Assembly: GCA_017744515.1 (NCBI GenBank)
Contig: JAGIBF010000007.1
Location: 31,538 to 95,537, forward strand
Length of the DNA: 64,000 nucleotides
Source: Niastella sp.
Lineage (GTDB): Bacteria; Bacteroidota; Bacteroidia; Chitinophagales; Chitinophagaceae
Direction of reading: 5' to 3'
The notes under the pieces were generated by a model that was not told where the DNA came from, did not search any database, and saw only the letters and a program-made list of their open reading frames with translations. The position numbers were made by a program, and so were the translations under genes. Shown piece by piece: positions 1 through 64,000 of the stretch (positions are counted from its first letter, which is position 1; each line of letters opens with the position of its first letter).

Positions 1-1
1 C

Positions 2-52
2 TACCGGTTGCTGGCCAATATCATCGCATTGAATAAAAAGAAAGGATTTTAA
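2..52 (+). CDS. C-terminal end of an upstream gene (partial)
   Basis: An open frame enters from the left edge and ends at TAA 50-52, one base before the next ATG. Only 16 residues are visible and they end in a lysine-rich tail. That is too little to assign a family. The tight junction with the next small gene suggests one transcription unit leading to the symporter at 355. Confidence 0.45.
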   Translation, partial: YRLLANIIALNKKKGF

Positions 53-214
53 ATGAGTGCACCGTCGAGAGCCAAAGGTCAGATCGCACTGGTAATAGCT
101 ATTGTGGCAGGTTTGATCATTGGGAAGTTGATAAAGAAAGCTACCATCGGCTTTGCCATCGGAATTATACTGGGCCTGCTGGTGTTAATGATATTGTCAA
201 AAAGAAAACGATAA
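53..214 (+). CDS. small two-TM membrane protein, 53 aa, unknown function
   Basis: The ATG directly follows the stop of the preceding gene. The product has a short polar N-terminus (MSAPSRAKGQ), a hydrophobic stretch at about residues 11-24, a short basic link with KLIKK, a second hydrophobic glycine-rich stretch at about 29-49, and a KRKR tail. The basic tail predicts a cytoplasmic C-terminus. No family was recognised. It leads into another small membrane protein and the symporter gene, so it may be an accessory subunit, which is inference only. Confidence 0.5.
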   Translation: MSAPSRAKGQIALVIAIVAGLIIGKLIKKATIGFAIGIILGLLVLMILSKRKR

Positions 215-217
215 CGA

Positions 218-358
218 TTGCCAAACAATACGTCAGTTTCTCCTAACGAAGAAAAAGTGCCTGTATTCAGGAAGTGGCGCCACTGGTACTGGCTGGTCAT
301 TGGCTTCCTGTTATTGCTGATCGTATTGTTTTACCTGTTCACTAAACATTACGCATGA
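218..358 (+). CDS. small single-TM protein, 46 aa, TTG start, unknown function
   Basis: No ATG is available, so TTG 218 is the likely start, three bases after the previous stop. The product has a polar N-terminal half with tryptophans (RKWRHWYW) followed by one hydrophobic helix at about residues 25-42. Its TGA stop (356-358) overlaps the ATG of the symporter gene (355) in an ATGA junction, which implies translational coupling. The architecture resembles small subunits that accompany larger SSS-type permeases, but no homology is claimed. Confidence 0.5.
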   Translation: MPNNTSVSPNEEKVPVFRKWRHWYWLVIGFLLLLIVLFYLFTKHYA

Positions 359-2082
359 ATTTTTCCCCGTTAGACTGGATTGTACTGGTAGCTACCCTGC
401 TGTGCATTATACTCTATGGGGTATACAAAGGCCGTTCATCCCAAACCCTCGATGGGTATTTCCTCAATAACCGGCAGACACCGTGGTGGATCGTGATGTT
501 GAGCATCATGGGTACACAAGCCAGTGCGGTCACCTTCCTGTCGGCACCGGGCCAGGCCTATACAGACGGGATGCGTTTTGTGCAATACTATTTTGGATTG
601 CCGCTGGCCATGGTGGTGATATGTATCGCTTTCGTGCCCATCTTCCGCAAGTGGAAAGTATATACAGCCTACGAATACCTGGAACAACGCTTTGACCTGA
701 AAACAAGGCTGTTCGTGTCTTTTCTCTTTATGCTGTCGCGTGGATTATCAACAGGCATCAGCACCATTGCACCCGCTTTGATCCTGCACAGCCTGTTGGG
801 CTGGGATATGACGATCACCAATATTTTTATGGGAGGCCTGCTGCTGATCTACACAACGGCCGGAGGCGCTAAAGCAGTGGCCTATACACAGCAGCTACAA
901 TTCATCATCATTTACGCGGCTATGTTTGCTGCTGCCTGGTGGGCCGTTAAGATGCTGCCGGAAGGCGTGGGCATCACGGAGGCCCTGCACATCGGTGGTA
1001 AATCAGGAAAGTTGAATGTGATCACTTCCGGTTTTACAGACGATGGGTTCGACTGGAAAGACCGTTTCAACATCTGGAGCGGTTTGATCGGTGGCTTCTT
1101 CCTTTCATTGAGTTATTTTGGTACCGATCAAAGTCAGGTGGGCCGATACCTTACTGCCCGTAGTGATGGAGAAAGCAAATTGGGATTGCTGCTCAATGGC
1201 ATCGTTAAAGTGCCGTTGCAGTTTGGCATCCTGTTGATAGGGATATTCATTTTTTCTTTTTACCAGTATCATAAAGCCCCTGCCTATTTCAACCTGGCCG
1301 AAGAACGTACGGTAAAAGCTGGTAAGTATGCCGGCGAGTACAAATTGGCCGAGCAACAATACCAGCAGTTGCAGGAAGAAAAACTGCAAACGCTTAACGA
1401 CCTGTCGGCTGCCATTAAAGTGAAAGATGAAAGTGCCATCGGGCAATATCGTGAAGACCTTCAATTGCATGAAGTGGCTGCTAAACGGCAGCGTGATTCT
1501 GTAAGGGCGATCGTTCGGAAAGCTATTCCCGGCAGTGAGGCCCGGGATACCAATTATATTTTCCTGCGCTTTGTGGGCGATTTCCTGCCCAACGGATTGG
1601 TGGGTTTGATCATTGCTATTATCTTCCTCGCAGCCTGGGGCAGCATTTCACCTGCGCTCAATTCCCTCGCTTCCTGTACGATGGTAGACTTTCATAAGCG
1701 GCTGTCCAGGCGTCCGATCACGCCATTGATGGAATACAAATGGTCGAAGCGTTATACGCTGCTGTGGGGTGTTTTTTGTATTATCATGGCACAGTTTGCT
1801 TACAACCTTGGCAACAGTTTGATCGAGGCCGTAAATATCCTCGGCTCCTGGTTCTACGGCACTATCCTCGGTGTGTTCCTCGTAGCCTTCTGGCTCAAGC
1901 GGGTAGGAGGGACGGCTGTGTTCATTGCCGCTGTGCTGGCCGAAATAGTAGTAGTGTCTGTTTACTTTTTGAACATCGTTTCCTTCCTCTGGCTAAATGC
2001 CATCGGCGCCATAGCAGTGGTAACGTTTAGCTTATTGCTGCATCCTTTCTGCGCAAAACGGGCTATAGAAGAAAAAGCATAA
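355..2082 (+). CDS. sodium:solute symporter (SSS family), 575 aa
   Basis: This is an inner-membrane Na+-coupled solute importer of the SSS family; the substrate cannot be read from sequence. The protein has about 13 hydrophobic segments. The first half carries the family-like stretch with TQASAVTFLSAPGQAYTDG (about residues 50-70). An uncommon feature is a charged, glutamine- and glutamate-rich insert at about residues 315-395 (QQYQQLQEEKLQ and following), predicted to form a coiled-coil loop between two membrane helices. The ATG overlaps the stop of the 46-residue protein upstream. A hairpin terminator follows at 2105. Confidence 0.85.
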   Translation: MNFSPLDWIVLVATLLCIILYGVYKGRSSQTLDGYFLNNRQTPWWIVMLSIMGTQASAVTFLSAPGQAYTDGMRFVQYYFGLPLAMVVICIAFVPIFRKWKVYTAYEYLEQRFDLKTRLFVSFLFMLSRGLSTGISTIAPALILHSLLGWDMTITNIFMGGLLLIYTTAGGAKAVAYTQQLQFIIIYAAMFAAAWWAVKMLPEGVGITEALHIGGKSGKLNVITSGFTDDGFDWKDRFNIWSGLIGGFFLSLSYFGTDQSQVGRYLTARSDGESKLGLLLNGIVKVPLQFGILLIGIFIFSFYQYHKAPAYFNLAEERTVKAGKYAGEYKLAEQQYQQLQEEKLQTLNDLSAAIKVKDESAIGQYREDLQLHEVAAKRQRDSVRAIVRKAIPGSEARDTNYIFLRFVGDFLPNGLVGLIIAIIFLAAWGSISPALNSLASCTMVDFHKRLSRRPITPLMEYKWSKRYTLLWGVFCIIMAQFAYNLGNSLIEAVNILGSWFYGTILGVFLVAFWLKRVGGTAVFIAAVLAEIVVVSVYFLNIVSFLWLNAIGAIAVVTFSLLLHPFCAKRAIEEKA

Positions 2083-2104
2083 TGAAAGACTTTGTCGATA
2101 TAAA

Positions 2105-2124
2105 AAGCCGCCCTGAGGCGGCTT
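2105..2124. terminator. bidirectional hairpin terminator
   Basis: An 8-bp perfect stem (AAGCCGCC/GGCGGCTT) has a 4-base loop CTGA. T-rich sequence follows on the plus strand and TTTTTATA follows on the minus strand. It lies between the convergent symporter gene and the gene at 2138-3661. Confidence 0.8.
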
Positions 2125-2137
2125 TGTTATTTAGATA

Positions 2138-3661
2138 CTACTGTTTGATATTCAGCAATCCGAGTTTATACGTCGACTTCCCCAAATTCCTATGGTGATA
2201 TAAGGTGATGACGGCCTCGCCTTCGGCAGAAATGTTGGGCCAGCCCGGAGCGAACCGGTGTTCATCTGGTGTATAGCTTGCAATCTTGATCCTGTTCAAA
2301 GCTCCCTTATCATTTACGTGGAAAGAGGTCAACTGGATAGAAGGCCATGAGCTTCCCAGTCCCATCTCCTTGGCTTCAGCAGGTTGGGCGCCGGTGTTTT
2401 GGATGTAATCATGGAAGAATATATACAGGTCTTTGTTGTTTTGCAGCACTGGCAGTACTCCACAATATATCTGATAACTTGCCTCGTGCTGGCCTAAAGG
2501 GATTGCCTGCATCCATTCCAGTTCCAGCTCTTTTTTTATTTTAAGAATATACACACTGCCGGCATGAGTGGTTGTATAAGCACGGTTGCTACTGGTGAAA
2601 TAAGTACTGCTTTCCAAAGGCTGCAGTACCATTATTTTGGCGCCATCTGGCAATATAAAATACTTTACCATTTTTACGTTGGCAGAGATACCTCTTGTTT
2701 TCATCAGTAGTAGAAACTCACCTGAGGCCTGCCCCCAGAATGGAGCATTGGCAAGAGCCAGTTCTTTTAGACCAGTTATTTTTTTCGACCAACTGCTGAA
2801 TTCACCTGCAACAAGGTATTGAAAAGCCTCCTTTTCTGTTTTGGATAACAATCCGGTAAAAGCAAGACCAGATTTGCTATTGGTCCATACTATGTTGGAC
2901 AAGCGGCCGGTAGGCAGATCATTCAAAGCAGTAGTAACCGTTTTTCCTTCTTTGTTGACTTCTGTTAGCAGGTATTGAAAAGGCCTGAAATCATTTTTTT
3001 CAGGCTTTACCCTTATTTGATTGACGACATACAGGGTGCCTTCCGGAGACAAGACAAAAGTTGTATTATCTATGTAAGACTTTATTTTTTCAAGCTGAAA
3101 GGAGAACTTTGTGATCACCTTCATGTTCTTATCCATGATCACTCCTTCAAACTGCTGGTAGGACTTTCTGGGGTGGGGACAGGCAAAAGCTGCAAAGCAG
3201 TAGTTGCTGTCAGGTGAAAAACCTTTATAGAATGATTCAGGCTCGTTGGTTGCGGTTAAAACTTCCGTTAGTTTCCCCGCAGCCTGAGCTTTCACTGCAT
3301 CAAATGGTAAGCTGAATATTTTTTCGTCGTCGGCACAAAAAATATGCAGTTTCTTATCGAATTCGATAGCTCCAAGGTATCTGTTTCCTTCTAACTCTTC
3401 AAAGCGGCGTGTATACACCTCTTTCATATTCTTATCATACCCTGTTATTGTGGGTTTGCTATAGTTCCGTTTATAACTAAAAGCTCCATGGGTTGATCCA
3501 TAGTTGATGGCTATAAAAGAACCGGGTGCAGGGCGAAAGACCTCGTATTCGTAATCGGGAGCTTCTTCAGACTGTTTTACTGTAATGGATTGTGCTGAAA
3601 CTAAATCAGGGATAAAAGATAGAAAGACCAGCAATAACAACGTTGTGTTTAATTTACGCAT
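2138..3661 (-). CDS. secreted protein of unknown function, 507 aa
   Basis: The N-terminus has a typical signal peptide (MRKLNTTLLLLVFLSFIPDL, cleavage near residue 24 after VSA). The rest is soluble and rich in beta-type, aromatic-containing segments that recur every 50-60 residues, such as GYDKNMKEVYTRRFEELEG and EGVIMDKNMKVITKFSFQ. That pattern would suit a beta-propeller or a related periplasmic or surface fold. No catalytic motif or C-terminal type IX sorting domain was recognised. It is monocistronic and converges on the symporter terminator. Confidence 0.6.
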   Translation of the reverse strand: MRKLNTTLLLLVFLSFIPDLVSAQSITVKQSEEAPDYEYEVFRPAPGSFIAINYGSTHGAFSYKRNYSKPTITGYDKNMKEVYTRRFEELEGNRYLGAIEFDKKLHIFCADDEKIFSLPFDAVKAQAAGKLTEVLTATNEPESFYKGFSPDSNYCFAAFACPHPRKSYQQFEGVIMDKNMKVITKFSFQLEKIKSYIDNTTFVLSPEGTLYVVNQIRVKPEKNDFRPFQYLLTEVNKEGKTVTTALNDLPTGRLSNIVWTNSKSGLAFTGLLSKTEKEAFQYLVAGEFSSWSKKITGLKELALANAPFWGQASGEFLLLMKTRGISANVKMVKYFILPDGAKIMVLQPLESSTYFTSSNRAYTTTHAGSVYILKIKKELELEWMQAIPLGQHEASYQIYCGVLPVLQNNKDLYIFFHDYIQNTGAQPAEAKEMGLGSSWPSIQLTSFHVNDKGALNRIKIASYTPDEHRFAPGWPNISAEGEAVITLYHHRNLGKSTYKLGLLNIKQ

Positions 3662-3757
3662 ATGGTAAGAAGGTTAGTAATTTGTCCACAAAATATTACC
3701 AGTTGACCAAATAAACAATAGAGGAAGTAACCCTTATAAATATATTGCATATTCAAT

Positions 3758-3950
3758 ATGTATCCATTGATTCTTCAGATCGGTACCGTTGGTGACCTAT
3801 ATGAAGCCGTTTGGCGGCACATAGGCGGAAGAAACAGCGAAACCTGTCAGTCGCAGGCACTTCAATAACATCATTATTGATATAGCTGGAGTAGAATTAC
3901 ATGAAGTAAAGCCGGAAAAGAGAATCACTGATGACCTGGGACTCGACTAA
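3758..3950 (+). pseudogene. decayed acyl/peptidyl carrier-protein-like remnant with frameshift
   Basis: The frame from ATG 3758 reads GTVGDLYEAVWRHIGG and on to TAA 3866-3868. The phrase TVGDLYEAV resembles the C-terminal helix region of acyl carrier proteins. After a one-base shift the neighbouring frame reads IIIDIAGVELHEVKPEKRIT then DDLGLD and stops at 3948-3950. DDLGLD resembles the sequence just before the phosphopantetheine serine, and that serine is missing. The rest of the 335-bp gap (3662-3996) shows no gene. The family call is from memory of the motifs. Confidence 0.45.
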
Positions 3951-3996
3951 TAATCGATAAGTTGGGTATCATCACTTTAATTGAAATGGGGAACAG

Positions 3997-4587
3997 CTAT
4001 TTCACTGCGATCATAAACACTTCAGCACCGGCTCTCGGCTTAATTGAATTATAACAAGGCGCCAGCACTTGTATATTGAATAGTGGTGCAAACAACTCTT
4101 TGTACTCCTCCTGACTGCCGCCAAATGGTGGGCCTCCTTCAAACGCACGATCAAATAATACACCTGCCAGTTTACCGCCCGGTTTCAATAAGCTATGCAT
4201 CTTACTCACGTATGCTCCACGCAGCGAAGGCTCCAGGGCACAAAAGAAAGTTTGCTCCAGAATAAGATCATATTGTCCTTCGGGTACAAAGAAATCGCCG
4301 GTGATGATCCTAAGCTGGTTGCCCACGTAAGCGCTGAACTTCTCTGTCAACTGTTGGGTGAGCAGGGGAGAGATATCTATCAGGGTAATGTTGTTGAATC
4401 CTTGTTGCAACAGGTATTCCGCTTCATAACTGTTGCCACATCCGGGGATGAGTATGGCTATATCCTTATTGGTAAGCTGGTCGATGTATTCCTTGAGCGG
4501 TGTGGACACCTGGCCTACATCCCAGCCGGTTTGGTGTTGCTGGTAACGGTCATTCCAATAAGTAGCATCCAATGGCAGATCGTTCAT
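3997..4587 (-). CDS. SAM-dependent methyltransferase, TPMT-like, 196 aa
   Basis: A class I Rossmann methyltransferase of the thiopurine S-methyltransferase-like group. The N-terminal YWNDRYQQHQTGWDVGQ stretch, the SAM-binding motif ILIPGCGNSYEAEYL (about residues 45-59), the acidic residue after beta-2 (ITLIDIS) and the EQTFFCALEP segment fit TPMT-like proteins found in many Bacteroidota. The methyl acceptor is unknown. It is cytoplasmic with no signal peptide. It is transcribed divergently from the reductase at 4632 with only 44 bp between, so the promoters must overlap. Confidence 0.8.
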   Translation of the reverse strand: MNDLPLDATYWNDRYQQHQTGWDVGQVSTPLKEYIDQLTNKDIAILIPGCGNSYEAEYLLQQGFNNITLIDISPLLTQQLTEKFSAYVGNQLRIITGDFFVPEGQYDLILEQTFFCALEPSLRGAYVSKMHSLLKPGGKLAGVLFDRAFEGGPPFGGSQEEYKELFAPLFNIQVLAPCYNSIKPRAGAEVFMIAVK

Positions 4588-4631
4588 CTGATAAAAGTAA
4601 ATGATTTATTTTTAGTAAAACGAAAGCTGCT

Positions 4632-5198
4632 ATGCGTAAACTTATCTTATTGGCACATGTATCCCTCGATGGCTTTGTGGCTGGAAAAAAGGGAGAGTTG
4701 GATGGATTTCCTTCAGGCGAAGAGAACCTGCAATTCGTATGTGATTTGACGAAAGGAGCCGACGCGGCCTTGTTTGGCCGCAATTCCTATCAATTGCTGG
4801 AGTCCTGGTGGCCCACCGCAGGTGATGCTCCCAATGCTTCTGCGGGCGTAAAATTCTATTCGGATTGGTACAACCGTGCGCAAAAGATTGTAGTTTCCAG
4901 GACACTGGCTGACGCTTCACTCAATAATACTATTGTAGTCAGTACCGACATACCCAATAAGATCAGCAAGATCAAAGAACAGCCCGGCGGAAATATATTG
5001 ATCTTTGGCAGTCCGGCTACTTCCCGGCTCTTAATGAAACACAACCTGATTGACGATTATTGGATATTCATCAATTCTGTAACGTTTGGTGAAGGCATTC
5101 CTTTGTTTTCCGAGGAAACTGGCTTGACAAAGTTTAAGCTGGCAGCTGCTCATCCACCGTTACCCAATGGCGAGGTGCCTTTACATTATACGCGATAG
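4632..5198 (+). CDS. dihydrofolate-reductase-family protein (RibD C-terminal-like), 188 aa
   Basis: A cytoplasmic NADPH-type reductase of the RibD_C/DHFR-like superfamily. It begins MRKLILLAHVSLDGFVAG, the strand-loop typical of this family. FGRNSYQLLESWWPT (about 57-71) and the glycine-rich GGNILIFGSPATSRLL (about 118-133) match the cofactor-binding part. Length fits the stand-alone proteins often annotated dihydrofolate reductase family. There is no deaminase domain and no riboflavin operon nearby, so a role in riboflavin synthesis is unlikely. Confidence 0.8.
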   Translation: MRKLILLAHVSLDGFVAGKKGELDGFPSGEENLQFVCDLTKGADAALFGRNSYQLLESWWPTAGDAPNASAGVKFYSDWYNRAQKIVVSRTLADASLNNTIVVSTDIPNKISKIKEQPGGNILIFGSPATSRLLMKHNLIDDYWIFINSVTFGEGIPLFSEETGLTKFKLAAAHPPLPNGEVPLHYTR

Positions 5199-5212
5199 CT
5201 GAATAATAAAAA

Positions 5213-5234
5213 GGCCCCCGTTCCCACGGAGGCC
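5213..5234 (-). terminator. terminator of the threonine synthase-like gene
   Basis: A 9-bp stem with one mismatch (GGCCCCCGT/ACGGAGGCC) and a TCCC loop. On the minus strand it is followed by TTTTTATTATT (5202-5212), which assigns it to the gene ending at 5335. It could also stop plus-strand transcription of the reductase gene. Confidence 0.55.
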
Positions 5235-5334
5235 CACCTTTAACATAAAACATCCATAATCAAACAAAGTTGATGAACGGGCAGGCTGCCGGGCAGCCTT
5301 GTGAACAAAATGGCAGGCAATCGTATTGCATCGG

Positions 5335-6510
5335 TCACATAATATTTTGCAGGTATTTATAACCTGAGCCGGTGTTAAGCATTAATATCTTTTCATCACG
5401 TTGTATCACCTGTTGATCCAGCAACTCCAGCAAGGCCTTCCATAAGGCGGCGCCTTCAGGCGCTATGATCAATCCCTCTGCTTTGGCAATTTCTTTCACC
5501 GCTGTGATCATGTCTACATCCTGTACAGCGATAGGCCGTCCCCCGGATTCCCGTAATACCCGGAGGATCATATTCTCCGCAAATGGATTGGGCACTGCCA
5601 ATCCGTTGGCAATAGATGGCCGGCCTATATAATTCTTTGCATTGGGCTGTACACCATTCCACGTATGTACAATGGGCTGACAGGTCGCTGCCTGTACGGC
5701 AATCATCCTTGGGCGCCTGGTGTCGATCCATCCCATTTCTTCCATTTCATTAAATGCTTTCCACATACCGATCAGTCCTGTGCCGCCACCGGTAGGATAG
5801 AGGATCACATCCGGCAGTGCCCAGTCGAACTGTTCTGCGATCTCATACCCCATGGTCTTTTTACCTTCCAGGCGCCAGGGCTCTTTGAGCGTGGATATAT
5901 CAAAGCATTCGATAGACTGTTTTATTTGCGCTACCTTTTTAGCACAATCACTGATGAGGCCGTCCACCAACACCAGCTCGGCACCATATAAAAGACATTC
6001 ATCTTTAAACACCTGCGGCGTGTGGCTGGGCATTACAACAATAGCCTTGATGCCCGCTGCTGCACAATAAGCAGCCATGGCGCCGCCTGCATTGCCGGCT
6101 GTTGGTACGATACACGTATGCGCGCCTGCTTCTTTGGCTTTGGATACAGCCATGCTCAATCCCCGTGCTTTGAAGGAGCCGGTAGGGTTGCCCGATTCAT
6201 CTTTGATGAATAAGTTGGGCAACTCATACTGCGCGCGCAAATGCTTTGGGGTAAGGATGGGCGTCATGCCTTCTCCAAGGCTTACGATATTATCCGGTTC
6301 AAAAACAGGCAAGACTTCACGGTAGCGCCACATGCTGGTAACACGACCGCGCAAAGATGCTTTCGAAAAATCATCAGGCAATTCATACACCGCTACGAGA
6401 GGCTGGTTACAACAAGGCGCATAAGTCTGCATTTCAAACGCACTATAAAACTGTCCGCACTGCGAGCAGGAAAGATGTGATAGAGAAGTAAACTGTTGTA
6501 CCGTTTGCAT
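5335..6510 (-). CDS. thrC: threonine synthase-like PLP enzyme, 391 aa
   Basis: This fold-type II PLP enzyme should convert O-phosphohomoserine to threonine and phosphate. A short N-terminal zinc-ribbon-like part has Cys 15, 18, 33 and 34. The catalytic lysine is K114 in GSFKARG, followed by the phosphate-binding GNAGGA and GGGTGL loops, and GSGYKYL near the C-terminus. The zinc-ribbon form with this length matches the thermophile-type threonine synthases. Related PLP lyases share these motifs, so the substrate is inferred. It lies downstream of the LysR gene on the same strand; a palindrome at 6582-6598 is in the gap. Confidence 0.75.
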   Translation of the reverse strand: MQTVQQFTSLSHLSCSQCGQFYSAFEMQTYAPCCNQPLVAVYELPDDFSKASLRGRVTSMWRYREVLPVFEPDNIVSLGEGMTPILTPKHLRAQYELPNLFIKDESGNPTGSFKARGLSMAVSKAKEAGAHTCIVPTAGNAGGAMAAYCAAAGIKAIVVMPSHTPQVFKDECLLYGAELVLVDGLISDCAKKVAQIKQSIECFDISTLKEPWRLEGKKTMGYEIAEQFDWALPDVILYPTGGGTGLIGMWKAFNEMEEMGWIDTRRPRMIAVQAATCQPIVHTWNGVQPNAKNYIGRPSIANGLAVPNPFAENMILRVLRESGGRPIAVQDVDMITAVKEIAKAEGLIIAPEGAALWKALLELLDQQVIQRDEKILMLNTGSGYKYLQNIM

Positions 6511-6581
6511 AGTAGCCGGGGTTTAGACAGTACAAAAATATTCTCCGCGCGGTAAGTATCTCATACCGATTGCTTATACGC

Positions 6582-6598
6582 TATAACTTTTAGTTATA
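6582..6598. promoter_or_regulatory. palindrome, candidate LysR-type operator
   Basis: TATAACT-TTT-AGTTATA is a perfect 7-bp inverted repeat, containing the core ATAAC-N5-GTTAT. It lies between the LysR gene and the threonine synthase-like gene it precedes. The spacing resembles LysR half-site layouts. It could instead be a weak hairpin. Confidence 0.35.
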
Positions 6599-6655
6599 AC
6601 CAATTATGGCTGCAGGCAAACTATTCGCTGCATGAAAAAGGACTTTAAGAAAACT

Positions 6656-7591
6656 TTAATATTTAGTCTTGCTATCGGGTCGACTAATGGTTTTGCTGTA
6701 GTAGCTGGTAGCGAGCTTGATAAACTGCTGGTTGATGCGATCCGCTTCTGAACCACGGCGTTGTACAAAATAGAAAGGACGTTGTATGGAGATGCCGGGA
6801 ATATTGAGGCGGACCAGCTCGCCATTTTTTAATTGACGTGCTACCGATCGCAATGGTAAAAAGCCGAGGCAGGTATCGTCGAGCAGGAAGTTTTTCAGCG
6901 CTTCTGTGCCGCCCAGCACAATACGTTGTTTGATATCGGCAATACTGAGCTTACATTTCTGCAGGGCTTCTGTTACAGCCGACAGTGTGCCGGAACCCCG
7001 TTCACGTAACGCCACGGGAATTTTCTTCAATTCTTCCGGTTGTATCACTTTCTTTTTAGCCAGCTCACTACGGGCGCTGCATACCGGTATCACTTCATCA
7101 GTCAGGAAATACTGGTATTTCACCGTAGTGATATTGTTCTTGCCCTGCGTAATGGCCAGGTCTATTTCGTGATCCAGCAGTGCTTTGAGAATATTCTCGG
7201 AATTGCGGTTCACCAGGGTAAGGTCGATATTGGGGTATTGTTGATGAAAAGAAGAAAATACAGGCGGTATGACATACAGTGAAATGGTGGTGCTGGTACC
7301 CAACGTAAGGGAGCCCTTGGCCATGTGGAGGTTCTTCTGTCCGGTGATGTCGAACTCCAGTTGCCGTTCCAGTTCCCGGCCCTGTACTACGTATTCCAGT
7401 AATATTTTCCCTTCGGCCGTAAGTGATACCGAATTGCCTTTGCGTTCGAAGAGGCTCACCTTGTATTGCTTTTCCAGGGTTTGGATATGCTTGGTAATGG
7501 CAGGCTGGCTGATGTACAGCACTTCCGCTGCTTTGGAAAAGCTGAGGTGGGTTGCTACCTCGAAGAAAACAGTGTGACCGAAGTTGATCAT
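6656..7591 (-). CDS. LysR-family transcriptional regulator, 311 aa
   Basis: The winged helix-turn-helix occupies about residues 1-60 (LSFSKAAEVLYISQPAITKH). A linker helix and a periplasmic-binding-protein-like effector domain follow (about 90-295), with the phrase GTSTTISLYVIPPVFSSF typical of the CysL/YeiE-type subgroup. Length is normal. The likely target is the gene immediately downstream (threonine synthase-like) or its own promoter. The effector is unknown. Confidence 0.9.
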   Translation of the reverse strand: MINFGHTVFFEVATHLSFSKAAEVLYISQPAITKHIQTLEKQYKVSLFERKGNSVSLTAEGKILLEYVVQGRELERQLEFDITGQKNLHMAKGSLTLGTSTTISLYVIPPVFSSFHQQYPNIDLTLVNRNSENILKALLDHEIDLAITQGKNNITTVKYQYFLTDEVIPVCSARSELAKKKVIQPEELKKIPVALRERGSGTLSAVTEALQKCKLSIADIKQRIVLGGTEALKNFLLDDTCLGFLPLRSVARQLKNGELVRLNIPGISIQRPFYFVQRRGSEADRINQQFIKLATSYYSKTISRPDSKTKY

Positions 7592-7640
7592 AGTATATGA
7601 GGAATAGCTACGTAAGTTACATCAGTTGAGGGCAAATAAA

Positions 7641-7667
7641 AAGCGTTCCGTCAGCCACGGAACGCTT
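7641..7667 (-). terminator. terminator of the universal stress gene
   Basis: An 11-bp perfect stem (AAGCGTTCCGT/ACGGAACGCTT) with a 5-base loop. On the minus strand it is followed by TTTTTATTTG (7631-7640). It separates the stress gene from the LysR gene. Confidence 0.85.
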
Positions 7668-7687
7668 CGTATAAGTCGGCGTTGTGT

Positions 7688-8518
7688 TTATTCATGTATA
7701 GCAACAATAGGAATATGACTATGGTAAGCCAGTTTCTTGGTATGGCTGGTTTTGAAAATGCCACCAAGGAATGAGTTGGTCTTTGGAATGATAATGATCA
7801 GGTCGATCTCCTTATCCTGCGCATACTGGCTGATGGCCTCCAGGAAGTCATACTGCCGGATGAAGAAGAACTCGGGTTTGTAATCCTCCAGCAATGTTCC
7901 CAACAGGTCGGCTTCTGCTTTGTATTCGTCGGTCACCGCTACATAGTGCTCGTGGTCCACGTTCACGATGTGCAGGGTGGGTTTGAAGATGTCCAGTACA
8001 GATTTGATAGGCGCTACAGGCGTAGTGGTGGCTACCTCTTTCAGGTCGCTGGCCAATACTACCTTTTTGATCTGACGGAAGGCTGCGTCGGGCGGTATGA
8101 TCAGTACGGGACAAAGGCGGGTATTCACCATATCGAGCGTGTTGCTGCCGATGAATATCTGTTCCAGGCGGGTAGCGCCGGTAATACCCATGATCACCAT
8201 GTCGATATCATAATGGCGTACGTAACGCTCCATGTTTTCTACGAGGGAAGAGCCATATTCCAGTACCGTATCGATTGAAGTGCCGCCTGCAAAAGGGGCT
8301 ATTTCATCTTTAAGTTGTGCTAAAGCACTATTCAGGATCAGCGCCCTGTCATCATCGTCTTCAGTAAGCAGGGAGCCATCTGAACCTGCAGCTATTTTAT
8401 CGGACACATTGTAGAGAATGATCTTTGCATCCGCTACTCCTGCCACAGCCTGTGCCGCGTATTTGGCCGCATTCTTTGAAGTATCGGAAAAATCAGTAGG
8501 AACGAGAAATTTTTTCAT
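7688..8518 (-). CDS. universal stress protein, tandem UspA domains, 276 aa
   Basis: Two UspA-type domains in tandem, a common Bacteroidota arrangement. The first starts MKKFLVPTDFSDTSKNAAKY (residues 1-20) and ends with GITGATRLEQIFIGSNT (about 125-141), close to the ATP-binding G-2x-G-9x-G(S/T) motif. The second (about 155-276) starts IKKVVLASDLKE and ends FKTSHTKKLAYHSHIPIVAI. An upstream in-frame ATG would add 30 residues (to 8608), but the family starts at MKKFLVPTD, so 8518 is chosen. The role is stress adaptation in the cytoplasm, with the ligand not provable here. Confidence 0.88.
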   Translation of the reverse strand: MKKFLVPTDFSDTSKNAAKYAAQAVAGVADAKIILYNVSDKIAAGSDGSLLTEDDDDRALILNSALAQLKDEIAPFAGGTSIDTVLEYGSSLVENMERYVRHYDIDMVIMGITGATRLEQIFIGSNTLDMVNTRLCPVLIIPPDAAFRQIKKVVLASDLKEVATTTPVAPIKSVLDIFKPTLHIVNVDHEHYVAVTDEYKAEADLLGTLLEDYKPEFFFIRQYDFLEAISQYAQDKEIDLIIIIPKTNSFLGGIFKTSHTKKLAYHSHIPIVAIHE

Positions 8519-8754
8519 GTGTTCGTTAGTTTTTTTGAAAGATACGGGAATATCGGCATTCGTGAATAGGCAAATGGGCAATAATATCTGATATAATATT
8601 TTATGCAATCACTTGTTTTCTGTGTTGGGGAATCGGATTTTAAGCTGCTTTTTAAGTGCAGAAGCAACCGATTGCGCATGGTGGCCAACTTTGGTTTCTC
8701 CAATAATTCCCTATTTTTAGAACCTTTAAACAGTTTGCACAAATTGACGATAAT

Positions 8755-10674
8755 ATGAAAAAAGGTATCCTTGTTCTTTTCTATGCTTTGGTTGCGTTGA
8801 CGATGTTTGCCCAGTCCGAAGGGATAGCGATCATCCCGCAGCCGGTTTCCCTTGAAAAACGCGAAGGTCAATTCCCTTTTACTGCCCAAACACGCATCGA
8901 GGCATCCGATCGTAACCCGGATGCGCTGCGTGTGGCCAACTTCTTTGCTGCGCAGGTGCGCAAGGCTACTGGCTTTGCTGCCGTGGTGCAAACCACTGCT
9001 GCCGCCACCCGTACCAATGTGATCAGCTTTACCCTCAATAAGGCCGAAGAGGCCGACCTGGGCAATGAAGGTTATCGCCTCGAAGTGTGGGCCACCGGCG
9101 TAGTGGTAAAAGCCAACAAACCTGCAGGCCTGTTCTATGGCATGCAAACCCTGCTGCAGTTATTCCCCAAAGACATAGAGAGCAAAACGGTGGTGGCAAA
9201 GAAAAGCTGGACTCTGCCTGCGGTGCGCATTTCCGATTATCCCCGCTTTGGCTGGAGGGGATTGATGCTGGACGTTTCCCGCCATTTCTTTACCAAACAA
9301 CAGGTAAAGGAATTCATCGATGATATGGTAAGGTACAAGTACAATATGCTGCATTTTCACCTGACCGACGACCAGGGCTGGCGCATCGAGATCAAGAGCC
9401 TGCCCAAACTAACATCTGTTGGTGCCTGGAGAGTGGATAAGACTGGTACGTTTGGCACCTTCTCTCAACCCGAGGCAGACGAGCCACGCAGCTACGGAGG
9501 TTTTTATACCCATGAAGATATCAGAGAGCTGGTACAATATGCCGGCGATCGTTTTGTAAACATCATGCCTGAAGTGGACGTACCCGGCCACAGCATGGCG
9601 ATGGTGGCTGCTTATCCCGAGCTTTCCGGCACACCGGGCACTTACCGGGTAAACTCCGGCGAGAAGTTCATGCAGTGGAATGGCGACGGCACTTTTTACG
9701 CGATAGTAGACAATACCCTGAACCCTGCGAATGAGCAGGTATATACAGCACTGGACAAAGTATTTACAGAAGTGGCAGAGCTGTTCCCCTTCGGATACAT
9801 CCATATGGGCGGCGATGAGTGTGCCAAGAATTTCTGGGAGAGAAATGAATCCATCAAACAGCTGATGGCGAAAGAGAAGCTGAAAGATATGCACGAAGTA
9901 CAAAGCTATTTCGTGAAAAGAGTAGGCAAGATCATCGAATCCAAAGGCAAGAAGATGATGGGCTGGGACGAGATACTCGAAGGCGGCCTGGCTTCCGGTG
10001 CGGCAGTCATGAGCTGGAGAGGTGTGAAAGGAGGCAAGGAAGCAGCATCTGCTGGCCATGAAGTGGTGATGAGCCCCAACAGCAATGTCTACATCGACCT
10101 GATGCAGGGTGATGGCGCCATTGAGCCTCCTGTATATAGCACGGTGCGCCTGAAAAGCTCTTACCAGTTTGAGCCTGTACCTGATGGCGTGAGCCCTTCC
10201 CTGATCAAAGGTGGACAAGCCAACCTGTGGACGGAGCAGATCTACAACATGCGCCACGCACAATATATGACCTGGCCCCGCGCTTTTGCCGTGTCAGAAG
10301 CAGTATGGTCACCCAAAGCAAAGAAAGATTGGAATGGTTTCATTGGCCGGGTAGAACAACACTTCCAGCGCTATGATGTGGCAGAGAAGAAATATGCCAC
10401 CAGCATGTATGAGCCAATCATCAATCCTTCCAGCGATGGTTTCGGTAAACTGAAAATTGAACTTAGCACAGAAGTAGAAGGACTGGATATTTATTACAGC
10501 TTCGACAATTCCTTCCCCGACCGCTTCTATCCCAAATATGCGGGTGCATTGACTGCTCCCAAAGATGCGGTGAACCTGCGGATGGTAACTTACAAAGGCA
10601 AGGAGCAGGTAGGACGTATCGTAACGATCTCTGTGGCTGATCTGAAAGCAAGAGCAGATAGGAAGAAGAAGTAG
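8755..10674 (+). CDS. secreted beta-N-acetylhexosaminidase, GH20, 639 aa
   Basis: Removes terminal GlcNAc or GalNAc from glycans, including chitin oligomers. Signal peptide MKKGILVLFYALVALTMFAQ. A GH20b N-terminal domain (about 25-150) is followed by the GH20 barrel (about 153-510), which has WRGLMLDVSRHFF, HFHLTDDQGWRIEI and the catalytic Asp-Glu pair D354-E355 in HMGGDECAKNFW. A C-terminal beta domain (about 545-625, YYSFDNSFPD) resembles the chitobiase/hexosaminidase C-terminal fold. Probably periplasmic or surface-exposed. It is divergent from the stress gene. Confidence 0.93.
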   Translation: MKKGILVLFYALVALTMFAQSEGIAIIPQPVSLEKREGQFPFTAQTRIEASDRNPDALRVANFFAAQVRKATGFAAVVQTTAAATRTNVISFTLNKAEEADLGNEGYRLEVWATGVVVKANKPAGLFYGMQTLLQLFPKDIESKTVVAKKSWTLPAVRISDYPRFGWRGLMLDVSRHFFTKQQVKEFIDDMVRYKYNMLHFHLTDDQGWRIEIKSLPKLTSVGAWRVDKTGTFGTFSQPEADEPRSYGGFYTHEDIRELVQYAGDRFVNIMPEVDVPGHSMAMVAAYPELSGTPGTYRVNSGEKFMQWNGDGTFYAIVDNTLNPANEQVYTALDKVFTEVAELFPFGYIHMGGDECAKNFWERNESIKQLMAKEKLKDMHEVQSYFVKRVGKIIESKGKKMMGWDEILEGGLASGAAVMSWRGVKGGKEAASAGHEVVMSPNSNVYIDLMQGDGAIEPPVYSTVRLKSSYQFEPVPDGVSPSLIKGGQANLWTEQIYNMRHAQYMTWPRAFAVSEAVWSPKAKKDWNGFIGRVEQHFQRYDVAEKKYATSMYEPIINPSSDGFGKLKIELSTEVEGLDIYYSFDNSFPDRFYPKYAGALTAPKDAVNLRMVTYKGKEQVGRIVTISVADLKARADRKKK

Positions 10675-10737
10675 AGTTCAGAGTACTGAGTCAGGAGTTC
10701 AGAGTAAAAACACACGATACCGGTTAGTTGAAATAAT

Positions 10738-10768
10738 AAGAGGTAATATCAGTTCGATATTACCTCTT
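10738..10768. terminator. strong bidirectional terminator
   Basis: A 13-bp perfect stem (AAGAGGTAATATC/GATATTACCTCTT) with a 5-base loop AGTTC. TTTGTTTT follows on the plus strand. It separates the convergent hexosaminidase and permease genes. An outer 14-bp inverted word (GAGTTCAGAGTAAA at about 10695, its complement at about 10811) flanks it. Confidence 0.85.
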
Positions 10769-10833
10769 TTGTTTTCATGTTGATGCTATACTTACGTAGG
10801 AACTTCTTGTATTTACTCTGAACTCTTGACTCT

Positions 10834-13197
10834 CTACTCACTCCGCAGCGTCTTCACCGGATTGGTCAGCGCTGCCTTGATCGATTGAATGCTGATGGTC
10901 AGCAAGGCGATCACAATAGCGATCACCGCTGCCAGCACGAAGACAGCCCAGCCAATATTTACTTTATAAGCAAAATCCTGTAGCCAGTTGTTCATCGTAT
11001 ACCAGGCGATAGGCCCGGCAATGATAATGGAGATCAGGACAAGCGTGATGAAGTCTTTGGCCAGTAAGTGAATAATGCCACTCACGCTGGCGCCCAGTAC
11101 TTTGCGGATGCTGATCTCGCGCGTGCGAACCTGTGCAGTATAGGCTGCAAGGCCAAGCAGGCCAAGACAGCAAATAACGATGGCGATACCTGCAAAGATG
11201 TTGAAGATGGTGCCCGTGCGTGTTTCTGAAGTATAGAGCCTGTCGAAAGTGTCGTCGAGAAATGAATACTGGAAAGGTCTTCCTTCATTATATTGTTTCC
11301 ACACTTGCTCAGCGGCAGCAATGGCTTTATTGGCCTCCTTGCCGGTGGTCTTGATATAGAGGATGGCATTCTTATGCCCGTGCGGATAAAAGATGGCCGG
11401 TTCTATCCGCTTCTTCATCGAGGCAAAATGGAAGTCCTTAACGACGCCTGTAATAGTACCGGTGATGTCCCATAATTTAAAAGGCTTGCCGATAGGGTCT
11501 TTGAGACCAATTTGCCGGATGGCCGTTTCATTGAGAATGAAATGCGCCGAGTCGGCAGGCGTACCGGTGAAGTTGGAACCGGCCACCAGCTGCATTTTAA
11601 AGAAAGGAATAAAGTCTTCCCGCACGCCGATCGGATACATCATCATGGTTTCATTGGCTCCCTTCCCGGGCCACCAGTTGTTACCCGTTTGGCTGGAGAG
11701 CTCGATGATGTTTTCATCGGCGCGTGTTACGTCCAACACCCCGGGCTGGCTGAGTAAGGTAGTTTTGATCGTACTATAGTTTTTACCGCCATCGCGCACC
11801 CACATGCTCAATACATGATCCTTCTCATAGCCCAGGTTGCGCGACCTCATATAACTCAGTTGGTTGCCTATAATGAGGGTGCTGATAATAAGTACTACCG
11901 AACAGGTAAATTGCGTAACCACCAATCCCTTCCTGAACAGTGCATCGCTGATGCGTGCATTCATTTTTCCCTTCAACACTTTAAGCGGTTCAAAAGAGGA
12001 AAGCAGCAGGGCAGGGTAGATGCTGGAAACGAACAGCGAGCCTGCGATGGTGGCCAGTAACAGCACCCACAAATGATAGTCCTGCAGGTTCAACACCAGT
12101 TCTTTGCCTGAGAGCTGATTGAAATAAGGCAACAGCAGTTTGATGACGCCAATCGACAGCGCAGCCGCCAGCACGAACAATAAAGTAGTTTCAATAAAGA
12201 ACTGCATGAACAACTGCCATTTGGCGGCGCCTACGATCTTGCGCATGCTCACCTCTTTGGCCCGCAGCATAGAACGTGCTGTGCTGAGGTTCACATAATT
12301 GATGCAGGCAATAACAAGGATGATCAAAGCGATCCAGGTAAACATGCGTACAGTTTCCATGCCGGCCTCCTTACCATCTGAGAGGTACAGGTGCATATCG
12401 GGTACATGCAGAAACTGGTATTTGATATCCGTATCGTCTGCTTTATTACGCAGGTGGATATTGCGCAGCTGCGTAGCCAGTTTGTTGAGGTCGGTACCGG
12501 GCTGCAACAGGAAGTAGGTGAAAAAGTTGAACTGGTGGAAGTCATTATCTATTGTTCTGCCATCCGTGCGCCCCTTGTATTCAATATTGGCATACAACTG
12601 CAATGGCATTACGATGTCATATTGAATGGTGGAGTTGCGCGGAACGTCTTTGGTTATGCCGGTAACGGTGAGGTTGGTATTTTTATCACACACGATCACC
12701 TTACCGATGGGGTCTTCATCACCAAAATATTTCCTGGCAGTCGTTTCTGTCAGTACGATACTGTTGGCATTTTGGAAAGGATTGGCATTGCCTTTAATGA
12801 TAGGAAAGCTGAAGAGAGAAAAGAAAGATGGATCGGCCATGATGCGCCTTTCTTCTTCGAGGTGTTTCTCCTGATAGATCATATTATAAAACACACCACC
12901 ATAGCACCAGCGGGTCATTCCTTTAATGGCGGGCAATTCCTGCTTGCCCATCACACCGATGGGAGCAACGTTGGAAGTCCATATCTGTATACTGGCGCCG
13001 GTACCCACCTGGTTTTCCAGCTTGTAAATATTGTCGGCCTCCTCGTGAAAACGGTCGTAGCTCAATTCGTCTTGCACCCATAACAAGATAAGGATACCAA
13101 CAGCGAGACCTGCAGTAAGTCCGGCAATGTTGATAGAAGCGTAAAACTTATTCTTGACAAGATTACGCCAGGCAGTTTTTAGATGGTTCTTAAACAT
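10834..13197 (-). CDS. ABC transporter permease, MacB/FtsX type, 787 aa
   Basis: An inner-membrane permease with two MacB_PCD-FtsX units. TM1 is at about 20-42, then a periplasmic domain to about 280, then three TM helices. After a second periplasmic domain (about 445-660) come three TM helices to the C-terminus. FYASINIAGLTAGLAVGILI at the start and the EISIRKVLGAS and EVSMRKIVGAA coupling-helix phrases are typical of the large Bacteroidota permease family. No ATPase gene adjoins it, so the energising subunit must be elsewhere. The substrate is unknown; such proteins often act in peptide or lipoprotein export or mechanotransmission. Confidence 0.88.
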   Translation of the reverse strand: MFKNHLKTAWRNLVKNKFYASINIAGLTAGLAVGILILLWVQDELSYDRFHEEADNIYKLENQVGTGASIQIWTSNVAPIGVMGKQELPAIKGMTRWCYGGVFYNMIYQEKHLEEERRIMADPSFFSLFSFPIIKGNANPFQNANSIVLTETTARKYFGDEDPIGKVIVCDKNTNLTVTGITKDVPRNSTIQYDIVMPLQLYANIEYKGRTDGRTIDNDFHQFNFFTYFLLQPGTDLNKLATQLRNIHLRNKADDTDIKYQFLHVPDMHLYLSDGKEAGMETVRMFTWIALIILVIACINYVNLSTARSMLRAKEVSMRKIVGAAKWQLFMQFFIETTLLFVLAAALSIGVIKLLLPYFNQLSGKELVLNLQDYHLWVLLLATIAGSLFVSSIYPALLLSSFEPLKVLKGKMNARISDALFRKGLVVTQFTCSVVLIISTLIIGNQLSYMRSRNLGYEKDHVLSMWVRDGGKNYSTIKTTLLSQPGVLDVTRADENIIELSSQTGNNWWPGKGANETMMMYPIGVREDFIPFFKMQLVAGSNFTGTPADSAHFILNETAIRQIGLKDPIGKPFKLWDITGTITGVVKDFHFASMKKRIEPAIFYPHGHKNAILYIKTTGKEANKAIAAAEQVWKQYNEGRPFQYSFLDDTFDRLYTSETRTGTIFNIFAGIAIVICCLGLLGLAAYTAQVRTREISIRKVLGASVSGIIHLLAKDFITLVLISIIIAGPIAWYTMNNWLQDFAYKVNIGWAVFVLAAVIAIVIALLTISIQSIKAALTNPVKTLRSE

Positions 13198-13495
13198 ATG
13201 GAATGATGTTTATGAAGGTGGTTGGAACAAACAGAATTTCTCTTACTGCATAAATCTGTGGGAAAACAGTGCCAGTTGTACTATGATTTGATAAACAGTG
13301 AGTTGGGGACGTGAATTTAGATGAAAGTGTCCGCTTTTATTACACAGAGTGTCCGGTTTGCTAATTGAGCAATAAAAAAATATAATGGGCTGCAACGATA
13401 TTGCATTGACCAATGTCAACACATAGCAAGCCCTTCGGCTGCATTTTTAGTAAGATTTAGTAAGACGGGTTTAGGGGGTTAAATCAGTCTCTTCT

Positions 13496-13520
13496 AAGGG
13501 CCTTCCGCGGGAAGGCCCTT
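13496..13520. terminator. hairpin, probable terminator of the GH172-like gene
   Basis: An 11-bp perfect stem (AAGGGCCTTCC/GGAAGGCCCTT) with a 3-base loop. No long U-tract follows on either strand, so its efficiency is uncertain. The rest of the 461-bp gap 13198-13658 holds the upstream region of the permease and no recognisable gene. Confidence 0.5.
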
Positions 13521-13658
13521 CTCTATTGTCAATCATTTTTGTCATTTCGACGCCCGGTGTAAATTTAGTGCGTTAAAACATGAGGTAATCAGGGCGGAGA
13601 AACCTGCTTGCGAAGCAAAGGAACCGTCTCACGTCTTACCTTTCACCTCTCACGTTCA

Positions 13659-14801
13659 TCAGTTCTGCTCCAGTTGATCTTTCGATGGCAGTTTCGGGAA
13701 AGAAATATGTGGCTCCAGTTGATACCAGAATACAACCGAGCTGATATCCGATTGCTGTTGCAGGTATCTGCCGCCACTCTTCCAGCCCAGGTCTTGCATG
13801 GTGATCTTGAGATCCTTCTCAAAACGCACCGGATCGGTGAGGTGCCAGCGATACATGCCAAAGCGTTGTTGTGAAGTGTACAGTCCATCAGGTCTTATTA
13901 CCTGGTGTAATCCCGCATAAGCAGTACTGAACTCTGTATATTTTCCCTTCACATCGAAGTTGTAAGAACCGCAGAAGTAATCTTCCGTGCCGGTACCATT
14001 GATGGTGGGAAATTGTGTATCCCCATCCATGAAGAATTTGATCTCACCTTCACCCCACCAGCCATTGTTGTGAACACCATAAGCCATGTAAGTGCCTACG
14101 TAATGCCCCTTGCCTTTGATATTATCTATCATGGTGTATAAGCCCCCCTGTGTGGGGTTATTGCGACGAAACTGTGCGTGAAAGTATGCCGCATCATCCG
14201 GCACTTCAGTCAGTGTATAATCGATCTGGTAATAAATGCGCATGTCCTCTGCTGCGATATTCTCCAGTGTAACGCGGCATTTCTTGCGGAAAGGCATGGG
14301 CCAGTAACAGTTGAAAGCACTTCCGGGATTGACAGTTACAGTAAGAGAGTTGAGTGGGGCAAAAGTACCCCAGCCCATGCCGAAGAAATCTCCCACAGGC
14401 ACTTCTACAGAAGGCTCTTTCTCATCATCCCAATAAAAACGCAGAATAGAAAAACGCCAGTTGCCCGTGGGCGTCATCCAGATATGTTGGATAGCACCGG
14501 AGCCGGTGATCTCACCCAGCGTAAAAGTGGTGCCTTTTTTCACCACTACGTAAGGACTCACTTTCCATCCCTGTCCCAGTTCCCGCGCTTCATTCCTGGC
14601 AGAGCCGTTTTCAAGCGTGGCCATACCACCTTTGCCGGGCTCACCGGTGAAATTTTCAGGACTGATAGAACGTGTTTTGGCATTGGAAACCCGGTAGATG
14701 TTGCCCAGGTTCACATCGAGACCATTGAAAGAATTGTTTTTCTGTGCAATAACAGCAGTCGTTATGGTGACAAGCGCCACCAGTAGTAGTATTGACCTCA
14801 T
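13659..14801 (-). CDS. secreted DUF2961 / GH172-like protein, 380 aa
   Basis: Members of DUF2961 were founded as glycoside hydrolase family 172 (fructofuranosidase or arabinofuranosidase-type activities on furanosides). Signal peptide MRSILLLVALVTITTAVIAQ. Family-like phrases are GSARNEARELGQGWK, GAIQHIWMTP, FYWDDEKEPSVEVPVGDFFG (about 150), GWWGEGEIKFFMDGD and TGTEDYFCGSYNFD, where acidic residues are candidate catalytic groups. An upstream Met would add 28 residues without making a signal sequence, so 14801 is chosen. Family is by memory of motifs; substrate unknown. Confidence 0.8.
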   Translation of the reverse strand: MRSILLLVALVTITTAVIAQKNNSFNGLDVNLGNIYRVSNAKTRSISPENFTGEPGKGGMATLENGSARNEARELGQGWKVSPYVVVKKGTTFTLGEITGSGAIQHIWMTPTGNWRFSILRFYWDDEKEPSVEVPVGDFFGMGWGTFAPLNSLTVTVNPGSAFNCYWPMPFRKKCRVTLENIAAEDMRIYYQIDYTLTEVPDDAAYFHAQFRRNNPTQGGLYTMIDNIKGKGHYVGTYMAYGVHNNGWWGEGEIKFFMDGDTQFPTINGTGTEDYFCGSYNFDVKGKYTEFSTAYAGLHQVIRPDGLYTSQQRFGMYRWHLTDPVRFEKDLKITMQDLGWKSGGRYLQQQSDISSVVFWYQLEPHISFPKLPSKDQLEQN

Positions 14802-14924
14802 GTACATGTAGGAATTTAGATAACAGGAAGGTACAAAAGTTTTTTCCTTTATCATTTCTTTAACACAATTCGCACATACAGGCACGATAAATGATTAACT
14901 CCCTTTAGGATCATACAACGGTGG

Positions 14925-15053
14925 GTCGCTTGCAAAAAGCGACTATCCTTACCATATAGGGCCATAACCGCTGCCCAACAAGCGTGTTGATTGGTTGTTT
15001 TTTGGTTGTAGAGAAAAGGCCCCCTCTGGTCGCACAACAACAGAGAGGGCCTT
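14925..15053 (+). other. two hairpins, terminator with plus-strand U-tract; possible small RNA
   Basis: A 7-bp hairpin (GTCGCTT/AAGCGAC, 14925-14943) is followed by a 13-bp stem with one mismatch (15016-15028 with 15041-15053). A T-rich tail TGTTTTTTTATT follows on the plus strand. Both neighbouring genes are on the minus strand, so a plus-strand terminator has no obvious client. The simplest reading is the terminator of the peptidase gene at 15152, which would use TTTTCTCT on the minus strand. A small plus-strand RNA is possible. Confidence 0.35.
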
Positions 15054-15151
15054 TGTTTTTTTATTAGTCCGAAAGATTGGAAGTCGGAAAGTCCGAAAGT
15101 TCATTCCTGTATGTCTTTCGGTCTTTCCGGCTTTACTGACTTCCCGACTTC

Positions 15152-17593
15152 TTAGAATGCTTTCTTATTACTTCCACCGCCGCTGGTCTTATCAGCACCC
15201 TTCACATATTTCTCCAGCCAGGCATTTTGCTCATACAACAGGTGCAGCAGGTTTTCTTTTCCGCGATAGCCATGCGCTTCGTAAGGCAGCTGTACATAAC
15301 GTACAGTACCACCATGTCCTTTCACTGCATTGAACAAACGCTCACTCTGGATGGGGAAAGTGCCGGGATTGTCGTCCATTTCACCATGTATCAGCAGCAA
15401 AGGCGTTTTGATCTTGTCGGCATGAAAGAAGGGGCTCATGGCAGCGTACAATTCAGGCGCTTGCCAGAAAGTGCGGTCTTCGTTCTGGAAACCGAAAGGA
15501 GTCAAAGTACGGTTGTAGGCGCCGCTGCGGGCAATACCAGCTTTGAACAGGTTGGTATGCGCCAGCAGGTTGGCAGTCATGAAGGCGCCATAGCTATGGC
15601 CACCTATTGCCACGCGGTTCTTATCACCTACACCCATTTCCGCCAGCTTATTGATAGCCGCTTCTGCATTCATGCGAAGCTGATCAACGAAGTTGTCATT
15701 GGGCTTTTTATCAGCGCTGGTAGCCACGATCGGAAATTCAGCATTGTCCAGTACAGCATATCCCTGCGTAACCCAGAAGATAGGACCACCATAACCGATC
15801 AAGGTGAAGCGGTCTTTGGAGCCACGGATCTGTGCAGCGTCTGCAGCAGAGTTGAACTCACGTGGATAAGCCCACATCAATACGGGCAGCGGACCATCCT
15901 TTTTAGGATCATAATTCTTGGGCAGGTAGAGATTGCCGGTAAGGTCTACACCATCAGCACGCTTGTAAGATACTTTCTCTTTGATGATGCCATCCAGTTG
16001 CGGATAAGGATTCGCAAAGCTGGTGATAGGGCGATCTGCCACTTTCGTCACTAAGTTCTTGATGTAGTAGTTGGGCATGTCTTTCTGCGACTCGCGTCGG
16101 GTAAGCAGCACCAGTTTGTCGGCATCGAGTACATCAGTGATGCTTTCGTAATAACCTTCCTGACAACGCCAGATGATCTCATTCTGTTTGGTCTTGAGGT
16201 CAAACTTGGCGAGGAAAGGCAGGTCGCCTTTGGGTGAGCTGCCCACAGGATTGTTCATCAGCAGCTTGGTTCCGCCGTCGATCGCTCTGATCACATTGCG
16301 GCCATATTTATTTTTCACGGTAACGGGAAAGCCGGGGCTGTTGTAAGCATCGGTCATGTTACGCTCTTGCAGCATTTCCAGTTTACCGGTAGAAGGATTA
16401 TACAGGCTAAGGCGGGTAGTTTGTTTGCTTTGCAGGCGCTCGCTTACCAGGGCAAGGTTTTCATCTCCCCAGGTGATGCCGCCAAAGCGCCAGGCTGTTT
16501 TAAACAACTCTTTAGGCTCGCCGCTAAAAGGCGCGCTTAATGCATACACTGCATCATGGAAATCACTCTTGCTTTTATACACACCACTATCCAGCGGAGC
16601 GCTCCATACGATAGTAGCAGCCTCATCATCGCGCCAGTCGAAACCGCGGGGCGCATTCAACACGTTGTCATAGCCAGAAGGAGAAAGCTCGGAAGAAGGC
16701 AGCTCTGCCATCACCTTCACCACTTTACCGGTAAGATCAGTGATGCTCACGGTGGAGTTGAAACCATTGGCTGGCACCAGGTAAGAGAATGGCTTGTGAA
16801 TAGTGCGGGTGAGCAGGTACTTCTTATCAGGAGAAAGACTGAACGTAGTATAAATATCAGGCTTGCCGATCTTCGTTTCAGTACCATTTACATTCTTAAC
16901 CAGTTGAACGGTGCTGTAGAAAGCAAACAGCTGTTCGTCGTACGGAGATTTGATCAGATCCTGGTAAGTGCGGCTGGGCGCAACTTTACCGAGGTTTTGC
17001 TGAACAGCAGGACCGGAAGGCATTAAAGACTTTGCAGGCGCTGCAGAAGCGGGTTGCAAAGTGGTTTTATACAACAGGGTGTTGTCATCCATCCACACGA
17101 AATCCTGACCAAGGATCACGTTCAGCGGCTGCTTGTTCACCTTGGTAGCTTTGCGGGTGGCCACGTCGATCACATACAGGTCAACAGTCTTGTTGGTGGT
17201 GTTGGTGAAGGCGATCTTCTTATCGCTGGGGTTCCAGCTTACGTTGCCGGCCAGCATATTGGCGGGCAGTCCCGTTACGGGATACTCTTTACCAGCCTTG
17301 ATGTCCTTCAGGAAAAAGTTGTTGATGAAGTTCTGGCGGCTGGGTGCAAAGTTGTTGGGATTGATACGTTGCCCTGCGATCCTGAACTCTGGCTGGGCCA
17401 GTTCTTCTACCGAAGGATAGCTGTTACGTTCCATCAGCAGCATCCACTCTGCTTTTCCGTCAATGCTGACGCCGGGCGTGGGCTTGGCCAGTAACAGGTC
17501 GGCGATTTCTTTGGGAGGTGTTTTGTAACCCTCGTCCTGTGCAGAACACCAGGTAGTTACAAAAATGCAAACGACTACTAACAGTTTTCTCAT
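15152..17593 (-). CDS. secreted S9 (prolyl oligopeptidase family) serine peptidase, 813 aa
   Basis: Cleaves short peptides, probably in the periplasm: signal peptide MRKLLVVVCIFVTTWCSAQ. The N-terminal about 500 residues form a beta-propeller-like region and the C-terminal about 270 an alpha/beta-hydrolase domain. The catalytic triad is visible as Ser667 in GHSYGAF, an Asp at 740/741 in HGEMDDN and His774 in YEAHGY. The layout resembles the glutamyl-peptidase-like branch of S9. A low-complexity SGGGSNKK tail ends the protein. Runs alone on the minus strand with hairpins downstream. Confidence 0.88.
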   Translation of the reverse strand: MRKLLVVVCIFVTTWCSAQDEGYKTPPKEIADLLLAKPTPGVSIDGKAEWMLLMERNSYPSVEELAQPEFRIAGQRINPNNFAPSRQNFINNFFLKDIKAGKEYPVTGLPANMLAGNVSWNPSDKKIAFTNTTNKTVDLYVIDVATRKATKVNKQPLNVILGQDFVWMDDNTLLYKTTLQPASAAPAKSLMPSGPAVQQNLGKVAPSRTYQDLIKSPYDEQLFAFYSTVQLVKNVNGTETKIGKPDIYTTFSLSPDKKYLLTRTIHKPFSYLVPANGFNSTVSITDLTGKVVKVMAELPSSELSPSGYDNVLNAPRGFDWRDDEAATIVWSAPLDSGVYKSKSDFHDAVYALSAPFSGEPKELFKTAWRFGGITWGDENLALVSERLQSKQTTRLSLYNPSTGKLEMLQERNMTDAYNSPGFPVTVKNKYGRNVIRAIDGGTKLLMNNPVGSSPKGDLPFLAKFDLKTKQNEIIWRCQEGYYESITDVLDADKLVLLTRRESQKDMPNYYIKNLVTKVADRPITSFANPYPQLDGIIKEKVSYKRADGVDLTGNLYLPKNYDPKKDGPLPVLMWAYPREFNSAADAAQIRGSKDRFTLIGYGGPIFWVTQGYAVLDNAEFPIVATSADKKPNDNFVDQLRMNAEAAINKLAEMGVGDKNRVAIGGHSYGAFMTANLLAHTNLFKAGIARSGAYNRTLTPFGFQNEDRTFWQAPELYAAMSPFFHADKIKTPLLLIHGEMDDNPGTFPIQSERLFNAVKGHGGTVRYVQLPYEAHGYRGKENLLHLLYEQNAWLEKYVKGADKTSGGGSNKKAF

Positions 17594-17806
17594 GAGTGGC
17601 TTAGTTTATAAATAGATAGAATTGGTTGTCTGTTAGACGGCAAGTAATTAAAACCCCTGTGGGGTAGGGGAGACAAGTTAAGTATTGTGCTTTTGTGCCG
17701 GCTTACATTATGTGACAGGTGGCGGAATGCTTACAGGAAATACAAGCCATTATAAGTAATTGCGATACAATAGGGCACGAGGGAAAGACTGGCCGGAAAA
17801 ATATTT

Positions 17807-17836
17807 TTTGCTAAACGAAAGGATGTCCTATTTTTG
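17807..17836 (+). promoter_or_regulatory. promoter of the his leader
   Basis: TTTG at 17807-17810, 18 bases, then TATTTTTG (17829-17836), a perfect match to the Bacteroidota -7 consensus TAnnTTTG. The expected start of transcription falls only a few bases before the leader ATG at 17846. Confidence 0.65.
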
Positions 17837-17845
17837 CGACTCGAA

Positions 17846-17899
17846 ATGAACATATTTACGCACATACATCACCATCATCATACTTACCCTTCCAGGTAG
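17846..17899 (+). CDS. hisL: his operon leader peptide, 17 aa with six histidines
   Basis: The peptide reads MNIFTHIHHHHHTYPSR and has six His codons in its middle, five of them adjacent. It sits between a strong promoter and a rho-independent terminator, about 600 bp upstream of hisG. This is the textbook layout of ribosome-mediated attenuation: stalling at His codons when charged tRNA-His is scarce favours the antiterminator. The stop TAG lies inside the antiterminator strand (17895-17902), as expected for that mechanism. Confidence 0.85.
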   Translation: MNIFTHIHHHHHTYPSR

Positions 17900-17960
17900 G
17901 CCGGTGGTGCTTTGTTCAGTGCCATATCATATTAAAGGGCTTACCGCAGGTAAGCCCTTT
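17895..17960 (+). promoter_or_regulatory. his attenuator (antiterminator and terminator)
   Basis: Terminator: AAAGGGCTTACC (17934-17945) pairs with GGTAAGCCCTTT (17949-17960), a 12-bp stem with a 3-base loop and a T-tract into 17962. Antiterminator: GGTAGGCC (17895-17902) can pair with GGCTTACC (17938-17945), the upper arm of the terminator, using one G-U pair. A ribosome on the leader stop codon would mask 17895-17902 and let the terminator form. Mechanism inferred from sequence. Confidence 0.8.
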
Positions 17961-17965
17961 TTGCG

Positions 17966-18514
17966 TCTGAACCATGATTAAGTGGATTATAGGGATTAGG
18001 AGGAAATAAAAAGGTTCCTGACATTTTCAATAGGCCTTGATTAGTAGTATTTGGATACGTATGAAAAACCAAATACTTGCTATATGAGTGAATTAAAGTA
18101 CGGTTCAATTACTGAGAGAGTAATTGGTTGCGCGATGAAGGTGCATGCTGCGTTGGGCAACGGCTTTCAGGAGGTAATTTATCAAAGAGCGCTGGCTATT
18201 GAGTTAAGCTATGCACGAGTTGAGTTTGAGCGGGAATTTAGTATGAAGATTTACTACAGGAACGAGGAAATAGGAGAGCGGCGGGCAGATTTTTTTGTAG
18301 ACAAAAAAGTTATGGTGGAACTAAAAGCTTTAACTGCTTTGGAAAATGTACACCTGGCGCAGGGAAAAAATTACTTGGAAGCTTACAATCTTGAGGTAGG
18401 ACTGCTGATAAATTTTGGAGCTACAAGCTTACAATTTAAAAGGCTTGAGAACTTTAAATATAAACCAGGCCCTTATCCTCAAAATCTATAAAATCAAATA
18501 AATCATGGTTCAGA
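17966..18514. mobile_element. inverted-repeat-bounded cassette carrying the GxxExxY gene (putative)
   Basis: The left end TCTGAACCATGATT (17966-17979) is the exact reverse complement of AATCATGGTTCAGA (18501-18514). Similarity continues inward for about 18 more bases (about 12 of 18 matching), giving imperfect 32-bp ends. The left end starts four bases after the attenuator T-tract and the right end touches the hisG start codon. The word AATAAATCATGGTTCAGA (18497-18514) recurs without a gene at 50412-50429. Mobility is inference; no target duplication or transposase was found. Confidence 0.45.
18084..18491 (+). CDS. GxxExxY protein (PD-(D/E)XK-like), 135 aa
   Basis: The motif GNGFQEVIYQRAL (GxxExxY at about residues 25-31), then RRADFFVD (about 72-79) and MVELKAL (about 85-91) match the GxxExxY family, which is thought to have a PD-(D/E)XK nuclease-like fold (D-ExK here: D75, E87, K89). 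Function is unknown. ATG 18084 gives the usual family start MSELKYG; an upstream ATG at 18051 is possible. It sits between the his attenuator and hisG, so it is under His control if read through, and is flanked by inverted repeats. Confidence 0.8.
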   Translation: MSELKYGSITERVIGCAMKVHAALGNGFQEVIYQRALAIELSYARVEFEREFSMKIYYRNEEIGERRADFFVDKKVMVELKALTALENVHLAQGKNYLEAYNLEVGLLINFGATSLQFKRLENFKYKPGPYPQNL

Positions 18515-19365
18515 TGCTTAGAATAGCCATCCAGAAGTCGGGACGTTTGTATGAAGATTCGGTGCAATTGCTGAAAGAATGCGGTATCGACTTGCGCAAC
18601 GTAAAAGACCGCCTGCGAACAGAAGCAGACAATTTCCCACTGGAAGTATTTTTCCTGCGCGATGACGATATTCCTCAATACGTGGAAGACGGCGTGGCCG
18701 ACATTGGTATTGTAGGCGAGAACGTGCTGTTTGAAAAGAACAAGCAAGCCGAAATAGTGGAGAAGCTGGGTTTTGGCAAATGCCGCCTGTCGGTAGCGGT
18801 GCCCCGTGGTCAGCAATATGAGGGCGTAGCTTCTCTGCAAGGCAAGCGCATCGCCACCAGTTATCCCTTTCTCGTTAATTCCTTCCTCGCAAAGAACAAC
18901 GTACAGGCTGAGATCCACGAGATCAGCGGTTCAGTAGAGATTGCCCCCGGCATTGGACTTGCCGATGTGGTGGCCGATCTGGTGAGCAGTGGCTCTACAC
19001 TCTTCATGAATGGCCTGAAAGAAGTAGAAACCATTCTGCAATCACAGTCGGTACTTATCAGGAACAACCAGCTGAATGCAGCACAACAACAATTGCTCGA
19101 TAAGTTGTTGTTCCGTATAAGGGCTGTGAAGAAGGCCAAACGCACCAAATATGTATTGCTCAATGCTCCTAACGAGAAACTGAAAGAGATCATCGGTTTG
19201 CTGCCCGGCATGAAGAGCCCCACGGTATTGCCGCTGGCCCAGGAAGGCTGGAGCAGTGTACATAGCGTGTTGAGCGAAGACACTTTCTGGGATATTATCG
19301 AACAGCTGAAAGAGGCCGGCGCCCAGGGTATTCTCGTGGTCCCCATCGAGAAAATGATAATCTAA
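18514..19365 (+). CDS. hisG: ATP phosphoribosyltransferase (long form), 283 aa
   Basis: First step of histidine synthesis: ATP plus PRPP to phosphoribosyl-ATP, with feedback inhibition by histidine. The length and the C-terminal ACT-like regulatory domain (about 205-283, LNAPNEKLKEIIGLLPGMKS) mark the hexameric long form that needs no HisZ. The PRPP-binding loop DVVADLVSSGSTLFMNGL lies at about 150. An ATG at 18505 is in frame but lies inside a repeat word that recurs at 50 kb; MLRIAIQKSGRL from 18514 matches the family start. First his enzyme after the inserted gene. Confidence 0.93.
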   Translation: MLRIAIQKSGRLYEDSVQLLKECGIDLRNVKDRLRTEADNFPLEVFFLRDDDIPQYVEDGVADIGIVGENVLFEKNKQAEIVEKLGFGKCRLSVAVPRGQQYEGVASLQGKRIATSYPFLVNSFLAKNNVQAEIHEISGSVEIAPGIGLADVVADLVSSGSTLFMNGLKEVETILQSQSVLIRNNQLNAAQQQLLDKLLFRIRAVKKAKRTKYVLLNAPNEKLKEIIGLLPGMKSPTVLPLAQEGWSSVHSVLSEDTFWDIIEQLKEAGAQGILVVPIEKMII

Positions 19366-19427
19366 GTAAATACACCGTTAAACCGGCATACGAAACCAAC
19401 TACGAAGTGCTATAATATTACGTGTTT

Positions 19428-20717
19428 ATGAAAGTATTTGACAACCCGGCAAGAAGCGAATGGGATACTTTACTCCAGCGACCGGTGGCTGAAGCTGCCA
19501 AACTGGAAGCTACCGTCAGCGGTATCCTGCAGCAGGTGAAAGCCAAAGGAGACGAAGCCGTGAAACAACTTACGCAGCAATTTGATAAAGCAGTAGTCGA
19601 TAACCTGCTGGTGGGCGAGGATGAGTTCAAAGAAGCAGCGGACTTTTTGGACGAGGAGCTGAAGGCAGCCATCTTAACTGCCCAGGCCAATATCGTTGCT
19701 TTTCATAAGAAACAGTTGAGTGAACCCGAGGTAGTGGAAACAATGCCCGGCATACAATGCTGGCGCAAATCGGTAGCTATTGAAAAAGTGGGCCTGTATA
19801 TTCCGGGAGGAACAGCCCCCTTGTTTTCTACCATCCTGATGCTGGGTGTACCGGCAAAGCTGGCAGGCTGCAGGGAGATCATACTTTGCTCTCCGCCCGG
19901 TAAGAATGGAAAACTGCATCCGGCTATATTATTTGCTGCGCAAGCTGTAGGCGTAACCAAAGTGTTTAAGGCAGGCGGTGTGCAAGCTATTGGCGCTATG
20001 GCTTATGGAACGGAAACAGTACCGCGGGTGTCTAAAATATTCGGACCGGGCAACCAATACGTTACCTGTGCCAAGCAACTGGTACAGCAGGAAGGCATCG
20101 CCATCGATATGCCCGCTGGCCCCAGCGAAGTCGCGGTATATGCCGACGCAAGTGCTGATCCTGCTTTTGTAGCAGCAGATCTGCTGAGTCAGGCCGAGCA
20201 TGGTGTAGACAGCCAGGTGATCCTGGTGGTAAGCGAGAGATCATTAGTAAATAGCGTTCAAAAAGAACTGGATGATCAATTGGCTTTGCTGCCACGGAAA
20301 GACCTTGCAGCACAGGCGCTGGAAAACAGTAAGATATTCGTGATGAAAGACGAAGTGGCTGCTATCGATCTGTTGAATGAGTATGCAGCGGAGCACCTGA
20401 TACTGGCCTGCAACAATGCCAACGAGCTGGCTGATAAAGTAGTGAATGCCGGTTCCGTGTTCCTGGGCCATTATTCACCCGAAAGCGTGGGCGACTATGC
20501 AAGCGGTACCAACCACACCTTGCCTACCAATGGCTATGCAAAAGCCTACAGTGGAGTGAGTGTAGACAGCTTCGTAAAAAAGATCACCTTCCAGCAGCTT
20601 TCTGAGCAAGGATTGAAAAATATTGGCCGTACGGTAGAGCTAATGGCAGAAGCTGAAGGTCTGGAGGCACATGCGAATGCGGTAAGAGTGCGATTACACT
20701 CAGTAAAGAATGAGTAA
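19428..20717 (+). CDS. hisD: histidinol dehydrogenase, 429 aa
   Basis: Last two steps of the pathway: NAD-dependent, zinc-requiring oxidation of L-histidinol to L-histidine. YIPGGTAPLFSTILMLGVPA (about 120-140), GPGNQYVTCAKQLV and the zinc/active-site stretch SQAEHGVDSQ are visible, along with the C-terminal TNHTLPTNGYAKAYSG. The ATG at 19428 is preferred to an in-frame GTG two codons earlier. It follows hisG by 62 bp. Confidence 0.95.
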   Translation: MKVFDNPARSEWDTLLQRPVAEAAKLEATVSGILQQVKAKGDEAVKQLTQQFDKAVVDNLLVGEDEFKEAADFLDEELKAAILTAQANIVAFHKKQLSEPEVVETMPGIQCWRKSVAIEKVGLYIPGGTAPLFSTILMLGVPAKLAGCREIILCSPPGKNGKLHPAILFAAQAVGVTKVFKAGGVQAIGAMAYGTETVPRVSKIFGPGNQYVTCAKQLVQQEGIAIDMPAGPSEVAVYADASADPAFVAADLLSQAEHGVDSQVILVVSERSLVNSVQKELDDQLALLPRKDLAAQALENSKIFVMKDEVAAIDLLNEYAAEHLILACNNANELADKVVNAGSVFLGHYSPESVGDYASGTNHTLPTNGYAKAYSGVSVDSFVKKITFQQLSEQGLKNIGRTVELMAEAEGLEAHANAVRVRLHSVKNE

Positions 20718-20779
20718 CAGCTATCCCACACTGAGTTGTAGTTTAGAATCGTCGATTACGAATTAGAAAAACAAAAACA

Positions 20780-21841
20780 ATGAGCTTCGATCTTAATAAT
20801 ATACTGAGAGAGAATATAAAAAAATTAGTTCCCTATTCCTCTGCCCGCGATGAATTCAGCGGTGAGGCCAGCATTTACCTCGATGCCAATGAGAATAGCC
20901 TGGGTTCACCATTGACGAAATGGTACAACCGTTATCCCGATCCCCTGCAGAAGAAAGTGAAAGAAAAGTTGAGCGGAATAAAAGGAGTGCCGGTAGAAAA
21001 CATGTTCATTGGCAATGGTAGTGATGAATGCATCGATGTGCTGATGCGCGCGTTTTGTGATCCCGGAAAAGACAATATCATTATTTGTCCGCCTACCTAC
21101 GGCATGTATGAAGTAAGCGCCAACATCAATGACGTGGCCATCAAAAAAGTACCGCTTACACCTGCCTTCCAGCTCGACCTGCCTGCTATCGAAGAAGCAG
21201 TGGACGATAACACCAAGATGATCTTTATCTGTTCACCCAATAATCCTACCGGCAATTCGCTGGAAAGGGATGATATTGAAGTATTGCTCAACAACTATTT
21301 TGGATTGGTGGTCATCGATGAAGCCTACATCAATTTCTCCCGCTTCCGGTCATTTACCCAGGAGTTGCAGGATTACCCCAACCTGGTGGTGATGCAAACA
21401 TTGTCGAAGGCATGGGGCCTGGCTGCACTGCGGGTAGGGCTTGGATTTGCTTCCACTTCTATCATCGATGTGATGAATAAAGTGAAGCCCCCTTACAATA
21501 TTAACCAGGCTTCGCAGGATTTGGTACTGCAGGCACTGGAAGAAGTAGGACAGGTGAATGACATGATCAAAGAGATCGTATCGCAACGCGGTGAACTGGA
21601 GAAAATATTGCCATCATTGCCAGTAGTGAAAAAAGTATATCCGTCCGATGCAAATTTTCTGCTGGTGCAGGTAACGGATGCACGCGGTATATACGACTAT
21701 TTATTGCAGCAGGGCATTGTGGTGCGCGATCGCAGCAAGGTAACCCTTTGCGAAGGCTGCCTGCGTATTACGGTGGGCACGGCCAGGGAAAACGAAAACC
21801 TGGTGAATGCCTTAAAAATGTATGCGGGCGCACTGGCATAA
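20780..21841 (+). CDS. hisC: histidinol-phosphate aminotransferase, 353 aa
   Basis: PLP enzyme that converts imidazole acetol phosphate and glutamate to histidinol phosphate. Fold-type I aminotransferase: LDANENSLGSP (about 34-44), SPNNPTGN (about 152), VVIDEAYINF (about 177), PLP lysine K210 in QTLSKAWGLAALRVG, and the C-terminal LRITVGTARENE. Normal length. It is third in the his operon; the next 125 bp carry a palindromic repeat, and then unrelated genes interrupt the pathway. Confidence 0.94.
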   Translation: MSFDLNNILRENIKKLVPYSSARDEFSGEASIYLDANENSLGSPLTKWYNRYPDPLQKKVKEKLSGIKGVPVENMFIGNGSDECIDVLMRAFCDPGKDNIIICPPTYGMYEVSANINDVAIKKVPLTPAFQLDLPAIEEAVDDNTKMIFICSPNNPTGNSLERDDIEVLLNNYFGLVVIDEAYINFSRFRSFTQELQDYPNLVVMQTLSKAWGLAALRVGLGFASTSIIDVMNKVKPPYNINQASQDLVLQALEEVGQVNDMIKEIVSQRGELEKILPSLPVVKKVYPSDANFLLVQVTDARGIYDYLLQQGIVVRDRSKVTLCEGCLRITVGTARENENLVNALKMYAGALA

Positions 21842-21876
21842 CCGGGAAGCTGTCGTCTTATGAAGGATCGTTTAGC

Positions 21877-21936
21877 TGTCACCCTGAGCTTGTCGAAGGG
21901 TTGTCGAAGGCGGCTTGGATAAACTCAGCCTGACAT
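21877..21936. repeat. palindromic intergenic repeat, TGTCACCCTGAGCTTGTCGA family
   Basis: Starts with the family word and ends with a diverged inverted copy (CTCAGCCTGACA), so it can fold back. Related copies are at 31131-31228 and 33348-33404, with half-copies near 53833 and 48821. Confidence 0.7.
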
Positions 21937-21967
21937 TGTAATTTTCATTCAACGAAAAAACAGCAAT

Positions 21968-23254
21968 ATGAAATGGATCTGTAAAATGCTTCCGTTGGTA
22001 CTCCTCGCAGGCACAGCCTATGGAAACGATACCACCCACATTAAACCCAAAATCCGCAAAGCCCCGCGCATAGAAGAAAATGGCGGCATTACCCTGCCGG
22101 ATGGCTTTAAAGCTACGGTGTTTGCCGACACGGTAGGCCGTGCCAGGCACCTGGTAACCACTTCCACCGGCGATGTATACATCATGCTATTCAGGTTGAA
22201 GAACGGAAAAGGCATTTTACGGTTGCGCGACACCAACAACGATGGTGTGGCCGATCAGTCAACCACCTTTGGCAACTACGCCGGTACTGGTATCACCATT
22301 AAGGACGGCTATTTATATGCTTCCTCCAACAAAGAGATATTCCGCTACAAACTCAACGACAAACAGGAAGTGATCAATCCCGACCAGCCCGAAAGGATTG
22401 TGACCGGGTTGATCGATCGCGGCACCCACAACACCAAATCACTGGTGCTGGACAATACCGGCAATATTTATGTCAACATCGGCGCTCCTTCCAATGCCTG
22501 TCAGGTGGAAGACCGCAAGAAAGGTTCCCCTTCTCCCGATCCCTGTCCGCTACTGGACTCTGTAGGCGGCGTATGGCAGTTCAAAGCCGATCAGCCAGAT
22601 CAGGGTTATCACAATGGCGTTCGCTTTGCCATGGGTATCCGCAACATTGTAGGGCTGGATTGGAACAAGACCAGCAACTCCTTATTTGCCATGCAGCACG
22701 GCCGCGATAACCTGAACACCCTGTTTCCTGAAATGTACAATGAGGATGAGAGCGCTGAGTTGCCCGCAGAAGAGCTGTTCGAGATAAAGAAAGGCGACGA
22801 CTTCGGCTGGCCCTATTGCTACTTCGATTGGCAGCAGGACAAGAAAGTACTGGCTCCTGAATATGGCGGCGATAAGAAAAAGCAGGACCGCTGTGCAGAC
22901 AAGAAAAAGCCTGCCTACGCATTCCCGGGCCACTGGGCGCCCAATGCCTTGTTGTTTTATACCGGCAACCAATTCCCCGAACGATATAAAAACGGTGCAT
23001 TTATTGCCTTTCATGGTTCCTGGAACCGCGCACCCAAACCACAAGCTGGTTATTTTGTAGTATTCCTGCCCTTTAAAGATGGCAAACCAAACGGTAAATA
23101 CGAGATATTTGCGGATGGGTTTGCCGGTGAATCACGCGAGCCAGCCAAAGCTACCTATCGTCCCTGTGGACTGGCGCAAGGCCCCGATGGTTCACTGTAC
23201 ATCTCTGAGGATAAGAAAGGAAGGATCTGGAAAGTTAGTTACACTAAAAAATAA
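21968..23254 (+). CDS. secreted PQQ-dependent sugar dehydrogenase-like protein, 428 aa
   Basis: A beta-propeller of the glucose/sorbosone dehydrogenase superfamily. Signal peptide MKWICKMLPLVLLAGTAYG, then the start of the propeller (ITLPDGFKATVFADTVG) and blade phrases such as GDVYIMLFRLKNGKGI, DDFGWPYCYFDW and AFHGSWNRAPK. Probably periplasmic, passing electrons to the cytochrome c encoded 11 bp downstream, which is the usual pairing. Cofactor and sugar are inferred. The placement between hisC and hisB is unusual and its role in histidine synthesis is unlikely. Confidence 0.82.
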   Translation: MKWICKMLPLVLLAGTAYGNDTTHIKPKIRKAPRIEENGGITLPDGFKATVFADTVGRARHLVTTSTGDVYIMLFRLKNGKGILRLRDTNNDGVADQSTTFGNYAGTGITIKDGYLYASSNKEIFRYKLNDKQEVINPDQPERIVTGLIDRGTHNTKSLVLDNTGNIYVNIGAPSNACQVEDRKKGSPSPDPCPLLDSVGGVWQFKADQPDQGYHNGVRFAMGIRNIVGLDWNKTSNSLFAMQHGRDNLNTLFPEMYNEDESAELPAEELFEIKKGDDFGWPYCYFDWQQDKKVLAPEYGGDKKKQDRCADKKKPAYAFPGHWAPNALLFYTGNQFPERYKNGAFIAFHGSWNRAPKPQAGYFVVFLPFKDGKPNGKYEIFADGFAGESREPAKATYRPCGLAQGPDGSLYISEDKKGRIWKVSYTKK

Positions 23255-23265
23255 ATACGACCGCT

Positions 23266-23679
23266 ATGCGAAAGACATTCCTGCTGATTACCTGCGCTGC
23301 TGCCTTCCTGCTGACGGCTGCACAGGTTAAACCTAAACCGGTACCTAAAAAAGTGATGGACAATGGCAAGAAAGTATACGACACCTATTGCCTGCCCTGC
23401 CACCAGCAAGATGGCAGCGGTGTACCCAACATGACCCCCACCTTGATAAAAACAACCTGGGTAACGGGCGATAAAACAAAGCTGGTGCAGGTGATCCTGA
23501 AAGGGTTGAAAGGAGTGGAAGTGGATGGAGAAACGTATGAGAACGTGATGGCCCCCCACGATTACCTCACCGATCAGGAGATCGCCGACGTAACCACTTT
23601 CATTCGCAACAGTTTTGGCAACAAAGCAAGCATGCTCACGCCTGCTGAAGTAAAAGCGATCAGGGCTAAAACGAAATAA
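23266..23679 (+). CDS. secreted c-type cytochrome, 137 aa
   Basis: Signal peptide MRKTFLLITCAAAFLLTAAQ. One haem c site, C42-L-P-C45-H46 in YDTYCLPCHQQDGSG, with a likely distal methionine M95 in ENVMAPHDYLTDQEI. Size matches small periplasmic electron carriers. It is coupled to the dehydrogenase gene upstream (11-bp gap), so it is its presumed electron acceptor. Six bases after its stop the inverted-repeat-bounded insert begins. Confidence 0.88.
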   Translation: MRKTFLLITCAAAFLLTAAQVKPKPVPKKVMDNGKKVYDTYCLPCHQQDGSGVPNMTPTLIKTTWVTGDKTKLVQVILKGLKGVEVDGETYENVMAPHDYLTDQEIADVTTFIRNSFGNKASMLTPAEVKAIRAKTK

Positions 23680-23684
23680 GTACA

Positions 23685-24201
23685 AGAATCCAGAATTTAG
23701 AATCCAGTATTCAGAATAGAATACTGGAAGTGAAGGGCTGATTGGTAGCATGTTAGTTCGATTGCTTAACCTCAATGAATAATTACATGCAACCAGCAAA
23801 ATGTTTCGAAGATTTAATCGTATGGCAGAAAGCACACCAATTCACGATCGGTATTTACAACTATACAAGAAGTTTTCCTCGTGAAGAAGTGTATGGCCTA
23901 ACTTCGCAGTTTAGACGTTCTACAGTTTCTATAGCGGCTAATATTGCCGAAGGGTTTAAGAAGAGGGGTATAAAAGACAAGGCCAAGTTCCTGAATATTT
24001 CCCAAGGTTCATTGGAGGAGTGCAGGTACTACCTGATTTTAGCCCGGGATCTTGGTTATGGTGAGAACCAACAGTTGAAGAATTTACTCGAAGAAGTAAG
24101 CCGAATGCTTGAGTCTTATTATAGTGCTATAACAAAAGGAATTGTTTAAACATTCATAAATCTTTTTTATTCTGAATGCTGGATTCTGAATCCTGAATTC
24201 T
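23685..24201. mobile_element. inverted-repeat-bounded cassette carrying a four-helix-bundle gene (putative)
   Basis: The 34-bp left end (23685-23718) and the 34-bp right end (24168-24201) are inverted copies matching at about 30 of 34 positions, with all four differences transitions. Further ATTCTG words extend the right side to about 24243, and a 9-bp palindrome (CCAGTATTC/GAATACTGG, 23704-23727) overlaps the left end. One gene lies inside. The same word family occurs without a gene near 42756 and 52949. Mobility is inference. Confidence 0.45.
23775..24149 (+). CDS. four helix bundle protein (S23/IVP family), 124 aa
   Basis: Contains FEDLIVWQKAHQFTIGIYN (about 11-29), LTSQFRRSTVSIAANIAEGF (about 43-62) and SLEECRYYLILARDLGY, the hallmarks of the four-helix-bundle family first seen as ORFs in 23S rRNA intervening sequences. 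The Avd protein of diversity-generating retroelements is a relative. Function is unknown; proteins of this type form pentamers or bind nucleic acid. A Met at residue 5 (23787) is an alternative start. It is inserted in the his operon with inverted repeats on both sides. Confidence 0.88.
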   Translation: MNNYMQPAKCFEDLIVWQKAHQFTIGIYNYTRSFPREEVYGLTSQFRRSTVSIAANIAEGFKKRGIKDKAKFLNISQGSLEECRYYLILARDLGYGENQQLKNLLEEVSRMLESYYSAITKGIV

Positions 24202-24246
24202 TATTCTGTATTCTGTCTCCTGTATTCTGTATTCTAAATTTTCTAC

Positions 24247-25386
24247 ATGAAGAGAGTGCTATTCATCGACCGCGACGGTACATTGATCAACGAAGCTCCA
24301 CCAACGTACCAACTGGATTCCTATGAGAAGCTGACCTTTTATCCTGGTATGTTTGAATACATGGGCCGTATCGCCCGCGAGTTCGATTACGAACTGGTGA
24401 TCGTGACCAACCAGGATGGACTGGGTACTGAAGCTTTTCCGGAAGATACATTCTGGCCCTTGCACAACCTTGTGATGAAGAGCCTTGAAGGCGAAGGCAT
24501 TCACTTCAGCGCTACCTATATCGACCGCTCATTCCCCAAAGACAATGCACCTACCCGCAAGCCGGGTACGGGCATGCTGACGCAATACCTCAATAACCCG
24601 AATTACGATATTGCCAACTCATATGTGATCGGTGACCGCATCACCGATGTACAACTGGCCAAGAACATGGGTTGTAAAGCCATCTGGCTGAACAATGATT
24701 CTTCGCTCGGTGCTGGTGAGATCAAGGATAAAGTAGCCGAGTTGCAGCCAGTAATTGCACTGGAAACCACGAAGTGGAGTGATATCTATACTTATCTACG
24801 TCTCGGCCTCCGCCAGGTAATACACGAACGCAATACCAGCGAAACACAGATCAAGATCGAGCTGAATGTAGACGGTAGCGGCAAGGCACGGATCATAACA
24901 GGGCTGGGTTTCTTTGATCATATGCTTGATCAGATCGCCCGTCATGGCAAGATGGACCTTACCATCCGCGCCAATGGCGACCTGCACATCGATGAGCACC
25001 ACACGATTGAAGATACAGGCATTGCATTGGGAGAAGCGTTTGCGCAGGCACTGGCTGATAAACGTGGCATGGAACGTTATGGATTTGCCTTACCAATGGA
25101 CGAAGCAGATGCCAAAGTGCTGATTGATTTTGGTGGCCGCAACTGGATCGTGTGGAATGCGGAGTTCAAAAGAGAAAGAATAGGAGAGATGCCTACTGAG
25201 ATGTTCTTCCACTTCTTCAAATCATTCTCAGATGCCGCCAAATGCAACCTGCATATCGAATGCCACGGCGACAATGAGCACCATAAAATAGAAGCGATCT
25301 TCAAAGCGTTCGCCAAAGCCATCCGCATGGCAGTAAAGCGCGATCCGCTGAGTAATTATCTGCCAAGCACAAAAGGAGTACTCTAA
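24247..25386 (+). CDS. hisB: bifunctional histidinol-phosphatase / imidazoleglycerol-phosphate dehydratase, 379 aa
   Basis: Two pathway steps in one chain. Residues 1-165 are a HAD phosphatase with catalytic Asp8 and Asp10 ([10 protein letters not shown]), removing phosphate from histidinol phosphate. Residues 185-379 form the IGPD, with [16 protein letters not shown], the metal-binding [10 protein letters not shown] and [12 protein letters not shown]. This is the E. coli-type fused arrangement. The gene starts 97 bp after the four-helix gene, just behind ATTCTG repeat words, which may separate it from the hisC transcript. Confidence 0.94.
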
Positions 25387-25399
25387 TTACGAATATAGA

Positions 25400-25449
25400 A
25401 TTTAGTATTTCGAATTGTTGCCGCGATGCAGGAATTCGAAATACTAAAT
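25400..25449. terminator. long hairpin between convergent hisB and GNAT genes
   Basis: ATTTAGTATTTCGAATT (25400-25416) and its exact 17-bp inverted copy (25433-25449) enclose 16 bases. There is no strong U-tract. It probably serves as a two-way end of transcription and belongs to the AT-rich ATTCTG/GAATAC repeat words. Confidence 0.5.
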
Positions 25450-25462
25450 CCTGAATCCGAAA

Positions 25463-25744
25463 TTACACCAGTACATCCTGCCATTCCTTCATCCTGTCGA
25501 ATACCGACTTGGCGAAAGGACAAAGCGGGATGATCTTGATATTGTTGGTGCGTGCATATTCTACAGCCGCATAAACGAGTTGTTTACCGATCCCCTTCCC
25601 TGAAAGAGATTCATCTACCTCTGTATGCTCTATTAGCATTTGGCCTGGATTGGGTGTCGAGTACACCATTTCAGCCAGCATCTTACCTTCCTGCTCTACG
25701 TAGAACAGACTCTTTACTTTCCCTTCCCTGTGTTGGATTAGCAT
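25463..25744 (-). CDS. small GNAT-like acetyltransferase (Acetyltransf_CG type), 93 aa
   Basis: A minimal GNAT of the YjdJ/Acetyltransf_CG kind. SLFYVEQEGKMLAEMVYS gives the beta strands, then HTEVDESLSGKGIGKQLVYA carries the acetyl-CoA loop (SGKGIG at about 47-52), and NNIKIIPLCPFAKSVFDR the conserved C-terminal part. ATG 25744 gives the usual family length; an in-frame start 29 codons upstream would add a hydrophobic leader that is not typical. It converges on hisB and lies between the two amino-acid operons. Substrate unknown. Confidence 0.75.
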   Translation of the reverse strand: MLIQHREGKVKSLFYVEQEGKMLAEMVYSTPNPGQMLIEHTEVDESLSGKGIGKQLVYAAVEYARTNNIKIIPLCPFAKSVFDRMKEWQDVLV

Positions 25745-25861
25745 CTTTGAAAATATTAGCCATAAAGATAAATCATTGACGGTTATATAGTAGCAAAGGG
25801 CCGCCATACGGGCATTCTGGTGTATTAACATTTTATTGCATGCAGCCCGGTTTGGATTTTT

Positions 25862-25893
25862 TTTGGCAAAATGGAATTGCTACTGCATATTTG
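25862..25893 (+). promoter_or_regulatory. promoter of the trp leader
   Basis: TTTG (25862-25865), a 20-base spacer, then CATATTTG (25886-25893), one mismatch from TAnnTTTG. The leader ATG at 25898 begins only four bases after the -7 box, so the transcript is probably leaderless or nearly so. Confidence 0.55.
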
Positions 25894-25897
25894 CAAT

Positions 25898-25960
25898 ATG
25901 GTACTGAACAAACAAAATAATCAGTGGTGGTGGCATACAAACTCTAACCGGGGCTTGTAA
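25898..25960 (+). CDS. trpL: trp operon leader peptide, 20 aa with Trp-Trp-Trp
   Basis: The peptide reads MVLNKQNNQWWWHTNSNRGL with three adjacent Trp codons at residues 10-12. It follows a promoter-like sequence and precedes a rho-independent terminator, about 100 bp upstream of trpE. It is the sensor for charged tRNA-Trp in classical attenuation. The C-terminal codons overlap the antiterminator strand (25949-25955), so a ribosome finishing the peptide would release the terminator. Confidence 0.88.
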   Translation: MVLNKQNNQWWWHTNSNRGL

Positions 25961-26018
25961 CGCTGCTATTGTTGTTTATGACACTATATTCAGAGGCCCC
26001 GATGTTTAATCGGGGCTT
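25949..26018 (+). promoter_or_regulatory. trp attenuator (antiterminator and terminator)
   Basis: Terminator: GCCCCGAT (25996-26003) with ATCGGGGC (26009-26016), extended by two weaker pairs, then TTTTTGTTTTT. Antiterminator: CGGGGCT (25949-25955) can pair with GGCCCCG (25995-26001), the rising arm of the terminator. Stalling at the three Trp codons (25925-25933) leaves 25949-25955 free. Confidence 0.82.
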
Positions 26019-26066
26019 TTTGTTTTTAATATTTATCAATAATTAATTCTTTCCGAGGGACCAGGC

Positions 26067-27485
26067 ATGAAAAAAATAGCCATTCAGACGAACTGTAAAA
26101 AGATGCTGGCCGATGTATTTACACCAGTAGGTATTTACCTGCGTGTGCGCGATCGCTTCCGCGATACGGTACTGCTGGAAAGCACCGACCACCATGCGGC
26201 CGAGAACAGCTATTCCTTTATTTGTATCAATGCCATTGCAGGTATGGAGATATCCTCCACCCGCAGCATCGAGTTCAAATGGCCCGGAGAAACACCTGAA
26301 AGAATTGACGTAAAAGATGTGCAGCAGGTACCGCAGCTACTGTGGAACTTCATGCAGCGCTTCGAAGTCACCGGCAACGGTTCCAAAGAAAGCCGCTTTG
26401 CGCAGGGGCTCTATGGCTACACTACTTTCGATGCCGTACAGTTCTTCGATACGATACAGTTGAAGTCGGGAACTACAACACCCGATATTCCCCTCATGCG
26501 CTATCGCCTCTACCAGTATGTTATCGTGATCAATCACTACAAAGACGAGCTGTTCATTTGCGAGAATGTGATCAAGGGATTGGAAAGCGATATGTCGGTA
26601 GTGGAATCGCTCATTCGCAGCAAAGACGTACCAGTATATCCTTTCAAAGCAGAAGGCGAGGAAATATCCAATATGACGGACGAGGCCTACCGCGATATGG
26701 TCACCAAAGGCATCCAGAGCTGTTTCCGCGGAGATGTATTCCAGATCGTACTGAGCCGCCGCTTCCAGCAATCCTTCCGCGGCGATGAGTTCAACGTATA
26801 CCGCGCCCTCCGCAGCATCAACCCTTCCCCTTATCTCTTCTTCTTCGATTACGGTGATTATAAATTACTGGGTTCTTCCCCCGAATCACAAATACTCATT
26901 CAACAAGGAAAAGCGATCGTGCATCCGATTGCCGGTACTTTTAAACGTACAGGCGATGATGATATCGACAAGCAAGAGGCAGACCGCTTACTGAAAGATG
27001 CCAAAGAAAATGCAGAGCACGTGATGCTGGTAGACCTTGCCCGCAACGACCTGAGCAGGGTATGTGATGAAGTGACTGTACAGCATTACCGGCAAGTCCA
27101 ATTCTATAGCCACGTGATACACCTGGTGAGTGAAGTAACCGGCAAAGTACGTCCCGATAGCAATCCCTTTGAACTAATGGCCAAAACATTCCCGGCCGGC
27201 ACATTGAGTGGTGCTCCCAAGTTCAGGGCGATGGAACTGATAGATGGCTATGAACCTACAACCCGTAGCTACTATGGCGGTGCCATTGGTTTTATGGGAT
27301 TCGACGGCACCTGCGTACATGCCATCATGATCCGCACCTTCCTGAGCAGGCAAAACACTTTATACTATCAGGCAGGAGCTGGAGTAGTAGCCGCCAGCAA
27401 ACCCGAAAGCGAGTTGCAGGAAGTAAACAACAAGCTCGGCGCTTTGAAGAAAGCCATTGTTTTCGCAGAAGAAGTATCTAAATAA
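26067..27485 (+). CDS. trpE: anthranilate synthase component I, 472 aa
   Basis: Converts chorismate to anthranilate using ammonia from TrpG. The N-terminal domain holds LLEST (about 37-41), the tryptophan-feedback segment. The chorismate-binding domain (about 205-465) shows IQSCFRGDVFQIVLSRRF, HPIAGTFKRTGDD, ARNDLSRVCDEVTV, FPAGTLSGAPKFRAME and YYGGAIGFMGFDG. First structural gene behind the Trp attenuator and 20 bp upstream of trpG. Confidence 0.95.
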   Translation: MKKIAIQTNCKKMLADVFTPVGIYLRVRDRFRDTVLLESTDHHAAENSYSFICINAIAGMEISSTRSIEFKWPGETPERIDVKDVQQVPQLLWNFMQRFEVTGNGSKESRFAQGLYGYTTFDAVQFFDTIQLKSGTTTPDIPLMRYRLYQYVIVINHYKDELFICENVIKGLESDMSVVESLIRSKDVPVYPFKAEGEEISNMTDEAYRDMVTKGIQSCFRGDVFQIVLSRRFQQSFRGDEFNVYRALRSINPSPYLFFFDYGDYKLLGSSPESQILIQQGKAIVHPIAGTFKRTGDDDIDKQEADRLLKDAKENAEHVMLVDLARNDLSRVCDEVTVQHYRQVQFYSHVIHLVSEVTGKVRPDSNPFELMAKTFPAGTLSGAPKFRAMELIDGYEPTTRSYYGGAIGFMGFDGTCVHAIMIRTFLSRQNTLYYQAGAGVVAASKPESELQEVNNKLGALKKAIVFAEEVSK

Positions 27486-27505
27486 CAGCTCTAAAAACAT
27501 ATACA

Positions 27506-28078
27506 TTGACCCGGATATTAGTTTTTGACAATTACGATTCATTCACGTACAACCTGGTACACCTCGTAGAGAAGATACTGCACCAGAAAGTAGAAGTATT
27601 TCGTAACGACCAGCTGCCGCTGGAGAAAGTAAAGGACTATGATAAGATCATCCTGTCGCCCGGTCCGGGCATTCCGGAAGAAGCAGGCCTGTTGCTGCCG
27701 TTGATCAAAGAATACGCCGCTACCAAATCCATCCTGGGTGTATGCCTTGGCCACCAGGCCATCGGAGAAGCATTTGGTGGCAAGCTTACCAACCTCAGCA
27801 CGGTGTACCACGGCGTAGCCACTCCCTGTCAGGTGATCAATGCCAAAGCGCCCCTCTTTGCAGGCTTGCCGGCAGAGATCGAAGTAGGTCGATACCACAG
27901 CTGGGTAATAAGTGAAGAAGGGTTCCCCAAAGACCTCGAGATCACAGCCCGCGAAGCCAACAATTACATCATGGCATTGCAACATAAAAAGTACGACGTA
28001 CAAGGCGTACAGTTTCACCCCGAAAGTGTGCTGACACCCATGGGCGAACAGATATTACGTAACTGGTTGAAAAACTAA
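27506..28078 (+). CDS. trpG: anthranilate synthase component II (glutamine amidotransferase), 190 aa, TTG start
   Basis: Class I glutamine amidotransferase that feeds ammonia to TrpE. Catalytic Cys80 in LGVCLGHQ, His171 and Glu173 in VQFHPES; the oxyanion loop is SPGPGIP at 51-57. The frame begins at TTG 27506 (TRILVFDNYDSFTYNLV); no ATG or GTG gives a complete N-terminus. The stop lies two bases before trpD. Confidence 0.94.
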   Translation: MTRILVFDNYDSFTYNLVHLVEKILHQKVEVFRNDQLPLEKVKDYDKIILSPGPGIPEEAGLLLPLIKEYAATKSILGVCLGHQAIGEAFGGKLTNLSTVYHGVATPCQVINAKAPLFAGLPAEIEVGRYHSWVISEEGFPKDLEITAREANNYIMALQHKKYDVQGVQFHPESVLTPMGEQILRNWLKN

Positions 28079-28080
28079 TT

Positions 28081-29073
28081 ATGAAAAAGATTTTACAACT
28101 GTTATTCGAACACAAAACCCTTAGCAGGGCCACTGCCAAAGAAGTCCTGGTCAACATTGGCAAAGGTGTATACAACGAACATGAAGTAACAGCCTTCATG
28201 ACAGTATACCTGATGCGCAGTATTACCATCGAAGAGCTGCAAGGCTTCCAGGATGCTTTGCTGGAATTGTGTGTGCGCATAGACCTCAATGGGCATGCTA
28301 CGATCGATATTGTAGGAACCGGCGGCGATGGTAAGAACACCTTCAACATTTCTACCCTGTCTTGCTTTGTAGTAGCGGGCACCGGACAAAAAGTGGCCAA
28401 GCATGGTAACTACGGAGCTTCCTCTATCAGCGGAGCCTCCAACGTAATGGAACAGCTGGGCTATAAGTTCAAGAACACTTCCGGCCAATTGAAGAAAGAA
28501 GTAGAAGAAGCGAATATCTGCTTCCTGCATGCACCCTTGTTTCACCCTGCTTTAAAAACAGTAGGGCCTATCAGGAAGAATCTGGGCGTACGTACCTTCT
28601 TCAATATGCTGGGGCCAATGGTGAATCCCGCCAATCCCGCTTTCCAGCTGGTAGGCGTGTACAACCTTGAAATGGCACGTATTTACAACTATCTTTTGCA
28701 GCAATCAGGCAAAGCATTTACCATCATACATGGCCTGGATGGCTACGACGAAATATCGCTCACCAATGATACCAAAGTGATCACCAACACCGGCGAGCGG
28801 GTGATGACGCCCGAGCAACTGGGCAAACGCATGGTGATGCCAATGGATATCTTTGGAGGCAATACGGTAGATGAGGCAGCCAAAATATTTATGAAGATAT
28901 TGAATCGCGAAGGCACATGGTCGCAGAACGCCGTGGTACTGGCAAACGCGGCAATGGCCCTGCATTGCACGGGCAATTATAAAAAATACGACGATGCATA
29001 TGCCGCAGCAGTCGACAGCCTCGAAAGCGGAAAAGCAAAAGCAGCGCTGGATAAGCTGGTAGCATTGCAGTAG
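28081..29073 (+). CDS. trpD: anthranilate phosphoribosyltransferase, 330 aa
   Basis: Joins anthranilate and PRPP to phosphoribosyl-anthranilate. DIVGTGGDGKNTFNIST (about 78-94) is the PRPP/Mg loop; KHGNYGASS and FLHAPLFHPA are conserved substrate contacts. Two bases separate it from trpG, so translation is coupled. Confidence 0.95.
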   Translation: MKKILQLLFEHKTLSRATAKEVLVNIGKGVYNEHEVTAFMTVYLMRSITIEELQGFQDALLELCVRIDLNGHATIDIVGTGGDGKNTFNISTLSCFVVAGTGQKVAKHGNYGASSISGASNVMEQLGYKFKNTSGQLKKEVEEANICFLHAPLFHPALKTVGPIRKNLGVRTFFNMLGPMVNPANPAFQLVGVYNLEMARIYNYLLQQSGKAFTIIHGLDGYDEISLTNDTKVITNTGERVMTPEQLGKRMVMPMDIFGGNTVDEAAKIFMKILNREGTWSQNAVVLANAAMALHCTGNYKKYDDAYAAAVDSLESGKAKAALDKLVALQ

Positions 29074-29123
29074 GTTTACAAGTTGATTGATTGAAAGTTG
29101 ATAAGCGAATACATAAAAACACA

Positions 29124-29903
29124 ATGAACATTCTCGATAAAATAATAGAACACAAAAAGGTTGAAGTAGCAGCGCGCAAAGCCGTAACAAGCCTCGCTGA
29201 GCTGGAAAAGAGCCCGGCCTTTACCCGTTCCGTATTTTCCCTGAAACAGTCACTCCTCGATGATAGCAAAACAGGCATCATTGCCGAGTTTAAAAGAAAG
29301 TCGCCCTCGAAAGGAATTATCAATGGCGACGCGGATGTGGTGGCGGTAACAACAGCTTATGCCCAACATGGTGCGTCAGGCTTGTCTGTACTCACCGACA
29401 CCGATTTCTTTGGCGGCAGCACAGAAGACCTGGTAAAAGCCCGGGTAAACCCAATACCGGTTCTGCGAAAGGAATTTATTATAGACGAATACCAGATTGT
29501 AGAAGCAAAAGCAATGGGCGCTGACGTAATTTTGCTGATCGCAGCCTGCCTGACACCGGCTGAAGTGAAGCGACTGGCTACCTTTGCCCAAAGCCTGCAG
29601 CTGGAAGTGCTGCTGGAGCTGCACGACGAAGAAGAGCTGGAGCATGTTTGCGATGAAACCGTATTGGTCGGGATCAATAACCGCAACCTGAAGACCTTTG
29701 CGGTAGATATCGAGCGCAGCCTGGCAATGGCACAGCGCATCCCGGCCGGTAAAGTGAAGATCGCAGAAAGCGGTATCTCTGCAGTAGAGAATATTCGCCT
29801 GTTCAGGGATAATGGATTCCGTGGTTTCCTCATCGGGGAAAATTTCATGAAAGAACCCAATCCCGGCCTTGCCTTTGAAAAGTTCGTTAAAGCCCTTTCC
29901 TGA
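29124..29903 (+). CDS. trpC: indole-3-glycerol phosphate synthase, 259 aa
   Basis: Ring closure to indole-3-glycerol phosphate, TIM barrel. IIAEFKRKSPSKG (about 51-63) holds the catalytic lysine, LRKEFIIDEYQIVEA a second conserved strand, VGINNRNLKTFAVD and AESGIS the C-terminal phosphate site. ATG 29124 gives MNILDKIIEHKK, the usual start. Separate from trpF, not fused. Confidence 0.94.
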   Translation: MNILDKIIEHKKVEVAARKAVTSLAELEKSPAFTRSVFSLKQSLLDDSKTGIIAEFKRKSPSKGIINGDADVVAVTTAYAQHGASGLSVLTDTDFFGGSTEDLVKARVNPIPVLRKEFIIDEYQIVEAKAMGADVILLIAACLTPAEVKRLATFAQSLQLEVLLELHDEEELEHVCDETVLVGINNRNLKTFAVDIERSLAMAQRIPAGKVKIAESGISAVENIRLFRDNGFRGFLIGENFMKEPNPGLAFEKFVKALS

Positions 29904-29959
29904 AAAGGACCGGCGATTGATTTGCCAGATAATGACTAACACTTAAAATCTGACAGTAC

Positions 29960-30592
29960 ATGAGAGTAAAAGTATGCGGCATGACACAACCCGAGCAGGT
30001 AGATGCATTGGCTGGAATGGGGGCGACGTTTGCCGGCTTTATATTTTATCCGAAAAGCCCGCGGTATGTGTTCAAACACATGAATATTACACAGATCCGC
30101 AAAGTCAATAATATAAACAAGGTAGGTGTGTTTGTAAACACCTCTATCGAAGAAGTACTGCACCTGGTAGACGAATGCCGCCTGCACATGGTACAGCTCC
30201 ATGGCGATGAGCCACCGAAGTATTGCGAAAAGATTGCCGACTATGTTTCCGTAGTAAAAGCATTCCGGCTCAGTGACAATGACAGCGTAGAATGGATGAT
30301 CAAACCCTATATGGATGTGTGCGATATGTTTATGTTCGATACGATGGGCGTAGGATACGGAGGCACAGGTAAAAAGTTCGATTGGAGTGTGTTGAAGAAT
30401 AGTACAATTGGCAAACCTTTCTTTCTCAGTGGTGGCATCGAGCCTGGAGATGAAGAAGAGCTGAAAGCATTTGAGAAAGAGCCTGTAGCAAAAGCACTGT
30501 TTGCCATCGACATCAACAGCAAGTTTGAACTGACCCCAGGTGTGAAAGATATGGAGAAGGTAAAGACATTTGTCGATAAGTTGAAAAGCTAA
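29960..30592 (+). CDS. trpF: phosphoribosylanthranilate isomerase, 210 aa
   Basis: Amadori rearrangement of phosphoribosyl-anthranilate. The barrel begins RVKVCGMTQPEQVDAL with catalytic Cys5, FDTMGVGYGGTGKKFDW provides the general acid Asp, and FLSGGIEPGDEEEL the phosphate loop. Normal length. Followed four bases later by a GNAT gene. Confidence 0.94.
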   Translation: MRVKVCGMTQPEQVDALAGMGATFAGFIFYPKSPRYVFKHMNITQIRKVNNINKVGVFVNTSIEEVLHLVDECRLHMVQLHGDEPPKYCEKIADYVSVVKAFRLSDNDSVEWMIKPYMDVCDMFMFDTMGVGYGGTGKKFDWSVLKNSTIGKPFFLSGGIEPGDEEELKAFEKEPVAKALFAIDINSKFELTPGVKDMEKVKTFVDKLKS

Positions 30593-30596
30593 CCAC

Positions 30597-31112
30597 ATGA
30601 TTACAGTACGACCGGCGGAAGAAAAAGACCTTCCTGAAATATTGGTGATCTACAATGATATCATTGTAAACACCACGGCAGTATATGATTATGAACCCCA
30701 CACTGCCCCTATGCGTAAGCAGTGGTGGGATACTAAAAAAGAACAAGGGTTTCCGGTATTTGTGGCAGAAGAAGAGAGACGGATAATAGGCTTTAGCTCT
30801 ATCGGTCCCTTCCGTGCCTGGGCAGCGTACAAGTATTCAGTAGAAAATTCAATATACGTAGCAACAGATGTACGCGGCAAAGGAGTGGGCAAGCTACTGA
30901 TGCGGCCACTGATAGATGCGGCAAGAAAACTGGAGATGCACACCATCCTGGCCGGCATCGATGCCAGCAATGAAGCAAGCATCCGGCTGCACGAGTGGTT
31001 TGGATTTAAAGAAGTGGCCCATTTCAAAGAAGTAGGATACAAGTTCGACCGCTGGCTCGACCTGAAGTTCCTGCAGTTGGTGCTGGACACACCGGCTGCG
31101 CCACAAGAGTAG
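30597..31112 (+). CDS. GNAT N-acetyltransferase, phosphinothricin-acetyltransferase-like, 171 aa
   Basis: Starts MITVRPAEEKDLPEILVIYN and has the family acetyl-CoA motif VRGKGVGKLLMRPL (about 86-99) and the NEASIRLHEWFGFKEVAHF segment. This matches the PAT/MddA-type N-acetyltransferases that modify phosphinothricin or methionine sulfone-like amino acids. Only four bases separate it from trpF, so it is part of the trp transcript. Acetylation of a tryptophan-pathway compound would be speculation. Confidence 0.85.
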   Translation: MITVRPAEEKDLPEILVIYNDIIVNTTAVYDYEPHTAPMRKQWWDTKKEQGFPVFVAEEERRIIGFSSIGPFRAWAAYKYSVENSIYVATDVRGKGVGKLLMRPLIDAARKLEMHTILAGIDASNEASIRLHEWFGFKEVAHFKEVGYKFDRWLDLKFLQLVLDTPAAPQE

Positions 31113-31130
31113 TGAATAAATAACGAACAT

Positions 31131-31228
31131 TGTCACCCTGAGCCTGTCGAAGGGCTATCGAAGCCTGTGTCACCCTGAGCTTGTCGAAGGGTCGAAGAAC
31201 GAAGGATTTCGACGGGCTCAACCTGACA
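31131..31228. repeat. palindromic intergenic repeat, TGTCACCCTGAGCTTGTCGA family
   Basis: Two direct family words (starting 31131 and 31168) are followed by an inverted copy ending CGGGCTCAACCTGACA at 31228. It forms a long foldback between the GNAT gene and trpB. Confidence 0.75.
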
Positions 31229-31255
31229 AAGAAGTTTTATAAAAATATTAGACCA

Positions 31256-32482
31256 ATGATCAATCAAACAAACCCATTGGGACAGCACAGAGGAACCTAC
31301 AAGCAGCCGAATATCTTTGGATATTATGGCAACTTCGGAGGAGCCTATATCCCTGAGATGCTGCATCGCAATGTGGAAGAGCTGAAGTCGAAGTACCTGC
31401 AGATCATGTATGACGAAGCCTTTCAAAAAGAGTTCAACGCATTGCTTACCGATTATGTAGGACGACCAACACCACTGTACCTCGCAGAGCGCCTGAGCAA
31501 GCAATACAATACCAAAATATACTTAAAGCGCGAAGACCTCAACCACACCGGCGCCCACAAGATCAACAATACGATCGGGCAGATCCTGCTGGCCCAAAAG
31601 CTGGGTAAGCAGCGGATCATTGCCGAAACAGGCGCCGGCCAACACGGCGTGGCAACAGCTACGGTGTGCGCTCTGAAAGGTATCCAGTGCATTGTCTACA
31701 TGGGCGAGAAAGATATCAAACGCCAGGCGCCCAACGTGGCCCGCATGAAGATGCTGGGCGCTACGGTGATACCAGCTACGAGCGGTAGCAAAACATTGAA
31801 AGATGCTACCAACGAAGCCATCCGCGACTGGATCAATAACCCGGAAGATACCCATTACATCATTGGTAGTGTGGTAGGCCCCCATCCATACCCCGATATG
31901 GTGGCCCGCTTTCAAAGCGTCATCAGCGAAGAAGCGCGCAAGCAGCTGAAAGAAAAAACAGGCAGCGAATTGCCGACCCATGTAATAGCCTGTGTAGGCG
32001 GAGGCAGCAATGCCGCAGGTATGTTCTACCATTTCCTTGACGAAGCATCCGTACAGCTGGTAGCAGTGGAAGCTGCAGGCCATGGCGTCAACAGTGGTTT
32101 GAGCGCCGCTACTACCCAGCTGGGTAAACCGGGTGTGTTGCACGGCAGCAAAAGCCTGGTGATGCAAACAGCAGATGGGCAGGTGGTAGAACCACATAGT
32201 ATTTCTGCCGGGCTTGATTATCCCGGTATCGGCCCATTACATGCCCATTTGTATGAAACAGGCCGCGGTAAATTCTTGAGTGCAACAGATGCCGAAGCAC
32301 TGGAAGCCGCTTTCGAACTGGCGAAACTGGAAGGTATCATACCAGCCCTCGAATCAGCACACGCACTGGCAGCATTGAAACAATTGAAATTAAAGTCGAC
32401 AGATACGATTATTGTTTCCTTATCAGGTAGAGGCGATAAAGACCTGGCTACGTACATGAAAGCAATGGACGAAAAAAAGTAG
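31256..32482 (+). CDS. trpB: tryptophan synthase beta chain, 408 aa
   Basis: PLP enzyme condensing indole and serine to tryptophan. PLP lysine K102 in [28 protein letters not shown] (about 122), the phosphate loop [13 protein letters not shown] and [11 protein letters not shown] are the classical TrpB1 signatures. An in-frame start 25 codons upstream lies in repeat DNA, so ATG 31256 is used. Five bases separate it from trpA. Confidence 0.96.
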
Positions 32483-32487
32483 ATACT

Positions 32488-33288
32488 ATGAGCAGGATAC
32501 AGGAGCTATTCAAAAAGAAAAAAGACCATGTACTCAATATTTATTGCACGGCAGGTTATCCGCAGTTGGACAGCACCCTGCCGGTAATGCAGGCCCTGCA
32601 GGACAATGGCGCCGACCTCATCGAACTGGGCATGCCCTACAGCGATCCCCTGGCCGATGGACCGGTGATACAAGCCAGCAGCGCTGTTGCCCTGGCCAAT
32701 GGCATGACGATCAAAACCCTCTTTGAACAGTTGAAAGATATGCGGCGGGAGAGTGGTAATGGCGGACCACGGGGAGGACGTATACAGGTACCGGTCATCC
32801 TGATGGGTTATATGAACCCTGTGTTGCAATACGGCTTTGAGAATTTTTGTAAAGACGCGGCCGCTGCAGGCGTTGACGGATTGATATTGCCCGACCTGCC
32901 TGAATACGAGTTTCAGACAGAGTATGGCGCCATCATCAAAAAGTATGGCCTCGATTTCATTTTTCTGGTTACGCCCGAAACATCGGAAGAGCGCATCAAG
33001 CGCCTCGATGCCCTGAGCACTGGTTTCCTGTACGCAGTATCATCATCTTCCACTACGGGAAAAGATAAAGACATGAGCGGCGTCAGCAGCTACCTGCAGC
33101 GCCTGAAAGAAATGAAATTGAACAATCCCGTACTGGTAGGGTTTGGTATAAAAGACAAAGCCAGCTTTGAAGCAGCGAGCCAATATGCGCAAGGCGCTAT
33201 CATCGGTACTGCCTTCATCAGGGCACTGGAAAACCAGACCGACGTACCAAAGGCAGTAAAACAATTTCTGAATACGGTTTTACAATAA
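32488..33288 (+). CDS. trpA: tryptophan synthase alpha chain, 266 aa
   Basis: Releases indole from indole-3-glycerol phosphate. Catalytic Glu46 and Asp57 lie in LIELGMPYSDPLADGPVIQ. VPVILMGYMNPVLQYG and VGFGIKDKASFEAA follow. It has a small glycine-rich insert (GNGGPRGGR, about 91-99) not usual in the family. Last trp gene; a hairpin and repeat then precede hisH. Confidence 0.95.
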   Translation: MSRIQELFKKKKDHVLNIYCTAGYPQLDSTLPVMQALQDNGADLIELGMPYSDPLADGPVIQASSAVALANGMTIKTLFEQLKDMRRESGNGGPRGGRIQVPVILMGYMNPVLQYGFENFCKDAAAAGVDGLILPDLPEYEFQTEYGAIIKKYGLDFIFLVTPETSEERIKRLDALSTGFLYAVSSSSTTGKDKDMSGVSSYLQRLKEMKLNNPVLVGFGIKDKASFEAASQYAQGAIIGTAFIRALENQTDVPKAVKQFLNTVLQ

Positions 33289-33293
33289 ATAGC

Positions 33294-33330
33294 AAAGGGT
33301 GGGTCGCCCTCAAAGGGCGGCTCACCCTTT
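33294..33330. terminator. hairpin between trpA and hisH
   Basis: A 17-bp imperfect stem (33294-33310 with 33314-33330) with a 3-base loop and no U-tract. It may reduce, but probably does not stop, read-through from trpA into the distal his genes. Confidence 0.4.
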
Positions 33331-33347
33331 GTCACCCTTGTCACACT

Positions 33348-33404
33348 TGTCACCCTGAGCTTGTCGAAGGGTGGTCGAAGGGTTTCGACAAGCTCAACCT
33401 GACA
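33348..33404. repeat. palindromic intergenic repeat, TGTCACCCTGAGCTTGTCGA family
   Basis: A family word is followed by an inverted copy (TTTCGACAAGCTCAACCTGACA-type, ending 33404) in the gap before hisH. Confidence 0.75.
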
Positions 33405-33415
33405 ACAAAATTATT

Positions 33416-34009
33416 ATGAGCTTAGTGATCGTTAAATACAATGCCGGCAACATACAGTCAGTATTGTATGCATTGGAAAGAATAGGCGTAGAAGCCACTG
33501 TGACCGATGACCATGAGCAGATACGCAAAGCAGACAAAGTGATCTTTCCGGGCGTAGGAGAGGCGAGCAGCGCGATGCGCTACCTGAAAGAAAGAGGACT
33601 GGACGAAGTGCTGAAAAACCTGCAGCAGCCTGTGCTGGGCATTTGTCTCGGTATGCAGCTGATGTGCGCTTACAGCGAAGAAAATGACACACCCTGCCTT
33701 GGCATCTTTCCCGAGCAGGTAAAACAGTTTACACCACCAGCCGGCAGCACACTGAAAGTGCCACAGATCGGTTGGAACGCGATCTACAACCTGAAGACAG
33801 ACCTGTTTAAGAACACCCCCGAAAAAAGCTATTGCTACTTTGTACACGGCTACTATGCCGCGTTGGGCGAACACACGATCGCTACAGCCGATTATGTACA
33901 GCCCTATAGCGCAGGCCTGCACAGAGATAACTTCTATGGCTTGCAGTTCCACCCCGAAAAGAGCGCACAGGTGGGAGAGCAATTGTTGAAAAACTTTTTG
34001 AGCATATAG
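33416..34009 (+). CDS. hisH: imidazole glycerol phosphate synthase, glutaminase subunit, 197 aa
   Basis: Partner of HisF, supplying ammonia. Catalytic Cys77 in LGICLGMQ and His179/Glu181 in LQFHPEKS; FPGVGEAS is the oxyanion loop and FVHGYYA the HisF contact region. ATG 33416 gives MSLVIVKYNAGNIQS. Its TAG stop is directly followed by the ATG of the GNAT-HisA gene. Confidence 0.94.
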   Translation: MSLVIVKYNAGNIQSVLYALERIGVEATVTDDHEQIRKADKVIFPGVGEASSAMRYLKERGLDEVLKNLQQPVLGICLGMQLMCAYSEENDTPCLGIFPEQVKQFTPPAGSTLKVPQIGWNAIYNLKTDLFKNTPEKSYCYFVHGYYAALGEHTIATADYVQPYSAGLHRDNFYGLQFHPEKSAQVGEQLLKNFLSI

Positions 34010-35134
34010 ATGGAGATCAAAAAAGTACCATTACCCGATGTATGGAGGATGCGGCAGACAGTGATGTATCCGCAGGAGACACTCGACTTTGTGAAGCTCG
34101 AAGAAGATGATATAGGCTTGCACTGGGGCGTATATGTAAAGGGAGAAGTGATATCTGTCATCTCCGTGTTTGAAGAAAGAGGAAGCGTACAATTCAGGAA
34201 GTTTGCCACAAAGATCGGTCAGCAGGGTAAAGGATACGGTACAGCACTCCTGCAATACGTAATGGATTGGGCAAAACGCCACAACAAACAATCCATCTGG
34301 TGCAATGCCCGGTTGTCGGCCACAGCCATCTATAAGAAATTTGGTATGCAGGCTACCGGTGCCACCTGGCGCAAATATGGCATTGAATTCATTAAAATGG
34401 AAAAACAGTTACAAAAGAAAATGCAGATCATTCCCGCTATAGATATCATCGACGGAAAATGCGTGCGCCTCACGCAGGGCGACTACGAACAAAAGAAAAT
34501 ATACAACGAACACCCGTTGGAGGTAGCCCTCGAATTTGAAGATGCTGGTTTGGAGCGTCTGCACCTGGTAGACCTCGACGGCGCCAAAGCCGGTGCCGTA
34601 AAGAACTGGAAAGTGTTGGAGACACTGGCATCGAAAACCAAAATGGTGATCGACTTTGGTGGCGGCATCAAAACTGATAAAGACGTAGAGATCGTCTTCA
34701 ACTCTGGCGCAGCGTTGGCTACAGTGGGCAGTATCGCTGTGAAGAATGAACAGGAGTTTGTAAAGTGGTTGCTGACCTATGGAGCCAATAAGTTCCTGTT
34801 GGGCGCCGATGTAAAAGAAGAGAAGATTGCCGTAAGCGGATGGCTGGAAACAACCGATATATGGATCTATGACTTTATAGAAAAGTACATCGCACATGGT
34901 GTGCAGCAGATATTCTGTACCGATGTAAGTAAGGACGGATTGTTGCAAGGACCTTCAATAGCATTGTACCAAAACATCATTAAGAAGTTCCCACAACTAC
35001 ATTTGATTGGCAGCGGTGGCGTAAGCAATATGGATGATGTGCTACAGTTGCAGGAAATAGGTTGCAGCGGAGCCATTATTGGCAAAGCGATCTATGAAGG
35101 CCGCATTGCAGTCAATGACCTGGTGAAAATATAA
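34010..35134 (+). CDS. hisA: fusion of a GNAT acetyltransferase with HisA, 374 aa
   Basis: Residues 1-130 are a GNAT domain with the acetyl-CoA motif IGQQGKGYGTALLQYVMDWA (about 69-88) and SATAIYKKFGM. Residues 138-374 are a full HisA (phosphoribosylformimino-AICAR-P isomerase) barrel starting MQIIPAIDIIDGKCVRLTQG, with VIDFGGGIKTD and FCTDVSKDGLL. No stop separates them. An internal ATG (34421) exactly at the usual HisA start could also give free HisA. The gene follows hisH with no gap and precedes hisF. The GNAT substrate is unknown. Confidence 0.9.
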   Translation: MEIKKVPLPDVWRMRQTVMYPQETLDFVKLEEDDIGLHWGVYVKGEVISVISVFEERGSVQFRKFATKIGQQGKGYGTALLQYVMDWAKRHNKQSIWCNARLSATAIYKKFGMQATGATWRKYGIEFIKMEKQLQKKMQIIPAIDIIDGKCVRLTQGDYEQKKIYNEHPLEVALEFEDAGLERLHLVDLDGAKAGAVKNWKVLETLASKTKMVIDFGGGIKTDKDVEIVFNSGAALATVGSIAVKNEQEFVKWLLTYGANKFLLGADVKEEKIAVSGWLETTDIWIYDFIEKYIAHGVQQIFCTDVSKDGLLQGPSIALYQNIIKKFPQLHLIGSGGVSNMDDVLQLQEIGCSGAIIGKAIYEGRIAVNDLVKI

Positions 35135-35155
35135 GCCCTAAAAAAATAATTACAC

Positions 35156-35917
35156 GTGTTAACAAAACGAATCATACCCTGTCTGGATATTAAAGACGGA
35201 CGCACGGTGAAAGGGACCAACTTCGTGAACCTGCGCGATGCAGGCGATCCTGTTGAGCTGGGCGCCCTCTATGCACAGCAGGGAGCCGATGAACTGGTGT
35301 TCCTCGATATTACGGCCACCAATGAGAAGAGGAAAACATTGAGCGAGTTGGTCAACCGCATTGCCCACCACATCAATATCCCCTTCACAGTAGGCGGTGG
35401 CATCAGCAGCGTGGAAGATGTGCAGGTGTTGCTGCAAAATGGGGCAGATAAAATATCAGTCAATACAGCCGCCTTTAAGCGGCCTGCAGTCATCAACGAG
35501 CTGGCCAAAGAATTTGGCAGCCAGTGCGTGGTGCTGGCCATCGATACCCGCCAGGAAGCCGACGGAGAGTGGTACGTATATCTCAATGGCGGCAGGGTAA
35601 AAACAGAAGCCAAATGCTTCGACTGGGCCAAACAAGGCGTGGACCTCGGCGCCGGAGAGATCCTGCTCACCTCCATGAACCACGATGGCACCAAACAAGG
35701 CTTTGCCCTCGATATTACCCGCCGGCTGGCAGAAGCATTGCCGGTGCCGGTGATTGCCAGCGGTGGCGGCGGTAGTATGCAACATTTTGTAGATGTGTTC
35801 GAAGCCGGAAAAGCCGATGCCGCATTGGCAGCCAGCATCTTCCATTTTAAAGAGATCAGTATTCCCGAATTAAAGGGATATTTGCAGGACAAAAAAATAG
35901 CGATAAGACCTGTATGA
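35156..35917 (+). CDS. hisF: imidazole glycerol phosphate synthase, cyclase subunit, 253 aa, GTG start
   Basis: Forms imidazole glycerol phosphate and AICAR with HisH. Catalytic Asp11 in IPCLDIKDG and Asp130 in [17 protein letters not shown] and [12 protein letters not shown] are phosphate loops. The start codon is GTG ([10 protein letters not shown]). Its TGA overlaps the ATG of the small membrane-protein gene. Confidence 0.95.
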
Positions 35918-36099
35918 TCCTTAAGGTAGTCATTTTCCTCGCCTTTATAATCGGCATCATGCTGGTGTTCTTTAATTACTTAAGGAATAAGCAAATAGAG
36001 CGCGAAGCAGATCGCAGGGAAAGATTACAGGAAAAACAGGAACAGCTCATGGAAAGCCTGCGGGCCAGGAAAGTCAAAGAAGAAAATACAGAAGATTAG
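35914..36099 (+). CDS. small membrane protein, 61 aa, between hisF and hisIE
   Basis: One N-terminal hydrophobic helix (about residues 2-23, [19 protein letters not shown]) is followed by a charged, predicted coiled-coil tail rich in Arg, Glu and Gln. The ATG overlaps the hisF stop (ATGA), which implies coupled translation. No family was recognised. A single-pass anchor with a soluble coiled coil could tether or scaffold neighbours, but no sequence shows this. Confidence 0.65.
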
Positions 36100-36152
36100 G
36101 AGGTAGCTGTTCTTCCAATTCGTGTTTTAAATTCGTGTAATAAGTGTAATAA

Positions 36153-36749
36153 ATGAAAGTAGATTATTCAAAATACACCGATGGCCTTGTGCCTGCCGTA
36201 GTGCAGGATTTCAAAACCCATAAAGTGTTGATGCTGGGGTTTATGAATGAAGAAGCGGTGAAGAAAACGATGTCCGAAGGCAAGGTCACCTTTTACAGCC
36301 GCAGCAAAAAGCGTCTGTGGACGAAAGGAGAGGAGAGCGGTAATCACCTGATGGTAAAAGAGATATTATCCGATTGCGACAACGATACCTTGCTGATCAA
36401 AGCCCAGCCCCTGGGGCCTACCTGCCACACCGGCGCCGATACCTGCTGGAGCGAACGCAACCATCACGACGATTTTCTCTACTATCTGGAAGATATCATT
36501 GAGCTGCGAAAAAAGAGCAGCGATGAAAAATCCTATGTGCGTCAGCTCTTTGGAAAAGGCATCAATAAAATGGCACAAAAAGTGGGGGAGGAAGCAGTAG
36601 AGCTGGTGATCGAGGCCAAGGACTCCAACGACGACCTGTTCCTGAACGAGGCCGCCGATCTCCTTTTCCATTATTTAATTTTACTTAACGCAAAAGGGCA
36701 TAATTTACAGTCCGTCGTAAACGTTTTACAACAGCGACATTCTAAATAA
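36153..36749 (+). CDS. hisIE: bifunctional phosphoribosyl-AMP cyclohydrolase / phosphoribosyl-ATP pyrophosphatase, 198 aa
   Basis: Steps two and three of histidine synthesis. Residues 1-100 are HisI, with VLMLGFMNEEA, KGEESGNHL and the zinc-binding GPTCHTGADTCW. Residues 110-198 are HisE, with KMAQKVGEEAVELVIEA and FLNEAADLLFHYL. Usual fused length. Last his gene; 53 bp follow the small membrane-protein gene. Confidence 0.95.
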   Translation: MKVDYSKYTDGLVPAVVQDFKTHKVLMLGFMNEEAVKKTMSEGKVTFYSRSKKRLWTKGEESGNHLMVKEILSDCDNDTLLIKAQPLGPTCHTGADTCWSERNHHDDFLYYLEDIIELRKKSSDEKSYVRQLFGKGINKMAQKVGEEAVELVIEAKDSNDDLFLNEAADLLFHYLILLNAKGHNLQSVVNVLQQRHSK

Positions 36750-36759
36750 AAGGTTCTCT

Positions 36760-37845
36760 ATGAAACAGTTATTGGTTGGCATATTATTTTCCCCCCTGGG
36801 GTTACTGGCTCAAACAGGATTTGTGATCAAGGGCAATGTGACAGGACTGCCAGAGGCTTCCAAAGTTACCCTCACAGATGTAAACAATGCCACCGATACA
36901 CTCGCACGCGGCACCATTACAAACGGTGCCTTTGAGCTGAAAGGCAATGTGAAAGAAGCCAACCTCTACCAGTTGAACTTTGATGGCGCCAGCAAAAAGA
37001 CAGTGCTGTTCATGGGCAACGATCAGTTTACTGTACAAGGCAACGTGGAGAACCTGCAACAGCTGGCTGTTAAAGGATCACCTGTTCACGACGACTTTGT
37101 AGCCTTCCAAACTACTTTCAATCCCTTGTTCAGGACCCTCTCGGAAATGAACCAGAAATTATACGCCACACCCAATGTGCAGCCCGGCGATTCCGTCATG
37201 GTGGCCTATATGAACCACCTCGATAAGACCAAAGCTGCCATCGAGAAGTTTACTATCGAAAAAAAGAACTCACCTGTAGCACCCTTTGTGTTGGTAGTAA
37301 CAAGCGAACTGGAGCAGGACATAAGCGTGCTGGAAAAAAATTACAACCTCCTTGCTGCAACCGGTCAGCAGAACTTTTACGGAAAGATATTAAAGCAACG
37401 CATCGACGATAGCAAGATAGGTGCTATCGGCAGCCAGGCCATCGAGTTCACACAAAACGATACCACTGGCAAGCCTGTAACACTCGCCTCCTTCCGTGGC
37501 AAATATGTACTGGTAGATTTCTGGGCAAGCTGGTGCAGACCCTGCCGCATGGAAAACCCCAACGTAGTAAATGCCTTCAACAAGTTCAAGGATAAGAACT
37601 TCACGGTGCTGGGAGTATCACTCGACAGGGACAAACAACCCTGGTTGGAAGCCATCAAAGACGACAACCTCACCTGGACACAGGTAAGCGACCTCAAATA
37701 TTGGGGCAATGAGGTAGCACGCCTCTATAAAGTGGAGGGCATACCACAGAATTTCCTCATCGATCCGACGGGCAAGATCATTGGTAAGAACCTGCGTGGG
37801 CAGGGTCTCCAAACAAAGCTGTGCGAACTGCTCGGATGTAATTAG
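36760..37845 (+). CDS. TlpA-like thiol-disulfide oxidoreductase with DUF4369-like front domain, 361 aa
   Basis: Secreted (signal peptide MKQLLVGILFSPLGLLAQ). The N-terminal half (about 20-130) resembles the beta-rich DUF4369 domain (FVIKGNVTGLPEASKVTL). The C-terminal half is thioredoxin-like with the redox site C259-R-P-C262 in DFWASWCRPCRMENP. Probably reduces or isomerises disulfides in envelope proteins. Begins 10 bp after hisIE, so may share its transcript. Its stop overlaps the convergent DUF2911 gene by four bases. Confidence 0.85.
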   Translation: MKQLLVGILFSPLGLLAQTGFVIKGNVTGLPEASKVTLTDVNNATDTLARGTITNGAFELKGNVKEANLYQLNFDGASKKTVLFMGNDQFTVQGNVENLQQLAVKGSPVHDDFVAFQTTFNPLFRTLSEMNQKLYATPNVQPGDSVMVAYMNHLDKTKAAIEKFTIEKKNSPVAPFVLVVTSELEQDISVLEKNYNLLAATGQQNFYGKILKQRIDDSKIGAIGSQAIEFTQNDTTGKPVTLASFRGKYVLVDFWASWCRPCRMENPNVVNAFNKFKDKNFTVLGVSLDRDKQPWLEAIKDDNLTWTQVSDLKYWGNEVARLYKVEGIPQNFLIDPTGKIIGKNLRGQGLQTKLCELLGCN

Positions 37846-38954
37846 TTCACATCCTTGCCTTCCTGCAACAACTTGATCATGCGTTCCACATTATCCTTAT
37901 TCACTTTGTCCTGAGCCTGAGGCAAGGCCTTCTGTGCATATTCCAACGCCTTCTTATAATTACTCATGGCCGAGTAGCCACGCATCATACCCACATTGGT
38001 GGTGAAAGTATTGGGGTTCTTATCATAGTTCAGTTTGAAAGCATCAAAAGCCGCCTGGCCTTTCTTCTGTTGCAACAACTGCCGTGCATAATTATGAACC
38101 TGGTTGGCGCTGCCCAGTGGCAATGCTTCTTTCATAACGGCATCCGATTCTGCCTGCCGGTTGAGTCTGCTTAGTATCTGTGCCTTGGTAGAAAGCGTAT
38201 TGAAATTCTTTTGCCCAACGAATTGATCACTGATAGCATGATCCGACCAGGTCAACGCCTCTTCGAGATTTACATTATTGAGCACACAATAAATAGCCGC
38301 CTGGTTCCAGGTTTGCCAGCCTACATTGAAGCTCTTTTCACTGCGCAGCTCATTACGGAAAGAAGCCAGTTGCAGATTCACATGATCAGTTTCAAGACGG
38401 ATAGGAATGCTGAGCTTTTCCCATTCCAGCACCACAGTAGCAGAAGAATCCGTTTCATTCAGGAATTCATACTTGAGCCATTCAACACTCTTGTCAAGCG
38501 GCACAGGCTTCACCGTTACACGCACGGCATCCTCCTTGTCATCATAAAAGAAGCTGCCCCACGATGTGTGATTTTTAGAAAGGATAACGATAGAAGCATC
38601 GGGATCATAAGCAACGAACAGACCATACTTGCCGGCAGGGACAGACTTGCCCTCTACCATAACAGGTGTAGTAAACTCTATCACGGTGTTCTCATTAGCG
38701 CCTGCACGCCAGGGAGCATTCTTGCTGGTGCCAAAGCCTAAGTCGGCAAATCCCTTATGAATAAGACCACCCCATATCTTTCCCTCGCGGCCTTTAACGC
38801 CGGGACGACTGTATTCAATAGTAACATTGGTGATACCGATATTCTCACTAACCATGGCTTTGCGGTTGCCTCCTTCAGGAGCCGTGGTGAGTTGGGCACT
38901 GGCGTGCGCAACAAGGAGCAGCAGAGATGCTGCAAGAAGCAGTTTGTTTTTCAT
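37842..38954 (-). CDS. secreted DUF2911 protein with C-terminal TPR-like region, 370 aa
   Basis: Signal peptide MKNKLLLAASLLLLVAHASA. The DUF2911 domain covers about 28-170 (VTIEYSRPGVKGREGKIWGG, VPAGKYGLFVAYDPD, WGSFFYDDKEDAVRV). The remaining part is helical with TPR-like pairs (NLEEALTWSDHAIS, NYKKALEYAQKALPQA). This architecture is common in Bacteroidota; the function is not established. It converges on the TlpA gene with a 4-base tail overlap. Confidence 0.85.
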   Translation of the reverse strand: MKNKLLLAASLLLLVAHASAQLTTAPEGGNRKAMVSENIGITNVTIEYSRPGVKGREGKIWGGLIHKGFADLGFGTSKNAPWRAGANENTVIEFTTPVMVEGKSVPAGKYGLFVAYDPDASIVILSKNHTSWGSFFYDDKEDAVRVTVKPVPLDKSVEWLKYEFLNETDSSATVVLEWEKLSIPIRLETDHVNLQLASFRNELRSEKSFNVGWQTWNQAAIYCVLNNVNLEEALTWSDHAISDQFVGQKNFNTLSTKAQILSRLNRQAESDAVMKEALPLGSANQVHNYARQLLQQKKGQAAFDAFKLNYDKNPNTFTTNVGMMRGYSAMSNYKKALEYAQKALPQAQDKVNKDNVERMIKLLQEGKDVN

Positions 38955-39275
38955 GTTAGCTATGTTTTAAAGTAACTAAAGCTAAAAAAGATTGATACAA
39001 CACGAAAGCGATTTTGGACTTGCTGGCAAAAGAACAGGATGAACTGACGGTTTTTATGACCTAAGGTAAACGATCTCCAAAACACTGTCAGTTTTGTACA
39101 TACGTAGCTGAAAATCAATGCAGGCGGTCGTTTGGGAGGAGAAAGCCGCAGTTCGTATGCCCGCATACATCCTTTGCATTTTATACAACAAATCCTACTG
39201 TTCATTAAGTTTTTCCTGCACCTCGCTAAATGCAACAATTACACATGCGAGGAGCGCAGTTACTTTGCCTCCGGA

Positions 39276-39914
39276 ATGATGATAACTAATTTCAAACGGT
39301 GGCTGAGTACAGCTATGATCATGATGACTGCATGCTATATGCAGGCGCAAAAACCTTTGAACATGATTGGAGAGTATTATTTAGACGGAGTGATGGAAGT
39401 AGCCTCCGGTTTTAAACTGAATGCAGATGCAACCTTCCGGTTCTTTTTCTCCTACGGAGCACTCGACCGCTATGGCGCGGGCGATTGGCAGCTGAAAGAT
39501 GGTAAGCTGATCCTCAACAGCAGGCCCCAGCCTGAGCGGGACTTTGCGCTGGTAACCAGCAAAGCCATGCCCGGTAAGCAAACAACCATTCGAATCATTG
39601 AAAACAATACAGTACTGCTGCCTTATGTACATGCGAAGATTAGTCCCGGCGATACCATGCTCACGGCAGACAATAAAGGAATGATCCACCTGCCACAGCA
39701 GCAAATCGACTCAATTACACTGCTGTTCGAGTTTTGCCCCGAACGGCATTCTACGTTTTCTATTGCGGATACTACGCATAATTACTTTGAGTTCCGGTTT
39801 GAGCCCTGGCTTATGGAGGTGTTTTTCAGCAACTTCAGCTTAAGCGTCGACAAAGAAGGACTGTTTGGAAAGCACCCCCTGATGGATGGCGCGCAATTCC
39901 GGTATAATAAATGA
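39276..39914 (+). CDS. secreted protein of unknown function, 212 aa
   Basis: Starts MMITNFKRWLSTAMIMMTACYMQAQ, a signal peptide, with cleavage near residue 25 (no clear lipobox). The body has beta-strand-rich segments (FKLNADATFRFFFSYGALDRYGAGDW, HAKISPGDTMLTADNKGMI). No domain recognised. A longer in-frame start at 39132 is less likely because TTACTTTG (39260-39267) lies just before ATG 39276, as a -7-like box. The upstream gap 38955-39275 is otherwise empty to my reading. Confidence 0.6.
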   Translation: MMITNFKRWLSTAMIMMTACYMQAQKPLNMIGEYYLDGVMEVASGFKLNADATFRFFFSYGALDRYGAGDWQLKDGKLILNSRPQPERDFALVTSKAMPGKQTTIRIIENNTVLLPYVHAKISPGDTMLTADNKGMIHLPQQQIDSITLLFEFCPERHSTFSIADTTHNYFEFRFEPWLMEVFFSNFSLSVDKEGLFGKHPLMDGAQFRYNK

Positions 39915-39973
39915 TTCATTATCAACGTTAGGAACAACAGACTGTTTACTAACCCCTCTTAATTCATTATTTT

Positions 39974-40051
39974 ATGTGGCTGTCATTTTTACTGTATCTC
40001 ATTGTAGCAGGAGCCTTGCTCGTATTCCAGCTTAGAAGAAAAGGAGCGTAG
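39974..40051 (+). CDS. micro-protein with one TM helix, 25 aa
   Basis: ATG 39974 opens a 25-codon frame: a hydrophobic stretch LSFLLYLIVAGALLVF and a basic tail RRKGA. It lies between the secreted-protein gene and a strong terminator (40091), so it could be a last cistron. No homolog recognised. Confidence 0.35.
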   Translation: MWLSFLLYLIVAGALLVFQLRRKGA

Positions 40052-40090
40052 TGAACGGATCACTGAAGCAAAAGAACTGACTAATACCTC

Positions 40091-40131
40091 AACACAAAGG
40101 GCCGTTGCGTAAGCAAACGGCCCTTTGTGTT
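40091..40131. terminator. strong hairpin terminator
   Basis: About 18 bp of stem with a one-base bulge (AACACAAAGGGCCGTTGC paired with GCAAACGGCCCTTTGTGTT) and a GTAA-type loop. It separates the plus-strand genes from the convergent PBP gene; no long U-tract follows on the plus side. Confidence 0.7.
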
Positions 40132-40145
40132 GATGCTGTATATTG

Positions 40146-42566
40146 TTATTGATTACCCTTCTCCTTGTCACCCTTCTTCTTTCCACCAAAGATGCGCCTG
40201 AAAAGACCATCCTTTTTCTTCTTCTCTTCAGGCTTCACTTCCTCCTTGGTATCCTTCTTTTCAGGTACCTGGTTCTTTATTTTGTTGGCTTCTTCCAATA
40301 CCTTTTGCTCTTCAAGAGCCTGTTTGGAATCAGTAGGAATATTTTGTGTATCGGGCTTTTGCAGATAATCGTCGGCAGAACCATTACCTACATTCTCACC
40401 CTCAGCACCAGGATCAGGAGAAGTGTCAGCTAAAGGAATATCATAAGAATTGCGCAGGTTCTCCGGTTGAACAAACTTGGCATTTTTATCCAGTCCGAGC
40501 GTTTTATCACCCAGCGCTTTCTGGAAAAAATATTCCCAGATAGGACGGGCAGCCCGTCCACCTTCACCAAGGCCGCCGTCGAGACGGATAAAGCGGTCAT
40601 CGCAACCGATCCACACACCAGCCATCAGTTGAGGCGTAAAGCCAAAGAACCACGCGTCGGAGTTGTCGTTCGTGGTACCCGTCTTGCCGCCCATTTCAGC
40701 AATGCCCAGGCGGCCACGTAAGCCCGCAGCGGTACCGTAATCTACGGGACCCTGCATCATGCGCGACATGGTATAAGCCGTTTGCTGGCTGATCACCTCC
40801 TTGCGCTCAGTATCGAACCGCGCCAGCACATTACCATTCTTGTCCTCGATGCGTGTAATATACAGCGGCTTGGTGCTGAAACCACCGGAAGGGAACATCG
40901 TATAACCCCACATCATCTCATACAGCGAAAGATCGCAGGTACCAAGACTGATAGAAGGGAAAGGATCAACCTTTGTAGGTATATTGATCTGCTTCAGGAA
41001 GTCGGCAAAACGTTGAGGCGTAGTTTGCTTGATGATATAAGCAGCTACCTCGTTTACTGACCATGCCAGCCCGCTGGCCATGGTGCGCGTACCCGTACGG
41101 CCCCTGTTCTTCGCAGGCACATAACCCGAGCCGGGGAAATACTGTTGCGTATTCTCACACTGCGTTTCCGGTGTGAAACCATATTCCTCGATAGCCAGCG
41201 CATACAGAAAAGGCTTGATAGAAGAACCTACCTGACGCTTGGTCTTCAGGTTTACGTGGTCATACTTGTAATTCTTGAAATCGATACCGCCTACCCAGGC
41301 TTTCACCTGACCACTTAATGGGTCCATCACCATGAAAGAAGCCTGCATCATTTCACGGTTATACTTGATGGAATCCATCGGCGTCATTACAGTATCCTTT
41401 TCGCGTTTGGGATTCCAGGCAAACACCTTCATCGGCACCTTCTGATAGAAAGTTTTTTTGATCTCAGCATCACTCAATCCATCCTCTTTGAGATCTTTCC
41501 AGCGCTGGCTGCTCTTCATATAACCCTCGAGGATCTTTTCATGACCCTTCCACACAGCATCAGTTTTCAGATCCCGTTGAGCAGCTAAAGCACGTTGCAA
41601 CACAGGCAGGTGCTTGATTACCGACTCCTCTGCATATAACTGCATACGGGGGTTGATGGTAGTATATATCTTTAAACCATCAGCATACAGATCATACTCT
41701 TCGTCGTTGGCCTTCTTATGATCTTTCGCCCATTTCTTCAGTTCCTCACGGATCACATCGAGGAAGTAAGGAGCGATACCGTTATTCTCATCCATCTTTT
41801 TGTAGTTAAGACGGATAGGTTCCTTCTTCAATCGCGCAGCCTCCGCTGCGGGGATGGCATTGTTCCTTGCCATCAACTCCAGCACAGTATTACGGCGATC
41901 AAAAGCAGCCTTATAATTTGTTCTCGGATTGTAAGTGCCGGTGGCCTTTTGCATGCCGATCAATACGGCAGCTTCCTCTACCGTAAGACGATCAGGCTCT
42001 TTGGAAAAGAAAGTACGGGAAGCATTGCGGATGCCATACACGTTGTCACTGAAAGAAACAGTATTAAGATAAAGCGCAATGATCTCCTGCTTGGTAAAAT
42101 TGCGTTCCAGTTTGATGGCAATGAGGTTCTCCTTGATCTTTTGCAGAAGCCTTGCCACCTTGCCTTTGGCACGCTCATCGAACATGTTCAAAGCCAGCTG
42201 CTGAGTAATAGTACTGGCGCCACCATCACTTCCGAAGGTCACAAACGCCTTAGCCAGCCGGATGCCATCGATACCGGAGTGATCATAGAAGCGCTTGTCT
42301 TCGGTAGACACCAGCGCATCGATCACATGTTTGGAAATATCGTTATACTTCACGTAGCTGCGGTTGCCGCGCTCACGGTAATATTTTCCCATGGGAGTGC
42401 CATCATCACCGTATACTTCAGAAGCAAGTGTAATGGAGGGATTTTCCAGCTCACCGATAGAAGGCATATCGCCAAACACACCCCAGTTGATGAGCAGGAC
42501 AAACAATACCACAGCCAGGAAGCCGTATATAAATATTCGCCAAAAGATCTTAACAGGACGGGTCAT
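40146..42566 (-). CDS. bifunctional penicillin-binding protein 1A, 806 aa
   Basis: Polymerises and cross-links peptidoglycan at the inner membrane. TM helix at about 10-32. The GT51 glycosyltransferase domain (about 60-240) has catalytic Glu89 in STEDKRFYDHSG. The transpeptidase domain has nucleophile Ser448 in GSSIKPF (S-x-x-K, K451), SVNEVAAYI (SxN) and KTGT in MGGKTGTTNDNSDAW. A lysine- and glutamate-rich tail (about 720-806) is a low-complexity extension. Single gene. Confidence 0.93.
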   Translation of the reverse strand: MTRPVKIFWRIFIYGFLAVVLFVLLINWGVFGDMPSIGELENPSITLASEVYGDDGTPMGKYYRERGNRSYVKYNDISKHVIDALVSTEDKRFYDHSGIDGIRLAKAFVTFGSDGGASTITQQLALNMFDERAKGKVARLLQKIKENLIAIKLERNFTKQEIIALYLNTVSFSDNVYGIRNASRTFFSKEPDRLTVEEAAVLIGMQKATGTYNPRTNYKAAFDRRNTVLELMARNNAIPAAEAARLKKEPIRLNYKKMDENNGIAPYFLDVIREELKKWAKDHKKANDEEYDLYADGLKIYTTINPRMQLYAEESVIKHLPVLQRALAAQRDLKTDAVWKGHEKILEGYMKSSQRWKDLKEDGLSDAEIKKTFYQKVPMKVFAWNPKREKDTVMTPMDSIKYNREMMQASFMVMDPLSGQVKAWVGGIDFKNYKYDHVNLKTKRQVGSSIKPFLYALAIEEYGFTPETQCENTQQYFPGSGYVPAKNRGRTGTRTMASGLAWSVNEVAAYIIKQTTPQRFADFLKQINIPTKVDPFPSISLGTCDLSLYEMMWGYTMFPSGGFSTKPLYITRIEDKNGNVLARFDTERKEVISQQTAYTMSRMMQGPVDYGTAAGLRGRLGIAEMGGKTGTTNDNSDAWFFGFTPQLMAGVWIGCDDRFIRLDGGLGEGGRAARPIWEYFFQKALGDKTLGLDKNAKFVQPENLRNSYDIPLADTSPDPGAEGENVGNGSADDYLQKPDTQNIPTDSKQALEEQKVLEEANKIKNQVPEKKDTKEEVKPEEKKKKDGLFRRIFGGKKKGDKEKGNQ

Positions 42567-42755
42567 ATTGAAATAAACTTTTAGTAGGGTTGAAGAACAA
42601 CTGCAAAAATCATACTTGAAACCAGATAATATTTCAAAGATACCATAATCGATTGTCTATCAATGACCGAATAGTACTTTTATAACCATTAGAAAACTGT
42701 TAAAACTGCCAGATTGCCTCTTTTCCCCGCAAAGCTGTATGCTTCTGGATTCTGT

Positions 42756-42784
42756 ATACTGTATTCTGAATTCTGTATTCTTGC
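42756..42784. repeat. ATTCTG-word intergenic repeat, 29 bp
   Basis: These 29 bases recur exactly at 52949-52977. Related words occur in the four-helix cassette ends (23685-23718, 24168-24243) and at 47196-47222. Confidence 0.8.
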
Positions 42785-42789
42785 CTTCT

Positions 42790-45700
42790 TTAAAATTTCC
42801 CGGGGAACATTTGCTGCAGGAACAACTTATACGTATCTACATCCTTCGTATTCAGCAGAATGCCGAGATTGGCATCCGTAACGATCACAAAAGTATACTT
42901 CGCTGCCGGTAGCCAGGGAATAAGCTCACCGGGAGCAGCTTTCCGCGCTTTCTCCAGGTAGTCGATCGCTGCATTGGCATTCTCGAAGCTGCTGATGGTC
43001 ATCACGCGCAGCGTATCCGATATCGCCACATTACCCATCTGGAAAGTCTTGTTGTAATACTTTTCCTTGTTATAGCGGTTGAAGGCATTGCGCGCCTCGG
43101 TAATGTACACGGGATCTACCTTGTTGAGCACCAGCGCCACCATATGCGTAGCGTTGGGATCGTACAGGAAAGCCGGTTTGCCGGGTGCCACGATCACTTC
43201 ACGCGCCCTTACAACAGCACTGTCTTTCTTTACAGGCGCCACAGGTTGGCGTTGTGCGGTATCTACAGGTTGTTGCGGTATGGGTGTAGTATTCACTACC
43301 AGCGGATCACGCTTCAGTTTGTCCGTACTGATGCCGGGACGCTGAGCTTTCTGAGTACTGTCGCTCTTAACCGCGCTTGATTTGGTGATCGTTTCCTTGA
43401 TACGCGCCTGCTCTTCTTCCTTTACCACAGGAACCGCTACAGCCGTATCAGGCTTGGCCACCACCACAGGCTGGTCATCAACGACCGTAGTGATGCTGTC
43501 GTCCTTCGGACGCTCGATCTGCAGTTTGGTAAGATATTCCTCGATCTGTGCCCTTCTGCCCAATACATCGATCAGGGTCTTCGCTTTTTCAGCCATAGGC
43601 GTATTGGCATACATGGACACGATGTTTTGCAGCGACAGCCTGGCCGAATCATCCATACGTTGACGGATGAAGTACACAGACTGGATATATAACAACTGGG
43701 GAGTCCAGTAATTGGTGCCATACAAGCTATCGGCAATCTTCTTTTGGTTCTGCGCTTCCTGCCAGCTGCCCTCAATAAAGAGATTATAAACATGCTCATA
43801 TTGCCTGGTCATGGCAACCTTGGCAGCATTCTCTTCCGGCGTACCCTTGGGGTTCGATACCATTCTCTCGAATGCAGTACCGGCATATTTTTCTTTCAGT
43901 TCAGCAGCCACACGTTGAGCGCTGGCAGTGAGACCCATTTTATTGTAGCAATAATACAGCAGGGACAAAGCTTCAGGGCGCAGGCTGCTGTAGCCAAACC
44001 TCTCAAGAAAACCTTCCAGCACAGTAATAGCAGAAGTATATTCTTCCAACCCCTCCATATAAGCCTTGCCGAGTTGCACCTGTGCATTTTCGATAGAGTC
44101 GTTCGATACGGCCATTTGCCTGTCGGTAAGCGGCAGGTTCTTCAATAAGCCCTCGTAGCTGAGGTCGTTGGCCGAACCATCTGAGCCCACAACACCGGTC
44201 ATCGGGTTGCCCGTATTGGGATCTGCAACAATAGATTGGTTGGCAGCAGCAGCCTGCCTCACGGCAGCAATGCGACGCCAGTTATCTACATTCTTACGCG
44301 CTCCCCATCTATTCTTGAACTCGTTAAAACCTTTCGATTTGAGACCGGAGTTATAAAAATACCAGTCACCCTTGGCATTGTCACCAAAGAGATCAGGAGG
44401 AGGCGCATTATTGTTATTCTGAGTAAGATTACTGTTATCGGGCGCACCGGAAGGATCTTCCTCCTTCATACCCTGTTGCTTGCGCAATTGTTTGGCAAGC
44501 TTACGTACAAACGCTTCCCGCGCAGCTTCAGGCATATTGGCAATCCGTTGCAGGCTGTCCTGCCGTTCGATGATTTCCAGTTGCTGCACGATACGCGATA
44601 AAGCACCCTTGCGGTTCTCATACACCTGCTGGCTGAGAATAGAAGAGTCGACCACGGTTACACTATCATAAAAACGCTTGGCTTCGGCATAACTCTTCTC
44701 ATCGTAAGACAAGCCGCCAAGCATCAGGAAAGCCCTTGATTTATTAAGATTATCACCGGTAGGGTTAGGGTAGCGGGTAGCTTTTAACAACAGCGCTTTG
44801 GCGCCGGCAACATTGTTACGCTCCATTTCCATTTGCGCAGCAGCGAAATAAATGATGTCGCGGTAGTTGGTATACTTATCACGGCGGGCCATCTTCACCA
44901 GGTCATCGATGTTTTCCTGGATAGCCTTTTCATCACCCTTGTTTTGACGTATGCTGTTCAGGCGGCCATACACCTCCATAACGGGGTCCAATGTGTGCTT
45001 GATAGAGCGGTCGTAGAACTCCTGCGCCTGCTGATGATTATTGGCACGTTCCCACAACTGGGCGATCAGGTATTCCCAGCGCGCCCGCTCAGTACCGGCA
45101 GATGCATTGGGAAGCGCCTGCTCAAGATACACGGCAGCACTATCATACAACTGCTGCTTATAAAAATACAGCGCCTGCACCTCCTTCAGATCAGTTTGCA
45201 ACCTGTCGGGGAAGTTGGGATCATGCTTCAGCGTTTCGATCAGGCCGGCAGCCTCGGGCATTTCATCCTGCGCAAGGAAAGTCTTGATCTGCCAGATGAA
45301 AGATTCATTACGGCTCGGCGGCGAACTCCACACCCTATGCAGGATGTCGGTCTTTTCCTTGGTAGAAATGGAAAAAGCATTACCACCCTCAACAGCGTTA
45401 CTGCCGATAGGAATATCGTAACCATCCTTTTCGCGGGGCGAAAAGATGTAATTGATATATTGGAAAGTGAGATAAGCAGTATCCAGAATGTTCTTATAAT
45501 AATAAGCCCGGCCCATCAACATATACATGTTGTCGATCCAGGTATTACGCAGATCGTGCAGGAGAATGCCCGCATTAGCCTTATAAATAACAGAATCAAG
45601 TTCCCGGTCCGTCGATGTTTGTTGCAGGCTGAAATTATAAAAAGGGAGGAGCTGCGTAAAATCGTCTTTGAAACCATATTTAGCGCGGGCGATGATCTCT

Positions 45701-45936
45701 TCGAGTTTCGCATTAGCGTTGAAATGCCAGTTGAACTTGGTAACACCATTTTGCGTAAAGCGGCGCACCACGGTCCACTTCTTATCACCGGTCTTTTCAG
45801 AACGGAGTTTCTTTTCTTCGTATTTCTTGGGCTTACCCTTAAGGTCAAAAGAAAGCAATGGCTGCTGAGCGGAGACTTCCGGCAACCAAACGTAACAGAG
45901 AAGAAGTATTAAAATTGTCCGAATCACGACCGTCAT
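42790..45936 (-). CDS. large TPR protein, PorW/SprE-like, 1048 aa
   Basis: Secreted TPR-repeat protein similar in layout to PorW/SprE, a component of the type IX secretion and gliding apparatus. Signal peptide MTVVIRTILILLLCYVWLPEVSA. Early conserved-looking part is FNWHFNANAKLEEIIARAKY, then helical-hairpin repeats (WIDNMYMLMGRAYYYKNILD and others) to about 850, a proline/serine/threonine-rich linker, and a C-terminal globular part (SSFENANAAIDYLEKA). No lipobox was seen, unlike the described lipoproteins. ATG 45936 preferred to an upstream TTG. Family is inference. Confidence 0.6.
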   Translation of the reverse strand: MTVVIRTILILLLCYVWLPEVSAQQPLLSFDLKGKPKKYEEKKLRSEKTGDKKWTVVRRFTQNGVTKFNWHFNANAKLEEIIARAKYGFKDDFTQLLPFYNFSLQQTSTDRELDSVIYKANAGILLHDLRNTWIDNMYMLMGRAYYYKNILDTAYLTFQYINYIFSPREKDGYDIPIGSNAVEGGNAFSISTKEKTDILHRVWSSPPSRNESFIWQIKTFLAQDEMPEAAGLIETLKHDPNFPDRLQTDLKEVQALYFYKQQLYDSAAVYLEQALPNASAGTERARWEYLIAQLWERANNHQQAQEFYDRSIKHTLDPVMEVYGRLNSIRQNKGDEKAIQENIDDLVKMARRDKYTNYRDIIYFAAAQMEMERNNVAGAKALLLKATRYPNPTGDNLNKSRAFLMLGGLSYDEKSYAEAKRFYDSVTVVDSSILSQQVYENRKGALSRIVQQLEIIERQDSLQRIANMPEAAREAFVRKLAKQLRKQQGMKEEDPSGAPDNSNLTQNNNNAPPPDLFGDNAKGDWYFYNSGLKSKGFNEFKNRWGARKNVDNWRRIAAVRQAAAANQSIVADPNTGNPMTGVVGSDGSANDLSYEGLLKNLPLTDRQMAVSNDSIENAQVQLGKAYMEGLEEYTSAITVLEGFLERFGYSSLRPEALSLLYYCYNKMGLTASAQRVAAELKEKYAGTAFERMVSNPKGTPEENAAKVAMTRQYEHVYNLFIEGSWQEAQNQKKIADSLYGTNYWTPQLLYIQSVYFIRQRMDDSARLSLQNIVSMYANTPMAEKAKTLIDVLGRRAQIEEYLTKLQIERPKDDSITTVVDDQPVVVAKPDTAVAVPVVKEEEQARIKETITKSSAVKSDSTQKAQRPGISTDKLKRDPLVVNTTPIPQQPVDTAQRQPVAPVKKDSAVVRAREVIVAPGKPAFLYDPNATHMVALVLNKVDPVYITEARNAFNRYNKEKYYNKTFQMGNVAISDTLRVMTISSFENANAAIDYLEKARKAAPGELIPWLPAAKYTFVIVTDANLGILLNTKDVDTYKLFLQQMFPGKF

Positions 45937-46067
45937 TGCTGCGCAAACTAACCCCAATAACTCATTTTCAGGAAAAATATTTTAACGTCAACCCTTTATT
46001 TTTTTGTTTCCACACCACTGGCCTTTTCGGGGTATCTTGCTACCTTTAAAGAGCTGAAATCCGATGT

Positions 46068-46463
46068 ATGGCCAAATTCGATGCCAATTCCACGTTAAAA
46101 CGCTTACAAAACCGCTACCGCCTGGTAGTGATGAACGACGACACCTATGAAGAAGTAGTTACGTTTAAACTATCAAGACTCAGTGTCTACATACTTCTTT
46201 GCACAATATTTGTATTGGTTACGGGCCTCACGGTTGCCCTTATCGTATTTACACCCCTGCGGATGTACATACCAGGATACGGAGATGTGAATGCTACCCG
46301 GGAGCTGCGGGAACTGAAGATCAGGACCGATTCCCTGGAGCAGGTGATGTACCAGCGCAGCCAATACCTCGATAATGTGAAGAACGTACTACAGGGCAAC
46401 CTGAACGTGAAGCTGGACACCACCGCGCTGGATATACCCAAGCCGGAGGCCATTGACGAGTAA
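46068..46463 (+). CDS. membrane-anchor protein resembling the N-terminus of M23 peptidases, 131 aa
   Basis: Residues 10-37 (RLQNRYRLVVMNDDTYEEVV), one TM helix (about 38-62) and FTPLRMYIPGYG match, from memory, the N-terminal anchor of Bacteroidota M23-type metallopeptidases that sit next to bactofilin genes. The peptidase domain (HxxxD and HxH) is absent: the protein ends at PKPEAIDE. It is a stand-alone anchor, perhaps degenerate. Bactofilin follows 116 bp downstream. Confidence 0.6.
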   Translation: MAKFDANSTLKRLQNRYRLVVMNDDTYEEVVTFKLSRLSVYILLCTIFVLVTGLTVALIVFTPLRMYIPGYGDVNATRELRELKIRTDSLEQVMYQRSQYLDNVKNVLQGNLNVKLDTTALDIPKPEAIDE

Positions 46464-46579
46464 GACCACGAAGCATTAATCCACAGAGGCAACAAGAAAG
46501 GCAATACTGCCGTTAATCCAATTGTAAGTACCGTGCTGAATTACCGTATTATATCCTAACTTATTTAAAACCAGTTCAT

Positions 46580-47026
46580 ATGTTCAACCAAAAGTCCAAA
46601 TCTGAAACCTTCCAGGAAACTCCCACACCTGGCGGTGCCAGCATCATCGCTTCCGGCACTACACTCAAAGGCGACATCAGCAGCAGCGGCGACATTCGCA
46701 TCGACGGCATCCTGCAAGGCAATATCCATTGCACAGCCAAGGTAGTCATAGGCTCCAATGGCGTGGTAAATGGAGACATTGCAGGCCAGCAGGCCGACAT
46801 CATGGGCAAGGTCACCGGAACCATCAAAGTAAAAGAGCTGTTACAGCTCAAAGGTGGCAGCCAGGTAAATGGTAACATCCATGCAGGCAAGCTTCAAATC
46901 GAACCAAGTGCCAACTTCAACGGACAGTGCCACATGACAGAAGGCAGCACCCCTGTGCAGGCAGCCGCTTCATCCAATGGCCAGGCCGACAAACGCACAG
47001 AGAAAGCCGTTCTCGCCGGCGCTTAA
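46580..47026 (+). CDS. bactofilin, 148 aa
   Basis: Cytoskeletal beta-helix protein that forms filaments and localises envelope enzymes. The core (about 25-125) has repeated glycine/valine strands: GTTLKGDISSSGDIRIDG, KVVIGSNGVVNGDIAG and GSQVNGNIHAGKLQIEPS. N- and C-terminal tails are disordered, which is usual. Adjacent to an M23-type anchor gene, a pairing known for bactofilins. Confidence 0.92.
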   Translation: MFNQKSKSETFQETPTPGGASIIASGTTLKGDISSSGDIRIDGILQGNIHCTAKVVIGSNGVVNGDIAGQQADIMGKVTGTIKVKELLQLKGGSQVNGNIHAGKLQIEPSANFNGQCHMTEGSTPVQAAASSNGQADKRTEKAVLAGA

Positions 47027-47142
47027 CAGCCCAGGCATTACAATTTTTCACCTCCCGTAATTGTCAAATAATTAGCGGACAGGGCATCTATTGCCATCTG
47101 CCGCAGACCTGTGGCCCCAACCCAGACTGTCTTCGTGTCGCC

Positions 47143-47166
47143 CCGGTTCGTGTCCCCACGAACCGG
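47143..47166. repeat. hairpin, 10-bp stem
   Basis: CCGGTTCGTG pairs with CACGAACCGG around a 4-base loop TCCC. No U-tract, so a terminator role for the bactofilin gene is uncertain. Confidence 0.4.
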
Positions 47167-47225
47167 ACAGAACGCTCCTGTATTTCTTCTGAATGCTGTC
47201 TCCTGAATTCTGTATTCTTCTTCCG

Positions 47226-47233
47226 TACCTTTG
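47226..47233 (+). promoter_or_regulatory. -7 box for the four-TM protein gene
   Basis: TACCTTTG matches TAnnTTTG perfectly and lies four bases before ATG 47238, indicating a leaderless or near-leaderless mRNA. Confidence 0.5.
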
Positions 47234-47237
47234 CGCC

Positions 47238-47645
47238 ATGGAAAATAAAACGGCTGTCAAAGCATTTCTGCCCATTACTATTATCTTTCTGGTTACCAAT
47301 GCATTCTTCATTATCGGTCGCTCCCTGCTGGAAAAATGGGACGTGGACTCCAATGTGCTGATTGTTGGCAACCTCCTCCTGATCCTGCTCACCGTTTTTT
47401 CCTTTTACCAGCATGCCCGGGCATTGAAAAATAAGAACCTGCATGCATTCTTACGGATGATCAAAAGCAGCATGCTCATCAAAATGGGTATCTGTGCAGT
47501 TGTAGCATTTATATATATTACCACCGTTGGCAGCAAAGGCATAAACACCGGAGCCGTGCTCGGATTTATGCTCCTTTACTTTGTATATTCCATTACAGAA
47601 GCCGCCATCGTAATGAAACTGAGCAAGCAAAACAAGAATGCCTAA
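47238..47645 (+). CDS. four-TM membrane protein, 135 aa
   Basis: About four hydrophobic segments: LPITIIFLVTNAFFIIG (about 12-28), VLIVGNLLLILLTVFSFY, MLIKMGICAVVAFIYITT and GFMLLYFVYSITEAAIV. Proteins of this shape occur next to bactofilin and ATP synthase genes in related genomes, where they are treated as AtpI-neighbour proteins; no ATP synthase gene is present here. The ATG follows a -7 box. Its stop overlaps the next gene by 8 bases. Confidence 0.6.
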   Translation: MENKTAVKAFLPITIIFLVTNAFFIIGRSLLEKWDVDSNVLIVGNLLLILLTVFSFYQHARALKNKNLHAFLRMIKSSMLIKMGICAVVAFIYITTVGSKGINTGAVLGFMLLYFVYSITEAAIVMKLSKQNKNA

Positions 47646-48258
47646 ACAGGAAGCCCCGTTGGATTACCTGCGCCGGTTTATACCCGAATCGGCAGTGATG
47701 AAAGTACTGGAATACCTGAACCAGTACAAAGTACACCTAACCATTACACGGGAACGTAAAACAGTCCTGGGCGATTACCGCCACGCCACCCAATACCAGG
47801 CCCACCGCATCAGCGTCAACGGCACCCTCAACCCCTATGCCTTCCTCATTACCCTTGTACATGAGTTAGCCCACCTGGTCACCTTTACCCAATACGGCAA
47901 CCGCGTACAGTCCCACGGCAAAGAGTGGAAAACACTCTATGCAGTATTGCTGTCCGAGTTCCTGAAAGAGAAGATTTTCCCGGCCGATATCCAGCAGGCA
48001 ATCCTGAAGTCCTTACACGACCTGCCCGCCAGCAGCTGTGCCGATGAAGGGCTGATGCGCGTATTACGCAAATACGATCGGAACAATGAAGGGATGGTAT
48101 TGGTAGAAGACCTGCCCGAAGGACAACTATTTGACATAGGAGAGGGACGTATCTTCAAAAAAGGCAAAAAGCTCCGCAAGCGCTACCAGTGCCTCGAGAT
48201 CAAAACCGGTAAAATGTATCTCTTCAGCCCTATCTACGAAGTAAAAATTAGCGCCTGA
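47638..48258 (+). CDS. SprT-like zinc metalloprotease domain protein, 206 aa
   Basis: The HELAH motif (His75, Glu76, His79 in ITLVHELAHLV) is the zinc-binding active site of SprT-like proteins, relatives of Spartan. ISVNGTLNPYAFLITLVHE and the SHGKEWKTLY segment support the fold. Substrates are unknown in bacteria; the eukaryotic relative degrades DNA-crosslinked proteins. It overlaps the preceding gene by 8 bases. Confidence 0.85.
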   Translation: MPKQEAPLDYLRRFIPESAVMKVLEYLNQYKVHLTITRERKTVLGDYRHATQYQAHRISVNGTLNPYAFLITLVHELAHLVTFTQYGNRVQSHGKEWKTLYAVLLSEFLKEKIFPADIQQAILKSLHDLPASSCADEGLMRVLRKYDRNNEGMVLVEDLPEGQLFDIGEGRIFKKGKKLRKRYQCLEIKTGKMYLFSPIYEVKISA

Positions 48259-48290
48259 TCTGTATTCGCTCGCTGCTCGTAGCTCGCCGC

Positions 48291-48776
48291 TCAGAGCTTC
48301 TTAAGCATCCATATATCACATCCAAAATGCCCGGTATTCCCCATAGGGCCATCAAGATAACCGAAGCCAAACTTTTCGTACACACTGACAGCCTTACGCA
48401 GCTCAGGCATGGTTTCAAGATAAACCTGCTGATAACCCGTAGCACGTGCAAAATCCAGTGATTTTTCAATCAGTAATTTACCAAGCCCCAGTCCACGGGC
48501 TTCAGGAAGGAGGTACATCTTTACCAGTTCGCAGGTGCCGGTTGGCAAACCATCGGAGGGGAAAATACCAGCGCCACCCAGGAGCTTACCATTGAGCTCG
48601 GCTACAAAATAAGTACTGCCGGGAGTCTGGAACAGGTCGTACAAAGCATCAGTGCTGCTGTCGTAATAAACGGTGCCGGGATGATTGGCGCCAAATTCGG
48701 CAAGAGTATGACGGATAATAATAGCCAGGGCCGGGTTGTCGGCCGGTTCAATGGACCTGATATGAACGGATTGCAT
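48291..48776 (-). CDS. GNAT N-acetyltransferase, 161 aa
   Basis: Starts MQSVHIRSIEPADNPALAII; the acetyl-CoA motif LPEARGLGLGKLLIEKSLD (about 99-117) and YLETMPELRKAVSVYEKFGF are clear. GNAT of the general type; substrate unknown. Its last codons overlap low-complexity CTCG/AGCTC repeat words (48267-48299), and similar words occur upstream of the gene (48881-48912). Confidence 0.88.
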   Translation of the reverse strand: MQSVHIRSIEPADNPALAIIIRHTLAEFGANHPGTVYYDSSTDALYDLFQTPGSTYFVAELNGKLLGGAGIFPSDGLPTGTCELVKMYLLPEARGLGLGKLLIEKSLDFARATGYQQVYLETMPELRKAVSVYEKFGFGYLDGPMGNTGHFGCDIWMLKKL

Positions 48777-48910
48777 GCCCGCGAAGATAAAGAATGTCAG
48801 AGTTTATCCCGTTTTGCGGGACTGAGCTTGTCGAAGCCTTTCCTTCCTGCACCAGGAAGTGTCTGGGGACAAGGCTGTTAGGCTCGCCGTTCGAAGCTCA
48901 TAGCTCGTGG

Positions 48911-48994
48911 CTAACCAATGAGCGCCATAATACCATACATCAGTACATAGCTGATAAAAAGAACACCAAAAAAGATCTTGACAGGGTTTTTCAT
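48911..48994 (-). CDS. micro-protein with one TM helix, 27 aa
   Basis: On the minus strand ATG 48994 opens a 27-codon frame: MKNPVKIFFGVLFISYVL and on, hydrophobic throughout with a basic start. It lies in the gap between the GNAT gene and the AraC gene. Its length and hydrophobicity suggest a small membrane protein; no homolog is claimed. Confidence 0.35.
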   Translation of the reverse strand: MKNPVKIFFGVLFISYVLMYGIMALIG

Positions 48995-49106
48995 GTTGTG
49001 TCGAACGTTTTAAGTTAAGCAATGAAACATAGCGTATCGATCCTAACGAAAAACGATGCCAGTTTATTTTTGCCCCATTTTGATTTTTGCAAGGCTTTAA
49101 ACATTT

Positions 49107-49140
49107 CGGTTTTGGGGCAGTTGCACCACCAAAACCCCGC
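49107..49140. other. intergenic gap 48995-49360 with one hairpin
   Basis: The 366-bp region upstream of the AraC gene shows only a short inverted repeat (GGTTTTGG paired with CCAAAACC near 49108-49135). Small frames here on both strands have no recognisable composition, and I see no gene. Confidence 0.3.
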
Positions 49141-49360
49141 AGCACCGATCGGACATAATATTGTGCAATTTCGACAACTCCCTTTTTGTATGTTGCGCAC
49201 CGGAACAAAATGATGGCACAGGCACAAATTCATACCCTTATATAGTACCGTACGACAGCTATTGAAGCGATCCTATGTAACAGGCATTCAATATAGAACG
49301 CCTGGCACATTATCGATTGAACCATAACCATTAAACCAGCTTATAAACAATTGCTATTGC

Positions 49361-49705
49361 ATGAAGGGTTTTGTACTAACAGAAGCAGACATCGAACGCG
49401 TTAAGGAAGTGGCATGGATAATGCAACAATCTTTAAAATCGCATTACACCATAGCACAGTGGGCAGACAAAGTAAAGCTACCCGAAAAACGACTCAAAAG
49501 AGCCTTTAAAGAAGTACATGGCGCAGGCCTGTACACCTACCTGCGCAACCTCCGCATGGAAAAAGCCAAAGAGATGCTCCGGGAAGATAAGCCCATCAAA
49601 GTGATCATATTATACGTAGGGTATAAGAACGAAGGCAACTTCAGCAAAGCCTTCCGTAAAGTAACCGGACAAACACCCAGATCATGGAAAGCTGAGGCCA
49701 ATTAA
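49361..49705 (+). CDS. AraC-type HTH regulator without sensor domain, 114 aa
   Basis: Two helix-turn-helix motifs: TIAQWADKVKLPEKRLKRAFKEV (about 31-53) and KVIILYVGYKNEGNFSKAFRKVTGQTP (about 79-105) form the AraC DNA-binding domain. A ligand-binding domain is missing, so it is a stand-alone regulator, as in SoxS/MarA. Target unknown; the DUF4468 gene follows by 58 bp and could be one. Confidence 0.88.
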   Translation: MKGFVLTEADIERVKEVAWIMQQSLKSHYTIAQWADKVKLPEKRLKRAFKEVHGAGLYTYLRNLRMEKAKEMLREDKPIKVIILYVGYKNEGNFSKAFRKVTGQTPRSWKAEAN

Positions 49706-49763
49706 CTTATCGGGATCGGAATTCAAACTTGCATAGATCAATAAATTTTCTAACTTGTATGAT

Positions 49764-50246
49764 ATGCGCTACTGCTATATCATACTACTTTTGATCTGTA
49801 CCCGGGCCACTGCCCAGTTGCCGCGCAATGACATCGATCAATACGAATACACCGGGGAAATACACCTCAATATGCCCGACTCCCTGCTGATGCAGCGGGC
49901 CAAAAGCTTCTTCCGCCAGCCATTTATTGTACACTGGGATTCAGTAGCATTTGTAGACGGTACCCACACCGGCAAAGGATACATTTCAGTACGCATTAAC
50001 CACCGGCTCTCCGGCTTCAATATACCAGTAGACCTGAAACTGGAAATAGATGTAAAAGCAAACGGATACCGGTATTCCATCCGGCACCTCGAAGCCAATA
50101 AAAAGAACACGAAATACGTTTTTCCATTGGAGCAAAAACCCCAGAATGTGGAAACTGCCATCTACGAAAAACTGCAGGAAAAGAGCCACCGCTACATCGG
50201 CTCCGTCATCAGCATGCTCAAACGCTTCATGCAGGGCGATTTCTAA
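49764..50246 (+). CDS. secreted DUF4468-like protein, 160 aa
   Basis: Signal peptide MRYCYIILLLICTRATAQ. The body (about 25-150) with YEYTGEIHLNMPDSLLMQRAK, GKGYISVRINHRL and YRYSIRHLEANKK fits the DUF4468 (TBP-like fold) family seen in Bacteroidota. Function unknown. An alternative start is three codons upstream (49755). Confidence 0.75.
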   Translation: MRYCYIILLLICTRATAQLPRNDIDQYEYTGEIHLNMPDSLLMQRAKSFFRQPFIVHWDSVAFVDGTHTGKGYISVRINHRLSGFNIPVDLKLEIDVKANGYRYSIRHLEANKKNTKYVFPLEQKPQNVETAIYEKLQEKSHRYIGSVISMLKRFMQGDF

Positions 50247-50258
50247 AAAACAGTAAAA

Positions 50259-50304
50259 ACTATAGAGCTACTATAGAGGAATTATAGAGGTACTATAGAG
50301 GGTT
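50259..50304. repeat. degenerate 11-bp tandem array, four units
   Basis: The heptamer TATAGAG starts at 50261, 50272, 50283 and 50294, exactly 11 bp apart, each unit ACTATAGAGNN with one change. Weaker related words (TAGATA, TATAG) follow to about 50340. Confidence 0.75.
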
Positions 50305-50411
50305 TAATCCATAGATACTCCGTAGATACCATATAGCCAATAGTAGGGTACTGTATACACCAGGTATCCCTGCTCCGCATTCCAATTAATTCCTCCCAAT
50401 CCAACCAATCC

Positions 50412-50429
50412 AATAAATCATGGTTCAGA
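50412..50429. repeat. copy of the GxxExxY-cassette end word
   Basis: AATAAATCATGGTTCAGA here is identical to 18497-18514, the right end of the cassette before hisG, but no gene is attached to this copy. Confidence 0.8.
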
Positions 50430-50439
50430 CAATAAAAAA

Positions 50440-50460
50440 GGTCGCTGGAAACCAGCGACC
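50440..50460 (-). terminator. terminator of sucC
   Basis: GGTCGCTGG/CCAGCGACC stem with loop AAA; on the minus strand it is followed by TTTTTTATT (50431-50439). Confidence 0.85.
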
Positions 50461-50491
50461 AATAATCTATAATAAATAATCAATAATCAAA

Positions 50492-51703
50492 CTACGCTAC
50501 CGCCTTACCTACCAGTGCAGCAGCTTCACTCAGCAGAATAGCACTTTGCACTTTCAAACCACTCTCTTCGATGAGCTTCTTGGCCTCTTCAGCATTGGTA
50601 CCTTGCAGGCGCACAATGATAGGCACTTCGATATTACCGATAGACTTGTAAGCATCGATAACACCCTGTGCCACACGGTCGCAACGAACGATACCACCGA
50701 AGATGTTGATGAGGATAGCCTTTACCTTAGGATCCTTCAGGATAATGCGGAAACCAGCTTCTACAGTCGTAGCATTGGCAGTACCACCTACGTCCAGGAA
50801 GTTGGCAGGCTCACCGCCACTCAGCTTGATCATGTCCATAGTGGCCATGGCCAGTCCGGCGCCGTTTACCATACAACCCACGTTACCATCCAGCTTTACG
50901 AAGTTGAGGTTGAACTTGCCAGCCTCTACCTCAGTAGGGTCTTCCTCGCTGATATCGCGCATAGCTTCGAGGTCAGGGTGACGCATCAGAGAGTTGTCGT
51001 CGAGGTTCATTTTGCAATCCACTGCGATGATCTTCTCATCAGATGTTTTAAACAGCGGGTTGATCTCCAGCATGCTGCAATCCAGCCCTACGTACGCATT
51101 ATATAAATTAGTAACAAACTTTACGCAGTTTTTGAAGGCCTCGCCCTTCAGACCAAGGTTGAAAGCGATCTTACGCGCCTGGAAACCTTGCAAGCCACCA
51201 CCGGGGTGAACCCACTCTTTGAAGATCTTATCAGGAGTATTGTGTGCTACCTCTTCGATGTCCATACCACCCTCAGTACTGTACATGATCACGTTCTGAC
51301 CACGGCCACGATCGAGGAGGATTGACAGGTAGAATTCTTTAACTTCATTGGGACCGGGATAGTAAACATCCTGAGCCACCAGCACTTTATTCACCACCTT
51401 ACCGGCAGGACCAGTTTGGATAGTTACCAGCGTTCCGCCAAGAATATTGGAAGCGATCTGCTTGATGTCTTCGGCACTCTTACCCACGGCAACACCGCGC
51501 TGTTCCTTACCCTGGATCTTACCCTTACCGCGCCCACCGGCGTGGATCTGGGCCTTCACCACAGCGAAACTATTACCAAACTGTACTTTGAGGTTCTTGT
51601 ACGCCTCTTCAGCGGCATCAGCCCTGTCTACGGGGATACCTTCCTGAACCGGCACATTGTATTTCTTCAGTAGCTCTTTTGCCTGATATTCGTGGAGATT
51701 CAT
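50492..51703 (-). CDS. sucC: succinyl-CoA ligase, beta subunit, 403 aa
   Basis: ATP- or GTP-dependent TCA-cycle enzyme subunit (succinyl-CoA to succinate). Starts MNLHEYQAKELLKKYNVPVQ; ATP-grasp phrases HAGGRGKGKIQG, VEINPL-type SMLEINPLFK and NGAGLAMATMDMIKLSGGEP, and INIFGGIVRCD are visible. A longer frame reaches 52177, but its extra 158 residues have no family match and this start is the usual one. SucD is not adjacent. Confidence 0.95.
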   Translation of the reverse strand: MNLHEYQAKELLKKYNVPVQEGIPVDRADAAEEAYKNLKVQFGNSFAVVKAQIHAGGRGKGKIQGKEQRGVAVGKSAEDIKQIASNILGGTLVTIQTGPAGKVVNKVLVAQDVYYPGPNEVKEFYLSILLDRGRGQNVIMYSTEGGMDIEEVAHNTPDKIFKEWVHPGGGLQGFQARKIAFNLGLKGEAFKNCVKFVTNLYNAYVGLDCSMLEINPLFKTSDEKIIAVDCKMNLDDNSLMRHPDLEAMRDISEEDPTEVEAGKFNLNFVKLDGNVGCMVNGAGLAMATMDMIKLSGGEPANFLDVGGTANATTVEAGFRIILKDPKVKAILINIFGGIVRCDRVAQGVIDAYKSIGNIEVPIIVRLQGTNAEEAKKLIEESGLKVQSAILLSEAAALVGKAVA

Positions 51704-51871
51704 GCAGGAATAATTTTGGGCGAAATTAAGGAGTAAAGGCCATAATACAAGGGTGTGGAAATTAGAATACATTAATAAACAATAGGAAGGGCAGCAATTG
51801 AAACACAGGAAATTAGCAATATGAGTGTTAAAATGCATGTGAGCATCTTGTACAGCCATGGTGAGAAAGAT

Positions 51872-51981
51872 TACTGGAATGGTATCCAAATACTGGTGGA
51901 ATGGTAGGGGAATCCACAGAGGGTTCTCTGGGTATTGTCTAAGTATCCTCTGGGAATACGCTAAAGATACACATACACCGG
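51872..51981. repeat. degenerate 11-bp periodic array, about ten units
   Basis: Reading in steps of 11 gives TACTGGAATGG, TATCCAAATAC, TGGTGGAATGG, TAGGGGAATCC, ACAGAGGGTTC, TCTGGGTATTG, TCTAAGTATCC, TCTGGGAATAC, GCTAAAGATAC and so on. Similar spacing continues faintly to about 52045. The 415-bp gap 51704-52118 has no other feature I can support. Confidence 0.65.
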
Positions 51982-52118
51982 GGGGGTTAGAGTATTCACT
52001 GACCATTCTCAGGCTATTCCAGGCAATACCCTGAGCATCCCCCACGCATGCAACCACAATAAGAGTAAGTCCCCGGAAGGAGTGGCAGCTATTCCCTGTA
52101 TGCTGTATCTTCAGGGTA

Positions 52119-52922
52119 ATGTTCCGCTTACTATTGATAACCATATTATTCGCTTCCTGCCGCAGCAAACAGTACATTACTATTCCGGCCCGCCCGGCGG
52201 ATGGTCTTACCGGAACGGCCTTTTACAAAAAAATAATATCCCTCACCAGGGAAGAACGGGAAACAATTACCGTCAAAGAAGTCCTGTCCGGCAATATCCC
52301 GCCCTTTCTCAAATACTTTGTACGTATCCAGACAGAAGTGGCCGATTCCCTGGGCCAGTCCCACAAAGCCGTATACTACGTAGCCCCCGATTACCTGTCG
52401 GTAGGCAGCAATGCCGATTTTGCCCGCATACCCTTAACGCCGATGGCAGCCCAGAAAATTGCAGATGGGCTCAACTGCTTCCTGCCCACCCGCAAAATGG
52501 TCAACGACATATACCGGCAGTCTGTTGTAAAGCTGGAGCCCATACCCTTATTCCAGTACCGCGACAGCGCCCTCATTTTCTGGCATCAACACCTCATGAT
52601 AGAAGGACAACGCCAGAAACGGGCCGGACTGATCGCAGGCATCAAAAAAGATGTAGTGATCTCCGGTAAAGTATCCCGCGACCCCAGGCCCCACCGTGTA
52701 GCCATCTATGGCTGGCATAAACCGGACGGACAGCCTATACAACCCCTCTATACCGGACACGTCGATTGGTATGTAGATTACAGCCACGGCATCCGGCTGG
52801 TATACCGCAAGATCAAAGTCGATGGCCGCTGGATGGATTACGAAGCAGTCCTGAAAAACCCCCTCCTTAAAGGGCTTCTTTGCGATGAGGAGTATTGCGA
52901 CTTTTACCAATACGAGTATTAG
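52119..52922 (+). CDS. lipoprotein of unknown function, 267 aa
   Basis: Starts MFRLLLITILFASC, with a lipobox (L-F-A-S-C) at residues 10-14, so a lipoprotein anchored in the envelope. The body has a conserved-looking C-terminal part, YGWHKPDGQPIQPLYTGHVD then YVDYSHGIRLVYRKIKVDG, and many aromatic residues. I recognise it as a Bacteroidota hypothetical but no function. It stands alone upstream of the phosphorylase gene. Confidence 0.65.
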   Translation: MFRLLLITILFASCRSKQYITIPARPADGLTGTAFYKKIISLTREERETITVKEVLSGNIPPFLKYFVRIQTEVADSLGQSHKAVYYVAPDYLSVGSNADFARIPLTPMAAQKIADGLNCFLPTRKMVNDIYRQSVVKLEPIPLFQYRDSALIFWHQHLMIEGQRQKRAGLIAGIKKDVVISGKVSRDPRPHRVAIYGWHKPDGQPIQPLYTGHVDWYVDYSHGIRLVYRKIKVDGRWMDYEAVLKNPLLKGLLCDEEYCDFYQYEY

Positions 52923-52948
52923 GAAGCCTGTGCGCGAAGCCATTCTGC

Positions 52949-52977
52949 ATACTGTATTCTGAATTCTGTATTCTTGC
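52949..52977. repeat. ATTCTG-word intergenic repeat, 29 bp
   Basis: Identical over 29 bases to 42756-42784; here directly upstream of the phosphorylase promoter. Confidence 0.8.
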
Positions 52978-52986
52978 TTTTCCTCC

Positions 52987-52994
52987 TATCTTCG
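52987..52994 (+). promoter_or_regulatory. -7-like box of the phosphorylase gene
   Basis: TATCTTCG is one base from TAnnTTTG and lies eight bases before ATG 53003. Confidence 0.35.
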
Positions 52995-53002
52995 CGCACA
53001 TT

Positions 53003-53824
53003 ATGGCTGATATCATTCAACAGTTAGAGGAAACAACCACCTGGATCAAAAAGCAGTACCCCCATACCCCCTTCGTTGGAGTAGTGTTGGGCAGTGGACT
53101 GGGCAACTTTGCCGGAGAGATCAAAGTAGAAAAAGAAATACCCTATACCGATATTCCGAATTTCCCGGTATCGACGGTCGAAGGCCATTCAGGCAAGCTC
53201 ATCTTTGGAGAGTTGTCGGGCCGCAAGATCGTAGCGATGGCAGGCCGTTTCCATTTTTATGAAGGCTATACCCCTGAGCAGGTCACCTTCCCCATCCGGC
53301 TCATGAAATACCTCGGCATCCAGATCCTGATACTTTCCAACGCAGCCGGTGGTGTGAACACAGCCTTTAAAGTAGGCGACCTGATGCTGATCAAAGACCA
53401 CATCAGCCTGGCTATTGTAAATCCATTGTTAGGTAAGAACAATACTGAACTGGGACCCCGTTTTCCCGATATGAGCGAGCCCTACAGCAAGGAGCTCCAA
53501 AAGAAAGTAAAGAACATTGCTGCTTCCTTGCAGATACCCATGCAGGAAGGCGTTTACTTTGGCGTAACCGGTCCCACTTTCGAAACGAGGGCCGAATATA
53601 AAATGATACACATACTGGGAGGCGATGCAGTAGGCATGAGTACGGTGCAGGAAGTGATCGTGGCAGTGCACATGGGCTTACCGGTAGTGGCCATCAGCAT
53701 TATTACCGACCTCGGTATCAGGGAAGAAGACAACGTCATCACCCACGAGGAAGTACTGGAAGCCGCCGCCGCCGCCGAACCCAGGCTGTCAGCAATATTT
53801 AAACAGCTGGTAGCGGAGTTGTAG
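53003..53824 (+). CDS. purine-nucleoside phosphorylase, trimeric type, 273 aa
   Basis: Phosphorolysis of purine nucleosides (inosine, guanosine) for salvage. PNP family 2: VVLGSGLGNFAGEI (about 28-41), phosphate and base contacts in AGRFHFYEGY and SNAAGGVNTAF, the base-binding GPTFETRAEYKMIHILGGDAVGMST. A longer in-frame start (52895) lies in repeat DNA, so MADIIQQLEE from 53003 is chosen. Confidence 0.93.
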   Translation: MADIIQQLEETTTWIKKQYPHTPFVGVVLGSGLGNFAGEIKVEKEIPYTDIPNFPVSTVEGHSGKLIFGELSGRKIVAMAGRFHFYEGYTPEQVTFPIRLMKYLGIQILILSNAAGGVNTAFKVGDLMLIKDHISLAIVNPLLGKNNTELGPRFPDMSEPYSKELQKKVKNIAASLQIPMQEGVYFGVTGPTFETRAEYKMIHILGGDAVGMSTVQEVIVAVHMGLPVVAISIITDLGIREEDNVITHEEVLEAAAAAEPRLSAIFKQLVAEL

Positions 53825-53832
53825 AAAGAAGA

Positions 53833-53863
53833 TGTCAGGCTGAGCTTGTCGAAGCCTCTTCAG
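53833..53863. repeat. half-copy of the TGAGCTTGTCGAAG palindromic repeat
   Basis: The word TGAGCTTGTCGAAGCCTCTT occurs here after the phosphorylase stop, without the second inverted arm. Confidence 0.6.
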
Positions 53864-53956
53864 TCGGTAGTCAGTCAAAACAAAAGCGAATTAACTTTTG
53901 TATAAACCGGCAGGCCGGTATTAATCAGTAATTTGTTCCCCAAATTTTCAGGATAC

Positions 53957-55993
53957 GTGTTGAGGATCATTAATATACTTATTGTAACGGCAGTATTATC
54001 GGCAGGCTTGGCAACAACGGCATCCGCCCAGCGTGGAGCCATTGATCGTATCAGAGGTATGGGCGGCAACCTCGGCGGTGCAGCCGGCGGAGGCAAAGGC
54101 GACAGCATCGCCCACCGTACCGGACTGGAAGATTCTATTACCATCAATTTTCGTTTCCTCGATTCGAGTCGCCTGCGTGGATTTGATTCCACCATTTACG
54201 ACTTCACCAGAAAAGTTCCCTTACCCTGGTACCACGTCAATCTGGGCAACATTGGCAATGCATCACGCAGCCTCTTGTTTACACCCCTCATGCAGGCAGG
54301 CTGGGATCATGGGTTCCACGCTTACGACAACTACAACTTCACGGTAGCTGAATCACGCTTCTATAACACCACACGTCCCTATACAGAAATGAACTACCTG
54401 CTGGGAGCACGGTCCGAGCAGATGATCAATATCATACACACGCAGAACGTACGGCCCAACTGGAACATGGGTCTGCAATACCGGCTCATCAATTCACCAG
54501 GCACCTTCCAGAATGCCAATGTCAACCACAATAATTACCGCTTCACCAGTTGGTACCAGTCACCAAATAAACGCTACCAGAACTTCGTGGTGCTGGTCGG
54601 CAATAAGCTGCAATCAGGAGAAAATGGCGGCATCAGGAATTATGGCTTCCTGGACAGTACAGGCTACGATGAAAGATTCAGCATTCCAACACAATTAGGA
54701 GAAACACAGGTCAACAGCCGCAACTTCTTTACCACCAATATTGGTACGGGTACTTTCTTTACCAATGCCACCTATCTGATGCGGCAACAGTATGATATAG
54801 GACAGAAAGATTCCATTGTTACTGATAGCACGGTGATCCCATTATTTTATCCACGCTTACGCCTGGAACACACGATTAGTTATAGCACATATAAATACCG
54901 TTTCCGCGATCAGCATGTAATAGATAGTGCATGGTACAAAAACAATTACGGCATCGATGTGCGGACACCGCGCGATACCTTCTTTATACAGGATCTTTGG
55001 AGAGACCTGACCAACGACTTCTCTATCTATCAGTTTCCCGATGCAAAAAATTCACAACAATTCGTTAAAGTAGGAGCAGCATTTCAGATGCTGACTGGTA
55101 CGCTCGATTCCGGACGTGTCACTCCCAGGGAACACAACTTTTACCTGCATGGTGAGTACCGCAACAGAACACGCAACAAGAAATGGGATATCGAAGCCAA
55201 CGGCCGCTTTTATGTAAATGGACTCAACGCGGGAGATTACAATGCCTATATTAGCCTGCAACGATACATCAGCCGCAAGATCGGTTACCTGCAGGCAGGC
55301 TTCCAGAACGTGAACCGCACACCCTCATACATATTCGACCAGGGCAGTGCCTTTTACCTGCCCAGTGCCACACCACTTACTTTCAGCAAAGAGAACATCA
55401 CCAATATATTTGCCACCCTCGATCAGCCCTGGTACAAGTTGAAACTGTCGGGTAGCTATTATCTGGTGACGAACCTTACCTATTTCAGCTCACGCATACA
55501 ACCCGGGCAGGCTTCAGGAGTATTCAACCTCCTGCGTATAACAGCAGAAAAACATTTTCCACTTGGAAAACGTGGCTGGAACTGGAAAACATGGATTATC
55601 CTGCAACAACGTGCCGGCGATGGTCCGGTAAATGTGCCATTGATCACAACCCGCAATACGATCGGGTATGATGGTAACCTCGGATTTAAGAACCTCAACA
55701 TCAGCTTCGGCTTGGAAGGACGTTACTTCACATCCTATAAAGCACCGGCATACTCGCCACTACTGGGACAATACTATTTCCAGGATACCACTACCGTAAA
55801 ATTGCGCATGCCCGATCTTAGTCTTTATATGCATTTCCGCATCAAGACCTTCAACGCATATATTCGTGGCGAAAACATCAACAGCTTCAACCCCGGACAG
55901 GGCGGCTTCACCAAAAACAACATACCCACCATCGACTATCCCTATCCGGGATTACAAATACGCGTAGGCGTTTTCTGGGCGTTCATCAACTAA
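53957..55993 (+). CDS. putative porin, Porin_10-like, 678 aa, GTG start
   Basis: Outer-membrane beta-barrel. Signal peptide LRIINILIVTAVLSAGLATT up to ASAQ. The barrel starts about residue 110 with alternating aromatic/hydrophobic strands (NWNMGLQYRLINSPGTFQ, RFTSWYQSPNKRYQNFVV), as in the putative-porin family of Bacteroidota. It ends with ...YPGLQIRVGVFWAFIN, with an aromatic residue near the C-terminus. No ATG is available; GTG 53957 gives the cleanest signal peptide, with TTG 53933 an alternative. Substrate unknown. Confidence 0.75.
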   Translation: MLRIINILIVTAVLSAGLATTASAQRGAIDRIRGMGGNLGGAAGGGKGDSIAHRTGLEDSITINFRFLDSSRLRGFDSTIYDFTRKVPLPWYHVNLGNIGNASRSLLFTPLMQAGWDHGFHAYDNYNFTVAESRFYNTTRPYTEMNYLLGARSEQMINIIHTQNVRPNWNMGLQYRLINSPGTFQNANVNHNNYRFTSWYQSPNKRYQNFVVLVGNKLQSGENGGIRNYGFLDSTGYDERFSIPTQLGETQVNSRNFFTTNIGTGTFFTNATYLMRQQYDIGQKDSIVTDSTVIPLFYPRLRLEHTISYSTYKYRFRDQHVIDSAWYKNNYGIDVRTPRDTFFIQDLWRDLTNDFSIYQFPDAKNSQQFVKVGAAFQMLTGTLDSGRVTPREHNFYLHGEYRNRTRNKKWDIEANGRFYVNGLNAGDYNAYISLQRYISRKIGYLQAGFQNVNRTPSYIFDQGSAFYLPSATPLTFSKENITNIFATLDQPWYKLKLSGSYYLVTNLTYFSSRIQPGQASGVFNLLRITAEKHFPLGKRGWNWKTWIILQQRAGDGPVNVPLITTRNTIGYDGNLGFKNLNISFGLEGRYFTSYKAPAYSPLLGQYYFQDTTTVKLRMPDLSLYMHFRIKTFNAYIRGENINSFNPGQGGFTKNNIPTIDYPYPGLQIRVGVFWAFIN

Positions 55994-55994
55994 C

Positions 55995-56582
55995 CTAATG
56001 TTGTGCCATCTTCTTAACCGGAGGCCTGTGCACTTCAAAAGGCCGGTACCAATATTTATTTTCCAGTGTAGTTAAGGTTCCGTTGCGCCTTGCCTTCCTG
56101 GCACGAAACAACAAATAAGGGAGAATGAGCGAGAAGAAACCAGTAAGCCGGGTGTTCGAAAGATCGAGCAGAAGCGCCAGATGATCCAGCTTTCTCGGAA
56201 TACCCTTCTTCGTATGGCCATCACTGGCAAGACCATAACCAATGGCGATGCATTTTTCAAACTCAACAGAACCGGGCACCAGCTTCACGTTAAAAGTGAT
56301 AGTCTTATCGGTGGCATTGTAAAAGCGATGCAGCTGGTTGATGGCTGCCGTAGTATGTTGGCCGGGCTTTAAATGCAATTGCCTTTTCTTAAGGCCAATA
56401 CTCAATACACCGTCGACAGCAGTAAACTCTTCACTAAAAGAAGTATGATAATGAAGACTGTTGCCACCACCTGCTTCCAGCTCAACCTGTAGCAGCGTGT
56501 AAGCACCATTGGTGTCGAGACTGCTTTCGAGCAGCGTTACTTTGTCCTTGATGTCAGGGTTTTCAAAAACTCTTTTTTCCAT
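55995..56582 (-). CDS. cupin-domain protein, 195 aa
   Basis: Cupin-like: LQVELEAGGGNSLHYHTSFSEEFTAV (about 35-60) carries the metal-type H-x-H-E region, and LHLKPGQHTTAAINQLHRFYN (about 72-92) the second cupin motif. The C-terminal part has a hydrophobic stretch TGFFSLILPYLLF that might touch a membrane. Function unknown. ATG 56582 preferred; an upstream in-frame ATG would add 34 residues. Converges on the porin gene with a two-base gap. Confidence 0.78.
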   Translation of the reverse strand: MEKRVFENPDIKDKVTLLESSLDTNGAYTLLQVELEAGGGNSLHYHTSFSEEFTAVDGVLSIGLKKRQLHLKPGQHTTAAINQLHRFYNATDKTITFNVKLVPGSVEFEKCIAIGYGLASDGHTKKGIPRKLDHLALLLDLSNTRLTGFFSLILPYLLFRARKARRNGTLTTLENKYWYRPFEVHRPPVKKMAQH

Positions 56583-56847
56583 GGCATATAAATTGGAATA
56601 TAAAAGTACAGGCCATACCAGGCCCGGTAAAGGCAAGGCTGTACCGTATGCCGGAAAAAGGTGATGAATTGTTATGATTGTCACGGTTTATCCCGCTATG
56701 CGGGCTAAGCCTGAAGCGCTTTTATCATCTTTAGTTGTCGAAGGATTGCCTTTCTTCCGGACTTTCGGACTCTCCGACTTCCGGACATGATTTTAGGTGC
56801 GTTATTTGCTTATAGATATATAATTTCATGTACGAAAAATAATAAAT

Positions 56848-57342
56848 ATGAAGAACAGAGAAATTCTACCCGTTACAGCCCTGATGTTAGGAATTCTATT
56901 AATAACAGCCTGTTCCTCCAGCAAGGTGGCAGCGCCCGATGGAAGCGGCAAAGTAAACCTCGCAGGAACCTGGACAGTATCGAATATTGATTTTGAAGGC
57001 ATATCCAAAACCGGTTTTAAGGTCACCGTATTTGACGATGCGCCCTATAGCTGTTTTGTTGGTAGCCAATGGACATTGACAGGCAGTGGTAATGGCTCAT
57101 ACACCATCCCCGCCAGTGGCGACTGCGCTTCCGGTGAAAGAACGATCTTCTGGGGCCAGCAAACCGAGAATGGAGTGCCAACATTCTTATTCAAAAAATT
57201 GCCTCCCGGGTCCAAACCATCGAAGATCACCGATGGCTTTAAACTCACCGTTAAATCCGTGAACGCCAACTCCCTTGTCCTACAGGACGATATCTTTTTC
57301 GAAGGCAAAACCATCTACATCAATTACCACTTTACGCGGTAA
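56848..57342 (+). CDS. lipoprotein, lipocalin-like, 164 aa
   Basis: Lipobox in LGILLITACSSSK: Cys22 is the lipidation site. The mature part begins with NLAGTWTVSNIDFEG, similar to the lipocalin-like or DUF4923-type proteins of Bacteroidota, and ends in beta-strand-rich sequence. Ligand unknown. Terminator follows at 57371. Confidence 0.7.
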   Translation: MKNREILPVTALMLGILLITACSSSKVAAPDGSGKVNLAGTWTVSNIDFEGISKTGFKVTVFDDAPYSCFVGSQWTLTGSGNGSYTIPASGDCASGERTIFWGQQTENGVPTFLFKKLPPGSKPSKITDGFKLTVKSVNANSLVLQDDIFFEGKTIYINYHFTR

Positions 57343-57370
57343 AAGGTAAAACATAATACAATGATTTTTG

Positions 57371-57399
57371 CGCAAAGTCTCCCGACGGGAGACTTTGCG
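57371..57399 (+). terminator. rho-independent terminator
   Basis: A 13-bp perfect stem (CGCAAAGTCTCCC/GGGAGACTTTGCG) with a 3-base loop and T-rich tail TTATTTAT. Confidence 0.85.
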
Positions 57400-57496
57400 T
57401 TATTTATAGTACATTGCTAATCAGTAATTAACATTTCGAGCAGGTACTTTAACAGACAGGCCATTTTCAAATCTTCAAATCATCAGATTTTCAAAT

Positions 57497-57504
57497 TATC
57501 TTTG
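57497..57504 (+). promoter_or_regulatory. -7 box of the HYC_CC_PP gene
   Basis: TATCTTTG matches TAnnTTTG exactly and lies eight bases before ATG 57513. No clear TTTG -33 box is seen at the right distance. Confidence 0.5.
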
Positions 57505-57512
57505 TCCACGGA

Positions 57513-57899
57513 ATGAAAAAAGTCATCATTGCCATATTAGCCATTTTGTATGTCACCGTTGCCAGTGGGGTAGTGGTGAATGTACACTACTGCATGGGGC
57601 GCATTGCCTCGGTAGAAGTGGGCTACGATGACCATGATGTCTGCGGCAAATGTGGCATGAGCAACAAAAAACAAAGCTGCTGCCACACCGAATACAAACT
57701 GGTAAAAGTACAGGATGAACACCAGCTGGCACAGATACAAGTGCCTTTCCTGGCCATCCCTGCCGAAGTGCCGGTACAACAATTCCTCATTCAGGTGCCG
57801 CTTTCCGGGGTGGACAAATACCTTTCACTCAAGTACCATTCACCGCCCGACACCCGCTCCAATACAGTTTATCTGCGTAATTGCGTTTTCAGGATTTGA
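57513..57899 (+). CDS. HYC_CC_PP family secreted protein, 128 aa
   Basis: A Cys-rich envelope protein with the family motifs HYC (25-27), CxxC (C44, C47) and CCH (56-58), after a hydrophobic N-terminal helix (VIIAILAILYVTVASGVVV). The Cys/His set suggests metal binding, probably copper or another soft metal, though the ligand is not shown. It opens a cluster with two HMA proteins, a TlpA protein and a TonB receptor. Confidence 0.85.
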   Translation: MKKVIIAILAILYVTVASGVVVNVHYCMGRIASVEVGYDDHDVCGKCGMSNKKQSCCHTEYKLVKVQDEHQLAQIQVPFLAIPAEVPVQQFLIQVPLSGVDKYLSLKYHSPPDTRSNTVYLRNCVFRI

Positions 57900-58101
57900 T
57901 ACGTTAATTGTCAAATGTGAACCGTGAATCATTGCTTGATCAGGTTGACTCACTTTTCGTGAGATTACTGCAAAAGCAAGAGCTCACCTCAGCCGGTAAT
58001 AGTTAGTCGACTCAAAGAAGTACGTTGTCCTATTGCCGGTTCACCACTGCCGATTGCCGGCCCACGTCTCTCATTTTAATAACAAATCAAATAAGTCTAT
58101 C

Positions 58102-58506
58102 ATGAAAACGCAACATATCGTTCTCTCATTCATATTCGTAATCGCATCAGCATTAACAGTATCTGCCCAAAAGAAAGATCCCACAGCAAAAAAGGAAACC
58201 TTTAAAGTATGGGGCGAATGCGGCATGTGCAAAAAGACGATCGAAAAAGCTGCCAAAGACTCCGGAGCCACTACCGCCAACTGGGATACCGACAGCAAAC
58301 AGTTGACAATTACTTACAGCTCTGCTAAGACAAGCAACCAGAAGATACAACAGGCCATCGCCGCTGCCGGTTATGATACCCGCGACCTTACGGCCGACAA
58401 CACAGCTTACGACAAGCTTCATGAGTGCTGCAAGTACGACCGCAAAGCTGCTGCTGCCAAAGCAGAAAAGAAAGAAGAAAATCAGGAACACTCCGGACAT
58501 CATTAA
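58102..58506 (+). CDS. secreted HMA-domain protein, 134 aa
   Basis: Signal peptide MKTQHIVLSFIFVIASALTV to SAQ. HMA domain (about 34-97) with the metal site C40-G-M-C43 in VWGECGMCKKTIEKAA, then NWDTDSKQLTITY and a CC pair (LHECCKYD). The C-terminal tail is Lys/Glu-rich and ends in GHH. Periplasmic metallochaperone role is inferred. The downstream HMA gene starts 20 bp later. Confidence 0.85.
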   Translation: MKTQHIVLSFIFVIASALTVSAQKKDPTAKKETFKVWGECGMCKKTIEKAAKDSGATTANWDTDSKQLTITYSSAKTSNQKIQQAIAAAGYDTRDLTADNTAYDKLHECCKYDRKAAAAKAEKKEENQEHSGHH

Positions 58507-58526
58507 TCACCCTAAAGCCTACAACA

Positions 58527-59078
58527 ATGAGAAAGATAATAACCATGTTGGTGGTGATGCTGGTGGGATTGACCCTCACTACCGATGCACAATTTAAGAA
58601 AGCCAGCTTGCAGGCTGCAGGACTTACCTGCGCTATGTGTACCAAGGCGATCAACAAAGCGTTGGAACAGGTGCCTTTTGTACAGGATGTAAAAGTGGAC
58701 ATCAAGACCTCTTCCTTCCTGGTCAACTTTAAAGAAGGACAAGCCGTTGACTTCGATGCCATGAAGAAAGCGGTGGAAGACGCCGGATTCTCAGTAGCCA
58801 AATTGAAAGTAACGGGCGACTTCAATAAAGTAGACATACAGAATGATACCCATGTGCAGATAGATGGCAAGACCTTCCATTTCCTCAATATCAGCAAGCA
58901 AACCCTCGAAGGCGAGAAAGTAATTACACTGGTAGATAAGGATTTTGTGAGCGCGAAAGAGTACAAGAAGTACAGCACCGCCTCCAGTAAAGCCTGTGTA
59001 AAAACCGGTAAGGCACAATCCTGCTGCACCAAAGAAGGAATCGCCGCCGATGCCCGCATCTATCACGTAACGATCTGA
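58527..59078 (+). CDS. secreted HMA-domain protein, 183 aa
   Basis: Signal peptide MRKIITMLVVMLVGLTLTTDA. HMA domain (about 25-90) with C35-A-M-C38 in AAGLTCAMCTKAINKAL. A second part (about 95-165) is beta-rich, and the C-terminus has Cys groups KACVKTGK and SCCTKEG that resemble extra metal ligands. Partner of the HMA protein upstream. Exact metal not shown. Confidence 0.83.
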   Translation: MRKIITMLVVMLVGLTLTTDAQFKKASLQAAGLTCAMCTKAINKALEQVPFVQDVKVDIKTSSFLVNFKEGQAVDFDAMKKAVEDAGFSVAKLKVTGDFNKVDIQNDTHVQIDGKTFHFLNISKQTLEGEKVITLVDKDFVSAKEYKKYSTASSKACVKTGKAQSCCTKEGIAADARIYHVTI

Positions 59079-59104
59079 TAATAGCTTAAATAACCAGTAG
59101 ATCG

Positions 59105-59167
59105 AATTGCCCCGCCCTTTAGGGCGGGGTACTTAAATACACAAACAGAGCGGGGCTTTAGCCCAAT
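59105..59167. repeat. intergenic repeat with GGGCTTTAGCCC word
   Basis: A hairpin (CCCCGCCCT/AGGGCGGGG, 59110-59129) and the word GGGGCTTTAGCCC. AATTGCC... and ...CAATT at the ends are inverted. A diverged copy is at 63190-63256. The hairpin may end the HMA transcript. Confidence 0.6.
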
Positions 59168-59195
59168 TAAAGCAATCTCTTATAAAATTGATCTG

Positions 59196-59678
59196 ATGAA
59201 ACAAATTATATTCAGCAGCCTGCTGTTAATAGGTATAAGTGCAACCCTCCATGCACAACCTAAAAAAGGAGAAAAAGTGCCTGACATTGCCATTCCGGAT
59301 GTCGAAGGCAAAACAGTAAAACTGTCCAGCCTGAAAGGCAAAGTAGTACTCATCGATTTCTGGGCATCCTGGTGCGGTCCCTGCCGCAAGGCCATGCCCG
59401 GATTGCGCAATGCCTACGCAGCTTATAAAAGCAAAGGCTTTGAGATCTATGGCATCAGCCTCGATGAGCGCAAGCCCGACTGGCATAAAGCCATCACAGC
59501 CGATAAGATCACCTGGATACAGGTGAACGAGCCGGGAGGGTGGGAGAGCCGCACAGCCAAAGCATGGAACATAGAACAATTACCTTCCTCCTTTTTGCTC
59601 GACAAAGAAGGAAAAGTAATTGCCATTGATCCAACAGAAAAAGAACTGACGGCCTTGTTACAAGCACAATTACCATAA
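59196..59678 (+). CDS. TlpA-like thioredoxin, 160 aa
   Basis: Secreted (signal MKQIIFSSLLLIGISATLHA); the redox site is C60-G-P-C63 in DFWASWCGPCRKAM. EQLPSSFLLDKEGKVIAID carries the cis-Pro region. Likely keeps Cys residues of neighbouring envelope metal proteins reduced. 11 bp upstream of the next gene, so same transcript. Confidence 0.9.
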   Translation: MKQIIFSSLLLIGISATLHAQPKKGEKVPDIAIPDVEGKTVKLSSLKGKVVLIDFWASWCGPCRKAMPGLRNAYAAYKSKGFEIYGISLDERKPDWHKAITADKITWIQVNEPGGWESRTAKAWNIEQLPSSFLLDKEGKVIAIDPTEKELTALLQAQLP

Positions 59679-59689
59679 AACCGGCGGCC

Positions 59690-60511
59690 ATGAAACAAAT
59701 ATTAAACATGGTAGCAGTGTTGCTGGTATCGGTTGCCGGCTACACCCAGGAACTGTATGTATATACAGAACCCGCATCAAACATGCCGGCTAAGTCTATC
59801 AGCGCCAAGTGGAGCACCAAACTACTGAAAAGCATACACAACGACCGTGTAGAACAGCGTCACACACCCGAAGTAATGTTGGGCTTGAATAAGAACTGGA
59901 TGGTACACGTAGCAGGCACATTCTCCGATATGTATTCATCCAACATCAGGTACGAGAGCATACGGTTATATGCCAAATACCGCTTCCTGTCGAATGATGA
60001 AGTACACCAGCATTTCAGGATGGCAGTTTTCGGCGAGGCCACCCACAGTGTGAATCCTGCTTATTACGAAGAGGTGTCACTTGATGGTGACCTCAGTGGA
60101 GTAATGGCGGGACTGATCGCCACACAGTTGTGGGATAAGCTCGCAGTATCAGGTACGGCCAGTCTGGCGCAGGTGACCACCAAACGACCGAAATATATAG
60201 AAGACGCCTACCCCTGGCAGGCATTCAACTATTCATTGTCGGCGGGTTATCTGGTATTGCCGGTGGAGTATACCAGCTACAAACAAACGAACCTCAACGT
60301 ATACCTGGAACTGCTGGGCCAGCAAACACTGGATCGTAAACAACATTACCTCGACCTGGCTCCATCATTGCAACTCATTTTCAACAGCAACGCCAAATTG
60401 AATATGAGCCACCGCTTCCAGCTCAACAGCGACATGCACCGCATGGCCGAAAAAAGCTGGCAGGTTAGCTTTGAATACGTGTTCCTCAACGCCTTGAAGA
60501 GAAAGAAATAA
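59690..60511 (+). CDS. outer-membrane-type protein, 273 aa
   Basis: Signal peptide MKQILNMVAVLLVSVAGYTQ. The mature part is a series of amphipathic beta strands (WMVHVAGTFSDMYSSNIRYES, LTYAKYRFLS, YVELLGQQTLDRKQHY) with a Phe/aromatic-rich end, as in a small outer-membrane barrel. No family recognised. Directly after the TlpA gene; part of the metal cluster by position. Confidence 0.6.
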   Translation: MKQILNMVAVLLVSVAGYTQELYVYTEPASNMPAKSISAKWSTKLLKSIHNDRVEQRHTPEVMLGLNKNWMVHVAGTFSDMYSSNIRYESIRLYAKYRFLSNDEVHQHFRMAVFGEATHSVNPAYYEEVSLDGDLSGVMAGLIATQLWDKLAVSGTASLAQVTTKRPKYIEDAYPWQAFNYSLSAGYLVLPVEYTSYKQTNLNVYLELLGQQTLDRKQHYLDLAPSLQLIFNSNAKLNMSHRFQLNSDMHRMAEKSWQVSFEYVFLNALKRKK

Positions 60512-60590
60512 CAATCACTTGCTCGCTTCCCGCCTTATGGCGGAATGAGCTTCTTCCCTCGCTCGCCTCCGGCGAGTGAGGGTATTTCAT

Positions 60591-60631
60591 AGCCTCCGGC
60601 TATTGCTTCACGCAAAGCCGGAGGCTTTTTT
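60591..60631 (+). terminator. rho-independent terminator
   Basis: AGCCTCCGGCT / AGCCGGAGGCT stem (60591-60601 and 60616-60626), then a T-run. Another hairpin (60556-60582, GGCGAG/CTCGCC type) precedes it. Confidence 0.85.
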
Positions 60632-60714
60632 ATATTTAAATAAAGCTAAAGGGCTGTTTCTCTGGGTTTTCCTGCTCGCAGCTCATAGCTCGTCGCTGGC
60701 AGCTATTTCCCAAT

Positions 60715-60745
60715 TTTGCTTATTCTAATAATATTATTATATTTG
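60715..60745 (+). promoter_or_regulatory. promoter of the TonB receptor gene
   Basis: TTTG (60715-60718), 19-base spacer, TATATTTG (60738-60745): both boxes perfect for the Bacteroidota consensus. Confidence 0.75.
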
Positions 60746-60757
60746 ACTAAACATAAA

Positions 60758-60773
60758 TTTAGACAAGTCTAAA
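60758..60773. promoter_or_regulatory. palindrome, candidate operator
   Basis: TTTAGAC-AA-GTCTAAA, a perfect 7-bp inverted repeat just downstream of the expected transcription start. It resembles operators of DtxR/MntR-type metal repressors, but no regulator gene is nearby. Confidence 0.45.
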
Positions 60774-60790
60774 AATAAGTAAATATAAGC

Positions 60791-63082
60791 ATGAAAAAAT
60801 GGTTCTACACAATAGCAGGATGTTTACTGTTTTCAGGAGTAGTTGCACAGCAAACGATGATCACTGGCGTCGTGCGTGATAAAAACAACAGCGAGGCATT
60901 GGCCGGAGTTACAGTACAGGCTGCCACACAGAAAACAGTAACCGACAGAGAAGGACGTTTCAGGATCACCTGGAACGGCGCGGAACCAGTTTCCCTTATA
61001 GTAAGTATAGTAGGGTATAAGGCAGACACGATCAGCGTAACCGAACACAGTAAGCCCATTGTAATATTGATGGAGTCGGCTGCAGGCATAATGTCGGATG
61101 TGGTGATTACAGGCACCATGAAAGCAGTACACAAACTATCCAGCCCCGTACCGGTAGAAGTATATACACCAGCCTTCTTCCGGCGCAACCCCACACCTTC
61201 TATCTTCGATGCGCTGCAACAAGTCAATGGCGTACGGCCACAACTGAATTGCAACATCTGCAATACAGGCGATATACACATCAATGGACTGGAAGGACCT
61301 TATACCATGATATTGATAGATGGCATGCCTATCGTGAGCAGCCTCTCATCGGTATATGGACTGGCAGGCATCCCCAACTCATTAGTAGAACGAATTGAAG
61401 TAGTGAAAGGTCCGGCATCTTCCCTCTATGGCTCGGAAGCCATTGGCGGATTGATCAACGTGATCACGAAGAACCCCGCCAAAGCACCATTGGTTTCAGT
61501 AGATGTATCATCCACTACCTGGAATGAGCACAACATCGATGCAGCCATAAAGTTCCAGCCATCTAAGAAAGTCAGCGCCTTGCTGGGTGTCAACTATTTC
61601 AACTTCACCAGCCGCCACGATAAGAACGATGATAACTTCACTGATGTAACCCTGCAAAACAGGATATCACTCTTTAATAAATACAGCTTTCAGCGTAAAG
61701 ACAACCGGTCGGCAAACATAGCAGTACGATATGTATACGAAGATCGCTGGGGTGGTGATATGCGCTGGACGAAAGCATTCCGGGGTGGAGACAGCCTCTA
61801 CGCCGAAAGCATTTATACTTCCCGCCTCGAAACGATCGGCAACTACCAGTTGCCCATGAAAGAGAAACTCCTGTTCTCCTGGTCATTCAATTCCCACATC
61901 CAGCGCTCTGTATATGGGACTACCCGCTACAATGCCTCACAGCAGGTAGGCTTCGGACAACTGACCTGGGACAAAACCATCGGCGCCCATGATCTGCTGG
62001 CAGGTGTTGTATTCCGATACACCCATTATGATGATAACACACCAGCCACCAATGATTCCACCAACAACAAGAGCAAGCCGGAGCGTACACCTTTACCGGG
62101 TTTCCTGTTACAGGATGAAATTACACTCCAAAGCAAACATAAATTACTGTTGGGTGCACGATGGGACCATCACCCGGTCCACGGACATATCTTCACACCA
62201 CGCGTTGCCTGGAAATATTCATTGACACCCAACGATGTCATTCGCCTGAACGCCGGTACTGGTTTCCGGGTAGTGAACCTCTTTACCGAAGATCATGCAG
62301 CATTGACAGGCGCCCGCACAGTGGTGATTAATGGAACATTAAAACCAGAGCGCAGCTATAATGTTAACCTCAATTATGTAAAGAAAATTTACTCCGCCGC
62401 ATTTTGGGTAAATATCGACGCATCTATATGGTATACCCATTTCACCAACCGCATATTACCCGACTATACCAGCAATCCTAATGAAATACGCTATAGCAAC
62501 CTTACAGGATATTCCATCTCACAAGGCGCAAGCGCCAATGTGGAATTTGGATTCACGTCTTCACTAAAGGGGCATATAGGAGCTACCAGGCAGGATGTAA
62601 CCATTGTAGAAAAAAAATCTACAGGTGGTAAAACACGCAAGCAACAATTACTCACAGAAAAATGGAGCGGTAACTGGTCATTGTCATATACGTTACCCAA
62701 AGGCAAATGGGTAATTGATTACACAGGCAACATCTACGGTTCCATGCTGTTACCCCTGCTATCTGATCTTGATCCACGTAGTGAAAAGTCGCCAATATGG
62801 AGTATTCAGAACATACAACTCACCAAAAAAATAAACGGTGGGATAGAAATATATGGCGGAATTAAAAACCTGCTCAATTGGACACCGGCTAAGAATGCCC
62901 CTTTCCTGATTGCCCGCGCCAACGATCCCTTCGATAAACAGGTGGCCTACGACAACAATGGACAGGTGCTGCAAACGCCGGATAATCCCTACAGACTTAC
63001 ATTTGATCCCAACTACGTATATGCAGCCAACCAAGGCATGCGCGGCTTCCTCGGCGTCCGCTGGACGATGTCTGGAAGATAG
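60791..63082 (+). CDS. TonB-dependent receptor, 763 aa, with CxxC in the plug
   Basis: Signal peptide MKKWFYTIAGCLLFSGVVAQ. A carboxypeptidase-like regulatory domain (about 22-98, GVVRDKNNSEALAGVTVQAA), a plug (about 118-235) with NGLEGPYTMILIDGMPI and VKGPASSLYGSEAIGGLINV, then a 22-strand-type barrel. C154-N-I-C157 in the plug is unusual and may bind metal. The C-terminus ends LGVRWTMSGR. Own promoter and palindrome; neighbours suggest copper or other soft-metal import. Confidence 0.85.
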   Translation: MKKWFYTIAGCLLFSGVVAQQTMITGVVRDKNNSEALAGVTVQAATQKTVTDREGRFRITWNGAEPVSLIVSIVGYKADTISVTEHSKPIVILMESAAGIMSDVVITGTMKAVHKLSSPVPVEVYTPAFFRRNPTPSIFDALQQVNGVRPQLNCNICNTGDIHINGLEGPYTMILIDGMPIVSSLSSVYGLAGIPNSLVERIEVVKGPASSLYGSEAIGGLINVITKNPAKAPLVSVDVSSTTWNEHNIDAAIKFQPSKKVSALLGVNYFNFTSRHDKNDDNFTDVTLQNRISLFNKYSFQRKDNRSANIAVRYVYEDRWGGDMRWTKAFRGGDSLYAESIYTSRLETIGNYQLPMKEKLLFSWSFNSHIQRSVYGTTRYNASQQVGFGQLTWDKTIGAHDLLAGVVFRYTHYDDNTPATNDSTNNKSKPERTPLPGFLLQDEITLQSKHKLLLGARWDHHPVHGHIFTPRVAWKYSLTPNDVIRLNAGTGFRVVNLFTEDHAALTGARTVVINGTLKPERSYNVNLNYVKKIYSAAFWVNIDASIWYTHFTNRILPDYTSNPNEIRYSNLTGYSISQGASANVEFGFTSSLKGHIGATRQDVTIVEKKSTGGKTRKQQLLTEKWSGNWSLSYTLPKGKWVIDYTGNIYGSMLLPLLSDLDPRSEKSPIWSIQNIQLTKKINGGIEIYGGIKNLLNWTPAKNAPFLIARANDPFDKQVAYDNNGQVLQTPDNPYRLTFDPNYVYAANQGMRGFLGVRWTMSGR

Positions 63083-63189
63083 TACACGCTGTCTGTCATT
63101 TGGAACGGAGCCCTCAGTAAGTCTAAATGCAGGAAGTCAACGCCGTAGTGAGAAATCTGCAATTGAAGCAAAGGCTTCGAAGTAAAAGA

Positions 63190-63256
63190 AATTGCCCGTT
63201 CCCTTTAGGGCCGCCGGGTTAAGATGATCGGGTACTTACTGGGCTTTAGCCCCCAA
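63190..63256. repeat. diverged copy of the GGGCTTTAGCCC repeat
   Basis: Contains CCCTTTAGGGC, GGGTACTTA and GGGCTTTAGCCCCC in the same order as 59105-59167. Confidence 0.6.
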
Positions 63257-63264
63257 AAAAGCTA

Positions 63265-63603
63265 TCAAAGTATTTCCAAATCAGCAAACGAAATAGGCTT
63301 CGTCAACACCTCATACGAAAAACTGGGACTATTCGGGAATGTAGGCGGGTAGCCACTCATAAGAAATAAACGAAGCGCAGGATTAACCTGTAGAAAGCTT
63401 TCTACTTTACTCCAACCTATACCATCAGGTAAGTTGTTGTCCAGGAACAGGATGTCTGGTGTAAATGCCTTCATTTGAGCGATTCCCTCCTGCAGGGTGG
63501 AAGCACTGACTACATCGTAGTTCTTTTTAAGGAAATACGACTTCAGCAATAAACATAGGTCCGGTTCATCATCTACGATCAATATCTTTTTCTTGTACGT
63601 CAA
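63265..63603 (-). CDS. stand-alone response regulator receiver domain, 112 aa
   Basis: CheY-like: ILIVDDEPDL (acidic D11, D12), phospho-acceptor Asp55 in ILFLDNNLPDG, Ser83 and Lys102 in LTKPIS. No output domain and no kinase gene adjoins, so it is a single-domain regulator. The partner is unknown. Confidence 0.9.
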   Translation of the reverse strand: MTYKKKILIVDDEPDLCLLLKSYFLKKNYDVVSASTLQEGIAQMKAFTPDILFLDNNLPDGIGWSKVESFLQVNPALRLFLMSGYPPTFPNSPSFSYEVLTKPISFADLEIL

Positions 63604-63754
63604 GCCTGGTGATTATTGTTTTAATTACTAACGTATTACAACGAAAAAAGTGCCGCAATCTTGTGTGGATTATTCTCCCCGGTTACGCCATTGCCAGCGG
63701 GCGGCATTCTTTTTACTAATACAAATATCATTCAATCATTTAAAAATATTTAAA

Positions 63755-63991
63755 ATGACTACAACAACAAAAGTATTATTAGGAATCGTTGGCGCCGCTG
63801 CCGCAGGCGTAGTGATCGGAATGTTAGTTGCACCCGAGAAAGGAAGTGACCTCAGGAAGAAAATTAAGACCAATGCCAATGACTGGGCAAGCCAGTTGTC
63901 TGATCTGTTCCATGCAGGTAAAGAAAAAGCAGAAGACCTTGCATCAGAAGCAGGTAACAAATACAACAGGGTAAAAGAAAACCTTGGTTAA
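63755..63991 (+). CDS. YtxH-domain membrane protein, 78 aa
   Basis: An N-terminal hydrophobic helix (LLGIVGAAAAGVVIGMLVAP, about 8-27) precedes the YtxH phrase PEKGSDLRKKIKTNANDWAS and a predicted coiled-coil tail. YtxH proteins are small stress-associated membrane proteins in many bacteria. ATG 63755 is preferred; the longer frame adds a low-quality N-terminus. Confidence 0.85.
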   Translation: MTTTTKVLLGIVGAAAAGVVIGMLVAPEKGSDLRKKIKTNANDWASQLSDLFHAGKEKAEDLASEAGNKYNRVKENLG

Positions 63992-64000
63992 GAATAAAAA

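What the first reader, a model, noticed from the sequence alone, without database searches (positions are those of the whole stretch)
23685..24201. 34-bp inverted repeats bracket a four-helix-bundle (S23/Avd-like) gene in the his operon
Seen: the 34-bp ends match at about 30 of 34 positions in inverted orientation and differ only by transitions. The gene inside belongs to a family first found as intervening-sequence ORFs and related to Avd of diversity-generating retroelements. The same word family occurs without a gene elsewhere. Inference: a non-autonomous gene cassette mobilised in trans.
Basis: partly seen in the sequence, partly recalled or inferred. Interest (0 to 1): 0.75.

Follow-up and report, generated by a model that had tools for sequence, protein, structure and literature searches.

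The report
Helix-bundle genes with cognate heptad repeats
A small gene inside a bacterium's histidine operon sits between mirrored rows of a seven-letter DNA word; most relatives of this gene that were checked, from many bacterial groups, sit between mirrored rows of a short word of their own, and the related genomes checked that lack the gene have almost no such rows, so the protein likely recognises its word and would help spread it through the genome, which is untested.

Summary
The S23 (PF05635) gene between cytochrome c and hisB lies in inverted arrays of an ATTCTGN heptad. The genome's other five S23 genes lack that word but have flanking arrays of other words (four of six pass the score limit). 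Of 156 S23 genes examined, 113 have inverted arms; where the period was measured it is 7 or 8 in 37 of 37 and 50 of 54 loci. Other genes rarely have them (9 of 659; 15 of 420). The G-rich strand points into the gene in 43 of 44 loci. The word follows the protein: pairs at 60% identity or more share it in 30 of 56 cases, below that in 101 of 6,272. Gene-less arrays of the same words are scattered in the same genomes. Of 59 relatives, 11 without S23 have 0-5 heptad-pattern hits; 37 of 39 with a strong S23 have 12-1,263. A congener has an empty site at cytochrome c-hisB. I read this as a gene-and-cognate-repeat system that works like RAYT-REPIN without a transposase. Recognition and copying are inferred. 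Ten library searches listed no paper tying S23 outside rRNA to such arrays.

The parts
23266..23679 (+). upstream neighbour, cytochrome c (PF00034)
   Evidence: ORF list, Pfam
23685..23721 (+). 5' arm: about five heptads (sense CAGAATN, i.e. ATTCTGN on the other strand), starting after 5 nt behind the cytochrome c stop
23775..24149 (+). S23 / four-helix-bundle gene (PF05635, TIGR02436), 124 aa; dN/dS 0.08 against its orthologue in G002 (dS 1.6, near saturation)
   Evidence: AlphaFold model pLDDT 94.6, closest solved fold 2gsc, then 2rld and, weakly, Avd 4dwl
24165..24207 (+). 3' arm: ATTCTGN heptads, inverted copy of the 5' arm
24202..24236 (+). further ATTCTGN array between the 3' arm and hisB
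24247..25386 (+). downstream neighbour, hisB
   Evidence: orthologues in all five genomes of the genus that were searched
42738..42784 (+). gene-less array of the same word; present in G002, absent at the same intergenic place in G001, G003 and G004
52942..52975 (+). array of the same word without an S23 gene; reads as lying between a stop codon and the next start (L327)
13623..13655 (+). gene-less array that best matches the arm of another S23 gene of this genome (GTGA type, L005/L085)
15070..15142 (+). close inverted pair (4-nt spacer) whose word best matches the arm of S23 gene L002/L082 (AAGTCCG type)
50456..50493 (+). gene-less array that best matches the arm of S23 gene L006 (AATAATC type)
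56748..56788 (+). gene-less array that best matches the arm of S23 gene L002/L082 (AAGTCCG type)

Best explanation
The S23 gene between cytochrome c and hisB lies inside inverted arrays of a 7-nt word, most of the relatives examined across bacteria lie inside inverted arrays of short words that go with the protein's own sequence, and the protein is predicted to recognise its word and likely drives the copying of such arrays into intergenic DNA. Shown by calls: the arms, their period, their polarity (G-rich strand running into the gene), the match between word and protein, the scattered gene-less arrays of the same words, the near absence of heptad-pattern hits from the related genomes without S23, the empty site, and purifying selection on this gene. 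Inferred: that S23, whose fold is known as a ring of five (2gsc; five chains also in 2rld) and is shared with Avd, binds the array as DNA or RNA; that binding lets a host polymerase, reverse transcriptase or repair path extend or copy the array; and that arms plus gene move as one cassette while arrays alone move as its dependants, as REPINs are thought to do with RAYT.
For: Flank test in six genomes of the order: S23 28 of 39 at score 30 or more, other genes 9 of 659. Named loci from many phyla: 46 of 73 against 1.46 expected from shuffled partners; with neighbours as control 44 of 76 against 15 of 420, nine of those 15 within 115 nt of the S23 gene. Period: best lag 7 in 30 and 8 in 7 of 37; 7 in 42, 8 in 8, 9 in 3, 12 in 1 of 54. 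Polarity: 43 of 44, and 24 of 26 gene-less close pairs. Word follows protein: 30 of 56 pairs at 60% identity or more against 101 of 6,272 below; mean score 25.7, 1,000 label permutations mean 11.7, maximum 14.6. Gene-less arrays match their own genome's S23 arms 38 of 83 times against about 7.5 expected with foreign arms. Abundance: no S23, 11 genomes, 0-5 hits; canonical S23, 37 of 39 with 12 or more; Fisher 6e-10, within the window's family 1.3e-7. Genus contrast for ATTCTG: 132, 403 and 158 hits with S23, 5 and 2 without, reversed pattern 0. Empty site. dN/dS 0.08. Forecast kept in one case: the published Xanthomonas heptamer GGGAATC (PMC4692102, section 10 read) flanks the S23 gene of Luteimonas, of the same family.
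Against: No biochemistry: no binding, no movement seen. 43 of 156 S23 genes show no arms at the limit used. Direct-orientation matches are also commoner round S23 in the named loci (17 of 76 against 18 of 420; not, 0 of 39 against 21 of 659). Two genomes with a canonical S23 have few heptad hits (G025 9, G041 1) and three with only weak S23 have 13-33. The limits (E 1e-20, 12 hits) were set after seeing the data; only words with AGT or TGA were counted, as overlapping hits. The genus contrast is a single split. G030 has 14 S23 genes but no array in 60 kb of unselected sequence. At the his locus G004 has an array and no S23 gene. The Xanthomonas-order locus of Dokdonella has no GGGAATC arms and XCC0516 itself was not read. 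S23 has no catalytic domain known to me, so a partner enzyme must be assumed. No clear target-site duplication was seen.
Confidence: 0.6

Rival explanations
1. The arrays come first, made by some other agent, and S23 is a passenger that lands in the loops of heptad hairpins, much as S23 elements sit in hairpins of 23S rRNA.
For: Gene-less inverted pairs with 1-140-nt spacers are common and mostly have the same polarity (26 pairs, 24 alike); G004 has an array but no S23 gene at the his locus.
Against: The related genomes without S23 have almost no heptad-pattern hits. The word follows the S23 protein, also between phyla, so S23 would have to choose its word anyway.
Confidence: 0.15
2. An RNA-level element: the arms pair in the operon transcript, an RNase III-type cut frees the S23 message, and the host mRNA tolerates the cut, as with 23S rRNA intervening sequences.
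For: The 572-nt transcript folds with the arms paired (z -4.1, none of 100 shuffles as stable). S23 genes point the same way as both neighbours in 34 of 41 cases against 301 of 588 for genes in general. RNase III excision of the Coxiella intervening sequence, which also has heptamers before its S23 frame, is published (PMC4990558, passages).
Against: Arm differences show no lean to G-U on the sense strand: 43 against 38 and 40 against 68. It does not explain the scattered gene-less arrays, the 7/8-nt period or the polarity.
Confidence: 0.1
3. S23 is a host regulator or chromosome protein and the arrays are its binding sites, spread by selection and slippage, not by S23-driven copying.
For: Purifying selection on the his-locus S23 (dN/dS 0.08); in the loci read, arrays lie at gene ends, in places beside terminator-like hairpins (for example L336); MacGregor proposed regulation for TAACTGA heptamers (PMC4679880, abstract and section 10).
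Against: Arrays come and go between congeners at the same place (one site followed), reach 1,263 pattern hits in one genome, and S23 genes vary from 0 to 16 per genome, which fits a selfish element better than a regulator.
Confidence: 0.12
4. Ordinary polymerase slippage or chance makes heptads everywhere and the S23 link is an artefact of looking there.
For: Heptamers are reported as the most abundant class of such repeats in most genomes, and slippage has been proposed (cited in PMC4679880 and PMC4692102, passages).
Against: Slippage does not make inverted arms of one word on both sides of one gene family, nor a link of word to protein; neighbours are controls.
Confidence: 0.03

Closest known systems
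REPIN-RAYT (REP doublets and REP-associated Y1 transposases)
   Same: A gene with a repeat in its flanking non-coding DNA, whose gene-less copies, singly or as inverted pairs, are scattered through the same genome; each gene has its own repeat class; co-evolution of the two is proposed (PMC3116915, passages).
   Different: S23 is a four-helix bundle with no HUH/Y1 domain match; the repeat is a 7/8-nt tandem array rather than a 20-40-bp palindrome (size from the abstract of PMC3733652 in the listing); Y1 matches number 2-3 in all five congeners while ATTCTG hits differ up to 200-fold.
23S rRNA intervening sequences with an S23 frame (IVS)
   Same: Same protein family, terminal inverted repeats, sense orientation in the host transcript, heptamers before the S23 frame in the Coxiella example (PMC4990558, passages).
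   Different: This one lies in a protein operon, not in rRNA, and has a scattered population of arrays.
Heptamer arrays of Xanthomonas (GGGAATC), Nostoc (GGGGATT) and Beggiatoaceae (TAACTGA)
   Same: Mostly intergenic 7-nt arrays, in Xanthomonas with 70 and 75 convergent pairs in two genomes (PMC4692102 section 10; Nostoc passage; PMC4679880 section 10).
   Different: Neither paper's main text contains 'S23' or 'four helix' (term searches); I saw no partner gene of this family proposed in the parts read.
Avd of diversity-generating retroelements
   Same: Similar fold (4dwl TM 0.73/0.83 at 15% identity, E 0.013; also Avd-like chains of the DGR ribonucleoprotein entries).
   Different: Sequence scores below the Avd and bAvd cut-offs; no reverse transcriptase, template or variable repeat was searched for.

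Membership tests
S23 / PF05635 four-helix-bundle family | profile match over the curated cut-off and four-helix fold | tested here: met
   127 bits against 33.8; model matches 2gsc and 2rld
REPIN-RAYT | gene encodes a Y1 (PF01797) transposase | tested here: not met
   only PF05635 and a weak bAvd hit at E 0.001
REPIN-RAYT | repeats scattered in the genome match the repeats at the gene | tested here: met
   38 of 83 gene-less arrays match own-genome S23 arms, about 7.5 expected
REPIN-RAYT | mobility of the repeats by the gene product | not testable with these tools
   needs an experiment
23S rRNA intervening sequence | located in a 23S rRNA gene | tested here: not met
   between cytochrome c and hisB
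23S rRNA intervening sequence | terminal inverted repeats that pair in RNA | tested here: met
   z -4.1, but no G-U bias
Diversity-generating retroelement accessory (Avd) | profile match to Avd over cut-off | tested here: not met
   25.9 bits against 80
Diversity-generating retroelement accessory (Avd) | neighbouring reverse transcriptase, template and variable repeats | not tested
   the neighbours read at this locus are cytochrome c and hisB; no reverse-transcriptase search was run
DNA transposon or MITE-type cassette | terminal inverted repeats | tested here: met
DNA transposon or MITE-type cassette | target-site duplication against an empty site | tested here: inconclusive
   G003 has a clean 10-nt spacer, but no clear duplication is seen beside the arms

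The most novel reading that the evidence does not exclude
S23 proteins form a word-reading family: each clade reads its own 7- or 8-nt word and, with a host polymerase or reverse transcriptase in the way Avd serves one, writes tandem copies of it at gene borders. If so, heptamer arrays of Xanthomonas, cyanobacteria and Bacteroidota and the S23 intervening sequences of rRNA are one kind of mobile system, and GxxExxY genes with their 9-nt arrays may be a second one built on the same plan.
Probability: 0.35. Interest if true: 0.95.

Novelty: categorically new. Interest (0 to 1): 0.86.

Why it matters
S23 proteins have had solved structures since 2006 (2gsc) with no known function, and heptamer arrays in bacterial genomes have, in the papers I read parts of, no agreed origin. 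The link between the two, with a word that follows the protein, gives the protein a candidate ligand and the arrays a candidate maker. Both can be tested with one purified protein and a handful of oligonucleotides. It would also explain S23 intervening sequences of rRNA as one landing place of a much wider element.

Tried and rejected
Idea that all S23 genes share the ATTCTG ends: rejected, the five others in this genome have other words. RNA stem under selection: no G-U lean. Y1 transposases as the driver: present in all five congeners, 2-3 matches each. Of the 12 Y1 loci, three have one lag-7/8 array within 600 nt on one side and none has arrays on both; two (L154, L161) have an inverted repeat scoring 48 in which no such array was detected; its letters were not looked at. 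GxxExxY as the driver of heptads: in the 39 genomes searched for it, canonical S23 without GxxExxY 6 genomes, 37-990 hits; GxxExxY without canonical S23 5 genomes, 1-33. Scattered 9-nt arrays for GxxExxY, tried with one word only (GCAAAG): 0-11 hits per genome, no link. bAvd as a separate sister family: the PF22296 hits I compared by coordinates are S23 genes already listed there. Small random stretches gave only a modest correlation (Spearman 0.41, 35 genomes), so whole-genome pattern counts were made. The ORF picker dropped the window's own S23 frame: it is not among the 39, and its arrays were counted as solo; one search corrects this. One search was redone as without seven doubly fetched loci and without three arms that I had set by hand. 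Dropped rows: seven of 80 named loci for short flanks; 5 of 30 GxxExxY loci without a matching frame; 22 of 59 S23 loci below the limit before the period count. Ten paper searches listed no paper that ties S23 genes outside rRNA to heptad arrays; several of these lists were capped, I judged by listings, and the library holds open-licence papers only.

Full report
What is there. The S23 gene at 23775-24149 lies between cytochrome c (23266-23679) and hisB (24247-25386), all on the plus strand. Its flanks pair over 43 nt at 84%. The score of 54 compares with at most 31 in 2,000 shuffles. The arms are arrays of a 7-nt unit, ATTCTGN, and a further array of the same word fills the space before hisB. 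In this genome the pattern ATTCTGNATTCTGNATTCTG, up to two mismatches, has 132 hits; the reversed pattern has none.

Not one repeat but a rule. The genome holds six PF05635 genes. None of the other five has ATTCTG flanks, but arrays of other short words lie round them: AAGTCCG, GTTTCG, CGGCAAT, GTGA and ATTATTC types (by eye). By score four of the six reach 30; L002 reaches 27 and L003 only 20, although arrays are detected on both sides of L003 (stretch L083). In 40 stretches of 20 kb centred on S23 genes of six genomes plus the window, 28 of 39 S23 genes reach 30 against 9 of 659 other genes; in direct orientation 0 of 39 and 21 of 659 (the window's own S23 frame was dropped by the ORF picker and is not among the 39). 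In a set of 59 S23 loci, 37 reach 30, and their arms have best lag 7 in 30 and 8 in 7.

Across phyla. Of 73 with enough flank, 46 reach 30 against 1.46 expected when partners are shuffled; direct orientation reaches it in 16, which shows how repetitive some flanks are. Best lags are 7 (42), 8 (8), 9 (3) and 12 (1) among the 54 at 27 or more. With the neighbouring genes as control the figures are 44 of 76 and 15 of 420, nine of those 15 being within 115 nt of S23 and so likely sharing an arm; in direct orientation 17 of 76 and 18 of 420. Hosts with arms include Proteobacteria, Nitrospirae, Acidobacteria, Planctomycetes, Clostridia, Chloroflexi and candidate phyla. On plasmids 43 records have a match; I fetched 12 loci, 11 cyanobacterial and one Azospirillum. 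Six score 29 or more (five at 30 or more, permuted 95% point 29); three more (Trichormus, Nostoc C052, Aulosira) carry CAGAAT/CAGGAGT heptads with a short second arm and miss the limit in that call.

A forecast that held once. Heptamers GGGAATC are known in Xanthomonas, with 70 and 75 convergent pairs in two genomes (PMC4692102, section 10 read); the S23 crystal structure 2gsc is from Xanthomonas. I wrote down beforehand (note) that S23 genes there should be flanked by GGGAATC. XCC0516 itself was not reached. Luteimonas, of the same family, has arms GAGCCGGGAATCGGGAATGG; Dokdonella does not show it.

Polarity. Read 5' to 3' into the gene, the two arms together have more G than C in 43 of 44 loci. 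The 26 gene-less close pairs behave alike in 24. The Xanthomonas pairs are described as convergent.

The word follows the protein. Of 156 S23 genes examined, 113 have arms at 28 or more. Pairs of these with protein identity of 60% or more share the word (score 26 or more) in 30 of 56 cases; pairs below 60% in 101 of 6,272. The mean word score of the 56 is 25.7; 1,000 label permutations gave a mean of 11.7 and at most 14.6. Some of the pairs above 70% are probably orthologues in congeners, where common descent is enough. Others are not: the window's S23 shares its word with S23 genes of two cyanobacterial plasmids at 62-63% identity (scores 27 and 26) and with one of another genus (G030) at 65% (score 30). 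The 8-nt words GTTCACNT and GTTGATNG also go with protein pairs at 69% and 63%.

Scattered arrays. Lag-7/8 arrays away from S23 genes match the arms of S23 genes of their own genome in 38 of 83 cases in six genomes; the same number of foreign arms gives about 7.5. In the window itself, gene-less arrays best match the arms of four different S23 genes of the genome. The 43 inverted array pairs found in the fetched stretches fall into two groups: 26 with spacers of 1-140 nt, too short for the gene, and 17 with 262-467 nt, of which 16 hold an S23 frame (many stretches were chosen for S23).

Arrays go with S23. In the genus, three genomes with S23 have 132, 403 and 158 ATTCTG hits; two without have 5 and 2. 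For 59 relatives I summed two general heptad patterns (AGTNNNN and TGANNNN, five units, one mismatch; each is the other's reversed control, so both sums count arrays). Without S23: 11 genomes, 0-5 hits. Only weak S23 matches (best E above 1e-20): 9 genomes, median 1, range 0-33. Canonical S23: 39 genomes, median 120, 37 with 12 or more; exceptions G025 (9) and G041 (1). Spearman 0.675 with the S23 count; Fisher 6e-10; inside the window's family 22 of 23 against 1 of 13, elsewhere 15 of 16 against 2 of 7. The cut-offs were chosen after seeing the numbers and hits overlap. GxxExxY (39 genomes) and Y1 transposases (five genomes) do not explain it.

Coming and going. At cytochrome c-hisB, G003 has a 10-nt spacer, G000 and G002 have arms plus S23, G004 has one array and no S23, and G001 has what reads as hisC next to hisB, with neither. 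A gene-less array at 42738-42784 is present in G000 and G002 and absent from G001, G003 and G004. The S23 protein of the his cassette is under purifying selection (81% identity, dN/dS 0.08 between G000 and G002, with dS 1.6 near saturation). S23 genes run with both neighbours in 34 of 41 cases, against 301 of 588 for genes in general.

Structure. The model (pLDDT 94.6) matches 2gsc, 2rld and, more distantly, Avd (4dwl, E 0.013). The ring of five is reported for the Xanthomonas protein (PMC4990558, passage) and both PDB entries have five chains. Five subunits and arms of about five heptads may be a coincidence.

Mechanism. I commit to a gene-and-cognate-repeat system: S23 reads its word and promotes the copying of arrays, in the manner proposed for RAYT and REPINs. 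Shown: the association, period, polarity, code-like link and co-occurrence. Inferred: binding, copying, and movement as a cassette. An RNA-stem role is possible besides (fold z -4.1), but the arm differences do not lean to G-U pairs.

Novelty. The two papers on heptamer arrays that I searched contain no mention of S23 (term searches), and ten library searches listed no paper on S23 outside rRNA with such arrays (some lists capped). The nearest published hint I saw is three GACAGAT heptamers before the S23 frame of the Coxiella intervening sequence (passages).

Noticed in passing
window 17963-17997 and 18483-18517, around 18051-18491: The GxxExxY gene (PF13366) before hisG also lies in inverted repeats, here of a 9-nt pattern (GATTnnnnn); 12 of 25 GxxExxY loci in relatives score 30 or more against 0.54 expected, and of the 18 at 27 or more the best lag is 9 in 10 and 8 in 4. 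The right arm runs over the hisG start.
   Followed up: partly
window 17846-17899: A 17-codon frame with five histidines in a row, likely a his operon leader peptide, upstream of the GxxExxY insertion (read).
   Followed up: no
L379 and L384: On two cyanobacterial plasmids S23 genes sit inside CRISPR operons, between cas6 and cas4 and between cas10 and a Cmr3-family gene, with heptad or octad arms.
   Followed up: partly
L010, L336, L020 (genome of the window): In the loci read, ATTCTG arrays without S23 lie at gene ends, singly or in pairs, with other sequence and in places a terminator-like hairpin beside or between them.
   Followed up: no
L154 and L161: Two Y1 transposase loci have a strong inverted repeat (score 48) in which no lag-7/8 array was detected.
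   Followed up: no
random stretches of G001, G002 and G003: Arrays of period 11 occur in this genus, also in the genomes without S23.
   Followed up: no
L223: A Saprospiraceae contig holds two S23 genes side by side, one with 9-nt arms (TGAACGTAA type), an exception to the 7/8 rule.
   Followed up: no
relatives G008, G032, G014, G035 and others: Several S23 copies carry stop codons inside, so decay of copies seems to be going on.
   Followed up: no
L142 6518-6862: The one long-spacer inverted array pair (262 nt) without an S23 frame.
   Followed up: no
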